Origin: Dehalococcoidia bacterium | GTDB taxonomy: Bacteria > Chloroflexota > Dehalococcoidia > Lucifugimonadales > UBA3495 | DNA: 64,000 nucleotides | Direction of reading: 5' to 3' | NCBI GenBank assembly: GCA_022827095.1 | Contig: JAJDTP010000005.1 | Coordinates: 248,001 to 312,000 of the forward strand | Part shown: positions 1 to 64,000 of the stretch, piece by piece | How the letters are laid out: every line of letters begins with the position of its first letter | Position numbering within the stretch: position 1 is the first letter of the stretch | Program-made: the position numbers and the translations under genes | The notes under the pieces: generated by a model | Told to the model about the DNA's origin: nothing | The model's input: only the letters and a program-made list of their open reading frames with translations | Database searches by the model: none

Positions 1-480
1 GACCGCTCCGGCGGCTTGGCCGGCAAGCGCCTCGGCCTCATGGAGAACTCCAAAGCCAACGCGGACAAGCTCCTGATCGAGCTCGGCAACATCCTCAACG
101 AGCGCCACGGTTTCTCCGAGATCAAGTTCTACGACAAGGGCCACGCCAGCCTGCCCGCCAAGCAGGAGATGATCGACGAGATCTTGAGCGAGGTCGATTA
201 CCTCATCACCGGGGTCGGGGATTGAGGGTCCTGCAGCTCGTGCAGTGTGCACGACGGAATCGACATGGAAAAGCGCGGCGTCCCCACCGCTGCCATCATC
301 ACTCACGTCTTTCTCAACACGGCGCAGGCCATGACCCGCATGATGGGCGTACCCGACTACCGCTACGTAGTCGCCCAGCATCCCCTGTCCAGCCTCACCG
401 ATGACGAGGTCAAGCAGCGCGCCGCCGACTTGGCTGACGAGGTGGAGTCCATCCTGACCGGCCAGCCTGTCGCCGCCTAG
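1..480 (+). CDS. UGSC-family selenoprotein (5' partial, Sec at UGA 223-225)
   Basis: Reading frame 1 is open from the window edge, contains one TGA at 223-225 and ends with TAG at 478-480. If the TGA is read as selenocysteine, the protein runs ...LITGVGD-U-G-S-C-SSCSVHDGIDM..., which has the U-G-S-C motif that names the UGSC family of (seleno)proteins; homologues without Sec carry Cys there. The upstream part (GKRLGLMENSKANAD) and the downstream part (KRGVPTAAIITHVF) both look like conserved protein and lie in the same frame, so this is not a frameshift. A hairpin suited to Sec insertion follows the TGA (238-254). The true start lies before the window. The protein is probably a small cytosolic thiol/selenol redox enzyme; its substrate is unknown. 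It heads a same-strand group with a thioesterase, an AhpD-like selenoprotein and an SDR. Confidence 0.88.
238..254 (+). promoter_or_regulatory. Bacterial SECIS-like hairpin of the UGSC gene
   Basis: A perfect 6-bp stem, TCGTGC (238-243) with GCACGA (249-254), closes a 5-nt loop AGTGT (244-248). The loop begins 19 nt after the TGA and has a G at its second position followed by U, as expected for bacterial SECIS elements (apical loop roughly 16-37 nt downstream with G among the first two loop bases). An alternative overlapping hairpin CTGCA/TGCAG (231-235/241-245) also exists. Confidence 0.72.
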
Positions 481-503
481 CAACCCGCGCGTCGGAGTCG
501 CCC

Positions 504-890
504 GTGGCGTCTCCCGGCACGTCCCAGCCGTCTCGCCTGCCCATCGACCCGGCCATCCGGCCCGGTCTGGCAGGCGAAACTCATTTGACCGTCGCCGCCG
601 AACACCTCGCCCCGCATACGCCCAAGTTCAGCACCCCGGCCATGGTCATGCTCATGGAGCAGGCGTCTTACCAGGCGGTCCTGTCCCTGCTCCACCCTGC
701 CCAGACCGTTGTCGGCTACGAGGTCAACGTCAAGCACCTCGCCCCGGCTGACGAGGGTTCAATCGTCACCGCCCGTTCCATCCTTACCGACGTGTCCGGC
801 AACAAGCTCCGCTTCGAAGTCGAAGCCCGCCACGGCGACCTGCTCCTCGGCACAGCTGAACATAAAATGGCAATCGTCACGCAAACTTGA
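504..890 (+). CDS. FlK-like hotdog acyl-CoA thioesterase
   Basis: A 128-aa single hotdog domain. Residues matching the fluoroacetyl-CoA thioesterase FlK triad (Thr42, Glu50, His76 in FlK) are visible as Thr44 in FSTPAMV, Glu52 in LMEQAS and His78 in NVKHLAPA, with identical spacing of 8 and 26 residues. It should hydrolyse a small acyl-CoA in the cytosol; the actual substrate cannot be read from sequence, and fluoroacetyl-CoA is not implied. The start is GTG at 504, 24 nt after the UGSC stop, with only a weak upstream ribosome-binding site (cggagtcg). Its position between two selenoprotein genes suggests one transcript. Confidence 0.8.
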   Translation: MASPGTSQPSRLPIDPAIRPGLAGETHLTVAAEHLAPHTPKFSTPAMVMLMEQASYQAVLSLLHPAQTVVGYEVNVKHLAPADEGSIVTARSILTDVSGNKLRFEVEARHGDLLLGTAEHKMAIVTQT

Positions 891-917
891 ACCTGACGAA
901 TTCAGTCCCATAACGCT

Positions 918-946
918 GTCATTGCGAGCGAAGCGCGGCAATCTCG
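918..946. repeat. Dispersed TCATTGCGAG repeat
   Basis: GTCATTGCGAGCGAAGCG followed by CGGCAATCTCG. The same element recurs in variant form at 1608-1637, 3900-3940, 8678-8707, 54496-54585, 58470-58550, 63038-63067 and 63472-63565, always outside genes. Confidence 0.8.
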
Positions 947-1015
947 TCCCCCTGGTGACGCCCTCACCCATGCCTCCGCGCTCGATAACCTCGGAAAACT
1001 GGGAGGTTACCCCTC

Positions 1016-1582
1016 ATGTCCTGGATCCGCGAAACCGACGTCGCCGTCCCCTCGGTGATCAGTTGCATGTCCATCAACCCCGACCTCATGGCGGCGGTCC
1101 AGAACCTCAACGCCAAGGCTACCTTCGGCTCGTCCGCCCTAACCCGCACCCAGGAGGAAGCAATCGCCACCGTGGTCTCCCTGGTCAACCGCTGCCGGTA
1201 TTGAGCCGTCGCCCACGGAGGGTTCCTCCGTCAACACTCCGGCGACCCCGAATACTCCAGCCACATCATCCACGACTACACCCAGGCAGACCTGGACCCG
1301 CAGACTCGCGCCATCCTCGACTACGCCGTCAAGCTCACCCTGACCCCGGCAGCGATGACGGAAGCCGACATCAATGCCCTCCGCACTGTCGGCCTCACCG
1401 ACGAGCAAATCCTGTCCACTGTCGCCATCACCTGCGTCTTCAACTTCATGAACCGCTTGGCCGATGGCCTCGGCGTCGAAATTCCAGAGGGTCGAGAGGC
1501 CATCATGGGCCAATGGCTCTCCGACGCTGCGAAGCAAGCCCAAGACTGGCTCTTCTCCCCGGACGCAGTTGCTGTCTCCTGA
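1016..1582 (+). CDS. AhpD-like selenoprotein, C-x-x-U active site (Sec63)
   Basis: Frame 2 is continuous from ATG 1016 to TGA 1580-1582 except for one TGA at 1202-1204. Reading that TGA as Sec gives 188 aa with VVSLVNRC-R-Y-U-AVAHGGFLRQHSG, i.e. Cys60-x-x-Sec63 where peroxidase-related (carboxymuconolactone decarboxylase/AhpD) proteins have C-x-x-C followed by xxHHG. The N-terminus (MSWIRE...) and C-terminus (LTDEQILSTVAITCVFNFMNR...) both match that family and share the frame. In AhpD the second Cys of the motif is the peroxidatic one, which is the position of Sec here. A strong hairpin follows the TGA. The start is supported by GGAGG at about 1001-1005. The family reduces peroxides or acts as a thiol-disulfide enzyme in the cytosol; the substrate here is unknown. 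Confidence 0.9.
1215..1231 (+). promoter_or_regulatory. Bacterial SECIS-like hairpin of the AhpD-like gene
   Basis: A perfect 7-bp stem ACGGAGG (1215-1221) / CCTCCGT (1225-1231) with loop GTT. If the last pair opens, the loop is GGTTC. The loop starts 17-18 nt after the TGA and begins with G followed by U, closely resembling the E. coli fdhF type of apical loop. Confidence 0.8.
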
Positions 1583-1607
1583 GCCGCGAGTACTACGCCG
1601 ACTGTTG

Positions 1608-1637
1608 TTGCGGGGCGCAAAGCGTCGTGGCAATCTC
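1608..1637. repeat. Degenerate TCATTGCGAG-family repeat
   Basis: GGGGCGCAAAGCGTCG followed by TGGCAATCTCG resembles the GCGAAGCG..GGCAATCTCG core of the dispersed repeat seen elsewhere. It sits in the 109-nt spacer between the AhpD-like gene and the SDR. Confidence 0.5.
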
Positions 1638-1691
1638 GCCAGCCGAGCCACCGCCGACAATTCCAGCCAACCCAACCACCCGGAGGTTCCC

Positions 1692-2519
1692 ATGACACTC
1701 CTACCATCCGGCCGTCCCCGTCTCCAGGACAAGGTCGCTATCGTCACCGGCTCCGGCTCCAGCGGCCCCGGCGTCGGCACGGGCAAGGCCACGTCGATCC
1801 TCTTCGCCCGCGAAGGCGCTCGTGTCCTACTCGTCGACCGCAACCTCCAGGCCGCCGAGGAAACCCTCGCCGTCATCCACGAGGAGGGCGGCGAGGCCTC
1901 GGTAATCGCCGCCGACGTCACCTCCGCCGCCGACTGCGCGGCCATCGTCGACGCCGCTGTGGAACGCTACGGCGCCCTGCACGTGCTGTTCAACAACGTC
2001 GGCATCACCGGACCCGGCACGCCCACCGATGTTGAGGAGTCCGTGTGGGACAACGTGCTCGACGTGAACCTCAAGAGCATGATGCTCACCACCAAGTACG
2101 CCGCCCCGAAGATGATCGACGCCGGCGGCGGCAGCATCATCAACATGTCCTCCATCGCGGGCGTCCGCGCCGGCAGCGGTCTCGCCAGCATCCCGTATTC
2201 CGCCTCCAAGTCCGGCGTCATCGGCATGTCCGAGACGATGGCCGTCCACCTCGGCCGCGATAACATCCGCGTCAACGTCATCGCCCCCGGGCACATCTAC
2301 ACCCCCATGGTCGCCGGCGCGATGCCCGAGGAAACCCGCGAAAACCGACGCAAGGCTGGCCCACTCGGGGTGGAGGGCAATGCCTGGGACATCGCCTACG
2401 CTGCCCTCTTCCTCGCCAGCGACGAAGCCCGCTGGGTCTCCGGGGTCGTACTGCCCGTCGACGCCGGCCTCCTCGCTGCCACTCCGCTCGCCATGTACAA
2501 CCGCATCCGCGACGAATAA
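1692..2519 (+). CDS. SDR family oxidoreductase
   Basis: A 275-aa classical short-chain dehydrogenase. The NAD(P)-binding segment TGSGSSGPGVGTGKA near residues 19-33 is a slightly expanded glycine-rich loop. NNVG, the catalytic Ser in NMSSIAG and Tyr/Lys in PYSASK are all present, with the usual NVIAPGHIYTPM segment after them. ATG 1692 is chosen because GGAGG lies at 1682-1686 and the Rossmann fold starts soon after; longer open reading upstream has no family similarity. It probably oxidises a secondary alcohol or reduces a ketone in the cytosol; the substrate is unknown. It closes the 1-2519 plus-strand group and is followed by a hairpin terminator. Confidence 0.85.
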   Translation: MTLLPSGRPRLQDKVAIVTGSGSSGPGVGTGKATSILFAREGARVLLVDRNLQAAEETLAVIHEEGGEASVIAADVTSAADCAAIVDAAVERYGALHVLFNNVGITGPGTPTDVEESVWDNVLDVNLKSMMLTTKYAAPKMIDAGGGSIINMSSIAGVRAGSGLASIPYSASKSGVIGMSETMAVHLGRDNIRVNVIAPGHIYTPMVAGAMPEETRENRRKAGPLGVEGNAWDIAYAALFLASDEARWVSGVVLPVDAGLLAATPLAMYNRIRDE

Positions 2520-2554
2520 CCTCCCGCCGCTCTCACGTCTACGTGACGATCGAC

Positions 2555-2590
2555 CGGCCCCGCACGTCCCGCGGGGCCGCATCTATTTCA
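2555..2590 (+). terminator. Rho-independent-like terminator after the SDR
   Basis: The 9-bp stem CGGCCCCGC (2555-2563) / GCGGGGCCG (2571-2579), with a 7-nt loop, is followed by a T-rich stretch (atctatttca). Confidence 0.65.
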
Positions 2591-2682
2591 GTCTACCAGT
2601 CTCAAGAAGCGGCACGCTGACCACAATTCCCAGCAACCGCCACCCTGAACCCAGGCCATTCCAAGAACCCAGGCCATTCCAC

Positions 2683-3879
2683 CAGGGCCTTTTCAAAGTC
2701 TTAGAAAAGTATGAATATTGGGGTGTGGAGGAGGTTGGAGATGACCGATAATACGTCGTTGCCAGACGAGTTTGCCCTGTTGCAGCAGGAATTGGGCCGG
2801 TTGACCGACCGGCGTTTTGCGCTGGGCAAGGTGTTTCCTTTAGCTGGGTTGCTCTGTCTTGCGGTGTTGTCGCTGATGTGCGGCTACCGTTCGTTGAGCG
2901 CCATCCACCGGTTTGGGGACACGCATCCGGAGTTGTGGACCCAGTTGAAACTACCACGCAGTCCATCGGTGCCTACGCTATCCCGATTGTTGCGGATGGT
3001 GTCGGTGGGGGAATTGCGTCAGGCCTTGATGCGGTTTGCTCTGGAGTTGGCGCTCCAACGGGGCTGTGGTGTGGGCGTGGTGGCCATGGATGGTAAAACC
3101 ATGGGCGGGGTACGGGAAAGTGGCGAGCAGTTGCGGGTACTGCATTTATTCAGCCAGGAGAGCGCGGTGGCGCTGGATCAGGTGGCGGTGCAGGGGCATC
3201 TGGCCGAACCACGGGCGGCCCAGGCCTGGATCGAGCAGGTGGCGGGACGGATTGAGGGCCTGAGGGTGCTGACGGGAGATGCCCTGTATGCTGATGCTGA
3301 CTTGTGCCAAGCCATCGTGGCTCAGGGCAAGGACTACGTGGTGAAACTCAAAAAAACTGGCCCCAACTGTATCGGGACGTAGAATTGCTCTTCTCCGACC
3401 CGGGGCCGCCGGAGCATATCGCGCTGTGCTACGGCCACGGTCGGCGAGAACGACGACAGGTCTGGGTGTCGGAGGAACTGGCCACTTATGCCGACTTCCC
3501 CGGCTTGACCAGCGTGATCAGGGTGAATCAAGTAGTGCGAGAGCACCCAACCGGCCGAGAAAGGGACAGCGTGCAGTACGGGGTGAGCAGCTTGTCGGAC
3601 TTGACGCCGGACCGAGCGCTGGCCCTGCTGCGGGGCCATTGGGAGATCGAAAACCGGCTGTTTTACGTCAAGGATGACGGGTTAGGCGAAGACCGCCACG
3701 TGCTGCAACACCACCATAGCGGCCTGGTCATGAGCCTCTTGCGCGGCGCTGCCCTGACCTTGCTGCGCGGCAATTGCTCTCTCTGGTCAGACCGCGAACC
3801 CATCACTGGCCGAGCACAAAGGCTCGCAGCCCAACCCCTGGCAGCGTTTTGACCCAAACCCGACTTTGAAAAGGCCCTG
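2683..3879 (+). mobile_element. ISAs1-family insertion sequence
   Basis: The element is about 1.2 kb, bounded by perfect 18-bp inverted repeats: CAGGGCCTTTTCAAAGTC at 2683-2700 and its complement at 3862-3879. It encodes an ISAs1-type DDE transposase. Flanking bases CCATTCCAC (2674-2682) and CCATTCCAA (3880-3888) form an imperfect 9-bp direct repeat, compatible with a degraded target duplication. A small derivative with the same ends and a clean target duplication occurs at 58581-58725. Confidence 0.85.
2741..3852 (+). pseudogene. ISAs1-type transposase with a -1 frame break at an A7 run
   Basis: The first part (from ATG 2741, preceded by GGAGG; an upstream ATG at 2711 is possible) contains the N-terminal ISAs1/H-repeat-associated domain (PLAGLLCLAVLSLMCGYRS) and the DDE start VVAMDGKTMGG, then TGDALYADADL and YVVKLKK. 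It terminates at 3382. The second part, in the -1 frame from about 3350, continues with NWPQLYRDVELLF and the C-terminal GHWEIENRLFYVKDD to 3852. The switch lies at seven consecutive A residues (3350-3356). Either a one-base change inactivated the gene, or ribosomal/transcriptional slippage on A7 restores it; ISAs1 elements are normally single-frame, so inactivation is the simpler reading. The final Glu of the DDE triad is in WEIEN. Confidence 0.82.
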
Positions 3880-3899
3880 CCATTCCAACTGTCCCCCTG

Positions 3900-3940
3900 G
3901 TCATTGCGAGCGAAGCGTGGCAATCCCGTCGGGATGACGG
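3900..3940. repeat. Dispersed TCATTGCGAG repeat
   Basis: GTCATTGCGAGCGAAGCGTGG then CAATCCCGTCGGGATGACGG, directly downstream of the ISAs1 element; same family as 918-946. Confidence 0.8.
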
Positions 3941-4035
3941 AGATCATCGCTACGCCAGCCGGACCGCCCCGTCGTCAGGCCCCTCGCGACAACAAACCGG
4001 GTACGCGTGAAGCACAGGCACAGCCAACATCATAC

Positions 4036-4504
4036 CGTCCATCCCGTTCATCCATGCAATCCAAAAACTCCTGACACGCCCACCCAGCCTCCCGCAGAAC
4101 GCCCGTGCTATCCTGTCTCCCACAGGCGATCAACAACCCCAGACCAGGTCCCGGACCAAACGGCCAACCAAGTCGCTAACGGCCCGTGGAGGAGACTGCC
4201 GCCGACCGCTCTAATCGGCGTAGTCGCCCCGGCCACCGCGCCCGCCACAGCGCGCCACGCTTCGGGCAGGGGCAATACCACCAACAAACCAAAGCGCAAT
4301 CCCCGGCCGTGGGGCGGATCAACATCCGGGACCTAGTCAACACCGTCGACGCAACCCATCAACCCATCAATCAATCCATCGCCTGCAGCAAACCAACCAC
4401 CCCATCGCCTGTGCCAACCCAATCCCAAACCCGAAGTAGCCAGCCAACCTCAAAATACCATTCCATCCGGTGCATCGCTGTAAAAAGAGGAGAGTGCGTT
4501 CAAC
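4036..4504 (+). other. Long conserved leader of the duplicated 230-aa gene
   Basis: About 470 nt without a convincing gene. It begins with a CATCC..GTTCATCCATGCA repeat. It shares many blocks with the region upstream of the paralogue at 57258-57956: CCCGCAGAACGCCCGTGCTAT, AACCAAGTCGCTA, the GTCGCCCCGGCCACCGCGCC stretch, CCGGCCGTGGGG, GATCAACATCCGGGACCT, and GTGCATCG.TGTAAAA just before the start codon. Reading frames across it differ between the two copies, so a structured or regulatory RNA is more likely than a protein. What it does is unknown. Confidence 0.6.
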
Positions 4505-5197
4505 ATGGGCAGTGTCCAGCATCATCAGGACCAGGCCCAGCGGTTTCTGTCGCTGGCCCGGTCCGACCATAACTTGGGGGATTACGCCCGGGCGGCCCAC
4601 GCGCTGGCCCGTGCGGCGTCCCATGCCGTCACGGCGGCGGTGGTCCAGGAGGGTCACTTTCACCGTCACACCCGGCGCAGGTTGACCAACCACCTGTTCA
4701 GTCTGGCCTGGCAGGGCCGGATCTCCAACGGAGGGGTGCGTACCTTCCGGAACATCTACCAGTTGCCGGACCGTCTGGCCCGTGCCAACCCCCGGGAGGC
4801 CCAGCGCCTGAGCCGTCAGGCGCGCAACCGGGTGGCGATGCTGATCCGCTCCATTGAAGGGGCCATCGTCGGTCGGCCGGTGACGGGCCGGAGCCGTCGC
4901 CCGCCGCGGCCGCCGTGGCGTCCGGCGCCCCGGTCGGTATCGGAGATCATCGCCCTGCCGGACTACCGGGAGATCGCCCGGGCCCACGGACTGGAGGACG
5001 CGCCGTTGGCGAAGCGTCCCGACCCCCACGGTTTCTACGCTCGGGGCCAGACGCCCCCGGAGTGTCCCTGCCACCCGGTGCAGCGACCCTTGCGGGAAAC
5101 CGCCGACACCATCGAACTGTCACCCCTGTGGCAGCGCGCTCTGGAAAAGACCTTCCGCGCCCCAATCCCCAACACCATCCCCATCAGCCCGGCATAA
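4505..5197 (+). CDS. Unknown helical protein, copy A of a duplicated pair
   Basis: A 230-aa protein that I do not recognise. The N-terminal 60 residues (RFLSLARSDHNLGDYARAAHALARAASHA) look like a helical repeat/HEPN-like bundle. A basic middle follows (LSRQARNRVAMLIRSIEG, then GRSRRPPRPPWRP), then conserved LPDYREIARAHGL and a C-terminal DPHGFYARG with a C-x-C-H (CPCHP) that could bind a metal. The paralogue at 57258-57956 is about two thirds identical by eye over its full length. ATG 4505 has a good site (AAGAGGAGAG) and is identical in both copies. The HEPN resemblance is weak inference: an R-x4-H in this copy (RRLTNH) is not kept in the other copy (RRLTNY). Confidence 0.7.
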   Translation: MGSVQHHQDQAQRFLSLARSDHNLGDYARAAHALARAASHAVTAAVVQEGHFHRHTRRRLTNHLFSLAWQGRISNGGVRTFRNIYQLPDRLARANPREAQRLSRQARNRVAMLIRSIEGAIVGRPVTGRSRRPPRPPWRPAPRSVSEIIALPDYREIARAHGLEDAPLAKRPDPHGFYARGQTPPECPCHPVQRPLRETADTIELSPLWQRALEKTFRAPIPNTIPISPA

Positions 5198-5341
5198 AAC
5201 ACACCTGCGCGACGCTACCCATACTCAACATCGTCATACCCGCTGAAGACCGTCCTGCCTGCGAAAGCAGGCGACATTCGCCGGACTTCTTTGTCATTTC
5301 GAACGCAGCGTGGCACTCTCGTCGCCCCGACCCGCGCCGCT
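5198..5341. repeat. Spacer with palindromic repeats
   Basis: The 144-nt spacer between convergent genes holds GCCTGC-GAAA-GCAGGC (5253-5268) and a diverged TCATTTCGAACGCAGCG..GGCACTCTCG copy of the dispersed repeat (5293-5320). The GNRA-capped hairpin may act as a transcription terminator for either flank. Confidence 0.5.
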
Positions 5342-6583
5342 TCAGTAAATCACCCCCGCCTCTTCCAACCGCTCTATCGCCCCATCCGGCATCCCCAGCA
5401 ACTGCCCGAAAACGTAAGCGTTGTCCTCGCCGATGTTGCTGTACTTGCCGAACGGAATGGGCGTCTCCGACATCTTCGCCGGAATCGACCACGAAACGCT
5501 CTCACCTTCTGTCCACTCCGTCGCCTTCACGCCCCGTTCCGCTTCCCAATACTGCGTGTCCTGGTAAAACTCCCGCGATTTCAGGTGCGCGTTTTCGTCC
5601 AGGTCCCGCCCCTGCGACACCATCCCGGCCGGCACTCCCGCAGTTTGTAGATTTTCCATCAGGGCCAGCGATTCGTGCCGCCGTGTCCACTCCGCGATCC
5701 CGGCGTCCAGCGCGTCTTCGTTGCGCCGCCGGCCCAATCGCGTCTCGTACTCCGCCGACGCCGCCCACTCAGGATCACCCATCGCCTTGCGGAGCCGCAA
5801 CCATTGCTCGTCGTCCGACACCGCAATGGCAATGTACCGGTCCTCCCCGGCGCACGGGTACACGTTGTGCGGCACGGCCCAGGCGTCCCGGTTGCCCCGT
5901 CGCTGTGGCCCGCGTCCGTTCACCTGGTAGTCCAGCAGCGCCGGCCCGCCGGTGGCCACCCCCGACTTGAAAATCGACGACTCTAGCGTCGCCGTTTTGC
6001 CCGTCAGATTGCGACGCATCAACGCGGCGATGATCCCCGCTGGCTGGAACACCCCGGTGTGGTAGTCGGAATATGAGGTGTTTACCACCCCCGGCGGTTC
6101 GTCCGGCAACCCGGTCATCAACGACACCCCGGAAAGGTGCTGCACCAGTATCCCGAAGGACTTGTAGGTGTAGTAAGGCCCGTGTCCCCCCAGCCCGGTC
6201 TGCCACATGATGATCGCGTCCGGCCGCTGCTTGCGGATCTCCGGGAAGTCAATCCCCCACCTATCCAGCACGTTCCGCCGAAAGTTGGTCATGAACACGT
6301 CGCTGATCCGGACCATCTCCAGCAACAGGTCTCGTCCTGCCTCGGTCCTTACGTCCAGCGTGATCCGCCGCTTGCCCCGCTGGTACTCCGGCTGACCGGC
6401 GCCTCTGGACCAAGCCGGTATGAACGACATCTCGTCCAGCACCTTGTTCGTCTCCACCTTGATCACCTCCGCCCCCAGCGAACCCAATATCCTCCCCGTC
6501 AGCGGCAGCGCCACGTACGGGCCGAACTCAACCACCCGAATACCGGCGAGAGCAGAGGGCGTTCTGGCGTGCGGTCCGGTCAT
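5342..6583 (-). CDS. CaiB/BaiF family III CoA-transferase
   Basis: 413 aa, the usual length. The N-terminal ALAGIRVVEFGPYVALPLTGR and GAEVIKVE segments are typical, as is KRRITLDVRTEAGRDLLL. The catalytic Asp of family III CoA-transferases is present as Asp173 in YSDYHTG. It moves CoA between carboxylic acids in the cytosol; donor and acceptor cannot be told from sequence. The start ATG follows AGGAGGAGCC and overlaps the stop of the upstream (broken) Uma2 frame as ATGA, implying translational coupling. A second CoA-transferase lies just upstream at 7305-8552. Confidence 0.88.
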   Translation of the reverse strand: MTGPHARTPSALAGIRVVEFGPYVALPLTGRILGSLGAEVIKVETNKVLDEMSFIPAWSRGAGQPEYQRGKRRITLDVRTEAGRDLLLEMVRISDVFMTNFRRNVLDRWGIDFPEIRKQRPDAIIMWQTGLGGHGPYYTYKSFGILVQHLSGVSLMTGLPDEPPGVVNTSYSDYHTGVFQPAGIIAALMRRNLTGKTATLESSIFKSGVATGGPALLDYQVNGRGPQRRGNRDAWAVPHNVYPCAGEDRYIAIAVSDDEQWLRLRKAMGDPEWAASAEYETRLGRRRNEDALDAGIAEWTRRHESLALMENLQTAGVPAGMVSQGRDLDENAHLKSREFYQDTQYWEAERGVKATEWTEGESVSWSIPAKMSETPIPFGKYSNIGEDNAYVFGQLLGMPDGAIERLEEAGVIY

Positions 6584-7276
6584 CTTGGCTCCTCCTGGCT
6601 GATGCGCTCGAAAATCAGTCGCCGCACTTCAAAGATGAAACCCGGCAGCAAATTCTCGCCTGAAAGGGTCTCGGGGTTCTCCAGGATTTCGGGCTCGGCC
6701 ACTCCGGCCCGGTACACATAAGCTCGACGTTGTCGCGAGTCGATCCCCCAACCGAAGTGTTGCGCCGCCGTCTATCCACTCCTGCATCTTGGCCAAGAAT
6801 GGCGGGAGACGGTCGGTGCGAGAGCGGATTTCGACCACGAAGTCGGGCGCGCCATGAATGGTTCCACGCCGCTCAATGGCGGTCAGGTTATCGTACCGTT
6901 CTTGTGTAATCCAGGCAGCATCGGGAATGCGCTGCGCCCCATTGGACAGGCGGAAGCCCACCGTTGGACCGTAGCTCATACCTCCGTTGCCGCGTCGCCA
7001 CACGTACAGTTCACCGGTAGCTACGGCTTCTTCTCGGCTACTCTCCGAACCGGGTGGCGGCACAATTATCAACTCTCCTTGCGCAGAATACTCAAACTGC
7101 CAAGGCGGGTTATCAGTGGAAAGCTGACACAGCCGCTCTCCGAAGTCAGGAGCGAAGTGGTCGACACCCAGGGCAGATAAGTTGAGACGGAACTCACCTG
7201 TCAGCGTCCAATCCGCTGACGGTTCCGGGTTGTCTGGAGGAGCGGTTAGCGTCGGCTCCGGTTTGACTGTAACCAT
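6580..7276 (-). pseudogene. Uma2-type nuclease-like gene with a frameshift
   Basis: The first frame, from 7276, gives a Uma2/DUF820 protein: WQFEYSAQGELIIVPPPGS, IPDAAWITQERYD, the PD-(D/E)xK part PDFVVEIRSRTD, and MQEWIDGGA. It then runs into unrelated sequence and stops at 6629. In the neighbouring frame from about 6770 the natural ending resumes (GWGIDSRQRRAYVYRAG, then NPETLSGENLLPGF) and stops at 6580, overlapping the next gene's start as ATGA. A single-base indel near 6765-6775 therefore splits the gene. The core nuclease residues are upstream of the break, so a shortened product could still fold. The Uma2 family is of uncertain role and is abundant in Chloroflexota and Cyanobacteria; two more copies lie at 51693-52895. 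Confidence 0.82.
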
Positions 7277-7304
7277 TTCGGTGCCCTCCGGCGTCGTATG
7301 GCGA

Positions 7305-8552
7305 CTAGATTACTCCATCCATCTGCAACGCGGCCAACTCTTCAGCTGTCAACCCCAACTCGCCCCGGTACACCGCGGCGTTGTCCGCCCCCAACGCCGG
7401 CGCCGGCCGGCGCCGCGCCGATACTTCCTCGCTGTGGAATATCCCCAGCGGGTACTTGATCGTCCCAATCGTCTCTTCCCCGTGCTCAATGTCGTACCAG
7501 AACCCCGACTCCGCCAGCTGTGGGTCGGCCAGCAGGTCCGCTACCTCGTTCACGGGCAGGAAAACCAGGTTCCGCCGCTGCCCCTCGTGGAACAGTTCCT
7601 GCACCGTGAAGTTCTCCGCAAACTCCAGGAACAGCGCGGTGATGATGTCGATGTGCTCCGCCCGGTCCTGGTTCCCGCCTCGGTACGCCTCGTTGAGCAC
7701 CTCGTCGTTCCCGGTCACTTCGTGGATCCATTCCGCCAGCGCGTCCCATTCTCGCGGCGTAATCACCCCGGCCGCAATCCAGCCGTCCTTGCACGGATAC
7801 GCCCCCAGCGGGATGACCAGCGTCGAGTTGGTGCCCACCCGCGTCACGTTCTGCCCTAGCTTTCGCCATAGCAGTGCCGGATGCGCGTCCGTGTAGTATG
7901 TGATCAGCGCTTCCTGCGAGGACACGTCGATGTGCTGTCCCACGCCGCCATCGGCGAAGTCTCGATAATACAATGCCGCCAGTATCCCCACCGCTGCGTA
8001 CTGCGCTCCGGGGTAGTGGCTGTGCTCGTTGCCCTGCCGCACCGGCGGCTCATCCGGCTCGCCCGTGATCTGCATGTACCCGCTCGCCGCCATCACCACC
8101 AGGTCGTCGCCCGCGTAATCCGCCCATTCGCCATTGGACCCGAACGGCGTTACCGACGCCATCACCAACCCGGGATTGTCGACCTTCAGGTCGTCATATC
8201 CAATACCTCTGTCAGCAAGGTAGCGCCGGTCGTAGCTCTCGATGACCACATCCGCGTCCGCGGCCAACCGCCGAAATAGACCTTGCCCTGTCTCGGTCTC
8301 CAGGTCCAGGGTGATTGATCGCTTGTTGGTGTTGTAGAACAGGAAATCCAGGCTTCGCTCGGCGTCCGGCGCGTCCGCGGGATATGGCCCCAGCGTTCGC
8401 GAGCGGTCCCCTGTTGGCGGTTCCACCTTCACCACGTCCGCGCCGTAGTCCGCCAGCAGCCGGCCGCAGAACGCCGCCCGTCGGTCCGTCAAATCGAGGA
8501 CGCGGTAGGGCGGTATCAGGTGCTCACCGGTGTATTCGTCGAACCTAGGCAT
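7305..8552 (-). CDS. CaiB/BaiF CoA-transferase-like protein lacking the catalytic Asp
   Basis: 415 aa with full family III architecture: YRVLDLTDRRAAFCGRLLADYG, GADVVKVEPPTGD, NKRSITLDLETETGQ. At the position of the catalytic Asp (family pattern GG..ADY..GL) it reads QGNEHSHYPGAQYAA, so His179 replaces Asp. It may therefore be inactive as a classical CoA-transferase, use another residue, or be the partner of an active paralogue such as 5342-6583. The ATG start at 8552 has a GGGAGA site. Confidence 0.82.
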   Translation of the reverse strand: MPRFDEYTGEHLIPPYRVLDLTDRRAAFCGRLLADYGADVVKVEPPTGDRSRTLGPYPADAPDAERSLDFLFYNTNKRSITLDLETETGQGLFRRLAADADVVIESYDRRYLADRGIGYDDLKVDNPGLVMASVTPFGSNGEWADYAGDDLVVMAASGYMQITGEPDEPPVRQGNEHSHYPGAQYAAVGILAALYYRDFADGGVGQHIDVSSQEALITYYTDAHPALLWRKLGQNVTRVGTNSTLVIPLGAYPCKDGWIAAGVITPREWDALAEWIHEVTGNDEVLNEAYRGGNQDRAEHIDIITALFLEFAENFTVQELFHEGQRRNLVFLPVNEVADLLADPQLAESGFWYDIEHGEETIGTIKYPLGIFHSEEVSARRRPAPALGADNAAVYRGELGLTAEELAALQMDGVI

Positions 8553-8851
8553 GTGCTGTAGGTCTCCCTCTGCGTGATGCTGGACCCCGGGGGCCGCGTT
8601 CCGCCAATTTATCGCCGCCCAATCCCCGTGTCAAAAGGCGGACGTTTCATGTAACTGTTCAGAGTTGCGGGTAAAGTGTCATTGCGAGCGGAGCGTGGCA
8701 ATCTCGTAGCCGTAGGGATCGTTCGTCGGGCAACCGGATCGCCAGGACGTCACGCCGCTCTCAATGACAAGATGAACACCCATCCCACCAACGCCCAATT
8801 CGCCCCCGCTATAATGTTGCCTGCCCACATTCCTGAACATTGAGAGTGCCC
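8553..8851. repeat. Divergent spacer with an inverted repeat pair and a TATAAT box
   Basis: Holds GTCATTGCGAGCGGAGCG..GGCAATCTCG (8678-8707) and the inverted half CGTCACGCCGCTCTCAATGAC (8747-8767), forming a long imperfect palindrome. Closer to the plus-strand gene is a perfect TATAAT at 8810-8815, 37 nt before its ATG, without a clear -35. No gene is seen in this stretch. Confidence 0.65.
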
Positions 8852-10594
8852 ATGAGTACGATGCACCCCACCGATATCAACGCCGCCCTGGTCAACCTCG
8901 TCCGCAAGCGCAGCCCGGAACGCTGGCAGACCGTTCCCATCGGTCTCACGCTCCTGTGGCGGCCAATGCTGGCCCTGGTCGACACCCGGTCCCTGCCATT
9001 CTCCGATGACGACCATCGCCCGACGGTCCTGCTGGTCGCTGGCCTGCGCGGCGAATCCATGGACACCCCGCGCATTCTCACCGCGCTCGATCTGTTCGCC
9101 CGTTCGTCCGCCGCCGGCTCATCCGGCGTGGCCCTCAGCGCCCTCGCCGCCAGCAATCCCGACGCATTGGCCGGAGGCGATTGGGAACCGGCAACTGGCA
9201 ATCCGACCGACCTGACCCAAGGATTCCCACCCGATGGTGGTTTCTATTTCGACGATACCGGACCCGAAAGCCGTTATCTATGGCGGTGGGTTTGCTATCA
9301 GGCGCCGGACCTGCTCGTTGAAATTGCTCTGTCCGACGACCCCGACCAGCTACCGCTCTGGGAAGCCAACGCCGCTGCAGCCGGCGGTCCGGTCGCCTCG
9401 GGCATGGGCGCCTCTCCCGCGGCCAACGACGATACTTTCATCTCGGCTCTGGGCCGGCCCGCGTCCGATGCTCCAGGGGTCATACCGGCCCTACGCCTGA
9501 CCACTCATTGGACTGGGCTCTCCGATTCCCTCAACTCGCTGTGGCGTCACACCAGTAGGGACTCCGACGTGCCGCCTTCACCGGCCCGCGCCGCCCTCGA
9601 TGCTCGCCGCAGTCGCACACCGCTCGAGATCGCCCGCATCCTGGCCGGCCGTTACGGTCACGCCCTGGACCCGGTCAACTACACCCAGGGCGTCGGCATC
9701 AGCGGACGCCTCCGCCTGGCCGCCCTCGACGACGCGCTGCCCAACCCCACCGCCGACATCGCGTCAATGATCGATCACATTGCCGCCGATCCGCCGGCCT
9801 ATCTTGCTGACGCCGGCGGCGCGGCCCTGGCCGGCGTAGTCTGGGCCGCCCGTTTGGCCGACTACACTGGCGACGAAAAATACCGTCGCCTTTTCTTCTA
9901 CGCCGCGGACCGTTTCGTCGCCCGCGGACCCGGCGAAGCCCCTGCTCCCTGTGATCCAGACTTTCGCGTGGAGGACATGTTCATGGCCGGAGCCATGCTC
10001 GGCCGCGCCCACCGCATTTCCGGCGACGCCCGGCACGCCGACCTCCTGGCTACTTTCCTCCTCGATGGCGGTGATGTCCAGGAGGCCAACGGCCTGTTCC
10101 GACACGCCCGCTCCGCGCCGTTCTACTGGAGCCGCGGCAACGGGTTCGCCGCCCTGGGATACGCTGAAACCCTTACGTATCTGCCCGACGACCACTCCGC
10201 CCGCGATACCCTCCTGCAGCGCCATCGCCGCCACTTGGACGCGCTGCTGCGTGTCCAGCTGCCCTGGGGCACCTTCGGCGAACTCGTTGACTTGCCCGGC
10301 GCGTGGGGCGAACTGACCTCCACCTCCATGATCGGGTACGCCCTGGCCCGTGGCCTCCGCCTCGGCTGGCTGCCCTCCGACGAGGCTGCCGGGTACACCG
10401 CCGGCCTCCGGTCTTGCTGGCGCGCCGTGTCCGAGCGCATCGATGAGGAGGGCGGTGTTGTCGACGGCTGCATCAGCACCGGCGTCATGCGCGACGCCCG
10501 CGCCTACCTGAACCGCACCGCCGTCAGCAGCCACGACGACCGCACCGGCAGCCTGGCTCTGTGGTTCGCCTGCGAAATGGCCCGGCAGCCCTAG
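8852..10594 (+). CDS. GH88/GH105-like glycoside hydrolase with an extra N-terminal domain
   Basis: 580 aa. Residues from about 270 onward resemble the (alpha/alpha)6-barrel of unsaturated glucuronyl/rhamnogalacturonyl hydrolases: DFRVEDMFMAGAMLGRA near residue 372 carries the candidate catalytic Asp, and FYWSRGNGFAALG near 425 matches the W-A-R-G-N-G-W motif. The N-terminal 250 residues (RPTVLLVAGLRGESMDTPRI) resemble a peptidase M14-like fold only faintly, and I do not assign it. No signal peptide is visible, so a cytosolic role on imported sugar acids is likely. ATG 8852 is preferred over TTG 8840. Confidence 0.68.
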   Translation: MSTMHPTDINAALVNLVRKRSPERWQTVPIGLTLLWRPMLALVDTRSLPFSDDDHRPTVLLVAGLRGESMDTPRILTALDLFARSSAAGSSGVALSALAASNPDALAGGDWEPATGNPTDLTQGFPPDGGFYFDDTGPESRYLWRWVCYQAPDLLVEIALSDDPDQLPLWEANAAAAGGPVASGMGASPAANDDTFISALGRPASDAPGVIPALRLTTHWTGLSDSLNSLWRHTSRDSDVPPSPARAALDARRSRTPLEIARILAGRYGHALDPVNYTQGVGISGRLRLAALDDALPNPTADIASMIDHIAADPPAYLADAGGAALAGVVWAARLADYTGDEKYRRLFFYAADRFVARGPGEAPAPCDPDFRVEDMFMAGAMLGRAHRISGDARHADLLATFLLDGGDVQEANGLFRHARSAPFYWSRGNGFAALGYAETLTYLPDDHSARDTLLQRHRRHLDALLRVQLPWGTFGELVDLPGAWGELTSTSMIGYALARGLRLGWLPSDEAAGYTAGLRSCWRAVSERIDEEGGVVDGCISTGVMRDARAYLNRTAVSSHDDRTGSLALWFACEMARQP

Positions 10595-10652
10595 CGAAAG
10601 CCCGTGCTAAAATCGCCCAACTGCCGCTCCAATAGCGCGGAGGGAGGCCATC

Positions 10653-12083
10653 ATGCTGACCAGGTTGGAAGTCAACGGATTCAAAAACCTGGTCGATTTT
10701 TCCGTGGACTTTGGTCCCTTTACGTGCATCACCGGTCCCGCTGGGGTGGGCAAATCCAACTTTTTCGATGCGATCCGGTTCCTGTCCCTGCTCACCGAAC
10801 ACACCATCAACGAAGCCGCTCTGAACATCCGCGGCCCCGCTTCCGGCGCATCTGACTTCCAGGAACTGTTTTTCTTCGGGGGCAGGCAACGAGCCGAGCG
10901 GATCGAGATCGCTGCGGAAATGATAGTCCGCAGTAATGTTCAGGATGACTTTGGTCGCGAGGCCCTAGCGTCTTCGTCGTTCCTGCGCTACGAGGTTTCG
11001 TTTCGGCGGGGATTGTCTTCTGATGTCGGTCCGGCCAGCGGCCTGATGCTAGAACGCGAAGAACTGCGGCCCATCATCGAAGCTCGCGCGACCCGCCATC
11101 TGAAGTTCCCTCATAGCAAGAACCGGTTCCGTGACAGCGTGGTGTACAACAGCCGGCACGCCAGAACCGGTTTCGTATCCACACTCAACGATCCAGAGAC
11201 CGGAGCGCCAGGCATCGTCGCCCATCAGGACGGCGGTTACCCGGCTCGGGGCCGCCCCTGCCCCGCCTACCGTGCCATCCGTACCATGGTCGGTACTGAG
11301 GGCACGGCGGCTACTCCCACAATCCTGGCCGCGAAGCGCGAAATGCAGGGCTGGCGGATTCTGAGCCTGGAACCAGAGGCCATGCGCCGGCCGGACCCGT
11401 TGCACCAACCGGCAGGCCTGGCACCCGACGGTGCACACATCCCAGCCACGCTGCATCGGCGAATGGTCAACGCACAAGAGCAGGGATCGGATTTGACAAC
11501 GGTTCTGACCCCGCTGACTGAGCTCATATCGCAAATCGTTCCCGTATCCCGAATAGATGTCGCCCGAGACGACGCGTTTGGCTTGCTTTCCGTCACGTGG
11601 GAGGAACCATCTGGCCTGAAGATTGGACTGCCTTCAGTGTCCGACGGCGCATTGCGTTTCCTGGTGCTGGGGTTACTCTCGCAATCGCCCGAACCGCCAC
11701 CGCTGCTCTGCATCGAAAACCCGGAAATCGGATTGCAGGGTACTGCCTTGGATGCGTTGAACACGATACTACAGCGTATGGCGGTCGATCCCCAGCAAGT
11801 TGTGGGACCGGACAACCCGTTGCGTCAGATCATCGTGGTCAGCCAGTCACCGTCCTTGCTGCAAATGCAACAACTCCAGGATCTGCTGCTATTGCAAACA
11901 AGCCGTGACTATACTGAAGGATCTAGCGCCGACGGCCATGTGCTCCGATGCCACCCTCACATTGGCTCGTGGCGCTGTTCGAACCCAAGCGAAGGCATCG
12001 ACATGTCGACCTTGTGGTCCGTTCCGGTACCGGCTCAGAAAATGCAGATTGGGTTCCCCGCTCAGTTTTGGACTCCGAAGTAG
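10653..12083 (+). CDS. AAA/RecF-like ATPase with a divergent C-terminus
   Basis: 476 aa. It starts MLTRLEVNGFKNLVDFSVDFG and carries a Walker A GPAGVGKSN (about residues 30-38), typical of SMC/RecF-like AAA_15/AAA_21 ATPases. Walker B is LLCIENPEIGLQ with the first Glu replaced (usually EEPE), followed by a switch-like IIVVSQSPSLL where TTHSP is usual. The last 70 residues (HVLRCHPHIGSWRCSNPSEG) do not resemble the usual ending. GGAGG precedes the ATG, and a TAAAAT at 10608-10613 may be its -10 box. Such stand-alone ATPases occur in defence and DNA-repair settings; no nuclease partner is adjacent, so its role is open. Confidence 0.72.
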   Translation: MLTRLEVNGFKNLVDFSVDFGPFTCITGPAGVGKSNFFDAIRFLSLLTEHTINEAALNIRGPASGASDFQELFFFGGRQRAERIEIAAEMIVRSNVQDDFGREALASSSFLRYEVSFRRGLSSDVGPASGLMLEREELRPIIEARATRHLKFPHSKNRFRDSVVYNSRHARTGFVSTLNDPETGAPGIVAHQDGGYPARGRPCPAYRAIRTMVGTEGTAATPTILAAKREMQGWRILSLEPEAMRRPDPLHQPAGLAPDGAHIPATLHRRMVNAQEQGSDLTTVLTPLTELISQIVPVSRIDVARDDAFGLLSVTWEEPSGLKIGLPSVSDGALRFLVLGLLSQSPEPPPLLCIENPEIGLQGTALDALNTILQRMAVDPQQVVGPDNPLRQIIVVSQSPSLLQMQQLQDLLLLQTSRDYTEGSSADGHVLRCHPHIGSWRCSNPSEGIDMSTLWSVPVPAQKMQIGFPAQFWTPK

Positions 12084-12135
12084 GTCTGCCGCCTCAAGGG
12101 TTCGTCTGAACCTCTCGGCGCTTCCGTCAATGCAC

Positions 12136-12141
12136 TATAAT
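12136..12141 (+). promoter_or_regulatory. -10 box upstream of the MFS gene
   Basis: A perfect TATAAT 33 nt before the GTG start at 12175; no convincing -35 is seen. Confidence 0.45.
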
Positions 12142-12174
12142 CACCCACCTCCGCTGAATGAATTAGCCAGCTAA

Positions 12175-13488
12175 GTGCACGTCCTGATCGCCTACATCTC
12201 CCGGCGCGTTCCCTTCTACTACGGGTGGATCGTTCTGGGAACCGCCGGCAGCAGCATGTTTGTCCGCAACGCGGCCGGCAGTCTGACTTTCGCCGTCTTC
12301 GTTCCCCTCATCGCGGATGAGACCGGATGGAGTCGAGCCCTCATTGGAGGCGCGGCGGCTGTGGGCGGTCTGTTAGCCACCGGCGCGTCACCACCCGTGG
12401 GTTGGGCCATCGACCGTTACGGCGCGCGCGCCGTGCTGGTGTCCTCGCTGATCATCATCGGCCTCAGCACCATGGCCATGGCATGGCTTTCCGTCCATAT
12501 CGCCATCTTCTACTCGGCTTTGGCGGTTGGCCGGATCATGTTCAGCAGCCCGCTCAACGTGGGCGCGGCCACCGTCGTCGGCCGCTGGTTCGTCCGTCAG
12601 CGCGGCCGTGCCACGGGGCTGTTGTTCCTGTCCCACTCCGGTGGGATGGTGGCGTTCCCGCTGGTGGCCACTTGGATCAGCGTTGCCTACGGATGGCAGG
12701 TCGCCTGGATCGTGCTCGGCTTGATGGTGTACGCCATTGCATTGGCGCCCGCCGCCCTGCTGGTGGCCCAACGCCCGGAGGATGTCGGGTTGCTCCCGGA
12801 TGGTGATGCTCCGGACGCATCCGGCGAGGCCGACGCCTCAGTCGCACAGGCCTCCGATACGGAAATCGTGCTGGAATGGACCACCATGCAGGCCCTGCGC
12901 ACGCCCGCTTTATGGGTACTGGCTATCGGAACGGGCTTCCTCTTCCTCTTGCAGTCCGGAACCAACGTGTACCAGGCCGACTTGCTGCGTTCCCGTGGCA
13001 TTGACCTCTCCCTTTCTCAGCTCAGCATCGTGGTGAACGCCGCCGGAACCGCGTTTGGCAGTCTCCTGTGGGGACGCTTGGTCGAGAAGATGCGGGTTTC
13101 ATATACTTATGCCATCGTTGCCGTCATCATGGCCGTGGCCTGCGCGCTGTTCGTGGTCGCGGAAACGGTTGCCCTTGCTTTCTTCGCCGCCGGTCTGTTC
13201 GGGCTCGCAGTCGCTGGAATCCTCGTGGTCCCAGCGGTAGCCTATGCCAACTTCTTCGGCCGCCAATCCCTTGGCACCATCCGCGGCGTGACCGAGCCCT
13301 TCACCTCCCTCGGCCAGGCTATCGGCGCGGTGGCATCCGGGCTGGTTTTCCAGCTCGCCGGGAGCTACGGGATCGCTTTCATCATCTACGCGGTCCTGGG
13401 CGCGATCACCGCTCTGGCCCTGCTCCTCGCCCGGCCGCCGGTACATCCCGAGGGGTCATCTGCTTTGGCTCCGGAAACCGCCGATTAG
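12175..13488 (+). CDS. MFS transporter (oxalate/formate or monocarboxylate type)
   Basis: 437 aa with twelve hydrophobic segments in two halves, separated by a polar loop around residues 205-230 (PDGDAPDASGEADASVAQ). The VGWAIDRYGARAVL and GRWFVRQRGRATGLLF segments between helices 2-3 and 4-5 are characteristic of the monocarboxylate/oxalate-formate branch. Substrate unknown. GTG 12175 starts directly upstream of the first basic/hydrophobic segment (ISRRVPFYYGWIVLG), but there is no obvious ribosome-binding site. It resembles the minus-strand MFS at 24942-26288, sharing YGW and GLLPDGDAPD elements. Its end overlaps the convergent SDR by 4 nt. Confidence 0.85.
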   Translation: MHVLIAYISRRVPFYYGWIVLGTAGSSMFVRNAAGSLTFAVFVPLIADETGWSRALIGGAAAVGGLLATGASPPVGWAIDRYGARAVLVSSLIIIGLSTMAMAWLSVHIAIFYSALAVGRIMFSSPLNVGAATVVGRWFVRQRGRATGLLFLSHSGGMVAFPLVATWISVAYGWQVAWIVLGLMVYAIALAPAALLVAQRPEDVGLLPDGDAPDASGEADASVAQASDTEIVLEWTTMQALRTPALWVLAIGTGFLFLLQSGTNVYQADLLRSRGIDLSLSQLSIVVNAAGTAFGSLLWGRLVEKMRVSYTYAIVAVIMAVACALFVVAETVALAFFAAGLFGLAVAGILVVPAVAYANFFGRQSLGTIRGVTEPFTSLGQAIGAVASGLVFQLAGSYGIAFIIYAVLGAITALALLLARPPVHPEGSSALAPETAD

Positions 13489-14324
13489 CCGCCCAGGCCC
13501 ACCCGTCTCAGCAGCAAAGCGTCGGACGACATGATCTCGTCCACCCGCGCCGGGATGTCCTCGAAGGTGTCCAGCGCCGCGCGGATTAGTCGCCCTGACA
13601 GCCCGCCGCAAGCGTCGCTGCCCAACAGCACCGCCAGTTCCGCCGCCCTTTCAATCGATGCTCCGCCGCCCGACGTGACCTGCACGCCCTTCTCGTACAT
13701 CTCCAGATCGCCGGCGGCCAGCGCCATGTCGCGGACCTCTTCCCACATCCGCGTGTGAATCGAGCCGGGACTGATGGCGTTCACCGTAACTCCCGTGCCG
13801 GCCAGTTCAACGCTCAGGTTCTCCGTCATGTTGACGATGGCGGTCTTGGCGGCATCGTACGATGTGTCGTTTGGGCCTCCAACTCCGGACATGTTGACGA
13901 TACGACCGCTCCCCCGTTCCAGCATCACCGGTATCACCGCCCGGCAGCCGTAATACGTACCCAGTACATGCACCGAAATGACGTTAGCCCACCGATCCGG
14001 ATCCAGTTTCCACAACGGGCCGATCTCGCCTGTGTTCCCGGCGTTGTTCACTATTACGTCTATGGTGCCGAACCGGTCCAACGTGAGGGACACGGCGTTC
14101 TCCACCTGCGCTCGGTCCTGAACATCTGTGACTACGGTGGCGACCTCGCTGCCAAATTCAGATCGTAGTGTCGCGGCGGTAGACTGCAATTCGTCATCAG
14201 TCCTGGCGGCCAACGCCAGCAACGCCCCCTCTGCCGCGTAAGCCCGTGCGATCGCCTGTCCGATCCCTCGTCCGCCTCCGGTGATCAGGGCTACCTTTCC
14301 ACGCAGTCGTTCCCCGTCAGCCAT
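13485..14324 (-). CDS. SDR family oxidoreductase
   Basis: 279 aa with the TGGGRGIGQ cofactor motif, VNNAGNTG, NMSGVGG (catalytic Ser) and YDAAK (Tyr/Lys), plus NAISPGSIHTRM. It is a classical SDR of unknown substrate. The ATG at 14324 has a GGAGAGGATCC site. It is divergent from the HD gene that follows and convergent with the MFS gene. Confidence 0.85.
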   Translation of the reverse strand: MADGERLRGKVALITGGGRGIGQAIARAYAAEGALLALAARTDDELQSTAATLRSEFGSEVATVVTDVQDRAQVENAVSLTLDRFGTIDVIVNNAGNTGEIGPLWKLDPDRWANVISVHVLGTYYGCRAVIPVMLERGSGRIVNMSGVGGPNDTSYDAAKTAIVNMTENLSVELAGTGVTVNAISPGSIHTRMWEEVRDMALAAGDLEMYEKGVQVTSGGGASIERAAELAVLLGSDACGGLSGRLIRAALDTFEDIPARVDEIMSSDALLLRRVGLGG

Positions 14325-14343
14325 TGGATCCTCTCCTTGCCAA

Positions 14344-14372
14344 TTCGAATGTCACCACGGCGATGGTACAAT
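14344..14372 (+). promoter_or_regulatory. Candidate promoter of the HD gene
   Basis: TTCGAA (14344-14349), a 17-nt spacer and TACAAT (14367-14372) lie 32 nt before the ATG in the divergent spacer. The -10 is strong and the -35 weak. Confidence 0.4.
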
Positions 14373-14404
14373 TCCGGCACATACTACACGATGGGAGAAC
14401 GCCC

Positions 14405-14992
14405 ATGAGCGACGCATCCCAGGCAGCGGTGCCTACGGTCTCATTCACCAGCATGGCTGCCGGAACCCGCGAGGATTACGAACTGCTGGAACGTCTGGAG
14501 GCCCGGTTCGCCTCCAGCACCGCCGACCGTGTGCTGGAGCAACTGAAGGGTCTGGCCGGTTCCCTTGCCGGCTACAAGGTTGACCGTTTGGAGCATTCCT
14601 TGCAATCGGCCACCCGGGCATATCGGGATGGCGCGGAAGAGGAGATGGTCGTCGCCGCACTGCTGCACGACATCGGCGACCTGCTGGCTCCGCACAACCA
14701 TAGCGAAATGGCGGCGGCGGTACTCAGGCCCTACGTTTCCGAGCGAACCTACTGGGTCGTTCGCCAACATGGCCTGTTCCAGAGTTATTACTACGCCCAT
14801 CATATGGGCGGCGACCGCAACGCCCGCGACCGCTACATCGAGCACCCGTGGTATCAGGACGCGGTGGATTTCTGCCATCGTTGGGATCAGTCGTCCTTCG
14901 ACCCCGAGTACGACTCCCTGCCATTGGAATTTTTCGAGCCAATGGTTCGTCGGGTGTTCGCCCGTGAACCTTTCAGCGCCGGGAGGGAATAG
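14405..14992 (+). CDS. HD-domain protein of the PhnZ/mixed-valent diiron oxygenase type
   Basis: 195 aa. The HD metal ligands are visible: His64 (RLEHSLQS), His88-Asp89 (LLHDIGDLL) and His97/His99 (APHNHSE), with a downstream RQHGLFQSYYYAHHMGG and an FCHRWDQSSFD segment. This pattern is close to phosphonate-degradation HD proteins such as PhnZ, which oxidise the C-alpha next to a phosphonate with a diiron centre; no phosphonate genes are nearby, so hydroxylation of another small molecule is equally possible. ATG 14405 has a GGGAGA site; it is followed 2 nt later by an SDR, suggesting an oxidation-dehydrogenation pair. Confidence 0.75.
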   Translation: MSDASQAAVPTVSFTSMAAGTREDYELLERLEARFASSTADRVLEQLKGLAGSLAGYKVDRLEHSLQSATRAYRDGAEEEMVVAALLHDIGDLLAPHNHSEMAAAVLRPYVSERTYWVVRQHGLFQSYYYAHHMGGDRNARDRYIEHPWYQDAVDFCHRWDQSSFDPEYDSLPLEFFEPMVRRVFAREPFSAGRE

Positions 14993-14994
14993 CC

Positions 14995-15843
14995 ATGAGC
15001 CTGGAAGGTAAAGTCGCTTTGATTACCGGCGCCGGCGGCATGCGCGGCGTCGGCCGCGCCACCGCCCTGAAGCTGGCGTCCCAAGGCGCTCACGTCGCCA
15101 TCACCGACGTGCGCCGGCCCGTGGAAGATCTGCCCCCCGGCGAGGTCCGCGCGGAGTGGCAGTCCATCGACAGCGTTGCCGAAGAGGTCCGCGCCCGAGG
15201 CAGTCAGGCCCTGCCCGTATATGCGGACCTGTCCAACTCTGATGAGATCGAAGGGCTGGTGGCCGAGACTGTAAATCATTACGGCCGTCTCGACATCCTG
15301 GTCAACAATGCCCGCGCCATTATTGGCCGGGATAAAGTCCCGGTCACCGAGTTGGAGGAGGACGTGTGGCAGCATTTCCTCGCCATCAACACCACCGCCG
15401 TTTTCTTGTGCACCAAGTACGCGGGGCGGGAAATGGTCCGCCTGGGCAATGGCGGGCGCGTGGTCAACATCGCCAGCAACGCGGGCAAGCAGGCCAGCGC
15501 CGACGGCGCGGCCTATTCCGCCAGCAAGTTCGCCGTGATTGGTTTGACCCAGGCCTCGGCCATGGATCTCGCTCCCCACAGCATCACCGTCAACGCCGTC
15601 TGCCCGGGACCCATCAACACCGATCGCATGAGTTACTGGGAACGCGATCAGGCGGCGCAACGAGGGTTGACCCAGGAAGAGTTTCGCGCCCAGGTGGTCG
15701 CCTCATCTGCCGACCGTACGCCACTTGGCCGTATCGCCGAGGCGGAAGACGTTGCCAACTTGGTGGCGTTCCTGGCTGGACCCGATTCCAGCCTGATCAC
15801 TGGTCAGTCCTACAACGTCAACGGCGGCATACTGTTCCACTGA
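14995..15843 (+). CDS. SDR family oxidoreductase
   Basis: 282 aa. The cofactor loop TGAGGMRGVGRA has an insertion, as in a subset of SDRs with a longer loop; VNNARAIIG, NIASNAG and YSASKFAVIG supply the catalytic Asn/Ser/Tyr/Lys, and INTDRM and VNGG complete the fold. GAGGGAATAGCC precedes the ATG, 2 nt after the HD gene, so the two are surely co-transcribed. Confidence 0.87.
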   Translation: MSLEGKVALITGAGGMRGVGRATALKLASQGAHVAITDVRRPVEDLPPGEVRAEWQSIDSVAEEVRARGSQALPVYADLSNSDEIEGLVAETVNHYGRLDILVNNARAIIGRDKVPVTELEEDVWQHFLAINTTAVFLCTKYAGREMVRLGNGGRVVNIASNAGKQASADGAAYSASKFAVIGLTQASAMDLAPHSITVNAVCPGPINTDRMSYWERDQAAQRGLTQEEFRAQVVASSADRTPLGRIAEAEDVANLVAFLAGPDSSLITGQSYNVNGGILFH

Positions 15844-15876
15844 TCCGCCTCCACGCGATTTTCGAGGTTTAGTCCC

Positions 15877-16836
15877 ATGCAATACGGCATTACGCTACCC
15901 GGGCGTGGCCCGTTGTCCACCCCTGACAGCCTGGCAACCATCGCCCAACGAGCGGAAGCGCTCGGTTTCGATTCCGTCGCCCTCGGCGACCACATCCTGG
16001 TGCCAAAGAATATCGACTCCGATTACCCCTACACCGAGACGGGAGAGTTCCCGGGCTCGGCCTCAGGCCAGGCTATGGAGCAGATCACCGCTCTGACCTA
16101 CATGGCCGGGTGCACCGACACGATCCGACTGGCCACCTCGGTGCTCATCGTGCCCCACCGCAACCCGCTGGTGGCCGCCAAGGCCCTGGCGACCCTGGAC
16201 GTGCTGTCGGGCGGGCGGCTCATCGTCGGCGTCGGCGTCGGTTGGTGTCGTGAAGAATTCGAAGCAGTGGGTTGCGAGCCCTTCGACGAGCGCGGCGCCG
16301 TAACCGACGAGTACATTCGCGCCTTCAAGGAACTGTGGACCTCTGACGATCCTACCTTCGAAGGCCAGTACGTGAGTTTCTCCGACATCTGGTTCCTGCC
16401 CAAGCCGGTGCAAAAGCCTCATCCGCCTTTCTGGGTCGGTGGCGAAAGCCGGCCCGCCATACGTCGCGCTGCTACCCTTTGCGACGGTTGGTATCCCATC
16501 GGCAACAACCCCGCATTTCCCGTGGGAACGCCCGAAGCGCTGGAGCACAGCATCGGCCGCCTGCGCCGCACCGCAGAGCGCTCCGGACGCGAGCCTGACG
16601 AGATACAGATCATCTACCGCTCCCACGACTACCGCATCAACGGAACCGACACCAGCCCGGATCGCACCCGCTTTACCGGCAGCAGCGAACAAATCGCCGG
16701 CGACATCCGCCAGTACGAGGAGATGGGCGTCAGCTACCTGGTTATCGACATCGCCCGCCTCAGCGCTGACGGCAACCTGGAAGAAACCCTGGGACACCTC
16801 GAAGACTTCACCACTCAGGTTGCCGCCCGGGTTTAA
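15877..16836 (+). CDS. LLM-class F420/flavin-dependent oxidoreductase
   Basis: 319 aa with the luciferase-like TIM-barrel signature: MQYGITLPGRGPL, RAEALGFDSVALGDH, LATSVLIVPHRNPLVAAK, TLDVLSGGRLIVGVGVGW. The last motif is typical of the F420-dependent branch. GAGG precedes the ATG by 10 nt. It continues the 14405-17934 plus-strand run. Substrate unknown. Confidence 0.87.
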   Translation: MQYGITLPGRGPLSTPDSLATIAQRAEALGFDSVALGDHILVPKNIDSDYPYTETGEFPGSASGQAMEQITALTYMAGCTDTIRLATSVLIVPHRNPLVAAKALATLDVLSGGRLIVGVGVGWCREEFEAVGCEPFDERGAVTDEYIRAFKELWTSDDPTFEGQYVSFSDIWFLPKPVQKPHPPFWVGGESRPAIRRAATLCDGWYPIGNNPAFPVGTPEALEHSIGRLRRTAERSGREPDEIQIIYRSHDYRINGTDTSPDRTRFTGSSEQIAGDIRQYEEMGVSYLVIDIARLSADGNLEETLGHLEDFTTQVAARV

Positions 16837-16893
16837 GCCCTGAACTCGGCGCCTCGTCGCCGTAGCATTTCGACGGTCGACCGTAACGGGCCA

Positions 16894-17934
16894 ATGGCGT
16901 ACGCGCTTTCGGAAACCAACGCGGTCGACTATCTGCTCGATCACGGGCTGATATCCACCCGGCAGGCGGGGTCAGCTGCTGCCCGTGAGCTTGGCGGAGG
17001 GGTCTCCAATATCGTCGTCCGTGTGGACTTCGCCGACCCGGCAGACAGCGTCGTCATCAAGCAGTCCTTTCCCCGTTTGCGCGTTCATCAGGAATGGCTC
17101 GCGGACCAAGCGCGCATCCATCGCGAGGCGTCGGCCCTCCGTTACCTGGGGGATGTTCTGCTGCAATCTTCCTTGCCGTCCGTGATCTACGACGATCCGG
17201 AACATTTCCTGTTCATCATGACCGCCGCACCGGACGGTACCCGGACGTGGAAGGACGATCTCCTCTCTGGGCACATCGACACGCGAGTGGCTGCGGAAGT
17301 CGGGCGCTTGCTGGGAACAATGCACCAACGGTCCGCAGTCTCCGGCGATGTGGTACCGCCGGCATTGCGGGAATTCGCGGATCAACGTTGCTTCGTTCAA
17401 CTGCGCATTGATCCGTATCACCGAGCCACCGGCACTGCCCATGCGGATCTTGCCGGCGCTATCGAAGCCGAAGCCCAGGCTATGCTGGACCATCGCCTGT
17501 GCCTGGTACACGGCGACTATAGCCCAAAGAATGTGATCGTCACCGGGACTGAAGAGGAACCGACTGCCTTCCTCCTGGACTTCGAAGTAGTTCACCTCGG
17601 CAACCCGGTCTTCGACCTGGCTTTCATGTTGAACCACCTCACGCTCAAAGCTATCCACCGACCCGACTTCGTCGCACAGTACAATGCGGCCGGTACCGCC
17701 TTTTGGTCGGCGTACTGCTGCAATTCCCAAACTTTCGCCACCGACCCCGTTCGGCTCCAGTTGGAGACGATACGCCAGATGGGTGTGCTCCTTTTGGCTC
17801 GAATCGATGGCAAATCACCGGCCGAATACATTACGACCAACGCACAGAAGTCCTTGGCCCGTCGTCTCGGCAGGATGATCCTTGCCAACGAGATTCAGTC
17901 GTTGCCGGACTTGCACGACGCTTTGCGCGGTTAG
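16894..17934 (+). CDS. APH-family phosphotransferase (methylthioribose kinase-like)
   Basis: 346 aa with a protein-kinase-like fold. An N-terminal Gly-rich region (ELGGGVSNIVVRVDF) and VVIKQS Lys are followed by the catalytic loop CLVHGDYSPKNVIV near residue 205 and the metal-binding LLDFEVVHLGNPVFDLA. This is the aminoglycoside/choline/5-methylthioribose kinase group; the small-molecule acceptor is not predictable. It probably acts in the cytosol with the preceding LLM oxidoreductase. No strong ribosome-binding site is seen, and ATG 16894 is the first start before the fold. Confidence 0.75.
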   Translation: MAYALSETNAVDYLLDHGLISTRQAGSAAARELGGGVSNIVVRVDFADPADSVVIKQSFPRLRVHQEWLADQARIHREASALRYLGDVLLQSSLPSVIYDDPEHFLFIMTAAPDGTRTWKDDLLSGHIDTRVAAEVGRLLGTMHQRSAVSGDVVPPALREFADQRCFVQLRIDPYHRATGTAHADLAGAIEAEAQAMLDHRLCLVHGDYSPKNVIVTGTEEEPTAFLLDFEVVHLGNPVFDLAFMLNHLTLKAIHRPDFVAQYNAAGTAFWSAYCCNSQTFATDPVRLQLETIRQMGVLLLARIDGKSPAEYITTNAQKSLARRLGRMILANEIQSLPDLHDALRG

Positions 17935-17967
17935 CTCCCACCGGATGGTTCGAGGCTCCAGAATCTG

Positions 17968-17997
17968 GTGACACTGTCTGTGGCTCCGTAGTACACT
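17968..17997 (+). promoter_or_regulatory. Promoter upstream of the lumazine synthase gene
   Basis: GTGACA (17968-17973), an 18-nt spacer and TACACT (17992-17997), 63 nt before the start. No FMN-riboswitch features are seen between it and the gene. Confidence 0.5.
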
Positions 17998-18059
17998 CTT
18001 CGCGCGGGTATCCGGTCCAAGGTCCGGGCGCCTAGCTCCCGATCAGAGGAGATGAGAGC

Positions 18060-18533
18060 TTGCCGCAGGAACTGAACGCCGGGTTGGACGGGACCGGCCT
18101 TCGCATCGCGGTGGTCGCCGCCCGGTTCAACTACGTGATCACCAAGAACCTGATGGAAGGGGCCATTTCGACGCTGGCCCAATATGGCGTGCGCGACGGG
18201 GACATCACTACTTCCTGGGTGCCGGGCTCCTTTGAGTTGCCCGTGGTCGCCAAGACCCTCGCCCAATCCGGGCGATACGACGCGGTAATCTGCCTGGGCG
18301 CCGTCATACGTGGCGAGACCAGCCACTACGACATGGTATGCAACCAAGCAGCATCGGGAATAGCCGCGGTGGGCCGCGAAACCGGCATCCCGACCATGTT
18401 TGGCGTATTGACGACCGAAAACATGGAGCAGGCCATTAACCGCTCCGGGGGCAAGGTTGGTAACCTGGGCGCCGACTGCGCTGTCGGCGCCATCGACTGC
18501 GCCCGCCTCCTTCAATCCATCAAGACGGGCTGA
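18060..18533 (+). CDS. ribH: 6,7-dimethyl-8-ribityllumazine synthase
   Basis: 157 aa, the typical length. It makes the last intermediate of riboflavin synthesis from 5-amino-6-ribitylaminouracil and dihydroxybutanone phosphate. Signature parts: IAVVAARFN, the WVPGSFELP pyrimidine site, CLGAVIRGETSHYDMV with catalytic His89, and FGVLTTENMEQA. The start is TTG 18060 with GAGGAG about 10 nt upstream. It stands alone, without other rib genes. Several flavin enzymes in the window (LLM oxidoreductases, the FAD subunit, the FNR-type reductase) depend on its pathway. Confidence 0.93.
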   Translation: MPQELNAGLDGTGLRIAVVAARFNYVITKNLMEGAISTLAQYGVRDGDITTSWVPGSFELPVVAKTLAQSGRYDAVICLGAVIRGETSHYDMVCNQAASGIAAVGRETGIPTMFGVLTTENMEQAINRSGGKVGNLGADCAVGAIDCARLLQSIKTG

Positions 18534-18557
18534 CCCCATGGGACGGTGTGAACAGAG

Positions 18558-19247
18558 ATGCAGGCGACCGTAGAATTCGATCCCAGTTACTCCCTTCTCA
18601 CCATCGACCTGGCGGCGGGCGAATCCATCAAAGCTGAGCCCGGCGCGATGGTCGCCCAGCAGGGGGTCGAAATGAGCACCGGAATGAGCGGTTCCGGCGG
18701 TCTCTTTGGTGGAATTCGCCGCATGATGGGCGGCGAATCATTCTTTGTAAACACCTTCACCGCCGAAGGCGCAGGAGGTTGGGTCAGCCTGGCTCCACCC
18801 GCTCCCGGCGACGTCGGCTCGTTCGACCTGCAACCGGGCGGTAACCTGTTCCTGCAGTCCAGTTCGTTCCTCGCCAGCACCGGGAACGTTCAAATCGACA
18901 GTCAGTTCCAGGGATTTCGCGGGTTTTTCAGCGGGGAAAGCCTGTTCTTCATCCGCGCCTACGCCCAGCAAGGCACCGGGACGGTGTATTACAACTCCTA
19001 CGGCGCCATCAAAGAGGTTGCGGTCAATCCGGGCCAGGAGCTGGTGGTGGATACCGGGCACCTCGTGGCCTTCAGCGATGACGTCGAATACTCCATCGGA
19101 AAAGTCGGTGGTATCCGTTCACTCATCGCCGGCGGCGAGGGTCTGGTCATGAAGTTCCGCGGCAGCGGAACCGTGTGGATCCAGACCCGGAACCTTGCAT
19201 CACTGGCCGAAAAGCTGAACCCGTTCCTGCCCAAGCGCGGGCAATAG
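18558..19247 (+). CDS. AIM24/TIGR00266 family protein
   Basis: 229 aa. The beta-rich AIM24 fold is recognisable from ESIKAEPGAMVAQQGVEM, the Gly-rich GGLFGGIRRMMGGESFFVNTF, FLASTGNVQID and KFRGSGTVWIQTRNL. The family is widespread, homologous to mitochondrial AIM24, and of unknown biochemical role. No signal peptide or membrane segment. It lies 24 nt after ribH, probably co-transcribed. Confidence 0.87.
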   Translation: MQATVEFDPSYSLLTIDLAAGESIKAEPGAMVAQQGVEMSTGMSGSGGLFGGIRRMMGGESFFVNTFTAEGAGGWVSLAPPAPGDVGSFDLQPGGNLFLQSSSFLASTGNVQIDSQFQGFRGFFSGESLFFIRAYAQQGTGTVYYNSYGAIKEVAVNPGQELVVDTGHLVAFSDDVEYSIGKVGGIRSLIAGGEGLVMKFRGSGTVWIQTRNLASLAEKLNPFLPKRGQ

Positions 19248-19370
19248 CGCTAGAGCTGGTCGTCGGTCGTATCCAGCGCCGACTGCTGCGGCTGGCTGCA
19301 CTCCGGTTGCGTTTGGGACGCCGCGCCTGACCTGCGTGCCCGATTGTTGTGCCCACACAGGAGATCAAGT

Positions 19371-20285
19371 ATGGAATTTGGCGTAACCGTACCCAATAAC
19401 TGGGGCGTCGAGGACCCGCAGGCAGTCGTCAACTTTGGTCCGCTGGCCGAAGAGTTGGGCTTTGATTCCGTCTGGGTTATGGACCACCTTTTCAACAACG
19501 GATACATACGCGAAAGGCTGGACGACAAGCCCTATTACCACCCCATGGCGACGCTGTCCCATATATCGGCCCTGACCTCGCGGGTGCAACTGGGGACATC
19601 GGTGCTCGTATTGCCGTATCACAACCCGGTGGAGCTGGCCAAATACGCGGCTACCCTGGATCAAATGTCCGGTGGCCGCGTTATCCTGGGCGTCGGCGTT
19701 GGCGCCATGACCCCGGAGTTCGACGCCCTGGGCATACCAATGAGCCAGCGTGGGTCGCTGACCAACGAGTCCATGGACATCATGCGGGAATTGTGGTCCA
19801 ACGAAGACCCTCGATACAGCAGCGACCGCTGGGAATTCGAAGACCTCAAGTTTTCGCCCAAACCGGTACAGTCCGTAGCGGGTTCGCCTCACGTACCCCT
19901 ATGGGTTGGCGGCGGCAGCTCGGGGGCGTTGCGCCGGGCCGCTCGCCGAGGCAACGGCTGGCATCCCTCCGGCGTGACCGCCGAGGAATTTGCCATCGGC
20001 CGTCAGCGCGTCCGCGAGCTTGCCGAGTCCGCGGGTCGCAATCCTGACGACCTCGTGATGTCCGCACGCGTTGAAGTGGAAGCTCACGGTGGCCCGTCCA
20101 GCCAACGCGCCGCCGACCGCTCGCGCCTCCCCGGCGACGACCCGGCCGGGATGGTCGCCGGCATCGCCGCATACCGGGAGGCCGGGGTGCAGCACATCGT
20201 GCTGGCTCTCAACACCGGAGACGTCGGCCGGCTCCGAGAGTTGATGCATTCCATCGCATCTGACGTGATCCCGCAGTTCGAGTAG
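19371..20285 (+). CDS. LLM-class flavin/F420-dependent oxidoreductase
   Basis: 304 aa. MEFGVTVPNNWGVED, EELGFDSVWVMDHL, LGTSVLVLPYHNPVELAK and MSGGRVILGVGVG are diagnostic. ATG 19371 is preferred over an earlier start at 19344 because AGGAGA lies 9 nt upstream and the conserved barrel starts there. A second family member of the same branch lies at 15877-16836. Substrate unknown. Confidence 0.87.
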   Translation: MEFGVTVPNNWGVEDPQAVVNFGPLAEELGFDSVWVMDHLFNNGYIRERLDDKPYYHPMATLSHISALTSRVQLGTSVLVLPYHNPVELAKYAATLDQMSGGRVILGVGVGAMTPEFDALGIPMSQRGSLTNESMDIMRELWSNEDPRYSSDRWEFEDLKFSPKPVQSVAGSPHVPLWVGGGSSGALRRAARRGNGWHPSGVTAEEFAIGRQRVRELAESAGRNPDDLVMSARVEVEAHGGPSSQRAADRSRLPGDDPAGMVAGIAAYREAGVQHIVLALNTGDVGRLRELMHSIASDVIPQFE

Positions 20286-20337
20286 CCACGCCTCGGTCGT
20301 CCAGCACGTTTAAGCCGGGCCAGTGAGAAATCAACTG

Positions 20338-20368
20338 TAAGGGGGGCAACATCACATTGCCCCCCTTA
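20338..20368. terminator. Bidirectional terminator between convergent genes
   Basis: A perfect 12-bp stem, TAAGGGGGGCAA (20338-20349) with TTGCCCCCCTTA (20357-20368), has a 7-nt loop. It is flanked by A/T runs on both sides and lies between the LLM gene and the molybdoenzyme operon ending at 20402. Confidence 0.85.
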
Positions 20369-20401
20369 AATTGACAGCCTCTGTCCGAGTCGTGCCCGCG
20401 A

Positions 20402-22669
20402 CTACAGTCTCGCTTCCAGCACGCTGCCCGGAGTGATCGGTAGATTGGTCAACCGCTGGTCGGTGGCATGACCCACCGCGTTGGCAACGGCCGCCAGTGG
20501 GGGAACGATGGGTACCTCACCCACACCTCGAACGCCGTAAGGGTGGCCCGGATTGGCGACTTCCACGATGACCGTATCGATCATCGGCAGGTCCAGCGAA
20601 GTCGGCATTCGGTAGTCCAGGAAGCTAGAGTTCATCATCTGGCCGTTGTCGCTGAAGTAATACTCTTCGTTCAGTGCCCAGCCGATGCCCTGGACCGCTC
20701 CTCCTTGGATCTGCCCTTCCACGTAGCTGGGATGCACTGCCTTGCCGGCATCCTGAATCGCCGTATAGCGCAGGATTTCGGTTTTCCCGGTTTCCGGGTC
20801 AACCTCAACGTCCACCAGGTGCACGCCGAAGGAATTGCCCTCGCCGGTCGGGTCGAGACTCGCGGTGCCGGTGATGCCGCCCCCAGTGGTGTACAGCTGA
20901 CGGGCCAGTTCCTTGAAGGTGAAACTGAGCTCCTGTGACTTGTGCCGTACAACGCCGCTATCATACTCGACATCCTCGGACGGCACGTCCCAAATCGACG
21001 CAGCCCGCTCGACCATCTGTCCCTTGACGTCTTCCGCCGCGAGAATGGCCGCCCAACCGGTTGCGAAAGTGGTGCGGCTCCCGCCGGTGACCATGGTGTA
21101 CCCGATCGAGTCCGTATCGACCACCTGGGGCTTGATGTCCTCATACGATATGCCAAGGGTCTCGGCGGCCTGTTGAGCGATTGACGCCCGGGAGCCGCCG
21201 ATATCCACTGAACCCTCGATAAGGTTTACGGTGCCGTCCGGGTTTACGGTCATGTTGACACTGGAATGGAAGCCGCGGTTCATCCAGAATCCCGACGCGA
21301 TGCCGCGGCCGCGATTTGGCCCTTCCAGCGGCGTCCGGTAGTGCTCGTGGTTGCGGGCTGCCTCAAGGCATTCCACCAGGCCGATCTTTTGGAACACGGG
21401 GCCTTCCACTTTCCGTGAGCCCTCCGTGACGGCATTGTTCAGCCGGAATTCTACGGGGTCCACGCCCAGTTTTTGGCAGAGCTCGTCCACGACCTGCTCC
21501 ACCCCGAACGCGGCCTGCGGTGAGCCCGGCGCCCGGTACGCCGCCGTCTTGGGTTTGTTCACCAGCACGTCGTAACCTGACACCGTGCCGTTTTCCAGTT
21601 CGTAGCAGGCGAAGGCGCAGGTGGCGCCCTGCATCACCGGGGAACCGGGATACGCGCCGGCTTCGAAGGCAAGTTCGATTTCCGCAGCGGTGATCTTCCC
21701 CGCCGAGTTGGCACCCATCTTGACTCGCATCCAACTTCCAGGAGCAGGCCCGCTGCCTTCAAACACCTCGGTGCGGCTCATCAGCACCTTGACCGGCGCC
21801 CCGGCCTTGCGGGAGAGCAACGCGGCTACCGGTTCCAGGTAGAACGATACCTTGCCGCCGAACCCTCCGCCGATCTCCATGGGGGTAACCCGCACGTCGG
21901 AAACGTCGACCCGCAATACATCAGCGGTGTTGGCTCGGACCACGAAGGCGCCCTGGGTGCTGCACCAGACATTGATTTGCCCGTCGGCGCGCCAGTGAGC
22001 CGTCGCGTTGTGCGGCTCGATGTACCCTTGGTGCACCGACGCAGTGGTGAATTCGCGCTCGACAATAACGTCGGAGTTGGCAAACCCGGCCGCCGTTTCT
22101 CCTTTCTCGAATTTCATGTAGGAAGCGACGTTGCTGGGTTTGTCGGATATTTCGCCCATCGCCGAGGTGTGGATCAGATCATCGTGCAGGAGCGGAGATC
22201 CGTCCTGCATCGCGGCTCGCACGTCAACGACGGGCTCCAGGACTTCGTAGTCAACGTCGATCAGCGCCAGCGCTGACTCAGCGATGTGCGCGTTGTCGGC
22301 AGCGACGGCGGCGATCGCATGGCCGCGGTACAACGCCTTGTCGCTGGCCAGGAAATTGTCGCTCAAGAACTTGAACCGGTTATAGTCGTTGCCCAAGTCC
22401 TCCCTGCTGAGCGCCGCGAAAGGCAGATCTGCGGCGGTGACGATGGCGCGCACGCCGGCGAGGGCTTCCGCTTTCGACGTATCGATGGCCTTGATGCGAG
22501 CGTGTGCGTGCGGGCTTCGCAACACTCGGGCGTGCAACAGTCCGGTCAGTTCCAGGTCGACGCCGTATTGGGCTCGACCGGTGACCTTGTCCACTCCATC
22601 GGGACGCACTGGCCGCTTCCCTATCACGTCGTATTCTACTTCCGATAGCACCTGGTTCGGTGTGGTCAA
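20402..22669 (-). CDS. Xanthine dehydrogenase-family molybdopterin-binding subunit
   Basis: 755 aa, typical of the large subunit. GVDKVTGRAQYGVDLELTGLLHARVLRSPHAHA opens the first domain; the molybdopterin domain has MEIGGGFGGKV, AAYRAPGSPQAAFG and, near the C-terminus, RGVGEVPIVPPLAAVANAV with the catalytic Glu. The CoxL-type AYxCSFR loop of form I CO dehydrogenases is absent, so it is more likely a hydroxylase of a heteroaromatic or aldehyde substrate. The start is TTG 22669 with a GGAGGTGAG site. It is the third gene of a medium-small-large operon read on the minus strand. Confidence 0.88.
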   Translation of the reverse strand: MTTPNQVLSEVEYDVIGKRPVRPDGVDKVTGRAQYGVDLELTGLLHARVLRSPHAHARIKAIDTSKAEALAGVRAIVTAADLPFAALSREDLGNDYNRFKFLSDNFLASDKALYRGHAIAAVAADNAHIAESALALIDVDYEVLEPVVDVRAAMQDGSPLLHDDLIHTSAMGEISDKPSNVASYMKFEKGETAAGFANSDVIVEREFTTASVHQGYIEPHNATAHWRADGQINVWCSTQGAFVVRANTADVLRVDVSDVRVTPMEIGGGFGGKVSFYLEPVAALLSRKAGAPVKVLMSRTEVFEGSGPAPGSWMRVKMGANSAGKITAAEIELAFEAGAYPGSPVMQGATCAFACYELENGTVSGYDVLVNKPKTAAYRAPGSPQAAFGVEQVVDELCQKLGVDPVEFRLNNAVTEGSRKVEGPVFQKIGLVECLEAARNHEHYRTPLEGPNRGRGIASGFWMNRGFHSSVNMTVNPDGTVNLIEGSVDIGGSRASIAQQAAETLGISYEDIKPQVVDTDSIGYTMVTGGSRTTFATGWAAILAAEDVKGQMVERAASIWDVPSEDVEYDSGVVRHKSQELSFTFKELARQLYTTGGGITGTASLDPTGEGNSFGVHLVDVEVDPETGKTEILRYTAIQDAGKAVHPSYVEGQIQGGAVQGIGWALNEEYYFSDNGQMMNSSFLDYRMPTSLDLPMIDTVIVEVANPGHPYGVRGVGEVPIVPPLAAVANAVGHATDQRLTNLPITPGSVLEARL

Positions 22670-22690
22670 TTTGGCTCACCTCCCTAAAAA

Positions 22691-22718
22691 TGTAGGGGCG
22701 AATCGCAATTCGCCCCTA
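22691..22718. repeat. Perfect palindrome between two subunit genes
   Basis: GTAGGGGCGAAT (22691-22702), loop CGCA, ATTCGCCCCTAC (22707-22718). It lies in the spacer between the small and large subunit genes, where it could form a strong hairpin affecting expression of the large subunit, or it may be another dispersed repeat. Confidence 0.75.
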
Positions 22719-22775
22719 CCGCTGCAAACATCGAAATTGGCGCCGGGTCATAATGCCCGGGCAACCACCGAGAGC

Positions 22776-23252
22776 TTATGCTCGCATGCGTTCACCGGCG
22801 TCAATCACCGCGCGGACGATCTTGTCGTAACCGGTGCAACGGCACAGGTTGCCAGCCAGCCAGTGGCGAATGCGAGCTTCGTCTGCGTCCGGCTCGGCCT
22901 CTAGCAAGGCCTTGGCGGCGACGATGAAACCGGGCGTGCAGATCCCGCACTGGAGGGCGGCGTTTTCCAGGAATGCTTGCTGGATGGGATGCAGCCCGTC
23001 AGCGGAGGCCACGCCTTCAATGGTGTTGACCTCGGCGCCCTGCGCCTCCACACCCAGGACCAGGCAAGAGGTGACGATGCGACCGTCCAAGTTGACGGTG
23101 CAAGCACCGCAGTTGCCGTCGTTGCAACCCTCTTTGGAGCCGGTCATACCCACGACGTCGCGCAGGCATTCCAGCAAGCTCTGCCGCGGCTCGCACAGGA
23201 AATCGGTTTGGTTGCCGTTGATAGTTGTGGTTACGTGGACAAGTCCGGGCAT
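22776..23252 (-). CDS. (2Fe-2S)-binding subunit of the molybdoenzyme
   Basis: 158 aa. Plant-type 2Fe-2S ligands lie in GCNDGNCGACTV, with the fourth Cys in SCLV; the second cluster is in LQCGICTPGF and NLCRCTGYDKIV. It passes electrons from the Mo site to the FAD subunit. The ATG has AGGAG upstream and follows the FAD subunit by 2 nt. Confidence 0.93.
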   Translation of the reverse strand: MPGLVHVTTTINGNQTDFLCEPRQSLLECLRDVVGMTGSKEGCNDGNCGACTVNLDGRIVTSCLVLGVEAQGAEVNTIEGVASADGLHPIQQAFLENAALQCGICTPGFIVAAKALLEAEPDADEARIRHWLAGNLCRCTGYDKIVRAVIDAGERMRA

Positions 23253-23254
23253 TA

Positions 23255-24136
23255 TTACTCCTCCCCTCGGGCGCGCCGGATGGCGATGTTCAGGGTGCGG
23301 CGGGTCAGCACATCCACCAGGTGATGCCGTTGGCGGATCGTGCCGCGCATGTCTGTAATGGGGGTCGCGGCTTCGCTCGCCAATCGACCAGCCTCGGCGA
23401 TCGCGTCGTCAGAGGCGGCCTTGCCGGCCAGGCTGTCGCCGGCCGCGGTTGCGAGAATCGGCGTGGGACCCACGGAAGCCAAGGCTATACGCGCGGACTG
23501 GATGGTCTGTCCCGACGCATCAAGCACAACCGAGGAGGACACTCCGGCGACGGCAATGTCCATCTCATTTCGCGGAATGAAGCGAAGGTACGCGGTGCCC
23601 GAGTTGGCAACCGGCGCAGGTATTTGGATACCCACCAGTATTTCGCCGGGTTCCAGCACACTCCGTCCGGGTCCGGTGCAGAAATTCTCTGCGGCGACGG
23701 CACGCCAGCCGTTGGGTCCATTGATGTGCGCCTCGCCGCCGAGCGTGATGACCGGCGGTATGCTATCACCGGACGGAGCGGCGTTGCACAGGTTCCCGCC
23801 GATCGAAGCCCGGCCTTGAATCTGAATGCTGCCAATAAGGCCGGCGGCGTCAATCAGACCGGGATAGGCGGCTGCAACCTGCTGGTTCTGGTAAATCTCG
23901 TAGCAGGGCACGGCGGCGCCCAAGCGCAGCCCGCTGTCGGTCATTTCAATCTGGTTCAGTTCTGGGATCGTCTTGGCATCCACCAGAACGTCCAGTTCTC
24001 GCCGTCCGCCACGCAACTGGACAATTATGTCCGTTCCGCCGGCCAACGGGCGGGCGCGATCGCCGTTCGCAGACAAAACTGAAACGGCCTCGCTGAGAGA
24101 TGTAGGGGCAACGTAGTCAATAGCTCGCATGGGCAC
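23255..24136 (-). CDS. FAD-binding subunit of the molybdoenzyme
   Basis: 293 aa, the usual length for the medium subunit. FAD-binding segments ARPLAGGTDIIVQLR and ASIGGNLCNAAPSGD are clear; the C-terminal domain begins around GPGRSVLEPGEILVGI. First gene of the operon, with GGAGGT before the ATG and a TATAAT box 15 nt upstream of it. Confidence 0.91.
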   Translation of the reverse strand: MPMRAIDYVAPTSLSEAVSVLSANGDRARPLAGGTDIIVQLRGGRRELDVLVDAKTIPELNQIEMTDSGLRLGAAVPCYEIYQNQQVAAAYPGLIDAAGLIGSIQIQGRASIGGNLCNAAPSGDSIPPVITLGGEAHINGPNGWRAVAAENFCTGPGRSVLEPGEILVGIQIPAPVANSGTAYLRFIPRNEMDIAVAGVSSSVVLDASGQTIQSARIALASVGPTPILATAAGDSLAGKAASDDAIAEAGRLASEAATPITDMRGTIRQRHHLVDVLTRRTLNIAIRRARGEE

Positions 24137-24150
24137 CTCCTCCGGCGCAG

Positions 24151-24179
24151 ATTATAGCACGATCAGCGGCTTCGTCAGC
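24151..24179 (-). promoter_or_regulatory. Promoter of the molybdoenzyme operon
   Basis: On the minus strand: GCTGAC (24174-24179), a 17-nt spacer and a perfect TATAAT (24151-24156), close to the first gene's GGAGGT and ATG. Confidence 0.55.
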
Positions 24180-24293
24180 CGTTGGTTGCCTCGGGCCAGC
24201 GCCCGCTAAAGTAGCGGGCCGACCAGTGCAGCCGATCATCAAGGGACGCGCGTCATCATACCGTAACCGGCCCGGTCGCGCTACAAATGGCCA

Positions 24294-24881
24294 CTATTTG
24301 GTCAGAATCGCCTGCAGCCGAACTCGTACCGCGGGCCACTCGCTGTCGATGATGCTGTAATACACCGAGTGTCGGTTGACCCCGTCGCGGGCGATCCGGT
24401 GATTACGCAGCATGCCTTCCCGGATTGCTCCGATCCGTTCGATCGCGCGCCGGGACCTGAGATTGCGGTGGTCAGCCTTCAAGCAAATCCGCAGCGCGCC
24501 CAGGTCATCGAAAGCGTGCCTCAATAGCAGGTACTTGCATTCCGTGTTGACCGCCGTGCGCTGGTATTCCGTTCCGTACCACGTCATGCCAATCTCTAAC
24601 GATCGGTTGGATCGATCAATATCATGGTATCCGGTGCAACCGATCGCCCGCTCATCGGCGAGGTGCACTACGGTGAACTGGATGCGCCCCTCCCGTTCGT
24701 TCCGGGCGATGCAATCTCGTATCCACGCCTGAGTATCATCCAGGCTCGCGAACGCAGGCCTGGCAAGGAATCGCCATATTGTTTCATCCGTCCCGACGCG
24801 AAACAGGTCCTCAGCGTGCTGCGGGCCGATGGGCTCCAGCCGTACGTGCTCCCCTCCCAGGGTGATTGGTTGCGCGTTCAT
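24294..24881 (-). CDS. GNAT acetyltransferase (RimJ/RimL-like)
   Basis: 195 aa. VRLEPIGPQHAEDLFRVG, IGCTGYHDID, IGMTWYGTEYQRTAVNTECK and ALRICLKADHRNLRSRRAIERIG follow the acetyl-CoA-binding GNAT pattern of the ribosomal-protein/small-molecule N-acetyltransferase group. ATG 24881 is chosen for its AGGAGACC site; an upstream ATG (24911) would add ten unconserved residues. Confidence 0.87.
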   Translation of the reverse strand: MNAQPITLGGEHVRLEPIGPQHAEDLFRVGTDETIWRFLARPAFASLDDTQAWIRDCIARNEREGRIQFTVVHLADERAIGCTGYHDIDRSNRSLEIGMTWYGTEYQRTAVNTECKYLLLRHAFDDLGALRICLKADHRNLRSRRAIERIGAIREGMLRNHRIARDGVNRHSVYYSIIDSEWPAVRVRLQAILTK

Positions 24882-24941
24882 AAGGTCTCCTCGTAGCTCG
24901 TTCTTTTGCAACCGCGAGAATGAGTCGGCAGCCGATGACTG

Positions 24942-26288
24942 CTAATCGTCCGCGCCTCCTGGCGACGGTACAGGTGTTCCGGCTTCCGTGCCGATCCATC
25001 TTCTGCGCGTGCTTGCCGGCGGATTAGGCCGCGTGGCGAACAGAAAAGCCACGGCGCTAACGATGTATAACGGCGTGAACACTGCAAGCACCCAGTAGTA
25101 ACTGCCCGTGCGGTCGAAGACCAATCCGGACGCGTAAGGCGAAATGAACATCCCGACATTCATGAACAGGCTCATGAATCCCATCAAGGTCGCGAATCGG
25201 GCACGGCCGTAATAGTCTGACAGCATCAGCCAGTTCACGGATGTGATCCCTTCGACGATGGCTATACCAACCACGAACAGAAGCAAGCCGACCACACCGG
25301 GCCCGATCCACAAACCGCCCATACCGACGGCTCCAATGACCATCCCAATAGCGAGCAGGACGTTGCCACGGAATTTGCCCGACGTGACGCCCATGATGAA
25401 CCGCAAAGGGATGCCCAGGAAGAACATCGCCGCGACCCAGGCGGCGGCTTCGTTCTCGGAGATGCCTCGCAGGGTCATGATCGGAAACACGTGCACCAGC
25501 ATCCCGTTGGTCACGGAGACGCGCAGGATTGCACCTACCATGATCAGCCAATAGGTGCGCGTGGCGATCGCCTGGCGAAACGAAAAACTGACGTCGCCTG
25601 AACCCCGGCTGCCGCGCCCACCCGAACCGGTTGCGCCACTTGTAACGTCGGGGGCGTCTCCGTCGGGCAACAGGCCCATGTCCTCGGGGCGACTGCGAAT
25701 GAAAAATGCTGCCGGCAGAGTCGCAGCTACGATGAAAACGCCGGTCCACAAGAGCGTGTCCCTCCATCCGATCTGTTGAATACCCAGATTCAGGAGGAGA
25801 ACCACAAACGCGCCGCCGCCGGCGAACGCCGTCATGAGGGTCGACATTGCCACCGAGCGCCGGCGTATGAACCATTGATTGACGGCTGCCATCAAGGTCT
25901 GGCCGAACCCCGCGCTTTTTCCCAGCGAAATGATGCCTGAAAACAGGACGAGGAGTTCCCAGTAGCTGTCCGCCCGCGAAAGCAGTATGGTTCCGATTCC
26001 GGCCATCAAGCCGCCGGCGAGGATCATAGGCCGGGCGCCATACCGGTCAACGGCCCAGCCGACCAAGGGTCCTCCGGCACTCCCTTCAGCTCGGGCCAGG
26101 CTGAACACCAACGACATCTGCGCGGAGGTTAGACCCAATTCGGTCCGGATGGGTACAAAAAATCTCGGGAACCCCTGGGATATCGACCCGTTCCCGAACA
26201 TGCCTAATAATGAGGAAACGACGACAACCCACCATCCATAAAAGACACGGGGTTGTCGCCGTCCGATGTCGGTTTCAGTTTCTGTCAC
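24942..26288 (-). CDS. MFS transporter (oxalate/formate or monocarboxylate type)
   Basis: 448 aa with twelve membrane segments. RVFYGWWVVVVSSLLGMFG begins helix 1; VGWAVDRYGARPMILAGG and NQWFIRRRSVAMSTLM are the conserved loops, with GLLPDGDAPD in the central loop shared with 12175-13488. Its substrate is probably a small organic anion, which is inference from the branch only. The last 30 residues are polar and cytosolic. Confidence 0.85.
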   Translation of the reverse strand: MTETETDIGRRQPRVFYGWWVVVVSSLLGMFGNGSISQGFPRFFVPIRTELGLTSAQMSLVFSLARAEGSAGGPLVGWAVDRYGARPMILAGGLMAGIGTILLSRADSYWELLVLFSGIISLGKSAGFGQTLMAAVNQWFIRRRSVAMSTLMTAFAGGGAFVVLLLNLGIQQIGWRDTLLWTGVFIVAATLPAAFFIRSRPEDMGLLPDGDAPDVTSGATGSGGRGSRGSGDVSFSFRQAIATRTYWLIMVGAILRVSVTNGMLVHVFPIMTLRGISENEAAAWVAAMFFLGIPLRFIMGVTSGKFRGNVLLAIGMVIGAVGMGGLWIGPGVVGLLLFVVGIAIVEGITSVNWLMLSDYYGRARFATLMGFMSLFMNVGMFISPYASGLVFDRTGSYYWVLAVFTPLYIVSAVAFLFATRPNPPASTRRRWIGTEAGTPVPSPGGADD

Positions 26289-26369
26289 GTCACAGATTTA
26301 TGATAATGCGTTTGGAACTCACATGAACCAGAGCCAAAAGTTATTCAACCTCCGGTATCCACGTGCTTC

Positions 26370-26723
26370 TTAGCCATCAGGGAGGAACCATGGCTGTGCG
26401 GCTGCTTCGTCAGGCCACAGGAATTCGAACCCATTCCGCAGCGCATTCTGACGATCCAAATCCTCCCGGTCGCCGATGTGGTAATAGGCTTCGGCGTCGA
26501 ATCCAGATTTAACGTCGGACAGCAAGTGCTTGGCGACTGTGAAGTCCACGCTGATGTCGTGTTCTTCCCACATGGATCGCTGGCTGCTGGGCGGTCGATC
26601 GGAACAACTCCCGATGAGGAAACCCTTGTCCTGGACGATCTTAACCATCGCCATGGTCAGTGGGCCCGGCGGATCTCCCACTTCCAGCGTGCCGTCGATG
26701 TCAAAGCTGATGAGAATAGCCAT
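26370..26723 (-). CDS. Small HAD-like phosphatase-domain protein
   Basis: 117 aa. Motif I DIDGTLE (SFDIDGTLEVGDPPGP) and a motif IV-like YHIGDREDLDRQNALRNGFEF are present, with a conserved SCSDRPPSSQRSMWEEH between. It lacks a cap domain and is short for a phosphatase. ATG 26723 follows AGAGGAGG; the longer reading upstream to 26891 is shadow sequence. It may be an atypical hydrolase or a binding protein. Confidence 0.65.
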   Translation of the reverse strand: MAILISFDIDGTLEVGDPPGPLTMAMVKIVQDKGFLIGSCSDRPPSSQRSMWEEHDISVDFTVAKHLLSDVKSGFDAEAYYHIGDREDLDRQNALRNGFEFLWPDEAAAQPWFLPDG

Positions 26724-26766
26724 GTGCCTCCTCTTGTGATCCCGACGATGCCCGAACCCGAAAATT

Positions 26767-26788
26767 GGGCGACCCCGTAAGGTCGCCC
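26767..26788 (-). terminator. Hairpin terminator after the thiolase gene
   Basis: GGGCGACC / GGTCGCCC (26767-26774 / 26781-26788) with a 6-nt loop; on the minus strand it is followed by AATTTTC. It lies between the thiolase stop (26824) and the small HAD gene. Confidence 0.65.
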
Positions 26789-26823
26789 CGAGCGGCAATG
26801 TGATCGGACCTGTAACCGGTCCA

Positions 26824-28155
26824 TTAATCCGGCGTGGCGCTCCAGACGGTGAAGTTTCCGCCCATGGGCATCGGCCCCCCGGAAACAGCAATTTCCGGCT
26901 TTACTCCGGTTAGTGACCGTGCGCCGGCCCGTCCCTGGATTTGCTGCATGCAATCGGTGTGCATCCAGAACCGGCTGCGGCCGCTGCCGATGTTGCCGCC
27001 GCTGGCCAGAATGGGGTTCGGCCCCTCAATGCTGATATCCGTCTGGTAGAAATCGAGCGCGTCGCCGGGCTGCATCCCGCGATAACGCAAACCCTCGATG
27101 TGGAACTGGTGGAACTGGGCGAACCCGTCGTACATGTTCTCGAACGAGAGATCGTCGGCGGTGATGCCGGCCCCCTCGTAGATCTTCCTCCCAGTAGTGG
27201 CGGTTTCGGTTTCCACCTCTTCAAGGGTCGGGGTGATACTGCGGGCGACGCCCCGGCTGGAGGCATGGTTCAGGATGTACACGGGCTTTTGCGCCATATC
27301 TTGGGCGCGATCCGCGGTAGTGAACAGGTAGGCCGCCGCAACCATGATAGGAATATCGTTGTCGAACAGGTTCGCCGGCTTGGCGATCCAGCGCGAGGAC
27401 AGGTAGTCCTCGGGGGTCAACTGTTCGGGCCGGTGCTGCGCCCAGTAGCCTTCGGGGAAGAGCAAGCCGTTGCGCCTCGAGTTCTGCATGAAAGGCGCCA
27501 TCATGTCATGGTGTTTCCCGTACTTGGTGCAATATTGCGCGAACTGCAGGGCGGTGCCGTAACAGCCGGGAGCGCCCCACAGGGTGCGGCCCGGACTGAT
27601 GGCGAAGGTGCCGGGAACCTCGTCGGCAGCGCTGATGCCCCCGTGGTTATAGCGACCTTCCAGGTTGTGCCAGCCTTTCAGTACGAGACAGTTGCTTGCG
27701 AGGCCGTCACCCACAGCCTGCGCGGCAACCACAATTGCCGCGGACATGCAGCCGGGCGCGTACATTGTGAACTTGACGTTGGTCAGTTCCGGCATATTCT
27801 TCAGGAGCCATTCCGCGCTAAGCTGTCCTACGCCATCCAGAGGATCGTCCGTGGGATTGAAGGCGTTGACCACATCCATCGGTACCGGCTGATCCGCCGG
27901 CCAATGCGCCCCCGTGGTGGTCACCGGGACCAGAACCAGGCCGTCAACCTGGTCCGGTGGAACGCCGGCATCGGCTATCGCCGTGCGCAAAGCCTGGATG
28001 CTCAAGGCTCCCACCGACGTCTCGGCCCTGCCGTCCCAACGGCGGGCGGTGGGAGAGTGTCCAATACCCACGGCGGCTACCTTGCCCCGGTGTTCCCAAA
28101 TTCCCAAGCCTTCGGTGGAGCGATACATAGATTCGGGAGCCATCTGGGTGGTCAT
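26824..28155 (-). CDS. Thiolase-fold protein (lipid-transfer/acetyl-CoA acetyltransferase-like)
   Basis: 443 aa. VAAVGIGHSPTARRWDGRAE, ALRTAIADAGVPPDQVDGLVL, YAPGCMSAAIVVAAQAV with a Cys at the nucleophile position, and the C-terminal NPILASGGNIGSGRSRFW resemble the SCP-x/sterol-thiolase branch. These proteins usually work with a DUF35 (OB-fold) partner to cleave or form C-C bonds in acyl-CoA side-chain degradation. The DUF35 partner lies directly upstream. Confidence 0.8.
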   Translation of the reverse strand: MTTQMAPESMYRSTEGLGIWEHRGKVAAVGIGHSPTARRWDGRAETSVGALSIQALRTAIADAGVPPDQVDGLVLVPVTTTGAHWPADQPVPMDVVNAFNPTDDPLDGVGQLSAEWLLKNMPELTNVKFTMYAPGCMSAAIVVAAQAVGDGLASNCLVLKGWHNLEGRYNHGGISAADEVPGTFAISPGRTLWGAPGCYGTALQFAQYCTKYGKHHDMMAPFMQNSRRNGLLFPEGYWAQHRPEQLTPEDYLSSRWIAKPANLFDNDIPIMVAAAYLFTTADRAQDMAQKPVYILNHASSRGVARSITPTLEEVETETATTGRKIYEGAGITADDLSFENMYDGFAQFHQFHIEGLRYRGMQPGDALDFYQTDISIEGPNPILASGGNIGSGRSRFWMHTDCMQQIQGRAGARSLTGVKPEIAVSGGPMPMGGNFTVWSATPD

Positions 28156-28239
28156 AACAAACTCCTTGAGAATGCCGCGGCAATCCCGACGCCAAGGTCG
28201 GGCCGCCTGGTTTTGTTTGGTGGAACAGTTTCGGGGGCG

Positions 28240-28650
28240 TCAGGACACAATTTCCCATTCCGGGACTTTTTGGCCGTTGGCCGTGGCTTCAAATATCACC
28301 CGCACGCTGGCGCCCACCGGGACTTCATCCGGCGCGGTTCCCGGCAGATGTGAATACATCAATATGCCGGGGTCCTCGTCCAGCATGATGACTGCCAAGT
28401 TGAAAGGGATGTCCTCTTTGAGGCTCGCCACCGGGCAGTCATACACTACGCAGTAGTTGTAGATTTTGCCTCGGCCGCTCACTTCCCTCCATTCCAGGTC
28501 GTCGGGCGAACAGCCCAGTTCGGAGGCGGACCGGGGAGGAAAGTACAAACGCTCAGATCCCTTGAGAGCCTGGACTACAAGTCGTCCTTCGTTAGCGGCC
28601 TCGAAGAATGGCCTAGTCAAATCGTCGGGTACCACACCCTGCTTAACCAT
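28240..28650 (-). CDS. DUF35 OB-fold protein with a degenerate zinc ribbon
   Basis: 136 aa. The OB-fold half (YNYCVVYDCPVASLKED, PVGASVRVIFEATANGQKVPEW) is normal. The N-terminal rubredoxin-like zinc ribbon, usually two CxxC pairs before and after FPPR, is reduced: QALKGSERLYFPPRSASEL has lost them, leaving one Cys in LGCSPDD. It should bind acyl-CoA intermediates for the thiolase at 26824-28155. The ATG has a GAGGAG site. Confidence 0.83.
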   Translation of the reverse strand: MVKQGVVPDDLTRPFFEAANEGRLVVQALKGSERLYFPPRSASELGCSPDDLEWREVSGRGKIYNYCVVYDCPVASLKEDIPFNLAVIMLDEDPGILMYSHLPGTAPDEVPVGASVRVIFEATANGQKVPEWEIVS

Positions 28651-28900
28651 ATTTCTCCTCACACGATGCGGACTTCCCCGCACTGAAGCCGGGGAACCGA
28701 TCAAACAGATGGGAATTTCGTACGGCAAAGAATATGCGGCAATCGCGCGCGATGTCAAGCAGAGCGCCTCGCTGCGTGTTCTTCCCAACGCCAGCCCGGC
28801 GGAGCGCGATAGGCCACTTAAATCCGCACTCGCTCCGACCCTTCACCAAGGCCTGACCCTGATGTCGCCGCCATGAAGCCAACGATCAACGTAGGCCAAA

Positions 28901-30745
28901 TCAGGGATGCACGGTAGTGGTCACCAAGCCCGGATTGGGAGGAATCGTGACCCCAGTCGGGACTACGACCGCAAATTTGACCGGGAAACTGATCACGCCG
29001 CGTTCCGTCTTGGCATGTGGTGAGATTTCCTGTACTTGAGCTTCCAACTCGACATCGGGCAAAGCGGCCACCGTCACCGACCCGGACGTGCCGACCTCGA
29101 TGCGCTCTACATTGTTGGCTTCTACCAGCCCTTGGATGGAGATGTTCGTTGGGTCGACTAGCTGGATCACCCGAGCGTCCACGGTAATGACGTCGCCTTC
29201 TTTCACGGTCACCAGCCGTACCATGCCCGAGAAAGGCGCACGTAGGTACGAGTCTTCCAGGTCTTCCACGATCTCGTCGTAATCGGATTTCGCTTCGTTG
29301 AGATTGGCTCGCGCCAGCGCGACCGCCGCGGCATCCGGACCGGCAGCGAGCTCGTCTCTGGCCTCGCCGGCGGTAACGATTTGTTGGTTCAGGTCTGCAA
29401 GCACCGCCTGGTCGATACCCTCTTCGAGCCGGGCCAATTTTGACTCGGCCGCTTCAAGCGTGAGACGAGCGCTCGCTGCACCAGCTTCCAAACTCGCGAG
29501 CTTCAGTTGATCGATCCCCTGCTCCAACTCAGTCAAGTCTCGCTCCGCTCGTTCGAGCGTCTCGCGTGCAACCAGCACATTGGCTTCGAGACGGTCCAAT
29601 TCAGTCTGGTCCGGCCCCACCAATTCATCGCGCAGTTGCCGGTTCAGTCTTTCCAGTTCTAACGTCAGCCTGGCGACGGTGGATTGGGCGCCGGTACGAT
29701 CGAACTCTTTGGGCCCCGCCTCCAAATCGGCCAGTTCTGTCCGCCAGAATTCAACATCTCTCCTGGCTGAGTCCACCGTGGCCTGCAGGGCTTCAAACTT
29801 CACTACGTCAAAATTCCGGCCGTCATCCAGGCTCGGAAACTGTCCTTCAATCACCATCACGTGAAACTCATCAAACGCGTCCTCTGCCGTTTCCAGGTTG
29901 GACTCCGCATCGGCCAATCGCACCCGCGCCATTGCCAAACGCTGGGCGTGGTCAACGTCAAAGTCGCGCAGCACCTCCTGCGCTTGATCCAAGTCATTTT
30001 CGACCTTGGCTATCTGAGTTTCGAGCGTGGCGACCGCTTCGTTGTGCAGGGGAAGAAAATCGGTGACAGCGTCTTGGGCGTCTTTCAATTTCGCACGCGC
30101 TTCCGAGCGTCGCGCCAACGCAGCAGCAAAGCTTTCCCCGTGCATGTCGGCAAAATCGGAAACAGCGTCCTCTGCCTGGTCCAGTGCAAACTTGGCGTCA
30201 GCAACCGCCTTGCGCCGTGCGCCCAAATCGACGTCGTACTGAAGAAGGTAATCCTCAAGATTGTCCTCGGCGACCTGCAATCGCAACTCTGCCTTGGTGA
30301 GGTTGCCTTTCGATTGCGCTCGAATCAGCGGGTCCGATGACTCCAGGCCCAGCACCCGGTCCAGTTCGTCCTGGAGTTTATCGATTTGGTAAAGGCTCTG
30401 CGACTCGGCGTACCGCAGGTCTCGGATGGTTTCAGAATCTACAGCAGCCAACACGTCTCCGGAGGAAACCATGTCGCCGACAGCTACGTTCACTTCTCCC
30501 ACCTCACCGGAAATTTCGAACGCTAAGTCCACGGTTTCCTCAAAGACCAACTGGCTGGGAACGTCGAATCCTCGGGCTTCCACGGGAGCGGACGCACGCG
30601 TCGCTCGGCCCCCGGGCGGCCCGGCAGTTTCATCGGAAGACTGCCCGCACGCGACGAAAACCAGCGCAAACGCTCCGACCGCCAACATCGAGAAGATTGC
30701 CCCGGGGAAGGATGATGACCGGGAACGACGTCTGATCAAGTGCAA
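28901..30745 (-). CDS. RND/MFP adaptor lipoprotein with a very long coiled coil
   Basis: 614 aa, much longer than the usual 350-450. A basic N-terminus and hydrophobic stretch end at LVFVAC-G, a lipobox-like site (Cys about 33). The biotinyl-lipoyl half SGEVGEVNVAVGDMVSSGDVL is followed by about 370 residues of heptad-rich coiled coil (residues about 115-490), then the returning half YLRAPFSGMVRLVTVKEGD and a beta-barrel domain. It ends soon after VPTGVTIPPNPGLVTTT, so the membrane-proximal domain seems short. The start is TTG 30745 with GGAGGT. It lies 45 nt downstream of the RND permease; the reverse order is more common. Confidence 0.83.
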   Translation of the reverse strand: MHLIRRRSRSSSFPGAIFSMLAVGAFALVFVACGQSSDETAGPPGGRATRASAPVEARGFDVPSQLVFEETVDLAFEISGEVGEVNVAVGDMVSSGDVLAAVDSETIRDLRYAESQSLYQIDKLQDELDRVLGLESSDPLIRAQSKGNLTKAELRLQVAEDNLEDYLLQYDVDLGARRKAVADAKFALDQAEDAVSDFADMHGESFAAALARRSEARAKLKDAQDAVTDFLPLHNEAVATLETQIAKVENDLDQAQEVLRDFDVDHAQRLAMARVRLADAESNLETAEDAFDEFHVMVIEGQFPSLDDGRNFDVVKFEALQATVDSARRDVEFWRTELADLEAGPKEFDRTGAQSTVARLTLELERLNRQLRDELVGPDQTELDRLEANVLVARETLERAERDLTELEQGIDQLKLASLEAGAASARLTLEAAESKLARLEEGIDQAVLADLNQQIVTAGEARDELAAGPDAAAVALARANLNEAKSDYDEIVEDLEDSYLRAPFSGMVRLVTVKEGDVITVDARVIQLVDPTNISIQGLVEANNVERIEVGTSGSVTVAALPDVELEAQVQEISPHAKTERGVISFPVKFAVVVPTGVTIPPNPGLVTTTVHP

Positions 30746-30790
30746 CGGATTACCTCCACGGGCAGCATTGGCTTTTGGATTGAGCTGCTC

Positions 30791-33700
30791 CTACGACCCA
30801 TCCGCCTGGACCGCGGCTCGCCGCGTCAGCCGTCGGACCGCGGATGACCAGGCTCCAGGTATGGCGTCGTGCAACAGCATGTAAGTCACCGGCACCGCGA
30901 CCAGCGTGAGGAATGTCGAGCTGATCAGACCACCGATTACCACCGTGGCCAATTCCGCCCCGACCAATCCGCTGGTATCACTGAACGCCAGGGGAAACAA
31001 GGCAAGAATGGTGGTAAAAGCGGTCATCAAGATTGGGCGCAATCGTGTGCGGCCCGCAAGAATCATGGCATCAAGCGCTCCAAGTCCCTGTGACCGCAAT
31101 TGAGCGACGAAAGTAATCAGAACAATGGCGTTAGTCACTACGATCCCGATGAGGAAAAGGAACCCCATCAGCGCCGGCAAACTCAACGCGCGCCCAGTGA
31201 TGGTCAATGCGATCAGCGCACCCACCACCGCCAGCGGCATACTCAGGACCACAATGAAAGGGTCTCGTAGAGAACCGAGGGTCGCTACCATAACTAGGTA
31301 TACCAGCGCGAGACCGATCATCATGGCCAGGTACACGTTCGCGAATTGCTCCTGGATATCGCTCGCGAAACCGCCCTGACGGATCTTGACTCCGGCAGGC
31401 AGATCTGAATTCTCGATGAGCTTATCGATGCGCGCACTGATGGCCTGCGGATCGTTGCCCAGGAATTCTCCCGTGATCGTAACGGAACGGTCGCCGTCGT
31501 AATGGGTGACGAGTGACGGTCCCACAGTGGTTCTCGCGTCGGCAATGGAACCGAGGGTGGCCGTGCCCAGGGGTCCGCCGATGGACAGGTTTTGGAGCTC
31601 CGTCAGCTCGTCGACGCGATCCTCCGGGCCGCGCACCACCACGTCGTAGGTATCCCCGAGGAGGCTGACGTTGGCTGCGTCAACGCCGTATACCCAGGTT
31701 CGAACCTGTCCTGCGACCGCGGCAGCAGTGAGCCCGTAGCGCCTCGCTTCTGAGGAATCGACCTCAAACGTCAGCTCTTCGCTTTCGTCGCTCAAGTTTG
31801 TCTTCAGGTTGACGACACCTTCCAACGGCCGTATGCGATTTACGAGATCCTGGGCCACACGACGCACCCGACTGAAGTCGCTACCGGTAATAGCTATTTC
31901 GATGCCGGCCTGCGGGGGTCCCGCTGAATCAACGAACAACTGAACTTCCACATCATCCTTTTGCGGTAGCTCCGCACGCAACTGCTGATCGAAATCCGCC
32001 GGAGCCGTGTCCGATAGAGCGATGAAAAACCCGGCCACATCGTAACCGGTCTCGCCCAGTCCGGGGCCGAAATCCTGGCTGGTTGAACCCAGGGTGGCCT
32101 GGAATGAAGTGATTTGCCCGGCGCCCACATAACGGTCCAGAATAGCTTCGACTTCCCGGACTTCCCGATGGATCGCAGTTGGCCCGGTATTTTCGGGCAT
32201 GGTGATGTCAATCCGCATGGACTCCGCTTCGCCCGAGGAAAACAGCGTGATCGGCAGCACAGCGATTAGCGGCAGCGTAGCTCCAACTGCTGCGATACAG
32301 CCCAGGACGGTGATCAGCGGGTGGTTGAGAGCCCAGGACAGTACCGGAGTGTAAATTCGTTGCAGCCACGTGTCCCGCGAAACGGCATCGTCCTCGTCCG
32401 CCATATCGCCGGCACGGAGCAGCAAAGAGGCCAGAACGGGTACGGCTGTCAGCGCAATGAAGGTGGATGCCAGGAGCGAAACGCACACGGTTTGCGCGAA
32501 CGGAAGGAAAAACTCGCCTACGATACCAGGAATGAATCCCAAAGGAAGAAACACTGCCACCGTGGTCAGAGTGGAAGCAAGAATAGCGGGTCCGACTTCG
32601 CGGGTGCCGCGGATGGCTGCGGTCATGCCCGGGTTGTCACCCAACGGTGTCAGGCGATACGCCGTGAACTCCGGGCCCTGCATCGGGTAACGAGTGGCTC
32701 CCGCCTGGACATGTCGGTAGATGTTTTCGAGGACCACTATGCTGTCATCGACGATTCGCCCCACTGCGATGGCCAAGCCGGCAAGGCTCATGAAATTGAG
32801 CGTCGAGTCCATCACCGCCATGACCAGGATGGTGATCATGATACTCAGCGGGATAGAAATCGCGATGATCACCGTGGGCCGCAGGGTTTGCAATATGCCC
32901 CTGATGACCGTCGGCCGCAGTTGGAGCAGGAAGAGGAAGATGGCGACTACCGCGATGACAAAGCCCAACCCGCCCTGGCCCACCACATTGGTGAGCTGCT
33001 CTTCGAGCTCGGGCCCATCGTTATATAGAACATCGACACGCACGTCAGGCGGAAGCTCCAGGTTCTGGATGACGCCCTGCAACTCCCGGGTCACGTCAAT
33101 CGTGTTTCCGTCCGGCAACTGCAACACTTGAAGTGAGATGCTGGGATGGCCGTTCGTGCGCGACACGGTGGCGGCTCTCGGAGTGTCCACCTGGACCGTT
33201 GCAACATCGGACAGCAAGATCGGGGTGCCGCGGTCTTCCGTCGGGGGAGCGCCAACCGCGCTGAACGTGGCGCGGCGGTAATCGACGGGCAGATCACGGA
33301 TGGAATCGAGATCGCCATAACCACGGTAGGTTCGGACACCAAACGTGCGGTCGCCGTTATCTAAAGAGCCGGCATTGAGGTCCACGGAATTTCCAGACAC
33401 GGCATTCACGACATCCTGGATGGCGAGCCCGTGTTCGTCGCTGCGGGACGGGTCAACTACCACCGAAACACGCTCGTCGACTCCACCCTCCACATTCACG
33501 TCATATACGCCGTCAACAGCTTCGAGGCGCGGGAGAATTTCGTCGTTCACGATACGCTGCAGTGCCGGAATATCTCGTTCACCGCTGACGCTCAGCCACA
33601 TGATGGGGAAAATATCCGAGGTCAGCCGGAGGACGAACGGGTCGCCAGCCTCTTCACGTAGCTGGAGGCCGCTCACCCGGCTGCGGATTTCTTCCTCCAC

Positions 33701-34012
33701 TGATTCGACGTCCGCGCCGGCCGTAAAATTCGCCGTTACCAGCGACATGTTGGGCGTGGAAATTGACGTGGTCTTCTCCAAGTCTGGCAATCCGGAGATC
33801 GCGTCTTCCACCTTCGTGGTTACGTCCGTGGCCACGGTGTTGGGATCCCCCTGCTGATAAGAGGTAGCCACATAAACGATCGAGAAGCTGATTTCGGGGA
33901 AGAGCTCCTGCTGGATCTGACTATACGAAAATACTCCGGCGCCCAAAAGCAGAAGCATTGCCATAATGGTTACCGGCTTGCGGCGGAGGGCTAACGAGGT
34001 GAGGAAAGTCAA
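30791..34012 (-). CDS. RND (AcrB/HAE1-type) efflux permease
   Basis: 1073 aa. It has the RND plan: helix 1 (RRKPVTIMAMLLLLGAGVFSY), a periplasmic porter domain, a helix bundle with the helix-4 Asp pair in VGRIVDDSIVVLEN, a second large loop, and the C-terminal bundle ending in VPVTYMLLHDAIPGAW. It uses the proton gradient to expel drugs, lipids or other hydrophobic molecules with the adaptor encoded next to it; no TolC gene is visible here. The start is TTG 34012 with a weak GGAG-like site. Divergent from the LLM gene at 34201. Confidence 0.9.
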   Translation of the reverse strand: MTFLTSLALRRKPVTIMAMLLLLGAGVFSYSQIQQELFPEISFSIVYVATSYQQGDPNTVATDVTTKVEDAISGLPDLEKTTSISTPNMSLVTANFTAGADVESVEEEIRSRVSGLQLREEAGDPFVLRLTSDIFPIMWLSVSGERDIPALQRIVNDEILPRLEAVDGVYDVNVEGGVDERVSVVVDPSRSDEHGLAIQDVVNAVSGNSVDLNAGSLDNGDRTFGVRTYRGYGDLDSIRDLPVDYRRATFSAVGAPPTEDRGTPILLSDVATVQVDTPRAATVSRTNGHPSISLQVLQLPDGNTIDVTRELQGVIQNLELPPDVRVDVLYNDGPELEEQLTNVVGQGGLGFVIAVVAIFLFLLQLRPTVIRGILQTLRPTVIIAISIPLSIMITILVMAVMDSTLNFMSLAGLAIAVGRIVDDSIVVLENIYRHVQAGATRYPMQGPEFTAYRLTPLGDNPGMTAAIRGTREVGPAILASTLTTVAVFLPLGFIPGIVGEFFLPFAQTVCVSLLASTFIALTAVPVLASLLLRAGDMADEDDAVSRDTWLQRIYTPVLSWALNHPLITVLGCIAAVGATLPLIAVLPITLFSSGEAESMRIDITMPENTGPTAIHREVREVEAILDRYVGAGQITSFQATLGSTSQDFGPGLGETGYDVAGFFIALSDTAPADFDQQLRAELPQKDDVEVQLFVDSAGPPQAGIEIAITGSDFSRVRRVAQDLVNRIRPLEGVVNLKTNLSDESEELTFEVDSSEARRYGLTAAAVAGQVRTWVYGVDAANVSLLGDTYDVVVRGPEDRVDELTELQNLSIGGPLGTATLGSIADARTTVGPSLVTHYDGDRSVTITGEFLGNDPQAISARIDKLIENSDLPAGVKIRQGGFASDIQEQFANVYLAMMIGLALVYLVMVATLGSLRDPFIVVLSMPLAVVGALIALTITGRALSLPALMGFLFLIGIVVTNAIVLITFVAQLRSQGLGALDAMILAGRTRLRPILMTAFTTILALFPLAFSDTSGLVGAELATVVIGGLISSTFLTLVAVPVTYMLLHDAIPGAWSSAVRRLTRRAAVQADGS

Positions 34013-34142
34013 AATCGCTCCGCGAACGAACTGGTGAACTTACGCACCGTCCGCCACGGAGGTCGGACGATTGCTGCGAGATGCCGGTCTAGAATCATAC
34101 CAGAGGTAAGTTTGCACTTCGGTGGACGATAACCCGACGCCG

Positions 34143-34171
34143 TTGCCCACCGTTTCCCCTCTGTGTACACT
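34143..34171 (+). promoter_or_regulatory. Candidate promoter of the LLM gene at 34201
   Basis: TTGCCC (34143-34148), a 17-nt spacer and TACACT (34166-34171), 30 nt before the ATG. Confidence 0.5.
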
Positions 34172-34200
34172 GCCGGAAGTTTTGATCCGAGGAGCGCGAC

Positions 34201-35247
34201 ATGGAATTCGCCTTGTTTTCACACATACCGTGGCCTGAACAAATTACGCCGAGAGCCCTCTTCTCGGATTTGTTGGAGCAGGCGGTGGTGGGCGAGGCAC
34301 TGGGTTTCGATGCGATCTGGTTGGCCGAACACCACTTCACCCGGTATGGTCTTGGCGCTTCGTCGTTGGTGATCGCCAGCAACATAGCGGCGAGGACGAG
34401 CACGATCAGATTGGGGACTGCGGTCCTGATACCACCCTTGCATCACCCGGTTCGCCTGGCTGAAGACACGGCTACGCTCGATGTGCTCAGCGACGGACGG
34501 CTGGACGTTGGGTTCGGCAGAGGCGCATCGGGCACGGAGTACGGGAATTTCGGCATCGACCACGCCGAGAGCCAGGCGCGCTACCGGGAGTCCATCGAGA
34601 TGGTGGAAACTCTATGGACTACTCCCGACTGCACTTTCCGGGGAAACTACTATTCCATCCAGCGTCTTAACTTAGTGCCCACTCCCTTGCAACGGCCGCA
34701 TCCGCCGGTCTATGTCGCGGCGACGCGCAGCGCCGAGTCGTTGGAGTTTGTATCTTCCACGGGGCGCCGGTTGATCATCGGGGTTGTCCTCAATACGGAC
34801 GATGCACTGGATTTGTTGCACCGCTTCCTGGCGCAGGCTCAAGCCAGCGGGCACGTGGCTACGCCGTCCGAGGTACCCTTCTTCCGTTACTTCTATGTGG
34901 CGGACACCGAGGAGCAGGCTCACCGCGACGCGCGGGAGGCACTGAACTGGACACTCGACATCAACACCTGGAGGCGTGAATTTTCGGTCGGAAGCGAAGT
35001 GTACGAAAACCTTGACGACTACCGTAAACGCCGTACTGAGTTGCCTCCGTCCTACGAATATCTCGCCGAGCACCGCGCTTTCATCGGCACGCCAGACCAG
35101 TGTGCCGCGAAAATTCAGGCCCTCTACGACGCGGGGGTACGCTACTTCGGCTGCAATTTCGCCTTTGGCGGGCTGGACCAGAAGAAACAACTTCGGTCGA
35201 TGGAGTTGTTCGCGCGGGAGGTGATGCCTCGCTTTTCCGACAGCTGA
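34201..35247 (+). CDS. LLM-class (bacterial luciferase-like) monooxygenase
   Basis: 348 aa, of the longer luciferase-type branch rather than the two F420-like relatives. MEFALFSHIPWPEQ, GEALGFDAIWLAEHHFTRYG, LGTAVLIPPLHHPVRLAED and SDGRLDVGFGRGASGTEY are diagnostic. GAGGAGCG precedes the ATG. It probably uses FMNH2 and oxygen on an unknown substrate. Its stop lies 10 nt from the convergent MFS gene. Confidence 0.88.
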   Translation: MEFALFSHIPWPEQITPRALFSDLLEQAVVGEALGFDAIWLAEHHFTRYGLGASSLVIASNIAARTSTIRLGTAVLIPPLHHPVRLAEDTATLDVLSDGRLDVGFGRGASGTEYGNFGIDHAESQARYRESIEMVETLWTTPDCTFRGNYYSIQRLNLVPTPLQRPHPPVYVAATRSAESLEFVSSTGRRLIIGVVLNTDDALDLLHRFLAQAQASGHVATPSEVPFFRYFYVADTEEQAHRDAREALNWTLDINTWRREFSVGSEVYENLDDYRKRRTELPPSYEYLAEHRAFIGTPDQCAAKIQALYDAGVRYFGCNFAFGGLDQKKQLRSMELFAREVMPRFSDS

Positions 35248-35257
35248 TCGGCGGGCG

Positions 35258-36760
35258 TCAGTCGTTACCAGCCGTCCTCGGCTGTGGCTCGGCAGCCATC
35301 GGCGGTCGCGAGACGGTGGAGCGGTTAGACAGCGCGCGGTAGAGGGAAATCGCCGCGCCCGCGGCCAGTGCCGCGCCCAACATCAAAAACGCCCAACGCA
35401 GTCCGGCGACGAACGCCGTAGCCACCTCGGGATTTACCGCCTCCAACTTGGGCTCCACGCCGTAGGTAGCCATGGTGGAAACGACAACGGTGGTCGAAAC
35501 GGCGACGCTCACCACGTTCGCCGAGTTCCTGACCAATTGCGTCAGCGCTGAAACCACCCCGTATCGGCTGCGATCCACCACACTGAGAATGCTGCTGCTG
35601 TTGGGGGAATTGAAAATACCATTTCCGGAGCTTTGCATCATCATGGTGGCGATGACCAGCCAAACCGAGGACCGTTCCTGGAGGGCAAACGCCAGAACAA
35701 AAGCTCCGGCCGCGGTCAACGCCATGCCACACACCGTCGGAACCCGCCATCCGAAGCGATCGGCCACACGGCCGCTGAACGGCCCAATCAACACCATGCA
35801 CACGGCTGGCGGGATCATCATCAACCCCACCTGTTCCGGAGAATATTGCAGCACGCGCTGCAAGTAAAATGGCATCATGAAACGTGCAGCCGACGAACCG
35901 AAGAACGACAACCACGCCGCGGCGACCCCCAGCCCGAAAATCTGGTTGGTGAACAGCCGCAGGTCCAGCATGGGCGCGCGGACTCGCAGTTCCCACCAGA
36001 TGAACCCTGCCATCAGGACCGCCACCGCGACACCACCCACGATGACCGGGGTGGACAACCAGCCCAACCAGTTGCCATTGCCTACCACCAGCAGGAGGAC
36101 GAGAAGTATTACCCCCGAAACCGCGGCGCCGGTCCAGTCGAAAGAGGATGCCCCCTGGCCCCGTCGGTACTGACTCGCGCCCGGACCTCGTTCCAGTAGC
36201 AGCCACGCGAGTACCAGCACCAGACCGCCCGCTGGGACGTTTATGAAAAACACCGACTGCCAGCCGAGCCACGCGACGAGGAACCCACCTACCGCCGGTC
36301 CGGCGATCGCTCCCATTCCCACGACGCTGAGATGCGTGCCCAAGGCCTTGCCGCGCTCTGAGTCAGGGAACCCTGCGATCATCATGCCCATGCCGCAGCC
36401 CTGGACCATGCCGGCGCCGATTCCCTTCAAGACACGCATTACAACAAGCATCTCGAGGCTGGTAGAAAGCGCCGCTCCCAGCGAGGCGAGGACGAAAATG
36501 GCTGTGCCGGTCAGGTAGACCCTGCGTCGACCAACGACATCACCCAGACGCCCCATGGGCAGCAGGAGAACGCTGATTACCAACGCGTAAGCGACCACCA
36601 CCCACTGAACCGATTCCAACGACGCGTCGAAATGGGACTCGATGCCGGGCAGCGCCACGAGCACACTGCCGTGATCGACCACCGAGAAAAATGTGCCGGC
36701 GGCTATGGTCCAGAAAGCCCACCATTTATAGGACTGGCTGGACGTTATGCGTTGGATCAA
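35258..36760 (-). CDS. DHA2-type MFS efflux transporter
   Basis: About 500 aa with fourteen predicted membrane segments, of the EmrB/QacA drug-proton antiporter type: VVDHGSVLVALPGIESHFD, QWVVVAYALVISVLLLPMGRLGD, then VGRRRVYLTGTAIF and GIGAGMVQGCGMGMMIAGF. The start is uncertain. The frame is open back to 36928, overlapping the upstream gene; TTG 36760 lies just before the first helix, but no start has a clear ribosome-binding site. An ATG beside AAAGGAGT (about 36811) is out of frame. It is the last of three MFS genes on this strand. Confidence 0.82.
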   Translation of the reverse strand: MIQRITSSQSYKWWAFWTIAAGTFFSVVDHGSVLVALPGIESHFDASLESVQWVVVAYALVISVLLLPMGRLGDVVGRRRVYLTGTAIFVLASLGAALSTSLEMLVVMRVLKGIGAGMVQGCGMGMMIAGFPDSERGKALGTHLSVVGMGAIAGPAVGGFLVAWLGWQSVFFINVPAGGLVLVLAWLLLERGPGASQYRRGQGASSFDWTGAAVSGVILLVLLLVVGNGNWLGWLSTPVIVGGVAVAVLMAGFIWWELRVRAPMLDLRLFTNQIFGLGVAAAWLSFFGSSAARFMMPFYLQRVLQYSPEQVGLMMIPPAVCMVLIGPFSGRVADRFGWRVPTVCGMALTAAGAFVLAFALQERSSVWLVIATMMMQSSGNGIFNSPNSSSILSVVDRSRYGVVSALTQLVRNSANVVSVAVSTTVVVSTMATYGVEPKLEAVNPEVATAFVAGLRWAFLMLGAALAAGAAISLYRALSNRSTVSRPPMAAEPQPRTAGND

Positions 36761-36857
36761 CTGCGTGACTGCCTGGGACCGGACCGTGCGGCGAATAGAA
36801 TAACTATCATACTCCTTTCGGAAACCTGACGTTGCTACGCCACTGTGACCGGGGCCA

Positions 36858-38108
36858 TCAGGCCAAACGCCGCACGCGACCCAGCACAATCCAGCATACC
36901 GCTGAAGCGCCCAGGCCGAGGACCGCAATCATTGCCATGGCCGTGGACGGCGATGTCACATCTGAGAGAATTCCGACACCCAGGCTGGCCACGACCAGGA
37001 ATCCCCGATCGAAGCTCTGCAGGCTGGTCATGCGTCCGCGGAGGCTGTCCGGCGCCAGGGTCTGAATCAACGTGCCGCGGGCGGTCCGGAACACCGCCTG
37101 GCTGAATGCCATGGCCGCGATGAAAAGGAAGGCCAGGGCCATCCACTTGGAAAACGCGAAAACCAGTAACGTGGCGGAACTGCCGACGGCCGCTCCCAGC
37201 ACCACCTTTCCCTTCGGGAATATGAACCCGAAGGTGGCCATCATGAGCGCCGCCAGCAGGCCTCCAACGCCGGTCACCGCCAACAGATAACCCCCCACGT
37301 CCGCGTCTCGGTGCAACACCTCGGTAGTGAACACGGGAAACAGGAACCACGAGGGGTGCAGGATGATATTGGGAATGATCGACAGGATCATCAGTTGGAA
37401 GAAGGCTCGTTCCCCGCTCCAAACGTAACGCAATCCTTCGATCATGTTGGACATCGCGGATCCGCGCTGGCGGGCATCCCCTGGCGTGTGGAACGGAGTG
37501 CGCAGCTTGAAGACTAGCAGAACGTTCACCAGGTAGAGGCACGCTTCGATAGTGAAGTTCCAGAAGAATCCCAGAGTGAAAATCAGGATTCCGCCGACAA
37601 ACGGGCCAACGATTCGCGTACCCGTAATGGTCAACACGTTCGTGGCCAGTGCGTTCCCCAGCATCTCGCGAGGCACGGTGCCCGCGATCAACGCCTGGCG
37701 CATGGGCTGTACCGTGGAGTGACAGCAACCCGCGAGTATCACGTACAGGTAGGCATGCCAAATCTGCACCTTTCCGCTCAGGATCAGTAGGGCGAAAGCG
37801 AAGGCCAGTACCGCCATCGCGGTCTGGAGGGCCATGACCAGCTTGCGTCGGTCGAACCGGTCGCTCAGCACGCCGCCCCAAGGCCCAACCACCAAGCCGG
37901 GCAGCGTATTGATTCCGCCCACTGTGACAACCAGTAGGCCAGCGACGTTTGACCCTTCGGATAAATCCCGGACGAGCCAGCCCACGCTCAGCAATTGCAG
38001 CCATTGAGCATTGTTGGCGAAGAAATTGCCGAACCACAGGTACCGGAAGTCCCGGTAAGCGAGCCAGGCGTCCAGTGTGTGCAGGCGTGGAAGCCGTGCG
38101 GTTCGCAA
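36858..38108 (-). CDS. MFS transporter, EntS-like (MFS_3), copy 1
   Basis: 416 aa. RDFRYLWFGNFFANNAQWLQLLSVGWLV in helix 1 and GGVLSDRFDRRKLVMALQT in the loop 2-3 mark the EntS/MFS_3 exporter group. The start is TTG 38108 after GAGGGAGCC. About 60% similar by eye to the next gene upstream (38119-39375), from which it is only 10 nt away, so the pair arose by tandem duplication. Exported substrate unknown. Confidence 0.86.
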   Translation of the reverse strand: MRTARLPRLHTLDAWLAYRDFRYLWFGNFFANNAQWLQLLSVGWLVRDLSEGSNVAGLLVVTVGGINTLPGLVVGPWGGVLSDRFDRRKLVMALQTAMAVLAFAFALLILSGKVQIWHAYLYVILAGCCHSTVQPMRQALIAGTVPREMLGNALATNVLTITGTRIVGPFVGGILIFTLGFFWNFTIEACLYLVNVLLVFKLRTPFHTPGDARQRGSAMSNMIEGLRYVWSGERAFFQLMILSIIPNIILHPSWFLFPVFTTEVLHRDADVGGYLLAVTGVGGLLAALMMATFGFIFPKGKVVLGAAVGSSATLLVFAFSKWMALAFLFIAAMAFSQAVFRTARGTLIQTLAPDSLRGRMTSLQSFDRGFLVVASLGVGILSDVTSPSTAMAMIAVLGLGASAVCWIVLGRVRRLA

Positions 38109-38118
38109 ATGGCTCCCT

Positions 38119-39375
38119 CTAATGCAGCGCCCGCACTCGCCGCAGCGTGGCGAAACACCCCAGCGTTACCGACAACCCCAGACAGCCCAGCGCCAGGATC
38201 GCCATCGACGCCGAGGTAAAGTCAGCGAAAATGCCTACGACAACGCTCACACCGATCAGGAAAGAACGCTCGTAGGCCAACAAGGCCATGGTGCGCGCGC
38301 GGAAGCGGTCCGGCACGATGGTCAACACCAGCGTCCCCTGCGTGGTGCGGAAGTAGGCCTGGAAGAACGACATCGCGCCCAGGACGGTGAACGCGGCCCA
38401 GGGCCACACGGAGAAGGCAAACAGGATGGTGGTCAGCGAGGACAGCGCTGCGGCGCCAAACAGGATGTAACCGCGACGGAAAGGCAATCCCCAGGTGGCG
38501 ATTGTCAGCGTAGAGATCAGACCTCCCACTCCGGTGATCGCAAGCAGATAACCGCCCATATTGGCGTGGGCCTGCATGACTTCGACCGTAAACAGCGGCA
38601 GCAGGAACCAGACGGGGTGCAAAATGGTATTTGGAACCACCGACAGCACCGCAATTTCCAGGACTTCGCGCTGGTTCCGCCAGAGGTGAAGCAGGCCGTC
38701 CTTGATGTCACCCAGTGGGTTGAAGCTACGGCGTTCTTCTGCCGGTTCCGTCCCGGTGTACGGTGTCCGCATGGGAAGCAACATCAGCACCACGCCCAGG
38801 TACAGGACCGCTTCCAGCGCGAAGTTCCAGAAATATCCCAGTGTGAATATGAGGAGTCCGCCGACGAATGGGCCGAAAACCCTCGTTCCCGTGACGGTAA
38901 GTGTGTTGATCGCGTAGGCGTTGACCAGCGCATCCCGAGGGACAGTATTGGAGATCAGAACCTGCTGCAACGGCTGGGTGATGGCCAGGCAAGAACCGGA
39001 AATCAACACGTACGCGTAGGCGTGCCAGGGACGCACGTAATCAGTGGCGACCAGGAAAGCGAAGCCCAAAGCCAGCAATGCGCTGACGGACTGCAATGTG
39101 ATCGCCAGCTTCCGACGATCCAGGCGGTCGCCCAGTACTCCGGTTATGGGGTTTATCAGGAGACCGGGTAGCGTGTTGAGGGCGCTAACCGACAGTACCA
39201 ATAAACCGCCGATGCCCGAGCCCGCCGACAGGTCCTTAACCAACCACCCGATACTCAGAAGTTGGAGCCATTGGCCCGTGAATCCACAAAAATTGGCCAG
39301 CCACAGCAGCCGGAAATCCCGGTAGGCCAGCCAGGCGTCCAGAGTATGCAGACGCGGAAGTCTCAGCGACGGAAT
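38119..39375 (-). CDS. MFS transporter, EntS-like, copy 2, apparently with a rare start codon
   Basis: From TTG 39243 onward the protein (VKDLSAGSGIGGLLVLSV...) aligns with copy 1, but this start would delete helix 1. In the same frame upstream the missing part is intact: LPRLHTLDAWLAYRDFRLLW, then CGFTGQWLQLLSIGWL. The frame is closed by TAG at 39394-39396, and between it and the conserved part no ATG, GTG or TTG occurs; the only candidates are ATC 39378, ATT 39375 and CTG 39366. I place the start at ATT 39375 tentatively. Function as for copy 1. Confidence 0.75.
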   Translation of the reverse strand: MPSLRLPRLHTLDAWLAYRDFRLLWLANFCGFTGQWLQLLSIGWLVKDLSAGSGIGGLLVLSVSALNTLPGLLINPITGVLGDRLDRRKLAITLQSVSALLALGFAFLVATDYVRPWHAYAYVLISGSCLAITQPLQQVLISNTVPRDALVNAYAINTLTVTGTRVFGPFVGGLLIFTLGYFWNFALEAVLYLGVVLMLLPMRTPYTGTEPAEERRSFNPLGDIKDGLLHLWRNQREVLEIAVLSVVPNTILHPVWFLLPLFTVEVMQAHANMGGYLLAITGVGGLISTLTIATWGLPFRRGYILFGAAALSSLTTILFAFSVWPWAAFTVLGAMSFFQAYFRTTQGTLVLTIVPDRFRARTMALLAYERSFLIGVSVVVGIFADFTSASMAILALGCLGLSVTLGCFATLRRVRALH

Positions 39376-39669
39376 GATCGGGCTCTCGCTTGGCTATGGG
39401 TAGATGCGCCCTGAATGCGATGGCAGATGGCAAACGCTGTGGCGCGGCGCAATTCGGGACATGTTGCGCCCGCCCGGAATGGTTGTCAATACAAACGACG
39501 CCGCTCAGCACAAACAACGCGTCACGCCAACGTATGCTCGGTCCGCCGGTCCAGATCGCTATGATATTATGAGCCAAGATCCGCTAAACTCGGACCCGAT
39601 GGGTGTTTGTCCGACCGGCAATGCCCAGGACTCAACCACACGTCAGAGGTCGAATCTTCTGGGGGAAAT

Positions 39670-41079
39670 ATGCTGGTGGACTCCCAACGCGCCTTGATGG
39701 CTCATCTACTGCGCCGGGCCGGATTCGGCGCCACCCCGCCAGAGCTGGATACCTATTGTGCCTGGGGCTATGAGGAAACGGTCGAGTGGCTGTTGCATCC
39801 GAAGGATCAAGCGGCGCTGGAAGAAGACATCATCGAACGTTACTACATCGACTGGAAGGAGAGCCGCAATATCGAGGGGGCGCTGACCGAGACGGTTTAC
39901 CGGATGAACTGCAATGCCGGCGTGCGACCACTTCAGGAAAAAATCGCGCTCTTTTGGCATGGCGTGTTCGCCACGGGCTTGGCCAAAGTGCTGCATGAGA
40001 AAACGATGCTCAATCAGATCGACATGTTTCGTGGATATGGGCTGGGCAGTTTCGAGGAATTGTTGCGAAGGTTGGCTCGCGACCCGGCCATGATTTTCTG
40101 GCTGGACAACAATTTCAATCACCAAGACGCAATCAACGAGAATTGGGGACGGGAGTTGTTGGAGTTGTTCTCCATGGGCGTGGGGATGGATGGTCAACCG
40201 AACTACACAGAGGATGACGTGCAGGAGGCCGCCCGAGCCTTCACCGGTTGGACGATTGATGACGACAACGTAGCGAGTATCCCATACGGAAAAACCCCGT
40301 GGCTGTTCCGCTACGATGCAGAAGACCACGACGCTGGGACAAAGACATTCCTGGGAGAAACAGGCAACTTCGACGGTGACGACATCATTGAGATCATCTG
40401 CCGACAGCCGTCGACGGCGCGATTCATCAGCCGGCATCTCTACAACTTCTTCGTTGCCGACGACGTTCAGGTGCCAGCGTGGCAGAATACGCCGCCACCC
40501 GATCCCGACGCCATCACGGCGCTGGAGGCGGAATATTTCCGCTCCGGCTATGACATTCGTTCCATGCTGCGCGCGCTATTCAACTCCGTATTCTTCAAGT
40601 CGGAACACGCGCGGTTCGCCAGGGTCAAAAGCCCAGCCGAAGTGGTGGTCGGCACGCTGCACCTCGTCGGGGATTTCAAATTCCCCCGGGTCGGTTTTAT
40701 GGATACGGCGCTGGAGTGCCGCTACATGAACCAGGACCTGCTGAACCCGCCTTCGGTAGAAGGATGGCATACTGGCAAGGAATGGATCGACAGCGGCAGC
40801 ATGGTGGAGCGCATCAATTTCGTGGCCGACAATTTGGGAGACGCGACGCATCCCGGCGTGAGAGCCATCGTAACGACACTCGCGGACCGCAATCCAGACG
40901 CGCCAGGAATCGTAGACGGGTGCCTGGACTTGTTGGGCAATGTCATGCTTCGGGAAGACAACCGGAACGCTCTGGTTGTCCAGGCTGAGGCCGCGATGAA
41001 TGAGGGCGCCGGCGTCGAGGAAGTGGTTCTGAACGCGCTGCGAATGATCGGGTCAACGCGTGAGTACCAGTTCGCGTAG
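39670..41079 (+). CDS. DUF1800 family protein
   Basis: 469 aa. HLLRRAGFGATPPELDTY, then LFWHGVFATGLAKV, NENWGRELLELFSMGVG, YTEDDVQEAARAFTGWT and LLNPPSVEGWHTGKEWI are the hallmark segments of DUF1800, a family of unknown function often paired with a DUF1501 protein; no DUF1501 gene follows here. ATG 39670 is preferred for its GGGGGAAAT site. A TATGAT at 39560-39565 may be the -10 box. No signal peptide is evident. Confidence 0.87.
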   Translation: MLVDSQRALMAHLLRRAGFGATPPELDTYCAWGYEETVEWLLHPKDQAALEEDIIERYYIDWKESRNIEGALTETVYRMNCNAGVRPLQEKIALFWHGVFATGLAKVLHEKTMLNQIDMFRGYGLGSFEELLRRLARDPAMIFWLDNNFNHQDAINENWGRELLELFSMGVGMDGQPNYTEDDVQEAARAFTGWTIDDDNVASIPYGKTPWLFRYDAEDHDAGTKTFLGETGNFDGDDIIEIICRQPSTARFISRHLYNFFVADDVQVPAWQNTPPPDPDAITALEAEYFRSGYDIRSMLRALFNSVFFKSEHARFARVKSPAEVVVGTLHLVGDFKFPRVGFMDTALECRYMNQDLLNPPSVEGWHTGKEWIDSGSMVERINFVADNLGDATHPGVRAIVTTLADRNPDAPGIVDGCLDLLGNVMLREDNRNALVVQAEAAMNEGAGVEEVVLNALRMIGSTREYQFA

Positions 41080-41169
41080 CCAGGTATGTCGCCACTCCTG
41101 GGGCCGCGCTGCTGCCGGGGAACCGCAGGACAAACCATCGCGCGAATACGCCTACCGGGACAGTACCCC

Positions 41170-42378
41170 TTGAGTATCAGATCGGAACCCGTACCCGGCG
41201 CGGCCAGACGCTGGATGTCCGATGCACACTTGGCGCTGGTTGGCGTGGTTGATGAACTGGCGCAGGACCGTTTTGCACCGCGTGCGCCACACTACGATGC
41301 CGAGGCGGAGTTCCCAATCGAAAATTATGCCGACCTTAAGGACGCCGGATTACTTACATTGCGAGTGCCCACTGCTTACGGGGGCCGCGGCGTTGACTCC
41401 CTGACCTTCGCGATGTGCATCCTGGCGGTGGCTCGCGGCTGCCCGTCGACGGCACTGACGCTGACAATGCACACGAACGTGCTCGGCTCTTTTGTCGCTG
41501 GATTGGGCACCTCGGAGCAGCGGCGCCGGTATTTTGCCGAAGCGGTGGAAGCGGGCAAGTTGTTCGCCTCCATAACCAGCGAGCCCGGAGTGTCCGCCAG
41601 GGAACGGTTCGTACTGTCAACCACTTTCACACCCCAGGACGACGGCGGCTACCGCGTTTCCGGCACCAAGCATTTTTGCTCGTTGGCTGACGCTGCCGAC
41701 TATTTCTTCGTTTCCGGCGTGGTGGCAGGAAGCGGTGGCGGCAGCGACAACATACTGTCGGCGATGGTTCGGAGCGACATGAGCGGTGTCCGCGTCACTG
41801 GCGAATGGGATGCGGTGGGCATGCGCGCCACGGCCAGCCACACGGTCAGCTTTGGCACGGTCGCGCCGCACGACGCCGTATTCGGGCCACCCGGTCGCTT
41901 GCTCACCGCCGACTGGGGCAGTTTTTCACTGGGATACGCCGCCGTTTACCTGGGAATTGCCGAGGCAGCGTACAACCACATTCGTGAATATGTCACGGCT
42001 CGAACCTGGACACCCGGTGGAGACTTGATGATAAACCACCCGGCGACCCAGCAAACGGTTGGGCAGATGGGCCTGTCTATCCAGTCGGGACGGCTCCTGC
42101 TGGTGGACGCGGCGCTGACGGACCGGGACTCTGACCCGACCGGAGCCGTCCTGGCCGTGAACCGAGCCAAGCAATACTGCGCGGAAGTGGGTGCACGGGT
42201 AACCGATGCGGCCATGCGGCTTGCTGGCGGCGGTGGGCTGCTCAAGTCCTCACCGCTCGAGCGGTTGCGGCGGGATGCCTTGTCGGGTCCAGTGATGCCG
42301 CCGGCCAACGATCGTTGCCTCGAAACGATTGGCAAGTTGGAATGTGGGTTGCCCGCGGTCACAATCGAGTTAAGTTAG
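41170..42378 (+). CDS. Acyl-CoA dehydrogenase family protein
   Basis: 402 aa from TTG 41170 (ATG 41215 is the alternative; neither has a strong ribosome-binding site). The N-terminal helical domain (PIENYADLKDAGLLTLRVPTAYGG), the ITSEPGVSARE FAD-binding middle and the C-terminal helical bundle (IAEAAYNHIREYV) are clear. The usual Glu base near the C-terminus is not obvious in RDALSGPVMPPANDRCLE, so it may be of the HpaC/DszC-like monooxygenase branch. It sits between DUF1800 and NHL genes. Confidence 0.83.
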   Translation: MSIRSEPVPGAARRWMSDAHLALVGVVDELAQDRFAPRAPHYDAEAEFPIENYADLKDAGLLTLRVPTAYGGRGVDSLTFAMCILAVARGCPSTALTLTMHTNVLGSFVAGLGTSEQRRRYFAEAVEAGKLFASITSEPGVSARERFVLSTTFTPQDDGGYRVSGTKHFCSLADAADYFFVSGVVAGSGGGSDNILSAMVRSDMSGVRVTGEWDAVGMRATASHTVSFGTVAPHDAVFGPPGRLLTADWGSFSLGYAAVYLGIAEAAYNHIREYVTARTWTPGGDLMINHPATQQTVGQMGLSIQSGRLLLVDAALTDRDSDPTGAVLAVNRAKQYCAEVGARVTDAAMRLAGGGGLLKSSPLERLRRDALSGPVMPPANDRCLETIGKLECGLPAVTIELS

Positions 42379-42386
42379 GAAATGGG

Positions 42387-43370
42387 ATGACCACACTCGT
42401 CGAGCATCCAGTATCCGTTGCCGGACTGTACCGGTATCACGACGTGATTGGCCTGCTATCGGCCGGAGGGACGGGATTCAGCGGCCCCGTTTCGGTGGCG
42501 CTGGGGCCAGACGGTTTGTTGCACGTGGCCAGCCGCGCCAACCCGAACCAGCCCGAAGCGGTTAGGGTAACCAGGTGCACCATTGAAGGGGATTATGTCG
42601 GCGAGTTCTGCGGCTGGGGCGAGGCTCCGGGACAGTTCATCTGGGTCACAGCGATAGCCTTCGGACCCGACGGCAACCTGTATCTGGCCGATGAAAACGC
42701 TCATAGGATCTCCCGGTTTACACCCGAAGGCGAGTTTCTGGGACATTGGGGCGAATTCGGAAGCGGCTCGGGCCAGATGAACCGGCCCTCCGGCATGGCC
42801 TTCGCTCCCGACGGTACGGTGTTGATCGCCGATTCTCTGAACCATCGTGTTCAGCGTTTCGCGATGGACGGCAGCCCGCTGGTCTCCTGGGGGGAGTACG
42901 GCGCCGGCCCGGGCCAGTTCAACATGCCGTGGGGAGTTGCGGTGGACTCCGGCGGAGCGGTGTACATTTCCGACTGGCGCAACGACCGGATTCAGAAATT
43001 CGAGGCTGACGGCCGATTTGTTGCCGAGTTTGACGGCAAAAATGGTGGCGACGGGTTCGCGCGTCCCACCGGACTGGCCGTTGGCAGAGGTCACATCTAC
43101 GTGTGCGACTGGTGGAACGACCGGGTGCAGGTGCTTGACGCAGACGGCTTGGTGATCGACACCCTGATCGGTCACTCCGGAACGTCCAGATGGGCCCGGA
43201 CTTTCCTCGATGCTAACCCGGACATCGAGGAGAAGCTCAACAAAGCGACGCAAAACATTGAGCTGAAGCGCCGCTTCTATCGGCCCACGGCGGTTACGTT
43301 GAGCGCGGACGGGTTGGTGTTCGTCGCTGACTCCTATCGGCACCGCGTCCAGATTTATCAACAGCTATAA
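42387..43370 (+). CDS. NHL-repeat beta-propeller protein
   Basis: 327 aa with about six NHL blades; examples are GPVSVALGPDGLLHVAS, VTAIAFGPDGNLYLADENAHRISRF, RPSGMAFAPDGTVLIADSLNHRVQRF and MPWGVAVDSGGAVYISDWRNDRIQKF. Soluble, no signal peptide. The start ATG 42387 lies 8 nt after the acyl-CoA dehydrogenase stop, with AGGAAATGGG. It could be a scaffold or a lactonase-like enzyme; the substrate is unknown. Confidence 0.88.
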   Translation: MTTLVEHPVSVAGLYRYHDVIGLLSAGGTGFSGPVSVALGPDGLLHVASRANPNQPEAVRVTRCTIEGDYVGEFCGWGEAPGQFIWVTAIAFGPDGNLYLADENAHRISRFTPEGEFLGHWGEFGSGSGQMNRPSGMAFAPDGTVLIADSLNHRVQRFAMDGSPLVSWGEYGAGPGQFNMPWGVAVDSGGAVYISDWRNDRIQKFEADGRFVAEFDGKNGGDGFARPTGLAVGRGHIYVCDWWNDRVQVLDADGLVIDTLIGHSGTSRWARTFLDANPDIEEKLNKATQNIELKRRFYRPTAVTLSADGLVFVADSYRHRVQIYQQL

Positions 43371-43428
43371 GGGTTCGACGAGGGTACAAAATCCGGTTAG
43401 GCCACCACCAACGGATGGAGGAGGTACC

Positions 43429-43851
43429 ATGGTCAGCAGCAACGGCCTGAGGGCAAACCAGGAAGTCGGAACGACGGTGCTCGTCGTCATGATGGAGGTA
43501 GACGAGGGCGACGACGAAGTGTTCAACAAATGGTACAACGAGGAGCATCTGCCGGAGCGCATGTCCATCCCCGGATACGTCAGCGCCCGTAGGTTCATGC
43601 TGGACCCGGAGGACGACCAGGCGAACGGGGTGCTGCGTTATCTGTGCATCTGGGAAATGGAAAACGACAGCCCGTTGCAATCGCAGTTTTACAAGGATCA
43701 GAATGCGAAGCCCACCCCCACGAAAGAGGCCGCTAACGGCGTCGTGAAGCAGCGGGCGCGCGGGCTCTACCGGCAGATTTTCCCGGCCTCCGGCGGATAC
43801 AACGACCGCAGCGGGTACACCTACCCGGACGGCACCCGGATAGGCGCATAA
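43429..43851 (+). CDS. EthD/dimeric alpha-beta barrel-like small protein
   Basis: 140 aa. TVLVVMMEVDEGDDEVF then NKWYNEEHLPERMSIPGY resembles the ferredoxin-like EthD/DUF4286 barrel group, whose members handle small hydrophobic compounds. The C-terminal third (ARGLYRQIFPASGGY) is not recognised. GGAGGAGGTACC precedes the ATG, among the strongest ribosome-binding sites in the window. Confidence 0.7.
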   Translation: MVSSNGLRANQEVGTTVLVVMMEVDEGDDEVFNKWYNEEHLPERMSIPGYVSARRFMLDPEDDQANGVLRYLCIWEMENDSPLQSQFYKDQNAKPTPTKEAANGVVKQRARGLYRQIFPASGGYNDRSGYTYPDGTRIGA

Positions 43852-43879
43852 GCCCGCTCAGGATAGTGCTCAATTCGAT

Positions 43880-43910
43880 GGGGCTGTCCCATGACAGCCC
43901 CATGTGTTTC
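43880..43910. terminator. Hairpin terminator between convergent genes
   Basis: GGGGCTGTC (43880-43888) / GACAGCCCC (43893-43901), loop CCAT, then ATGTGTTTCC. It separates the EthD-like gene from the convergent MmgE/PrpD gene. Confidence 0.75.
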
Positions 43911-43917
43911 CTGGTTC

Positions 43918-45291
43918 TCAGATCCGCGTGAGACGCAGCAAATCGCCGATGTCGGTTTCGTCTTCAAGATGCCACAGGCGGGTCAGCAATTCCTCGGTTT
44001 GCTCTGGTGAAAGCAGGCCCTCGCACAGCCCTCGGAACTTGCTTTCGACCTCAGCGTCGGTCATGGGGTTGAGATGGTGGCCGCGGAAGTGCGCGACCTC
44101 AGAGCTGTAGATACGTCCGTCTTTCATCCGCAGATCGAAGTTGCAGAGCATGGCCTCGGGTACGCGCCGGTTGGCCTCTTCAGACGCTTCGATGCGCGTG
44201 CGGGCGATCAGGGCAGCGATGCCGGGGTCGTTGATGTGCTCGTCCGAAAAGTGGCTCTCGTTGAGGGTGTTGTGCGTCAATGCGATTGCGGTGGCGTAGG
44301 GCATGCTGTGGTCGGCTGATTCGCGTGTCCTGGGATGATACTTCTCCTCGTCGCCGGCCATGATGTCGATGGCTTTCTGCAGAGTGCGGATTTGCACGTC
44401 CTCGACGTCGGCGACGTTGAAGCCGGGCACCTGGCGGCGAGCGTCCAGCGCGGCCTCAACGACCGTCTGTGAGTAAAGCCCCAGCGCAAACTGTTTGATG
44501 TTGCACTCGTGGACCTTGAACGGCTTACCCTGGTCCCCGCCAAAGGGTTCCAATTGGTACGGTTCTTTGGTCACTGCGGAGAAGAACCCCAACTCTCCCT
44601 CGAACACCGGGGCCGGGCCGGTCAAGCCGCGCTCGGCCAGTAGAGCGGCGAACACCGCGTTTCGGCTGGCGTTGGCATAGGCGCATCCCTTCCAGTGGGA
44701 GAGTTCGCCTACCCGGGTTTGCCCCAGGGCCAAGTTCGGCGTGATTCCCAGGTTCAACGCCTGCTCGGTTTGCGCCGCAGACAGTCCCATGGCGCGGGCG
44801 GCCCCAACAGAACTGGCGATGGCGCCGTTGGTGACGTGATCAAAGCCGAGCGCCCTGATGTTGGAGGCGTCACCGAAGCGGCAGAACGCCTCATACGCGA
44901 CTGCGGTGGCGGTAATCAGGCGACGACCGCCCGCGCCAGCCATTTCGGCGCCGGCGAGGGTGGCGGCGATGCTGTCGCTGGGATGCCCGGATTCCTGCGT
45001 GGTGTAGCCATCGTTAAAATCCAGATAGCGAATCATCACCCCATTGGCGAAGGTGGCAAGCTCGGGGCTGCTGGTGAGCCCACTGCCGATGATGGTGACC
45101 GGTCGCCGATGTCCGATGACTTCCCCAGCCAGGTCGCGCGCGATTTTACTTGGTTCCGAGGTATAGCCGCCGATGGCACAACCCACAGTGTCTATGATCA
45201 TCCGCTTGAAAAGATGAACTGAATCGGACGGGATGTCGTCGAAATGCAGATTCGCTGAGTAATTGGATACGTACTCGGCTATGGTAGTCAT
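43918..45291 (-). CDS. MmgE/PrpD family protein
   Basis: 457 aa. VHLFKRMIIDTVGCAIGGYTS, LDFNDGYTTQESGHPSDSIAATLAGAE, NAPNLA-like LNLGITPNLALGQTRVG and KPFKVHECNIKQFALG are typical of the 2-methylcitrate dehydratase/MmgE fold, which includes cis-aconitate decarboxylase and iminodisuccinate epimerase; the exact reaction cannot be given. ATG 45291, with AGGAAGG upstream, is preferred to the adjacent GTG 45294. Confidence 0.88.
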   Translation of the reverse strand: MTTIAEYVSNYSANLHFDDIPSDSVHLFKRMIIDTVGCAIGGYTSEPSKIARDLAGEVIGHRRPVTIIGSGLTSSPELATFANGVMIRYLDFNDGYTTQESGHPSDSIAATLAGAEMAGAGGRRLITATAVAYEAFCRFGDASNIRALGFDHVTNGAIASSVGAARAMGLSAAQTEQALNLGITPNLALGQTRVGELSHWKGCAYANASRNAVFAALLAERGLTGPAPVFEGELGFFSAVTKEPYQLEPFGGDQGKPFKVHECNIKQFALGLYSQTVVEAALDARRQVPGFNVADVEDVQIRTLQKAIDIMAGDEEKYHPRTRESADHSMPYATAIALTHNTLNESHFSDEHINDPGIAALIARTRIEASEEANRRVPEAMLCNFDLRMKDGRIYSSEVAHFRGHHLNPMTDAEVESKFRGLCEGLLSPEQTEELLTRLWHLEDETDIGDLLRLTRI

Positions 45292-45540
45292 CACAATCCT
45301 TCCTGGTCACTGTTTCTGGTGGTGGCGGGCGCACGACAATTATGGGGATGCAACGGGAAGGTTGCCATGTTTGCCTGCCTGTGGCAACCGAGTTAATCGC
45401 AGGGAAGCCCACGCGGGGAACACAGATGGGCGCTGGCTTCATCAGGATTCCACTAGCGGCAGGCCAGGGATGCCGCCGGTCCGACCAACAGGTAGGTAGG
45501 TATCCGTTCGTGCGGGAGCCCAGCCCAAAGGGATAAATGC

Positions 45541-45562
45541 GGGGCGAGCCTTGGCCCGCCCC
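45541..45562 (-). terminator. Hairpin downstream of the FNR-type gene
   Basis: GGGGCG-A-GCC (45541-45550), loop TT, GGC-C-CGCCCC (45553-45562), with one mismatch; 28 nt past the stop of the minus-strand reductase gene. Confidence 0.6.
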
Positions 45563-45590
45563 GGTGCATATCTTAGTCTGGCAGTAGAAG

Positions 45591-46346
45591 TTACTCCTTC
45601 CAGAACCGCTCTTCGGTCCAGCGCCATCCGTCGGCGGTTACAATCTCCCTGCTGGCTTCAATCATTCCGGGATGGCCGCAGGCATAGACCAGCGTCTGAG
45701 AACGGTCCAGGCCGAACTTCTGGAGCTGGTCGGCCACGATGTTGTTGAGGCGACCGGTCTCGCCTTCCCATCCGGAGTTGCGGTCTTCGATGGGCCGGCT
45801 GACCGCTGGTACGAAGGTCACTACTTTGGGGTAAGCTGCAGCCAACTGCGCCAACTCGACGTCGTAGACAAACTCATCGAGATACGAGGCCCCCTCGACC
45901 ACATAGAAGTGGTGTCCGTCGCGGCCATAGTGAAGGTGGTCCCGCACGATGCTGACGAACGGCGCCACACCGGTGACAGTTCCCAGCATCAGGTGCTGGG
46001 TGGCCGCAGGATCCATCAAGAAGATGCCCTTAGGCCGGGGACGGATCGACATGGTATCGCCGATTTCCATGCGCCACATGCGTGGCGTGAGTTCGCCTTC
46101 GGGAACCAACTCAACGAAGACTTCCAAAAAGGGTTCATGGGGAGCCGACACAATCGAATACGCCCGTTCGATCCCATCCAGACCCAGGGTGCAATACTGG
46201 CCGGGTTTGAATTTGAAATCGAAACCCTGGGGCTCCATTTTGATGACCATGAGGTCATCCGTGTAATCAACGCGTTCCACCAGCTTGGCGCGTGGCAGAT
46301 TGGTGGTGCGGTCACGGATCACGGTGGTGGATGGCGACGTGGTCAT
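45591..46346 (-). CDS. Ferredoxin/flavodoxin-NADP reductase-like oxidoreductase
   Basis: 251 aa of the short Fpr type. RAYSIVSAPHEPFLEVFVE binds FAD, TVTGVAPFVSIVRDHL and YACGHPGMIEASREIV bind NAD(P), and the C-terminus ends ERFWKE with an aromatic residue stacking on the flavin. It probably links the adjacent NADH-dehydrogenase-like module to a ferredoxin or quinone pool. 128 nt downstream of the large subunit gene. Confidence 0.87.
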   Translation of the reverse strand: MTTSPSTTVIRDRTTNLPRAKLVERVDYTDDLMVIKMEPQGFDFKFKPGQYCTLGLDGIERAYSIVSAPHEPFLEVFVELVPEGELTPRMWRMEIGDTMSIRPRPKGIFLMDPAATQHLMLGTVTGVAPFVSIVRDHLHYGRDGHHFYVVEGASYLDEFVYDVELAQLAAAYPKVVTFVPAVSRPIEDRNSGWEGETGRLNNIVADQLQKFGLDRSQTLVYACGHPGMIEASREIVTADGWRWTEERFWKE

Positions 46347-46474
46347 TCTGGCTCCAGATGGCAGGTTTGATCGGTGTTGGCTCGATGCGCTGCGCAGTTG
46401 ATGTTATCGCAAGCAAACACTCAACCGCTCAAGTGTATTCATGGTGAGAGCCCAAACCGAGGTGACCGGCGATG

Positions 46475-49309
46475 TCAACTCGCCAATTCGACGCGACAGG
46501 CCTCTAGGTGCAAACCTGGCACGCGGGCCATCGGATTGATGTCCTCCGATGCTTGCAATTCCACCGCTAACTGTCCAAACAACGTGGTAATCGACACCAC
46601 TCCACGGGGAACAGCGTAGTCGAGCCGGGCAATCCCGGCGATGCGGTTACCAGACGTCACGACAGTCACGGGCGCGTCATCAGAGATGCCCCAGGAGGCG
46701 GCGTCACCGGGATTGATATGCACGTGTTCGTCACGCACTATGCGATTCAGTTCACCAGATTCGAGCGTCATTTCCCGTTCACTCTGGAGCAGAACGCGAC
46801 CGGGGGCGAGAATGGCGGGTAGATCAGTTTCGGTGGGCGCCGGAACCGCACGGAACCGGGGCGCTCCCGGTTCGGCGCGTCCGTTCGGGAATCCGTTGGC
46901 GTACAGCACCGGGGACGAGGGACTGGTGGGAGTAGGGCAGGGCCATTGTATCCCGCGTTCTTCGCGAGTTGTGTAGAGCAATTGGGTGGGCCGGGGGGAT
47001 TCCATGCCCGTCTGCATTATCAATGCCGTTTCCTGGGCCAACCGCTGATAGCTGATCCCGCGATAATTCGGAGCAACAGAGGCTATTTCATCCATGACCC
47101 GGGCCGGGTCGTCGTAGTTCAAGCCCGCGACGCCCAAGAGATCAGCCAACTGGGCGAAAATCCACCCCTCCGGCATTGCGTCGTTGTTTCGCACGGTAAT
47201 CGCCGGTCTCACACGCTGGACCCGCCGTTCCAGGTTGGTGAACGTACCGTCCTTTTCCCCAAAAGTCGCCCGGGGCAGGACAACATCGGCAACCTGGGCG
47301 ACCGGAGAAAGGAAAGTATCGACTACCGCCAGAAACTCCAACCGTTCGAATACGGCAACATCATCGACAAGGAGACCGTTGGAATAGTTTGGACTGTCTC
47401 CAATGAGCAGCATTGAAGTGATGGCGCCGCCGGCGGACTCGATCATGGTTGCGGCGCTCATGCCGGTGGACGCTGGCAGCGGCACTCCCCAAGTTTCCTC
47501 CACGTGAGTACGGTGGGCGTCGTCGAAGGTGGGAGCGCCTCCCGGTAGACGGTCGGGCAAGCATCCAACATCGATTGCGCCCTGTCCATTGGCCCCCTGC
47601 CGCATGGGGAAAATTCCGCCGGCGGACCGGTCGACGTTGCCGGTGAGCAACGCCAAATCGGCCAAAGCAACCACGCATTCGCGACTGATCGCGGCGGACA
47701 GATTGTCCAAGCCATAGACTATGGCGCCGGTATCCGCCCCGCCGAACATCCTGGCCGCGCGGGCGATGTCTTCGAGGGGAACCGCGGTCGCGGCGATGGC
47801 GTCGTCGCTCAATCGTTCCAGTTCGTAAACGAGGGTGTCGTAGCTATCCGCGTGTTCAGCGAGCCATTCGGCGTCGATGAGGTCTTCCTGCAGCACCTGC
47901 TTCAGGATTGCGCCCAAGAGCAGCAACTCGGTCCCCGGCACCGGACGGAGCCACAGGTCGGCGTAGCGTGTAAGCTCCACCTCCCGAGTGTCGATCACGA
48001 TGAGAGGGGTACCGTTGCCGGCGGCGCGCTTGATCGGCACGCCGACCACGTTGTGACTTTCAGTCAGATTGGTGTTGAAAACCAGGATGCAGCCGGCTTT
48101 TTCAAGGTCCCAGATCGAATTCGTAGCGCCGGGGTAACCAAGAACATCTTCCAATGCGCCGGTCAGGGCGGATTGAGTGTTGCCGGAATGGTCGATGTTA
48201 TTGGTATTCATCCCGATGCGGACAAATTTCTGGGCCAGGTAAAGTTCCTCGTTGGTGCTGTCCGGGGCGGTGATCAATCCGAACCCGGCACCCGCCTGGT
48301 TGGCGCGCAGCCGCTCGGCAACCAGGTCCAAAGCCTCATCCCAAGTGGCGTTTTCCAGCCGACCGTTGCGACGGATCATGGGCCGGCGCAGGCGCTGACC
48401 GCTGGTCAAGTGGCCCAGCCCGAATTTGCCTTTGTAGCAGGCCTGGCCGCGATTGGCCGGGGAGTTGAGCTCAGGAACGGTGCGGATCACGCGGCCCTGC
48501 TCGTTGATCTCGAGGTTCATCTGGCAGCCGACCGGACAGTGGGTACAGATGGTGCGTTCCACACGAGCGGGCTTTTCCCATTTGCCCTCCCGTTCGGTCA
48601 AAGCCCCGACCGGACACACGTCGATGCAGGCGCCGCAGAACTCGCAACCTGACTCCAGTAGGGATGTCCCGAAGGATGTCCCCACCAACGCCTTGCCGGA
48701 GCGCTCGGTGAAGCAGATGGCGTTGTCGCCGCGCATTTCTTCGCAGGCCCGGACACAGCGGCCGCAGGTGATGCAAAGATTGTAGTCACGGTCGTAAAAG
48801 GGATCGCTGACCTCCAACGGGATGTCGCGGTACACGTAGGACATGGGAGATTCGAGCTCCATGCCAAGATACCGCACGGTGTCCTTGAACTCGCAACGCT
48901 CATTTTTGGGGCACGTGATGCAACGGTCGTTCACCGAGACGTGACGCAGACAGACGTCGGACGGCCCGCAGATATCCACGCGATGGCAGGTGAGGCAGCC
49001 ATTGGGGTGCTCGGCGATGAGCATCTGCATGACGGAACGACGGAGCTCAATTACGTCGGGGGTCTCGCTCCACACGGTCATACCGTCGGTGGCCGCCAGG
49101 GTGCAGGCGGCCGGGAAGCCCGGCACACGGCCACGTTCGTTCTCTGCGACCACCACGCACATGCGGCAGGCAGCATAAGGCTTCATGCCCGAGTGGTAGC
49201 AGAGGTAGGGAACGTATACGCCGGCGTCGATGGCGGCTTCCAGCACCATCTTTCCCGGCTGGGTCTTGATTTCCACCCCGTCGATGGAGATGGTGATGTC
49301 GTCAGGCAT
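46475..49309 (-). CDS. NuoG/FdhA-like large subunit lacking the Mo-ligand Cys/Sec
   Basis: 944 aa. N-terminal 2Fe-2S Cys (YLCYHSGMKPYAACRMC), a His-ligated segment (GCLTCHRVDICGPSDVC), two 4Fe-4S units (CITCGRCVRACEE and CEFCGACIDVCP), a CTHCPVGC cluster and the full molybdopterin-oxidoreductase domains to the C-terminus are present. At the active site, where formate dehydrogenases have C-x-R-x-(C/U)-H, the sequence reads NIDH-S375-G-N-T-Q379, with no Cys, Sec or following His. It is therefore unlikely to oxidise formate in the normal way. It may be an electron-transfer subunit like NuoG, or bind a cofactor differently. Operon with the next two genes. Confidence 0.82.
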   Translation of the reverse strand: MPDDITISIDGVEIKTQPGKMVLEAAIDAGVYVPYLCYHSGMKPYAACRMCVVVAENERGRVPGFPAACTLAATDGMTVWSETPDVIELRRSVMQMLIAEHPNGCLTCHRVDICGPSDVCLRHVSVNDRCITCPKNERCEFKDTVRYLGMELESPMSYVYRDIPLEVSDPFYDRDYNLCITCGRCVRACEEMRGDNAICFTERSGKALVGTSFGTSLLESGCEFCGACIDVCPVGALTEREGKWEKPARVERTICTHCPVGCQMNLEINEQGRVIRTVPELNSPANRGQACYKGKFGLGHLTSGQRLRRPMIRRNGRLENATWDEALDLVAERLRANQAGAGFGLITAPDSTNEELYLAQKFVRIGMNTNNIDHSGNTQSALTGALEDVLGYPGATNSIWDLEKAGCILVFNTNLTESHNVVGVPIKRAAGNGTPLIVIDTREVELTRYADLWLRPVPGTELLLLGAILKQVLQEDLIDAEWLAEHADSYDTLVYELERLSDDAIAATAVPLEDIARAARMFGGADTGAIVYGLDNLSAAISRECVVALADLALLTGNVDRSAGGIFPMRQGANGQGAIDVGCLPDRLPGGAPTFDDAHRTHVEETWGVPLPASTGMSAATMIESAGGAITSMLLIGDSPNYSNGLLVDDVAVFERLEFLAVVDTFLSPVAQVADVVLPRATFGEKDGTFTNLERRVQRVRPAITVRNNDAMPEGWIFAQLADLLGVAGLNYDDPARVMDEIASVAPNYRGISYQRLAQETALIMQTGMESPRPTQLLYTTREERGIQWPCPTPTSPSSPVLYANGFPNGRAEPGAPRFRAVPAPTETDLPAILAPGRVLLQSEREMTLESGELNRIVRDEHVHINPGDAASWGISDDAPVTVVTSGNRIAGIARLDYAVPRGVVSITTLFGQLAVELQASEDINPMARVPGLHLEACRVELAS

Positions 49310-49356
49310 GGCGATTCCTAATCCGAAAAGCAGCGGCGGGATCGGGCATCGGTCGG

Positions 49357-51114
49357 TCAGCGCCTGGTGAGGCGAGGAGAGAACACCTGGTCAGGACAAT
49401 CTCCGGTATGGCGCTTTTCGCGAATGTGGGCGTCAAATTCGTGGCCGAAGTATCGAAGGGCGGAGGAAACCGGATTGAACCCGAGTTGGCCGTGCCCGCA
49501 CAGGGAACCCGCCTGCATGTTTTCCCCGATGTTACGCATGAGCGCGAGGTCTTCCTCGGTGCCTTCCAGGTTGCTGATACGCTCAAGCACCTCGAGGAGG
49601 TGGCTCATGCCCATGCGGCACGGGAAGCACTTGCCACAGGATTCGTACTGGCAGAACGCGATCAAGTTGCGGGTCAGGTCCACCACGCACGTATCCTCGT
49701 CGGCGACGATAATGCCGCCTGAACCGAGGATAGCGCCGGCGGCGCGAAAAACGTCGAAGTCCAATACGAGGTCGAGATTGGCATCACTGGCTGAGAGCAC
49801 GCCTCCCAACGGCCCTCCGGTCTGGAGCAGCTTCATGGACTTGCCGTTGGGAACGCCCCCGGCCATATCGAAGAGCACTTGACGCAGGGTCATGCCCAAC
49901 GGGACTTCGATCAAACCGGTGTAGGTGATATCACCGGATAGGCAGAGGATGGCGGTGCCGCTGCTGCCGTTGATTCTATTGTCGGGATCAGGTGGGGTTC
50001 CGATGCCGGCAAACCATTGTCCGCCACGCGCGACGATCTCTGGCACATAGGCAAGGGTCTTCACATTGTTAATGTTGGAAGGTTTGCCGAAAACTCCCAC
50101 CTGAGCGGGGAAGGGAGGACGGTAGCGGGGCATGGACCGTTTGCCTTCGATGGCTTCCATCAACGCCGTTTCCTCGCCGGAAACGTAGGAATCGCCCGTC
50201 AATGCGACCTCGACGTCGAAGGAGAAATCGGTCCCCAGGATGTTCTGGCCCAGGAGGCCGAGTTCGTAGGCCTGCCGGATCACGGCGCGGGTGCGGTCGA
50301 TGGGCTGATTATGGCCGTAGCGGATGAAGATGTAGCCGCGGTTGGCATTGCAGGCGTATCCCGCGATGGTGATTCCTTCGACAACGGTGGCAGGATCGCT
50401 TTCCAGGATGCCTCGATCGTTGAAGGCGCCGGGGTCGCCCTCCTCGCAGTTGCACAGGATGTACTTGTTGGGGTCGGGATTGCCGGCCAGGAACCCCCAT
50501 TTGATACCGGCCGGGAAAGCCGCGCCGCCACGACCGCGAAGGCCGGAGGTACGTACTTCTCCGAGGGTATCTTCCGGAGACATTTCGGTGAGCGCCTTGC
50601 TCAGGGCTGAGTAGCCGCCGTTGGCGATGTACTGGTACAGGTCTGACGGATCGATGTTGCCGGCGTTGCGCAAGGCGATGCGCTGCTGCAAAGCCATCAT
50701 CGGGTGGTCCTGGAGGTTAGTGATGCCGACAGGCGCCTGGGCTGGTTCCCCGAGGTAGCCGATGGCATTTTCCGGCAGGGGATTGCCACCTGCCACGTGC
50801 TCGCGAACGATGCGTTCGGCCAGTTCCGGTGTGACCTGACCGTAGAACACCCGGGGACCGTTTGGGGTTTGAACGTCCAGCAACGGCTCGGCGAAACAGA
50901 GGCCGAGGGTCCCGACTTCGGATACATTGGCCGTGACCTGCTGTTGCTCCAGAGTGGCTTTGACTGCGGCGACGACCTCGAAGCCTCCGGCGGCCTCGCC
51001 GGCCAATCCGGTGCCCACGCGGATCCACGGCCGGTCACCCGCAGTCAGGTCTTCCCAGCGGCGGCGGGCCTCGGCCAAGATGGCGTCGAAGGGGGATTCG
51101 GTCGGTGCGGTCAC
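49357..51114 (-). CDS. NuoF/HoxF-like NADH-binding flavoprotein subunit
   Basis: 585 aa from GTG 51114. The FMN/NADH site is complete: GLRGRGGAAFPAGIKWGF and CNCEEGDPGAFNDR, plus VTGDSYVSGEETALMEAIEG-like VALTGDSYVSGEE. The 4Fe-4S ligands are SCGKCFPCRMG and SLCGHGQLG. The N-terminal thioredoxin-like domain (RPWIRVGTGLAGEAAGGFEVV, VGTLGLCFAEPL) keeps only one of its usual cluster cysteines and so has lost that 2Fe-2S centre. It starts 14 nt after the NuoE-like gene and oxidises or reduces NAD for the complex. Confidence 0.9.
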   Translation of the reverse strand: MTAPTESPFDAILAEARRRWEDLTAGDRPWIRVGTGLAGEAAGGFEVVAAVKATLEQQQVTANVSEVGTLGLCFAEPLLDVQTPNGPRVFYGQVTPELAERIVREHVAGGNPLPENAIGYLGEPAQAPVGITNLQDHPMMALQQRIALRNAGNIDPSDLYQYIANGGYSALSKALTEMSPEDTLGEVRTSGLRGRGGAAFPAGIKWGFLAGNPDPNKYILCNCEEGDPGAFNDRGILESDPATVVEGITIAGYACNANRGYIFIRYGHNQPIDRTRAVIRQAYELGLLGQNILGTDFSFDVEVALTGDSYVSGEETALMEAIEGKRSMPRYRPPFPAQVGVFGKPSNINNVKTLAYVPEIVARGGQWFAGIGTPPDPDNRINGSSGTAILCLSGDITYTGLIEVPLGMTLRQVLFDMAGGVPNGKSMKLLQTGGPLGGVLSASDANLDLVLDFDVFRAAGAILGSGGIIVADEDTCVVDLTRNLIAFCQYESCGKCFPCRMGMSHLLEVLERISNLEGTEEDLALMRNIGENMQAGSLCGHGQLGFNPVSSALRYFGHEFDAHIREKRHTGDCPDQVFSPRLTRR

Positions 51115-51128
51115 GGGCCAGTCGCCGA

Positions 51129-51608
51129 TCAGTGCGCGGGGGCGGTCGCGAGGGCTGAGGCGATTCGCGAGCGTGCGCTGTCGGGGGTGATGCGACCGGC
51201 CAGGTGATGGTTGATTGCCATCACCGGAGCGTGGGCGCAGGCACCCAGGCAAGTGTTGTAGCGGAGCGTGGCTTTGCCGTCGAGCGTGTCCCCTTCGTCA
51301 GAGAGGCCCAAAGCTTCCTGCGCGGCCGCGATTACGGCAGTTGCGCCCATTACATGGCAGGACGGACCCCAACAGACCTCGACGCGGAGATCGGTGGGCG
51401 GGTCAAATCGGAAATTCGGGTAAAAGGTGGCTACTGCCCAGACGTCGTTGACGGTTGCATCCATCCGAACCGCGACAGCCTCGACCGCCTCGGTGGGGAT
51501 ATAACCGATGGCGTCCTCCACCGCGAGCAGGGACGAAAGGACGGTGACGGTGCTCTGCGGTTGGTCGTTGACCGCCCGATCAATCAGCTGGAAGGTGGCG
51601 TCGTCCAT
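51129..51608 (-). CDS. NuoE/HoxE-like 2Fe-2S subunit
   Basis: 159 aa thioredoxin-like ferredoxin. Ligands are seen in VCWGPSCHVMGA and YNTCLGACAHAPVM. First gene of the NuoEFG-type operon; it passes electrons between the flavoprotein subunit and the large subunit. A weak TAAACT (51647-51652) upstream could be its -10 box. Confidence 0.91.
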   Translation of the reverse strand: MDDATFQLIDRAVNDQPQSTVTVLSSLLAVEDAIGYIPTEAVEAVAVRMDATVNDVWAVATFYPNFRFDPPTDLRVEVCWGPSCHVMGATAVIAAAQEALGLSDEGDTLDGKATLRYNTCLGACAHAPVMAINHHLAGRITPDSARSRIASALATAPAH

Positions 51609-51692
51609 TTGTGAAATCCGTTACAAATGCCGATTGGAACGGCGCGAGTTTAGCACAGGCGACGGCGGGCGGGCAATGTGGGAAAGACAGCG

Positions 51693-52289
51693 CTACTCTC
51701 CGAACAACCGGTTGACTTCCAGAGTGATGTCAGGGAAGGCTTGGGGAGCGACGGTTTCGCCGGGGCCGAAGTAGCGCACGGTGGCGTATTCGTTTCCAGC
51801 GGGTTCCGTGTAGGCTTCAATTCGATGCTCGGCGCGGGCGACAATCCACAATTCAGCGATGCCGGCGCGGGCGTAGGCCGCCAATTTGACAGTGCGGTCA
51901 AACTCGACGCTGCTGTCGGCAACCTCAATGAGCAGCAGCACATCGCCGGGAGTCGGGTGGCCGTTCCGGTAGAAGTCATCGCGCCAATGAAGGAGCATGA
52001 TGTCCGGCTGTGGCTCGCTATGTTCGTCGAGTCGCACTGGGTCTTGAACTGCGATGATGGCGCGACCCTGCAAAGAAGGGAGTATCGTATTGTTGACAAG
52101 CTTAACGCTGGCGCCGTGCCAGTTTCCGATAGGAGGCATTTCGATGAGGTCTCCGTCCAGCAGTTCGACGCGGTCGTTTTCCGACAGGATGCCGGCGTCG
52201 GCCATGGCGTAGTACTCAGCCACGGTGAAACGGCGACGGGCCGGAAGGGGGACAGTCGGCGGGGCGGATGCAGCGGTGGTTGTCGTCAT
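51693..52289 (-). CDS. Uma2 family nuclease-like protein, copy 1
   Basis: 198 aa. RRRFTVAEYYAMADAGILSENDRVELLDGDLIEMPPIG, PDIMLLHWRDDFY and PGDVLLLIEVADSSVEFDR, then VKLAAYARAGI are the Uma2 PD-(D/E)xK-like motifs. It is a tandem duplicate of the next gene; both look intact. Function of the family is uncertain. Confidence 0.87.
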   Translation of the reverse strand: MTTTTAASAPPTVPLPARRRFTVAEYYAMADAGILSENDRVELLDGDLIEMPPIGNWHGASVKLVNNTILPSLQGRAIIAVQDPVRLDEHSEPQPDIMLLHWRDDFYRNGHPTPGDVLLLIEVADSSVEFDRTVKLAAYARAGIAELWIVARAEHRIEAYTEPAGNEYATVRYFGPGETVAPQAFPDITLEVNRLFGE

Positions 52290-52301
52290 GGCGAAAGCGG
52301 C

Positions 52302-52895
52302 TCAGTCTCCGATGATTCGGTCAACCGCCAGGGTGATGTTGGGGAAGGCTTGGGGAGCGACAGTTTCGCTGGGGCCGAAGTAGCGCACGGTGGTGTACTC
52401 GTTTCCGGCGGGTTCGGTGTAGGCTTCAATGCGGAGTTCCGGGCGGGAGACGATCCACACTTCCGGGATGCCGGCGCGGGCGTAGGCCTGCAGTTTGACG
52501 GTGCGGTCAAACTCAACGCTGCTGTCGGCAGCCTCAATCAGCAGGAGCACATCGCCGGGAGCCGGGTGGCCGTTCCGGTAGAAGTCATCGCGCCATTGAA
52601 GGAGCATGATATCGGGCTGTGGTTCGTTGTAATTGTCCAATCGTACCGGGTTCTGGACGCTCAAAATAGCCCGATTCTCCAGCAAAGTAGATGGGAATAC
52701 TACGACAATGCTGTTCACGCTGAAGGCGTGCCAGTTTCCGATAGGGGGCATTACGATGAGGTCTCCGTCCAGCAATTCGACGCGGTCGTTTTCCGACAGG
52801 ATGCCGGCGTCGGCCATCGAGTAGTATTCGGCCACGGTGAAACGGCGACGGGCAGGAACGGCCGCCGCTGCCGGAGAGGCGACTTGCGTGGTCAT
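52302..52895 (-). CDS. Uma2 family nuclease-like protein, copy 2
   Basis: 197 aa and roughly 80% identical by eye to copy 1, with the same PDIMLLQWRDDFY, VLLLIEAADSSVEFDR and VKLQAYARAGI motifs; the conserved IEV reads IEA here. It lies 12 nt from copy 1 and 13 nt downstream of the DsbA-like selenoprotein gene, so all three may be co-transcribed. Confidence 0.87.
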   Translation of the reverse strand: MTTQVASPAAAAVPARRRFTVAEYYSMADAGILSENDRVELLDGDLIVMPPIGNWHAFSVNSIVVVFPSTLLENRAILSVQNPVRLDNYNEPQPDIMLLQWRDDFYRNGHPAPGDVLLLIEAADSSVEFDRTVKLQAYARAGIPEVWIVSRPELRIEAYTEPAGNEYTTVRYFGPSETVAPQAFPNITLAVDRIIGD

Positions 52896-52908
52896 TTGCG
52901 GGAAGCAC

Positions 52909-53565
52909 CTATTGCTGGGCGTCGGCGCGGTTCTCCAGGGCTTTGTCCATCACGCGCTGGAAGACCTCATAGGGCTGGGCCCCGCTGAAGAGCAGGTTGT
53001 CGAACACGAAGGTGGGAATGCCACGGATGCCGTAGCCCAGCGCCTCGTGGTACTGGTCGACCACCTTCTGGGCGTAATGCCCGGATTCGACGCGTTGGCG
53101 CAACTCGGAGCCGTCGAGGCCGACGCCGGAGCCGATGTCAGCCAGGACCGATGGATCTCCCAGATCGGCGCCATAATCCCAGTACGCTTCGTAGGCGGCG
53201 TGGTGATACTCAAGGAACTTGCCCTGTTCCTGAGCGTATTCCGTTGCCTGCAGGGAGTAGAGACTGTTGGGAGTGTGCTTGGGCGGCCGCATCACGAGGT
53301 TGGCTTCCCGGGCGTAGGTACGGAGGGGGTCGGCCAGCTCGTCTGGGCTTTCGCCGGGGCGAGACTCGCGGACACGGCCCTCCTGGGGAGTGTCGGGACG
53401 CAGCAGGTAGGCGCGGCCCTCGACGGTGATGTCGTACTCTTCAGAAAGTTTGTCGACGCGTTCCAGGCCGACGTAGCACCAGGGTCAAATGTAGTCGTAC
53501 CAGACGATCACGTGCACGGGATTGGGATCGTCGGGATGGCTGTGGGCCGGCGGCTGGGTGGTCAT
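52909..53565 (-). CDS. DsbA/FrnE-like selenoprotein with U-P-W-C active site (Sec27)
   Basis: From ATG 53565 (GAGGTGAT site) the protein reads MTTQPPAHSHPDDPNPVHVIVWYDYI, then TGA at 53485-53487, then PWCYVGLERVDKLSEEYDI and onward in the same frame to 52909. With Sec at the TGA it is 218 aa with I-U-P-W-C-Y, where FrnE-type DsbA-family oxidoreductases have C-P-W-C-Y. The remainder (LLRPDTPQEGR, PKHTPNSLYSLQATEYAQEQG, GYGIRGIPTFVFDN with cis-Pro IPT) fits the family at full length. No signal peptide, so it is cytosolic like FrnE. The two halves would otherwise be annotated as a short ORF and a truncated DsbA. Confidence 0.9.
53452..53472 (-). promoter_or_regulatory. Bacterial SECIS-like hairpin of the DsbA-like gene
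   Basis: On the minus strand the stem GTCGGC pairs with GCGTCGAC-side bases (five Watson-Crick pairs plus one G-U). After one C-C mismatch a U-G and a G-C pair follow, closing a loop GAA that starts 22 nt after the TGA with G first. It is less regular than the other two hairpins but within the accepted distance. Confidence 0.55.
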
Positions 53566-53629
53566 GGCATCACCTCTGGGAGTACGGCGGTAGTGGAGCG
53601 AAGGCTGAGCGGCGGAGGGGGGCTTTGGA

Positions 53630-54340
53630 TCAGCAGGACACCAATCGATCCAGCAGGGGGTACAGTCCTTCCAAGCTGTCGATATGGTCGCAGTTAGGAA
53701 CGTCAGTGTGGAAGCCGCCCCGATCAATTAGGACGGGCAAGAGGCCGGCTTCCCGGGCACCCTCGACATCCGAACGCGGTTGATCGCCCACGTGCATGGC
53801 CTGGTCCGGGCGGAGCGCCATGCGTTGGAGGGCAGCTTCAAAGATGAGCGTGGCGGGTTTCTCGCCAGTCTCGCGGCTGGTGATGCAGAATTCGAGGTAC
53901 TGACGGATCCCAAGGCGCTGGGTGAGTTCCTCCATATCGCGTCGGAGGTTGGTGAGCACGGCCAGCCGGTAGCCCCGGCCGTTCAACTCTTTCAGCACGG
54001 GACGGGTTTCCTCGAACTCCACGAACTCCTTGGGGACGGAGATGGCCATGTCCCAGATCTGCTTGGCCATGCGGAGGGAGACGGCCACGCCGGATTCCTG
54101 GAGGATGATCTGCTCGTAACGGGCGAAAAACTCATCGCGGGACGCTGGGTCGCGTTCACCCAGGGGCCAGCGATGATTCTCCTCGTTGAAATAGAGATCG
54201 GCGATGGCGTAGCCGTGGGATAACCGCTCAGCGGGTACCCGGATGCCCAAGTTCTGGCAGGCGGCATGCTGGATCTGCGGCAACGGCGGCCAGAAGCGGA
54301 CCAGCGTATTGTAGAAATCGAAAAAGATAGCCTCAATCAT
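53630..54340 (-). CDS. HAD superfamily hydrolase
   Basis: 236 aa from ATG 54340 (54364 is an alternative). Motif I FFDFYNTLV, motif III Lys in RETGEKPATLIFEAAL and motif IV HVGDQPRSDVEGAREAG place it in the HAD phosphatase group with a C1 cap. Substrate unknown. Directly upstream of the selenoprotein gene (64 nt). Confidence 0.85.
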   Translation of the reverse strand: MIEAIFFDFYNTLVRFWPPLPQIQHAACQNLGIRVPAERLSHGYAIADLYFNEENHRWPLGERDPASRDEFFARYEQIILQESGVAVSLRMAKQIWDMAISVPKEFVEFEETRPVLKELNGRGYRLAVLTNLRRDMEELTQRLGIRQYLEFCITSRETGEKPATLIFEAALQRMALRPDQAMHVGDQPRSDVEGAREAGLLPVLIDRGGFHTDVPNCDHIDSLEGLYPLLDRLVSC

Positions 54341-54495
54341 CTGCGGGGAGCGCAGGGAGGGCATTCAGTTTCGGCGGGCGACCCGTTGCTGCGCGGGGCA
54401 ATGATAGCACAACGAATCCGGCGTGGCGCGAGTCTCTGACGGCCAGCGAAACCAGATCGCCTGGTGAGGGGCGCTTCATGCGTACATGGTGTGCC

Positions 54496-54585
54496 GTTGC
54501 GAGGAGCGCAGCGGGGTGGCGGTCCTATTCGCCCGGTGGCGTCCGTTGCCCTGACGAGATTGCCGCGCTGCGCTCGCGATGACAG
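54496..54585. repeat. Composite palindromic repeat, paired with 63472-63565
   Basis: GTTGCGAGGAGCGCAGCG, an inner part including GGCGTCCGTTGCCCTGACGA, and GATTGCCGCGCTGCGCTCGC then GATGACAG. The two ends are inverted copies of the TCATTGCGAG family. A near-copy, including the inner part, lies at 63472-63565. It fills most of the 290-nt spacer between the HAD gene and otsB. Confidence 0.78.
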
Positions 54586-54630
54586 CTCTGGCGACACGTG
54601 GCGTGCGCGAGGGTGGGGCAATGACGACGT

Positions 54631-55407
54631 TTACAACGTTACGAGTTCGACCAGGGCGGCGGAGACCTCTGCGGGAGAGGGCAATCGCCAGCTCGCACAG
54701 GTGGGTATGCCGGTCGCCCCGACGAATACCGCGACGCCTCCGGCAGATCGGACCGCGCCGAACGCATCCTCATCGGTTGCATCGTCGCCCATGTAGATGG
54801 GGAAAGAGTCGGGGGACAACCGGGACCGGATCAACGTGAGGGCTCGGCCCTTGTTCCAGTCGATCGACGGACGGAGCTCCAAAGCCATCTTGGCCTCGGT
54901 TACATGGCAGGACCCGGACTGGACCAAGGGATGGGTAATGTCATCGAACGCGGACACGACCTGGTCGTGATAGTAGGGCGGAGTTTGCCGGAAATGGGTA
55001 GTGAGGGTGTAGGTCTTATTCTCGACGAAGGCGCCGGGCACGCCGGCTAATCGGATTTCCAGATCGTGGGACGCCTGGCTGATAGTTTGGGAAGCAGAGT
55101 CAGCGTCAGGGTGGCGGTAATCCAGACCGAGGCCGCGTATCTCCAGACCATGGTTGCCGGCGTAGACCAGGCCCGGCACGTTGACCCGCGCCTCGACGTC
55201 GTGCAGGGACCGTCCGCTAATCACCCCGACTACGAACTCGGCACGGTTGGCGAGTTGGCAGAGGAGCAGATGATTGCCGGGGCACAGGGTGGCCTGTTCC
55301 GGCCGGGGAGCGATATCGGATAAAGTCCCGTCGAAATCTAGGAGCAGCAGAATAGGGTTCCGCCCGACGACCAGGTCTTTGAGTTCGTCGACGTTGAGAT
55401 CAAACAT
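54631..55407 (-). CDS. otsB: Trehalose-6-phosphate phosphatase
   Basis: 258 aa HAD-fold enzyme. ILLLLDFDGTLSDIAPRPEQ (motif I), VVGVISGRSLHDVEARV, and MGDDATDEDAFGAVR (motif IV) are typical of OtsB. It converts trehalose-6-phosphate to trehalose. ATG 55407 is chosen because it lies 11 nt after otsA and directly before the conserved core. Confidence 0.93.
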   Translation of the reverse strand: MFDLNVDELKDLVVGRNPILLLLDFDGTLSDIAPRPEQATLCPGNHLLLCQLANRAEFVVGVISGRSLHDVEARVNVPGLVYAGNHGLEIRGLGLDYRHPDADSASQTISQASHDLEIRLAGVPGAFVENKTYTLTTHFRQTPPYYHDQVVSAFDDITHPLVQSGSCHVTEAKMALELRPSIDWNKGRALTLIRSRLSPDSFPIYMGDDATDEDAFGAVRSAGGVAVFVGATGIPTCASWRLPSPAEVSAALVELVTL

Positions 55408-55418
55408 GGGGATTGGCG

Positions 55419-56927
55419 CTATGCCGTGGTCGCGACGCTGAGGCGGGAGTGATCGGGGGTGCTCGCCTGCATGAGGTGCATCATGATGCGGCCGGCCCAT
55501 TTATAGATGTTGTTGTCGCGGACCGTGTTGCGCATCTGGCGCATGCGTATGCGGCGCTCGGCGTCAGTCATGGTGAGAGCCTGGTGGATGGCCTCGGCAA
55601 ACTGCTCCGTGGCGTAGGGGTTGATGATGAGGGAGCCGGTGAGCTCCTGGGCGGCCCCGGCGAAGGCGCTCAGGATCAGCACGCCGTCCTCATCCACGCG
55701 GGAAGCCACGTACTCTTTGGCTACCAGGTTCATACCATCGTGGAGGCTGCTCTCGGCGCAGAAACTGGCGAGACGGCGGAGGGCGGAGAACGTCGGCGAC
55801 GGCAAGGAGGTAGGCCAATAGAGGACCGGCTGCCAGCCGTCGTGTCCGAAACGTTCGTTGATGCGGTTGACCGTGGCTTCGATATCTATGGTCAGCTGCA
55901 TGTACGAGTCGATGTTGGTGCGGCTGGTGGCTCCGGCCTGGAGGAACACCAGCTGGCCACGGTACTGGGGCCACTTTTCAAACAGACGCTCGACGGCACG
56001 AAGACGATGGGGGATGCCCTTGGTGTAGTCCTGCCGGTCGATACCCAGGCCGAGGATGCGTCCGCGGTTCAGGCCCAATTCCCGGGAAAGTCGGGCCATT
56101 TCGACTTCGACCTCCTCCGAGCGGGCCTCGCTGTCCAGGCTTTCAAAATCGATGCTGATGGGGAACGGGCGGACCAGGGTGGTCTCGTCCCGGTAGTCGA
56201 TCAGTCCGTATTCGGAGTCGACGTGGGCGTCCAGGTTGGCGTCGACGCAGTTGAGAAAATTCTGACAGTCCCCGGACAAGTGAAAACCCAAGAGGTCGTT
56301 GCCCAACATGCCGTCGAGGATTTCGTCCTGCCACGGGCAAATGCGTAGGATGTCCGGGTTGGGCCAGGGGATGTGCCAGAACTGGCCGATGATGGCGTCC
56401 GGGTTGACCTCGCGGATGTACCTGGGGAGGAGGGCGAGATGATAGTCCTGGATCAGGACGATGGCCGGCTCGTCGTTGATTTCGTCGAGCACCAGATCCG
56501 CGAAGCGCCGGTTGACTGACTGATAGAAACCGTAGTGCTGGGCATCGAAAACGGGTTCGGTGTAGGCGATGTGGCACAAGGGCCACAGGCCCTCGTTGGC
56601 GAAGCCGTAGTAAAACCCCTGGTTCTCCTCATCGCTCAGGGTGAGCAGGCGCATGGAGTAAGCGGGGGCATCGGTAGGCACGTGGATACGGCCGGTCTCG
56701 TCCATGGCAGCCAGATCATCATCGCCGTTACTCTGGGCGATCCAGGTGCCGCCGCAGGCACGCATCAGGGGATCGATAGCGGCGGTGAGACCACCCGGGG
56801 GCATCTCCCCGCGTGGGACACCGTCCTGCATCGTAAACACGTACGGCTGCCGATTTGACACCACGACCAGCCGATAGTCGCTCAATTCCCGGCTTACCAA
56901 GCGTTGTAAATCATCGCCGGTCCACAT
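55419..56927 (-). CDS. otsA: Alpha,alpha-trehalose-phosphate synthase (GT20)
   Basis: 502 aa. RLVVVSNRQPY, GGLTAAIDPLMRACGGTWIA, the QDYHLALLPRYI active-site stretch, GQFWHIPWPNPDI, GRILGLGIDRQDYTKGIPHRL and HDGMNLVAKEYVASRVD all match OtsA. It joins glucose from a nucleotide sugar to glucose-6-phosphate. GGAGGTGG precedes ATG 56927; an AT-rich stretch upstream (TTATAGTTAT, about 56985-56996) probably holds the promoter. Confidence 0.94.
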   Translation of the reverse strand: MWTGDDLQRLVSRELSDYRLVVVSNRQPYVFTMQDGVPRGEMPPGGLTAAIDPLMRACGGTWIAQSNGDDDLAAMDETGRIHVPTDAPAYSMRLLTLSDEENQGFYYGFANEGLWPLCHIAYTEPVFDAQHYGFYQSVNRRFADLVLDEINDEPAIVLIQDYHLALLPRYIREVNPDAIIGQFWHIPWPNPDILRICPWQDEILDGMLGNDLLGFHLSGDCQNFLNCVDANLDAHVDSEYGLIDYRDETTLVRPFPISIDFESLDSEARSEEVEVEMARLSRELGLNRGRILGLGIDRQDYTKGIPHRLRAVERLFEKWPQYRGQLVFLQAGATSRTNIDSYMQLTIDIEATVNRINERFGHDGWQPVLYWPTSLPSPTFSALRRLASFCAESSLHDGMNLVAKEYVASRVDEDGVLILSAFAGAAQELTGSLIINPYATEQFAEAIHQALTMTDAERRIRMRQMRNTVRDNNIYKWAGRIMMHLMQASTPDHSRLSVATTA

Positions 56928-57257
56928 AACGGGCCACCTCCATCCTCGGGTGCGCCTCGCAGCATAAAGAAGTTATGCACTGCAAATAACTATAATCATT
57001 ATTATCGGCTACAGATTGTGCCACACGGGAGCCGTGGGGTCAATGGACGCATGGGCTTCGGGTAGCGTTCCGTTTCAGGCGGTTTCTTTGCATGGATGAA
57101 CAGGATGGGCAGGATTTTCAGATGCCAAGGATACTTGGATTCCGGCTTTCGCCGGAATGACGAGAACTAAACTACTGCCGGAGTGACGAGAACCAAACCA
57201 CCTAAATTGCAACGCCATCATGGGCTTCGCCAAGCAGGAACGGGCTGCCTGGTGGGT
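56928..57257. repeat. Spacer with two dispersed repeat types
   Basis: AT-rich promoter-like DNA next to otsA, then GCATGGATGAACAGGATG..AGGATTTTCAG (57092-57121, CATCCTGT family) and TGGATTCCGGCTTTCGCCGG..AATGACGAG (57133-57166). No gene is seen. Confidence 0.65.
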
Positions 57258-57956
57258 TCAGGCGGCGGCCGGGCGGACGGGGATGGTGTCGGGGAGTTTG
57301 ACGCGGAAGGTGAGTTCCAGGGCGCGTTTCCAGAGTGGGGATAGCTCGATGGCGGAAGGCTCGCGGCGCAGGTCCAGGTTTTCGGGGTGGCAGCCGCAGG
57401 GCGGAGGCGTCAGGCCCCGGGGATAGAAGCCGTGGGGGTCGGGGCGTCGCGCCAGGGGCGCGTCGACCAGATTGTGGGCCTCGGCGATCTCCCGGTAGTC
57501 GGGCAGGGCGATGATCTCCGCTACGGATTGGGGAGCGGGGCGACGCGGGGGTCGGACGGGGCGACGGCTGCGTCCCGTCACCGGCCGGCCGGCGATGGCG
57601 CCCTCAATGGAGCGAATGAGCATGGCCACGCGGTTGCGGGCCTGCCGGCTCAGGCGTTGAGCCTCCCTGGCGTTGACCGAGGCCAGACGTTCGGGCAACT
57701 GGTAAATGGCGCGGAAGATGTGCACTCCGCCGTTGGAGATGCGTCCCTCGGCCGCCATGACGAACAAGTAGTTGGTCAGCCGGCGGCGGGTGTAACGGTG
57801 AACCCAGTTCCGCTCCACCACTGCGGCGGTGGCGGCATGGGACGCCGCACGGGCCAAGGCGTTGGCGGCGCGGCCGTAGTCGCCAGCGTTGTGGTCGGAC
57901 CGGGCCAAAGACAGGAACCGCCGGGCCTGGGCCTGGTGATGGTGAACACTGCCCAT
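57258..57956 (-). CDS. Unknown helical protein, copy B of the duplicated pair
   Basis: 232 aa, paralogue of 4505-5197 over the full length. Shared segments include RFLSLARSDHN.GDY, RLSRQARNRVAMLIRSIEGA, RPVTGRSRRP, EIIALPDYREIA, RRPDPHGFY and a C-x-C-H (CGCHP). Differences are mostly substitutions, so both copies appear to be under selection as proteins. GAAAAAGGAGCGTGCGTTCAAC before the ATG matches copy A. Function unknown. Confidence 0.7.
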   Translation of the reverse strand: MGSVHHHQAQARRFLSLARSDHNAGDYGRAANALARAASHAATAAVVERNWVHRYTRRRLTNYLFVMAAEGRISNGGVHIFRAIYQLPERLASVNAREAQRLSRQARNRVAMLIRSIEGAIAGRPVTGRSRRPVRPPRRPAPQSVAEIIALPDYREIAEAHNLVDAPLARRPDPHGFYPRGLTPPPCGCHPENLDLRREPSAIELSPLWKRALELTFRVKLPDTIPVRPAAA

Positions 57957-58450
57957 GTTGAACGCACGCTCCTTTTTCTTTTACATCGATGCACAGGATG
58001 GACAGGATGAGGATTGATTTAGATGGGGTCGAGATGGTTTCTTGGGGTTTGGATGTTCACAGGCGATTGGGATGTTGGTTGCTACAGGCTGTTGGCGATT
58101 GGTTGGCGTTGACCAGGTCCCGGATGTTGATCAGCCCCACGGCCGGGGGATGTGCGCTGGGGTTTTTTGCTCTCATTGCCCATGCCCGAGGCATGGCGCG
58201 CTGTGGCGGGCGCGGTGGCCGGGGCGACTGCTCCGATTAGGACGGTCGGGGACAGTCTCCCGCGAAGGCCGATAGCGACTTGGTTGCTGATGGATTTTGG
58301 CCGTACTAGCCGGAACCTGGTCGGAATGAGGATATCCTTGCCTGTGGAAGCCATGATAGCACGGGCGTTCTGCGGGCGGCGGAGCGCGGATGTCAGGAGT
58401 TTTCCTCGTTGGGGAAGGGGTTGAACTTGCATGGATGGACAGGATGGACG
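57957..58450 (-). other. Conserved leader of copy B
   Basis: Minus-strand counterpart of 4036-4504, with the same ordered blocks from a CATCCTGTCCATCCATGCA repeat (58428-58446) to the TGTAAAAG just before the gene. No reading frame is conserved between the two copies. A 430-nt conserved leader is unusual for such a small gene. Confidence 0.6.
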
Positions 58451-58469
58451 GGATGATATTGACTGTGCA

Positions 58470-58550
58470 ACGAGATTGCCGCCCCCGCATCGAGTGCGGG
58501 GCGACCCCGTGTCAGGCACGGGGCAGGCATCTCCTCCGCTCGCAATGACA
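58470..58550. repeat. TCATTGCGAG-type repeat pair split by hairpins
   Basis: AACGAGATTGCCG (58469-58481) and CTCCGCTCGCAATGACAG (58533-58551) are the outer parts. Between them are CCCCGCATCGAGTGCGGGG and ACCCCGTGTCAGGCACGGGG, two nested hairpins. Confidence 0.65.
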
Positions 58551-58580
58551 GAGCGGGTGAAGTGAGTGGCGTGAGCGGCC

Positions 58581-58725
58581 CAGGGCCTTTTCAAAGTCCC
58601 GTATGTCGGCCTTTCATCCCGAACCGTCATTCCCGCTTTGGCCGGAATCCAGCAGATCGTTGTGTTTGAAATGTTCTGGATTCCGGCTTTCGCCGGAATG
58701 ACGGATTAACTTTGAAAAGGCCCTG
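58581..58725. mobile_element. 145-bp MITE derived from the ISAs1 element
   Basis: The ends CAGGGCCTTTTCAAAGTC (58581-58598) and its inverted copy (58709-58725, 17 of 18) are those of the ISAs1 element at 2683-3879. It is flanked by GTGAGCGGCC (58571-58580) and GTGAGCGGCT (58726-58735), a 9-of-10 target-site duplication. The interior is not transposase but an inverted pair of TTCCGGC..GCCGGAA repeats (58625-58652 and 58676-58704). Confidence 0.87.
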
Positions 58726-58843
58726 GTGAGCGGCTGGGCTTTCCTTGACACTCGGGGTGGCCCGTACCATAATTTCCCGGTCAAAATTCGCACCGTGCGA
58801 ACTGATAAATAGCCCTTCCCGTTCATGGGACAGGAGGTTTTCG

Positions 58844-59290
58844 TTGTCCACCGCTTCCTTCACTCTTACCGACGAGATGCGAGAGCAGGCGATCGGGGTC
58901 GAGAGCGCGCCCACCACGACTGATGTCGAGAAGGGGCACATTGCTAGGTTTGCCGAAGCCATCGGGGATGACAACCCGGCGTACACCGAAGGCACGCCGG
59001 AGACCGGGGGCATCGTCGCTCCGCCGACATTCCTGCGGGCCATGCGCGCAGTGCGACCGGAGTTGCCCTTTGAAATTCCGTTCACGCGGCTGCTGGACGG
59101 AGGCAGCGACTGGGAGTACTTTGAGCACGTGCGGCCGGGTGACGTGATCACAGCGGTAGGCCGCGTGGAGGACATCCGGGAGCGGACGGGGAGCATCGGG
59201 CAGATGCTCATCACGACCATCAAGGTCACGTATCGGAATCAGACCGGGGCGATCGTAGCGACGCAGACCAGCACGTCGATACGGCACTGA
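58844..59290 (+). CDS. MaoC-type hydratase, N-terminal-domain protein
   Basis: 148 aa hotdog protein of the FAS1-dehydratase/MaoC_dehydrat_N type: VEKGHIARFAEAIGDDNPAYTE, GIVAPPTFL, DGGSDWEYFEHVRPGD. The start is TTG 58844 with GGAGG at 58833-58837; the longer reading from 58745 crosses the MITE side. It probably pairs with the next gene to form one heterodimeric (3R)-hydroxyacyl-CoA dehydratase. Confidence 0.85.
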   Translation: MSTASFTLTDEMREQAIGVESAPTTTDVEKGHIARFAEAIGDDNPAYTEGTPETGGIVAPPTFLRAMRAVRPELPFEIPFTRLLDGGSDWEYFEHVRPGDVITAVGRVEDIRERTGSIGQMLITTIKVTYRNQTGAIVATQTSTSIRH

Positions 59291-59540
59291 TGATTTCGGG
59301 CACTGGATTCCGGCTTTCGCCGGAATGACGGTTGGGGTGCCGGAATGACGGTGAGAGCTGATGCGGACCCAGTTTGCCGCGGGGAGATGTCAGAAGCAGG
59401 ATTTTCAAGATTTGCGGATTATCAGGATCGAGACCATTCCATAGTGGAGAGTTTACAGTCCTGCCAAATCGTAAAATCCCGTAAATCTTGCTGCTGACGA
59501 TTTGCGAAACCGGGTACGCGAGAGCATTGAGAGGAACAAC
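59291..59540. repeat. Intra-operon spacer made of dispersed repeats
   Basis: GGATTCCGGCTTTCGCCGG..AATGACGG (59305-59330) and an AGGATTTTCAAGATTTGCGG..CAGGATCG element (59397-59432), with an inverted relative (59458-59492). No gene is seen. Confidence 0.65.
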
Positions 59541-59972
59541 ATGGGCCAGCAGATTTATTTCGAAGACGTGAGCGAAGGTATGGAGTTGCCGATGGAGGTG
59601 AGGGAACCTACCACACGGCAGTTGGTGCAGTACGCCGGGGCGTCGGGCGACTTTTACGAGATCCACTACGACAAGCCCTACGCGGAGAGCATCGGGCTGC
59701 CGGGGATCATCATTCACGGGGCGCTGAAAAACGCGATGCTTGGGTCCTACGTGACGGGTTGGGCTGGTCCGGCGTCCACGCTGCGGCGGCTGACCTGCCA
59801 GTACCGGGGTATGGACTTTCCCGGCGAGCCGATCACGGCCAAGGGACACGTTGCGCGGGTGTACCAGGAAGGGGAGCAGAACCTGGTGGACTGCACGATC
59901 TGGCTGGAGAACCCGCAAGGTCAGCAGACCACGCCGGGGACGGCCACGGTGGTGCTGCCCAGCCGCGGGTGA
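59541..59972 (+). CDS. MaoC-type (R)-specific enoyl-CoA hydratase-like protein
   Basis: 143 aa. The hydratase-2 motif appears as YAGASGDFYEIHYDKPYAES (Asp and His acid/base pair) followed by GLPGIIIHGAL. GAGAGGAACAAC precedes ATG 59541. With 58844-59290 it would hydrate an enoyl-CoA to the 3R-hydroxy product for the downstream SDRs. Confidence 0.87.
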   Translation: MGQQIYFEDVSEGMELPMEVREPTTRQLVQYAGASGDFYEIHYDKPYAESIGLPGIIIHGALKNAMLGSYVTGWAGPASTLRRLTCQYRGMDFPGEPITAKGHVARVYQEGEQNLVDCTIWLENPQGQQTTPGTATVVLPSRG

Positions 59973-60099
59973 CGTTTCAAGCCGTCATTTCCGCGAAGAC
60001 GGGAAGCCAGAATGTCGTTGCTGCGAAGGATACTGGATTCCGGCTCAAGGCCGGAATGACGAGATACCGGACAAATCAAAGATAGAGGAATCACTGACT

Positions 60100-61035
60100 A
60101 TGCCCAACAATCTGGAAGGAAAGGTAGCGATCGTCACCGGCTCGGGCCGCGGCGTGGGACGGGGGATCGCGAAGCTGATGGCCGAGGAAGGCGCCAAAGT
60201 GGTGGTCGTCGATCCGGGTGTCAACGTTGACGGCACCGGGTTTGACCAGTCCATCGCCGAGGTGGTGGTCGGAGAGATTCGTGATGCCGGCGGGACCGCG
60301 GTGGCGTGCACCGAATCGGTGGCGACCATGGATGGCGGCGAGCGGATCGTGCAGACGGCCATCGACAACTTCGGGCGGCTGGACATCGTGGTCTGCTGCG
60401 CCGGCATCCTGCGTGACCGCATGGTCTTCAACATGACGGAGCAGGAGTGGGACGATGTGATTGCGGTGCATCTGAAGGGGACGTTCACGGTGGTCAAGCA
60501 CGCGTGCATCCTCTTCCGGCAGCAGCGATCGGGTCGGGTGATCACCTTCAGCAGCCAGTCCGGTTTGGTGGGCAACAGCGGTCAGGCCAACTACGGCGCG
60601 GCCAAGAGCGGCATTGCCGGGTTCACCAAAGTGGTGGCCAAGGATATGGGCCGGTACGGCGTGACGGCGAACTCGATCGCGCCCCGGGCGACCACGCGGA
60701 TGATCGGGGCCATACCCGAATCCGCCGCGGAGATCCGGGCGCGGGGCGGAGTGGCTTCGCTCTCGGGGGACGGAGGAGACGAAAGCCAGTTGCAGGATCT
60801 GGATCCGGACGGGATCGCTCCCTTCGTGGCCTACCTGTGCTCGGACTACGCGGCCAACATCAACGGACAGACGTTCCTGGTGTACGGCAACACGGTATCG
60901 CTGATGTCGCAGCCGCGGCCGGAAAAGGCGATCTGGACGGAATCGGGACACTGGGAGATGGATGACCTTTCGGCGCAGGCGCGGGGATACCTGACGGCCG
61001 GGATTCCGAATCCGGCCCCGGCGCAGCAGCGGTGA
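60100..61035 (+). CDS. SDR, MFE-2-like 3-hydroxyacyl-CoA dehydrogenase, copy 1
   Basis: 311 aa. GKVAIVTGSGRGVGRGIAKLMAEEGAKVVVVD, ESVATMDGGERIVQ, GILRDRMVFNMTEQEWD, ITFSSQSGLVGNSGQANYGAAKSG (Ser/Tyr/Lys) and NSIAPRATTRM resemble the dehydrogenase unit of peroxisomal multifunctional enzyme 2. ATG 60100 is preferred for AGAGGAATC; the long upstream extension is repeat DNA. Tandem paralogue of 61182-62093. Confidence 0.86.
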   Translation: MPNNLEGKVAIVTGSGRGVGRGIAKLMAEEGAKVVVVDPGVNVDGTGFDQSIAEVVVGEIRDAGGTAVACTESVATMDGGERIVQTAIDNFGRLDIVVCCAGILRDRMVFNMTEQEWDDVIAVHLKGTFTVVKHACILFRQQRSGRVITFSSQSGLVGNSGQANYGAAKSGIAGFTKVVAKDMGRYGVTANSIAPRATTRMIGAIPESAAEIRARGGVASLSGDGGDESQLQDLDPDGIAPFVAYLCSDYAANINGQTFLVYGNTVSLMSQPRPEKAIWTESGHWEMDDLSAQARGYLTAGIPNPAPAQQR

Positions 61036-61181
61036 CCCTGCCTCCCCTCGTTATTTTGTCAGAATCAGGATTTTCATGATTATAGGATTGTCAGGATTGG
61101 GGTAACGTAATCCCGAAAATCCTTCAATCCTGCCCCTGATGATGGACCGCAGCAATTTTCATTGCACTAAGGAATAGAACA
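61036..61181. repeat. Spacer with an AGGATTTTCA repeat pair
   Basis: ATCAGGATTTTCATGATTAT..GGATTGTCAGGATTG (61065-61100) and an inverted CCGAAAATCCTTCAATCCTG (61113-61132). It occupies nearly all of the spacer between the two SDR genes. Confidence 0.65.
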
Positions 61182-62093
61182 ATGCCCCTACTGGAAGATA
61201 AGGTAGCAATCGTAACCGGAGCCGGGCGCGGCATCGGGCGCGGCGTCGCCAAGCTGATGGCGGCGGAAGGCGCGAAGGTCGTGGTTTGCGATCTCGGCGT
61301 GAACGTTGACGGCACCGGAGCCGACATCTCGGTGGCGCAACAAGTGGCCAACGAGATCGGCGAAGAGGGCGGCACCGCGGTGGCGTGCACCGAGTCGGTG
61401 GCGACCATGGACGGCGGCGAGAAGATCGTGCAGACGGCCGTCGACAACTTCGGCAAGCTGGACATCGTGGTGACGGTGGCCGGGATCCTGCGGGACCGCA
61501 TGGTCTTCAACATGACCGAAGAGGAATGGGACGACGTGATCGCGGTGCACCTGAAGGGCACCTTCACCGTGGTGAAGCACGCGAGCATCCTGTTCCGGCA
61601 GCAGCGGTCGGGTCGCATCATCACCTTCAGCAGCACGTCCGGCCTGTACGGCAACAGCGGGCAGGCGAACTATGGAGCGGCCAAGGACGGCATCGCCGGG
61701 TTCACGCGGGTTTGCGCGCGGGACCTGGGACGCTACGGGGTGACGGCGAACGCGATTTCGCCGTCGGCGAGCACTCGGATGACGACGAGCGTGCCGGACG
61801 AGGCGCGGGCTTTGCGGTCGGCGCGGGGCATCGCGGCCGGCGGCGGGCTGCGCGGCGAGGCCGAGGACGTCGCTCCGATGGTGACGTGGCTGGCGTCGGA
61901 CGAGGCGCAGCACGTGAACGGCCACGTGTTCCACGTGACGGGTGGGCTGGTGAGTCTTATGAACGAGCCTGAGCCCGTGAAGACGATCCGCAAGGACAGT
62001 CGGTGGACGGTGGACGAGTTGGCGGGCGTGTTCCCGGCGACCATCGGGGTTGAGCTATACAACCCGGCGCCGGCGCCACCGCCGAGCGCGTAG
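61182..62093 (+). CDS. SDR, MFE-2-like 3-hydroxyacyl-CoA dehydrogenase, copy 2
   Basis: 303 aa, strongly similar to 60100-61035 up to about residue 190 (shared CTESVATMDGGE, GILRDRMVFNMTE.EWDDVIAVHL, GNSGQANYGAAK) and more divergent toward the C-terminus, where the substrate loop lies. The two may have split chain-length or substrate specificity. Followed by a strong terminator. Confidence 0.87.
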   Translation: MPLLEDKVAIVTGAGRGIGRGVAKLMAAEGAKVVVCDLGVNVDGTGADISVAQQVANEIGEEGGTAVACTESVATMDGGEKIVQTAVDNFGKLDIVVTVAGILRDRMVFNMTEEEWDDVIAVHLKGTFTVVKHASILFRQQRSGRIITFSSTSGLYGNSGQANYGAAKDGIAGFTRVCARDLGRYGVTANAISPSASTRMTTSVPDEARALRSARGIAAGGGLRGEAEDVAPMVTWLASDEAQHVNGHVFHVTGGLVSLMNEPEPVKTIRKDSRWTVDELAGVFPATIGVELYNPAPAPPPSA

Positions 62094-62135
62094 GGGTTCC
62101 GACCGGCTCGGGTCGGTTCCATAGGCAGGAACGAT

Positions 62136-62170
62136 GATGCCGGGTGGGCGACCGCCCGGCATCTTGCTTT
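62136..62170 (+). terminator. Strong terminator after the SDR pair
   Basis: GATGCCGGG-T-GG (62136-62147) / CC-G-CCCGGCATC (62152-62163), a 12-bp stem with one G-U pair and a GCGA loop, then TTGCTTT. Confidence 0.85.
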
Positions 62171-62246
62171 GCTGCGTGTCCAAGGCAAATTGGGCGGATC
62201 CACCATGGTCGGCATCCCTTTGGTTACCTTAGTTGGGGGGTACGTG

Positions 62247-62933
62247 ATGCGTGAATTCCGGGTACTAACGATCATCGCGACGGTGATCGCGTTTTGCGTG
62301 CTGGCCGCGTTGGCGCTGGTAATTGCAATGGTGATCAGTCCCGGGGCGGTGGGAGTCGGTGGTACGCATAAAGACTGGTTTGTGTATGTGACGCCTGAAG
62401 ACATGGTGGAGCACTCCGAGCATATCGTCCTGGCCCGTTACCTAGATGAAGCGATCTATGAGATTCCCAACCCATCGCAGGATTACGACGTCGTGCAGTC
62501 GAACACGGACGTTTATCGGCAGTTTGAAGTAGTGGGATCTTTCAAGGGCAGTTTCGAAGCTGGCGACACCGTTTACGTGGGGTGGAGCGCCGGATATACC
62601 AGGGCCGGCCCTGAGCCCGGAAGACGGCAGTTCATACCGCGAGTGGTTGCGCCGCTCGCGCAAGGCGAAATCTACGGGTTGTTCTTGAACCTGCAGTATT
62701 CGAGATCACGCCACCCTGACGAGCCGGAAACCAGGATGTGGAAAACGCCGGACGGATTGGAGGTCGCGCTGGTGGATGGTCAGGGCAGGTTCTCGTTCCA
62801 GACTGATCAGTACTACCGCAACGCATTGAAAGACATGGGCCTGAAGCCGGTTGCCGGTTCGGGGGCTCCGTTCGAGTTGACTACCCACGACGTGCAGCGG
62901 TTGGTGGCGTCCGGCTCCGATTTCTCCAAGTAG
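62247..62933 (+). CDS. Membrane-anchored protein of unknown function
   Basis: 228 aa. One N-terminal transmembrane/signal-anchor helix (LTIIATVIAFCVLAALALVI), then a mostly beta extracellular part: EDMVEHSEHIVLARYLDEAI, YDVVQSNTDVYRQFEVVGSFKG, GDTVYVGWSAGYTR, GEIYGLFLNLQYSRSR. It resembles stand-alone beta-sandwich proteins described as hypothetical. ATG 62247 follows a GGGGGGTAC site. Confidence 0.65.
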   Translation: MREFRVLTIIATVIAFCVLAALALVIAMVISPGAVGVGGTHKDWFVYVTPEDMVEHSEHIVLARYLDEAIYEIPNPSQDYDVVQSNTDVYRQFEVVGSFKGSFEAGDTVYVGWSAGYTRAGPEPGRRQFIPRVVAPLAQGEIYGLFLNLQYSRSRHPDEPETRMWKTPDGLEVALVDGQGRFSFQTDQYYRNALKDMGLKPVAGSGAPFELTTHDVQRLVASGSDFSK

Positions 62934-63037
62934 TGGAGTTCGTCAACGTTGTGGCGCCTTGCCGGTTCCCGCTTGGTCATCTCAGGAAGCGCAGCGAGCT
63001 GGCGATTTGGTAGTTTGAAGACCGGACCCGCCAGCAA

Positions 63038-63067
63038 CGAGATTGCCGCGCTGCGCTCGCAATGACG
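63038..63067. repeat. TCATTGCGAG repeat (inverted)
   Basis: GAGATTGCCGCGCTGCGCTCGCAATGACGG, same family as 918-946, 27 nt before the SRP RNA promoter. Confidence 0.78.
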
Positions 63068-63093
63068 GCTGAGAGGTGCGAGGGATGGGCGGA

Positions 63094-63122
63094 TTGACAG
63101 GGTTTGAGGGTGGGCATACCAT
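63094..63122 (+). promoter_or_regulatory. Promoter of the SRP RNA gene
   Basis: A perfect TTGACA (63094-63099), a 17-nt spacer and TACCAT (63117-63122). Transcription would begin near 63130. Confidence 0.78.
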
Positions 63123-63129
63123 GTTTGTA

Positions 63130-63405
63130 GTGGTCGTGCTACATGGGGAGCTGGCGGTGCCCTGAACCCGCAACCCGCCACAGCGGGGTGGAATTCCTCC
63201 CCCAGGCAAGGTGCAAGGGCCAATTTCCCAGGGAATGGTGTTGACGGCCGGGTCCCACGCGGCGCAGGCTCGTGAACTCCGCCAGGGCTTGACGGCAGCA
63301 ACGGTAAGCGATGTCCCGCGGGTGCCGTGGGAGTGCCTGGCCTGAGCCAATCCCGACGATATGCCCCCAGGCTGCAGTCAAAGGGAGGTGCTCGGCCACT
63401 TTTTT
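63130..63405 (+). ncRNA. ffs: Signal recognition particle RNA, long form with Alu domain
   Basis: The 5' Alu part GGCGGTGCCCTGAACCCGCAA and CAGCGGGGTGGAATTCC matches the B. subtilis-type RNA. GTGTTGACGGCCGGGTCC starts the long helix. GTGAACTCCGCCAGGGC..GACGGCAGCAACGGTAAGCG is the SRP54-binding loop region (GCAGCAACGG), and CGCGGGTGCCGTGGGAGTGC closes it. The length of about 270 nt ends at a T6 run (63400-63405). The long form is normal for Firmicutes and Chloroflexota and unlike the 114-nt E. coli RNA. Confidence 0.9.
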
Positions 63406-63471
63406 GATTCTTACCCATCCATTTGCAGCAAGGTTTTGTCAGCACCGTGTCAGCCTCAGGAGTACCCAGTT

Positions 63472-63565
63472 TGTCATCGCGAGGAGCGCAGCGACGTGGC
63501 GATCTCGTTCCCACTGCGGCGTCCGTTGCCCTGACGAGATTGCCGCGCTGCGCTCGCAATGACAG
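63472..63565. repeat. Composite palindromic repeat, paired with 54496-54585
   Basis: GTCATCGCGAGGAGCGCAGCG, GGCGTCCGTTGCCCTGACGA, GATTGCCGCGCTGCGCTCGC then AATGACAG; near-copy of 54496-54585 including the inner part. Confidence 0.8.
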
Positions 63566-63600
63566 TTCCAGCAAAAGTGTGTGTGGGTGAGCGTGCCAGT

Positions 63601-64000
63601 ATGTCGAGAACCGCGGTGGCCTCAACTCCCATGCGCCGGCGGCGGAAATCGCTGGGGCAGCACTTCCTGGCGGACGCGAGGATCGCCAACCGGATCGTTG
63701 CGGCCGCCGAGCCGGACGGATCAGATACAGTGCTCGAGATCGGCCCGGGGGCGGGAGTTTTGACGCGGCGACTCGTGGAACAAGCAGGCAGGGTGATCGC
63801 GGTGGAATTGGACCGGCGGTTGGTCGCCGAATTGCCGGAGAGGCTGGAGTTTCCGGCCAACCTTGAGGTCGTGTCGGGGGATGGACGAGAGGCTGATCCC
63901 GACGAGTTGGTGGGTGCGGACACGTCGTACAAGGTTGTGGCGAACCTGCCCTACTATGCAGCCGCGCCGATCGTGCGGCGGTTCCTGGAGACGGTGAGGC
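63601..64000 (+). CDS. rsmA: 16S rRNA dimethyladenosine transferase (3' partial)
   Basis: The frame is open from ATG 63601 to the window edge (133 codons). RRKSLGQHFLADARIANRIV, the SAM-binding VLEIGPGAGVLTRRLVEQ, VIAVELDRRLV and KVVANLPYYAAAPIVRRF are the classical KsgA/RsmA motifs. It methylates two adenosines near the 3' end of 16S rRNA. The start has no strong ribosome-binding site (GAGCGTGCCAGT). Confidence 0.92.
   Translation, partial: MSRTAVASTPMRRRRKSLGQHFLADARIANRIVAAAEPDGSDTVLEIGPGAGVLTRRLVEQAGRVIAVELDRRLVAELPERLEFPANLEVVSGDGREADPDELVGADTSYKVVANLPYYAAAPIVRRFLETVR

Follow-up and report, generated by a model that had tools for sequence, protein, structure and literature searches.

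The DNA analysed here is a window of 64,000 nucleotides, bases 248001-312000 of contig C5 in a 3.8-Mb genome assembly. At its upstream end lie four genes on the same strand, the third of which is the subject of this work, with the following features:

16-480, plus strand: gene for a UGSC-family selenoprotein with an in-frame TGA at 223-225, the first of the cluster (NF041046, 155.8 bits against a cut-off of 125; PF24696, E = 1.6e-54)
504-890, plus strand: gene for a hotdog-fold, FlK-like thioesterase (PF22636, E = 7.6e-25), between the UGSC and AhpD-like genes in 9/9 genus loci
1001-1007, plus strand: Shine-Dalgarno-like sequence GGGAGGT, 8 nt 5' of the ATG, read from the sequence
1016-1582, plus strand: gene for an AhpD-like (TIGR01926) selenoprotein of 188 residues including Sec63, as judged from a frame with a single in-frame TGA, the TIGR01926 score and orthologues with TGA at the same place
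1202-1204, plus strand: predicted Sec codon TGA for residue 63, which is second of the two active-site residues in CxxU
1215-1231, plus strand: putative SECIS hairpin with a 7-bp stem, ACGGAGG/CCTCCGT, and a GTT loop, from covariation and the folding of the hairpin alone
1692-2519, plus strand: gene for an SDR-family oxidoreductase, the last of the cluster (PF13561, E = 3.9e-59), downstream in 9/9 genus loci

From the ATG at 1016 to the TGA at 1580-1582 there is a single frame, and its sole interruption is the TGA at 1202-1204. An earlier sequence-only reading had joined the two open reading frames at this codon, and the joined frame is indeed open from end to end. Codon usage is coding-like on either side of the TGA, and the protein reads ...NRCRY-U-AVAHGGFLRQH across it. 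The joined protein scores 137 bits against TIGR01926 (peroxidase-related enzyme; cut-off 81.8) over residues 8-154 and 45.5 bits against Pfam CMD (cut-off 23), so that the alignment to the CMD/AhpD families proposed in that reading places it above both thresholds. Since the TIGR01926 match crosses the TGA, the two halves are one protein. Two families with a related CMD/AhpD domain and Sec in known members do not include it: NF041238, AhpD-related (seleno)protein, gives 59 bits of the 175 needed, and NF053654, YciW-related (seleno)protein, 13.7 of 310. An AlphaFold model of the joined protein, built with 39 aligned sequences, is all-helical with a mean pLDDT of 92.9 and has an AhpD-like fold. 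Among known structures it resembles 3c1l (M. loti), 2prr, 2pfx and 6k40 (DR_1765) most closely, followed by the Bmp8 debrominase and PA0269.

The conservation of the TGA was followed in a scan of 84,980 public species genomes. The search pattern lay upstream of the Sec site, and hence the scan had no bias for TGA over Cys. It found 55 loci, all in Chloroflexota (Dehalococcoidia/SAR202), with TGA at the site in 49 (two of these, L095 and L105, are frameshifted elsewhere), TAA in one (L100), Gly in four, Glu in one, and Cys in none. In 60 relatives, the best matches span the full length of the protein and contain one internal TGA each, no more. Among named organisms, the closest are Dehalococcoidia/SAR202 Chloroflexota from metagenome assemblies; the protein of SAR202 cluster bacterium bin87 is 92% identical over its whole length. 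For nine genus orthologues, dN comes to 0.01-0.09 upstream of the TGA and 0.06-0.15 downstream, while dS is about 0.5 to 1.6 on both sides (0.77-1.6 downstream). As read from these alignments, purifying selection is equal 5' and 3' of the TGA, with dN far below dS on both sides. The conservation of the site, together with the low dN relative to dS 3' of it, excludes a sequence error, a pseudogene or a truncated product. That the TGA is a decayed or misread TGC/TGT of an ancestral CxxC, an idea to which the Cys-containing CxxC members elsewhere in the family lend some colour, is thus refuted by conservation across independent assemblies, and given also the lack of Cys in the clade, the purifying selection 3' of the TGA and the covarying hairpin, we give it practically no credence. 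Three genus members, G004, G008 and G012, each of >90% completeness, have no match to the AhpD-like protein; therefore, the gene is dispensable within the genus.

The stem of the hairpin starts after a 10-nt spacer from the TGA, and its loop is 18-20 nt 3' of the TGA. The earlier description of this hairpin as a candidate SECIS element stands, since it covaries and is conserved, but the distance of 17-18 nt given with it is true of the loop and not of the stem. The element at 1215-1231 lies just 3' of the UGA and has a small apical loop containing G (GUU), as is expected of a bacterial SECIS. The hairpin alone folds with -10.4 kcal/mol (z = -3.4; none of 200 shuffles was as good), whereas the folding energy of wider stretches around it is not significant versus shuffles (z = -0.6 to -0.7), and Rfam gives no matching SECIS family at the hairpin, with one chance match below threshold. 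Since the energy of the longer stretches is not significant, the comparative evidence must decide. Over 45 distinct Sec-form sequences, 98.1% of the stem cells are paired, compared with 92.6% in shuffles and 41-58% when the register is slid, and the cells changed on both sides of the stem number 16 versus 2.9 in shuffles. The top pair of the stem is G-C in 29 of these sequences, A-U in 10 and C-G in 5. These counts include distant TGA paralogues (L047, L049, L050, L106, L107, L117, L121 and L124), which are 32-46% identical to the AhpD-like protein, and leave out six distant TGA forms in which the hairpin is in another register or less clear.

Because the hairpin sits within codons, its pairing is partly set by the amino acids. 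Resampling of synonymous codons in the TGA forms gives an expectation of 4.6 of the 7 pairs, while 6.9 are observed. For the six non-TGA forms the observed value is 5.5 versus 4.9, and one of these, the TAA copy, has all 7. At the level of the alignment, then, compensatory changes keep the hairpin in the TGA forms, and the non-TGA homologues, save the TAA copy, have a disturbed hairpin. The stem couples position 2 of codon 69 to position 3 of codon 70, and the variants GGG-TTC, GCG-TTG and GAG-TTT encode Gly-Phe, Ala-Leu and Glu-Phe, respectively. Residues 69 and 70 thus covary so that the hairpin stays paired, and this clade shows clearly what limits a SECIS within a coding sequence sets on the protein. 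In L100 (also L045), where TAA replaces TGA, the hairpin is intact and the end of the contig is near; the TAA is either a recent inactivation or an assembly error.

The host genome has the means to read UGA as Sec. SelA (540.9 bits), SelB (355.5 bits) and a tRNA-Sec with anticodon TCA are present, and SelD is a selenoprotein itself, with an in-frame TGA in the motif CAGU (L140, G000:C20:25400-26900, minus strand). SelA is above the cut-off in 55 of the 60 relatives. One might suppose that TGA is reassigned without any involvement of selenium, for example to Gly as in table 25, since sister paralogues have Gly (GGA/GGG/GGC) at this very site. However, TGA terminates 16 of the 41 long ORFs in the window, including the AhpD-like gene itself at 1580-1582, and on this basis TGA is not reassigned in this lineage. 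The full Sec machinery, and a hairpin that is retained with TGA but disturbed with GGN, likewise make this explanation vanishingly improbable. The central claim of the sequence-only reading, an AhpD-like selenoprotein with C-x-x-U, is upheld by the TGA in 49/55 loci, by selection 3' of it and by the compensatory pairs. In terms of sequence it is confirmed that 1016-1582 is one gene, in which the TGA at 1202-1204 is predicted to encode Sec at residue 63 of C-x-x-U. Standard annotation would break the gene in two at the UGA and call both parts hypothetical, despite the family being widespread in Dehalococcoidia/SAR202.

The homologues that have Gly or Glu where the others have Sec (L096-L099 and L104) group together with support of 97/89, as the sister of the Sec clade in a tree whose root is not fixed. 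Glu48 and Cys60 are kept in this clade, and mostly His67, without a redox residue at position 63. It has its own set of common gene neighbours, which, recognised by eye, we take to be tsaD and acetolactate synthase. Both kinds are present in at least G014, and second copies without an internal stop suggest that the same is true of G017 and G027. As these five homologues have neither Sec nor Cys at the site, the redox role is dispensable in the sister clade, and the two clades offer a natural comparison of Sec with Gly. Another clade is represented at L139 (G041:C22:18300-23500, minus strand), where four tandem AhpD-like genes each carry a CR[YF]U motif with an in-frame TGA, followed in each by an ACGCAGG/CCTGCGT hairpin of its own.

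What might the selenoprotein do? Glu48, Cys60 and His67 are invariant in 48 Sec forms, with Tyr or Phe at position 62 and Sec at 63. The spacing is exactly that of Glu36/Cys48/Tyr50/Cys51/His55 in PA0269 (PMC3141380). P. aeruginosa PA0269 and M. tuberculosis AhpD, to which our protein is about 20% and 12% identical, respectively, have a proton relay of Glu-Cys-Tyr/His-Cys-His, the second Cys being Sec here; in AhpD, both CxxC cysteines are needed within the five-residue relay (PMC3141380), and the label 'peroxidatic' that the sequence-only reading gave to the second position goes further than the evidence. D. radiodurans DR_1765 (6k40) and M. loti mlr4105 (3c1l) share the fold and domain, with an RMSD of 1.6-3.1 Å and 30-37% identity, but have Cys as the second active-site residue where our protein has Sec. 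A D. radiodurans mutant without DR_1765 is more sensitive to H2O2 (PMC8945050). From the fold, the relay residues and this mutant phenotype, we infer that the protein would be a selenol-based peroxide or disulfide reductase.

In the mechanism that we propose, SelB carrying Sec-tRNA would bind the hairpin at 1215-1231, and Sec would be inserted at the UGA at 1202-1204 to yield an all-helical protein of 188 residues whose redox motif is Cys60-Arg-Tyr-Sec63. Glu48, Cys60, Tyr62, Sec63 and His67 would constitute the AhpD proton relay, which would activate the selenolate for attack on a peroxide or disulfide. This would leave Sec63 joined to Cys60 in a selenenyl-sulfide, which a thiol partner may then reduce. 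The gene thus very probably encodes an AhpD-like, peroxidase-related selenoprotein (TIGR01926/COG2128), with SECIS-directed Sec63 and relay-activated selenolate chemistry. The readthrough frame, conserved Sec codon, conserved hairpin, Sec machinery, fold and relay residues are seen in the sequence; Sec incorporation, enzymatic activity, substrate and reductant are proposals built on them.

A selenoprotein could also carry out chemistry other than peroxide or disulfide reduction, such as reductive dehalogenation as in Bmp8. This debrominase, crystallised with a bromopyrrole, is a fold relative of our protein (6ohi and 6ohj, TM about 0.7) with a weak profile match, and the company of an FlK-like thioesterase and an SDR suggests metabolism over stress defence. 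However, Bmp8 is just 19-20% identical, the closest structures are annotated as antioxidant or peroxidase-related, and it is the mutant of the closer relative DR_1765 that is sensitive to H2O2 (PMC8945050). Hence we consider such chemistry unlikely.

The order UGSC, FlK-like thioesterase, AhpD-like gene and SDR is found in 9/9 genus loci. UGSC is an already-known selenoprotein family, as its score above the NF041046 cut-off indicates, and its TGA and hairpin, TCGTGCA-GTG-TGCACGA, are kept in 8 genus loci. Outside the genus, UGSC, FlK and SDR neighbours were not found near the other members of the clade, except for distant SDRs of about 30% identity and one CoA-transferase of 26%, and the gene neighbourhood there gives no functional clue. 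It is conceivable, if doubtful, that the four genes of this SAR202-related genus make up a single metabolic module that depends on selenium, with the AhpD-like protein reducing some metabolite, perhaps halogenated or acyl-CoA-linked, rather than serving in general peroxide defence.

AhpD-like selenoproteins with CxxU were described in 2005 from the Sargasso Sea and assigned to COG2128 (PMC1088965). They counted among the most abundant in the 2008 GOS survey (AhpD-like 1; PMC2398784) and are placed under TIGR01926 in a 2026 review (PMC13188914). The known proteins share with ours the domain family, Sec as the second residue of CxxU, the in-frame UGA and, 3' of it, a SECIS whose small apical loop contains G (PMC1088965, PMC2398784, PMC13188914). 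The sequence-only reading had treated the protein as notable; the selenoprotein assignment holds, but the CxxU family has been known since 2005 (PMC1088965), and the protein is a further, well-supported member of it. The clade differs from the known family in belonging to Chloroflexota, in adjoining a UGSC selenoprotein and in having a Gly/Glu sister clade. What is new is the adjoining UGSC selenoprotein in a genus-wide four-gene cluster, the Gly/Glu sister clade, and the SECIS pairing that couples two adjacent residues. Our literature search found no paper combining SAR202 and selenoprotein.

Elsewhere in the window, a TGA-joined ORF pair at 52302 on the minus strand (51696-52949) was considered as a selenoprotein and rejected, since it consists of two complete Uma2-family genes that lie next to each other in frame, with the TGA between them. 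An ISAs1-type transposase, apparently in two overlapping reading frames, follows the SDR gene at 2711-3852.
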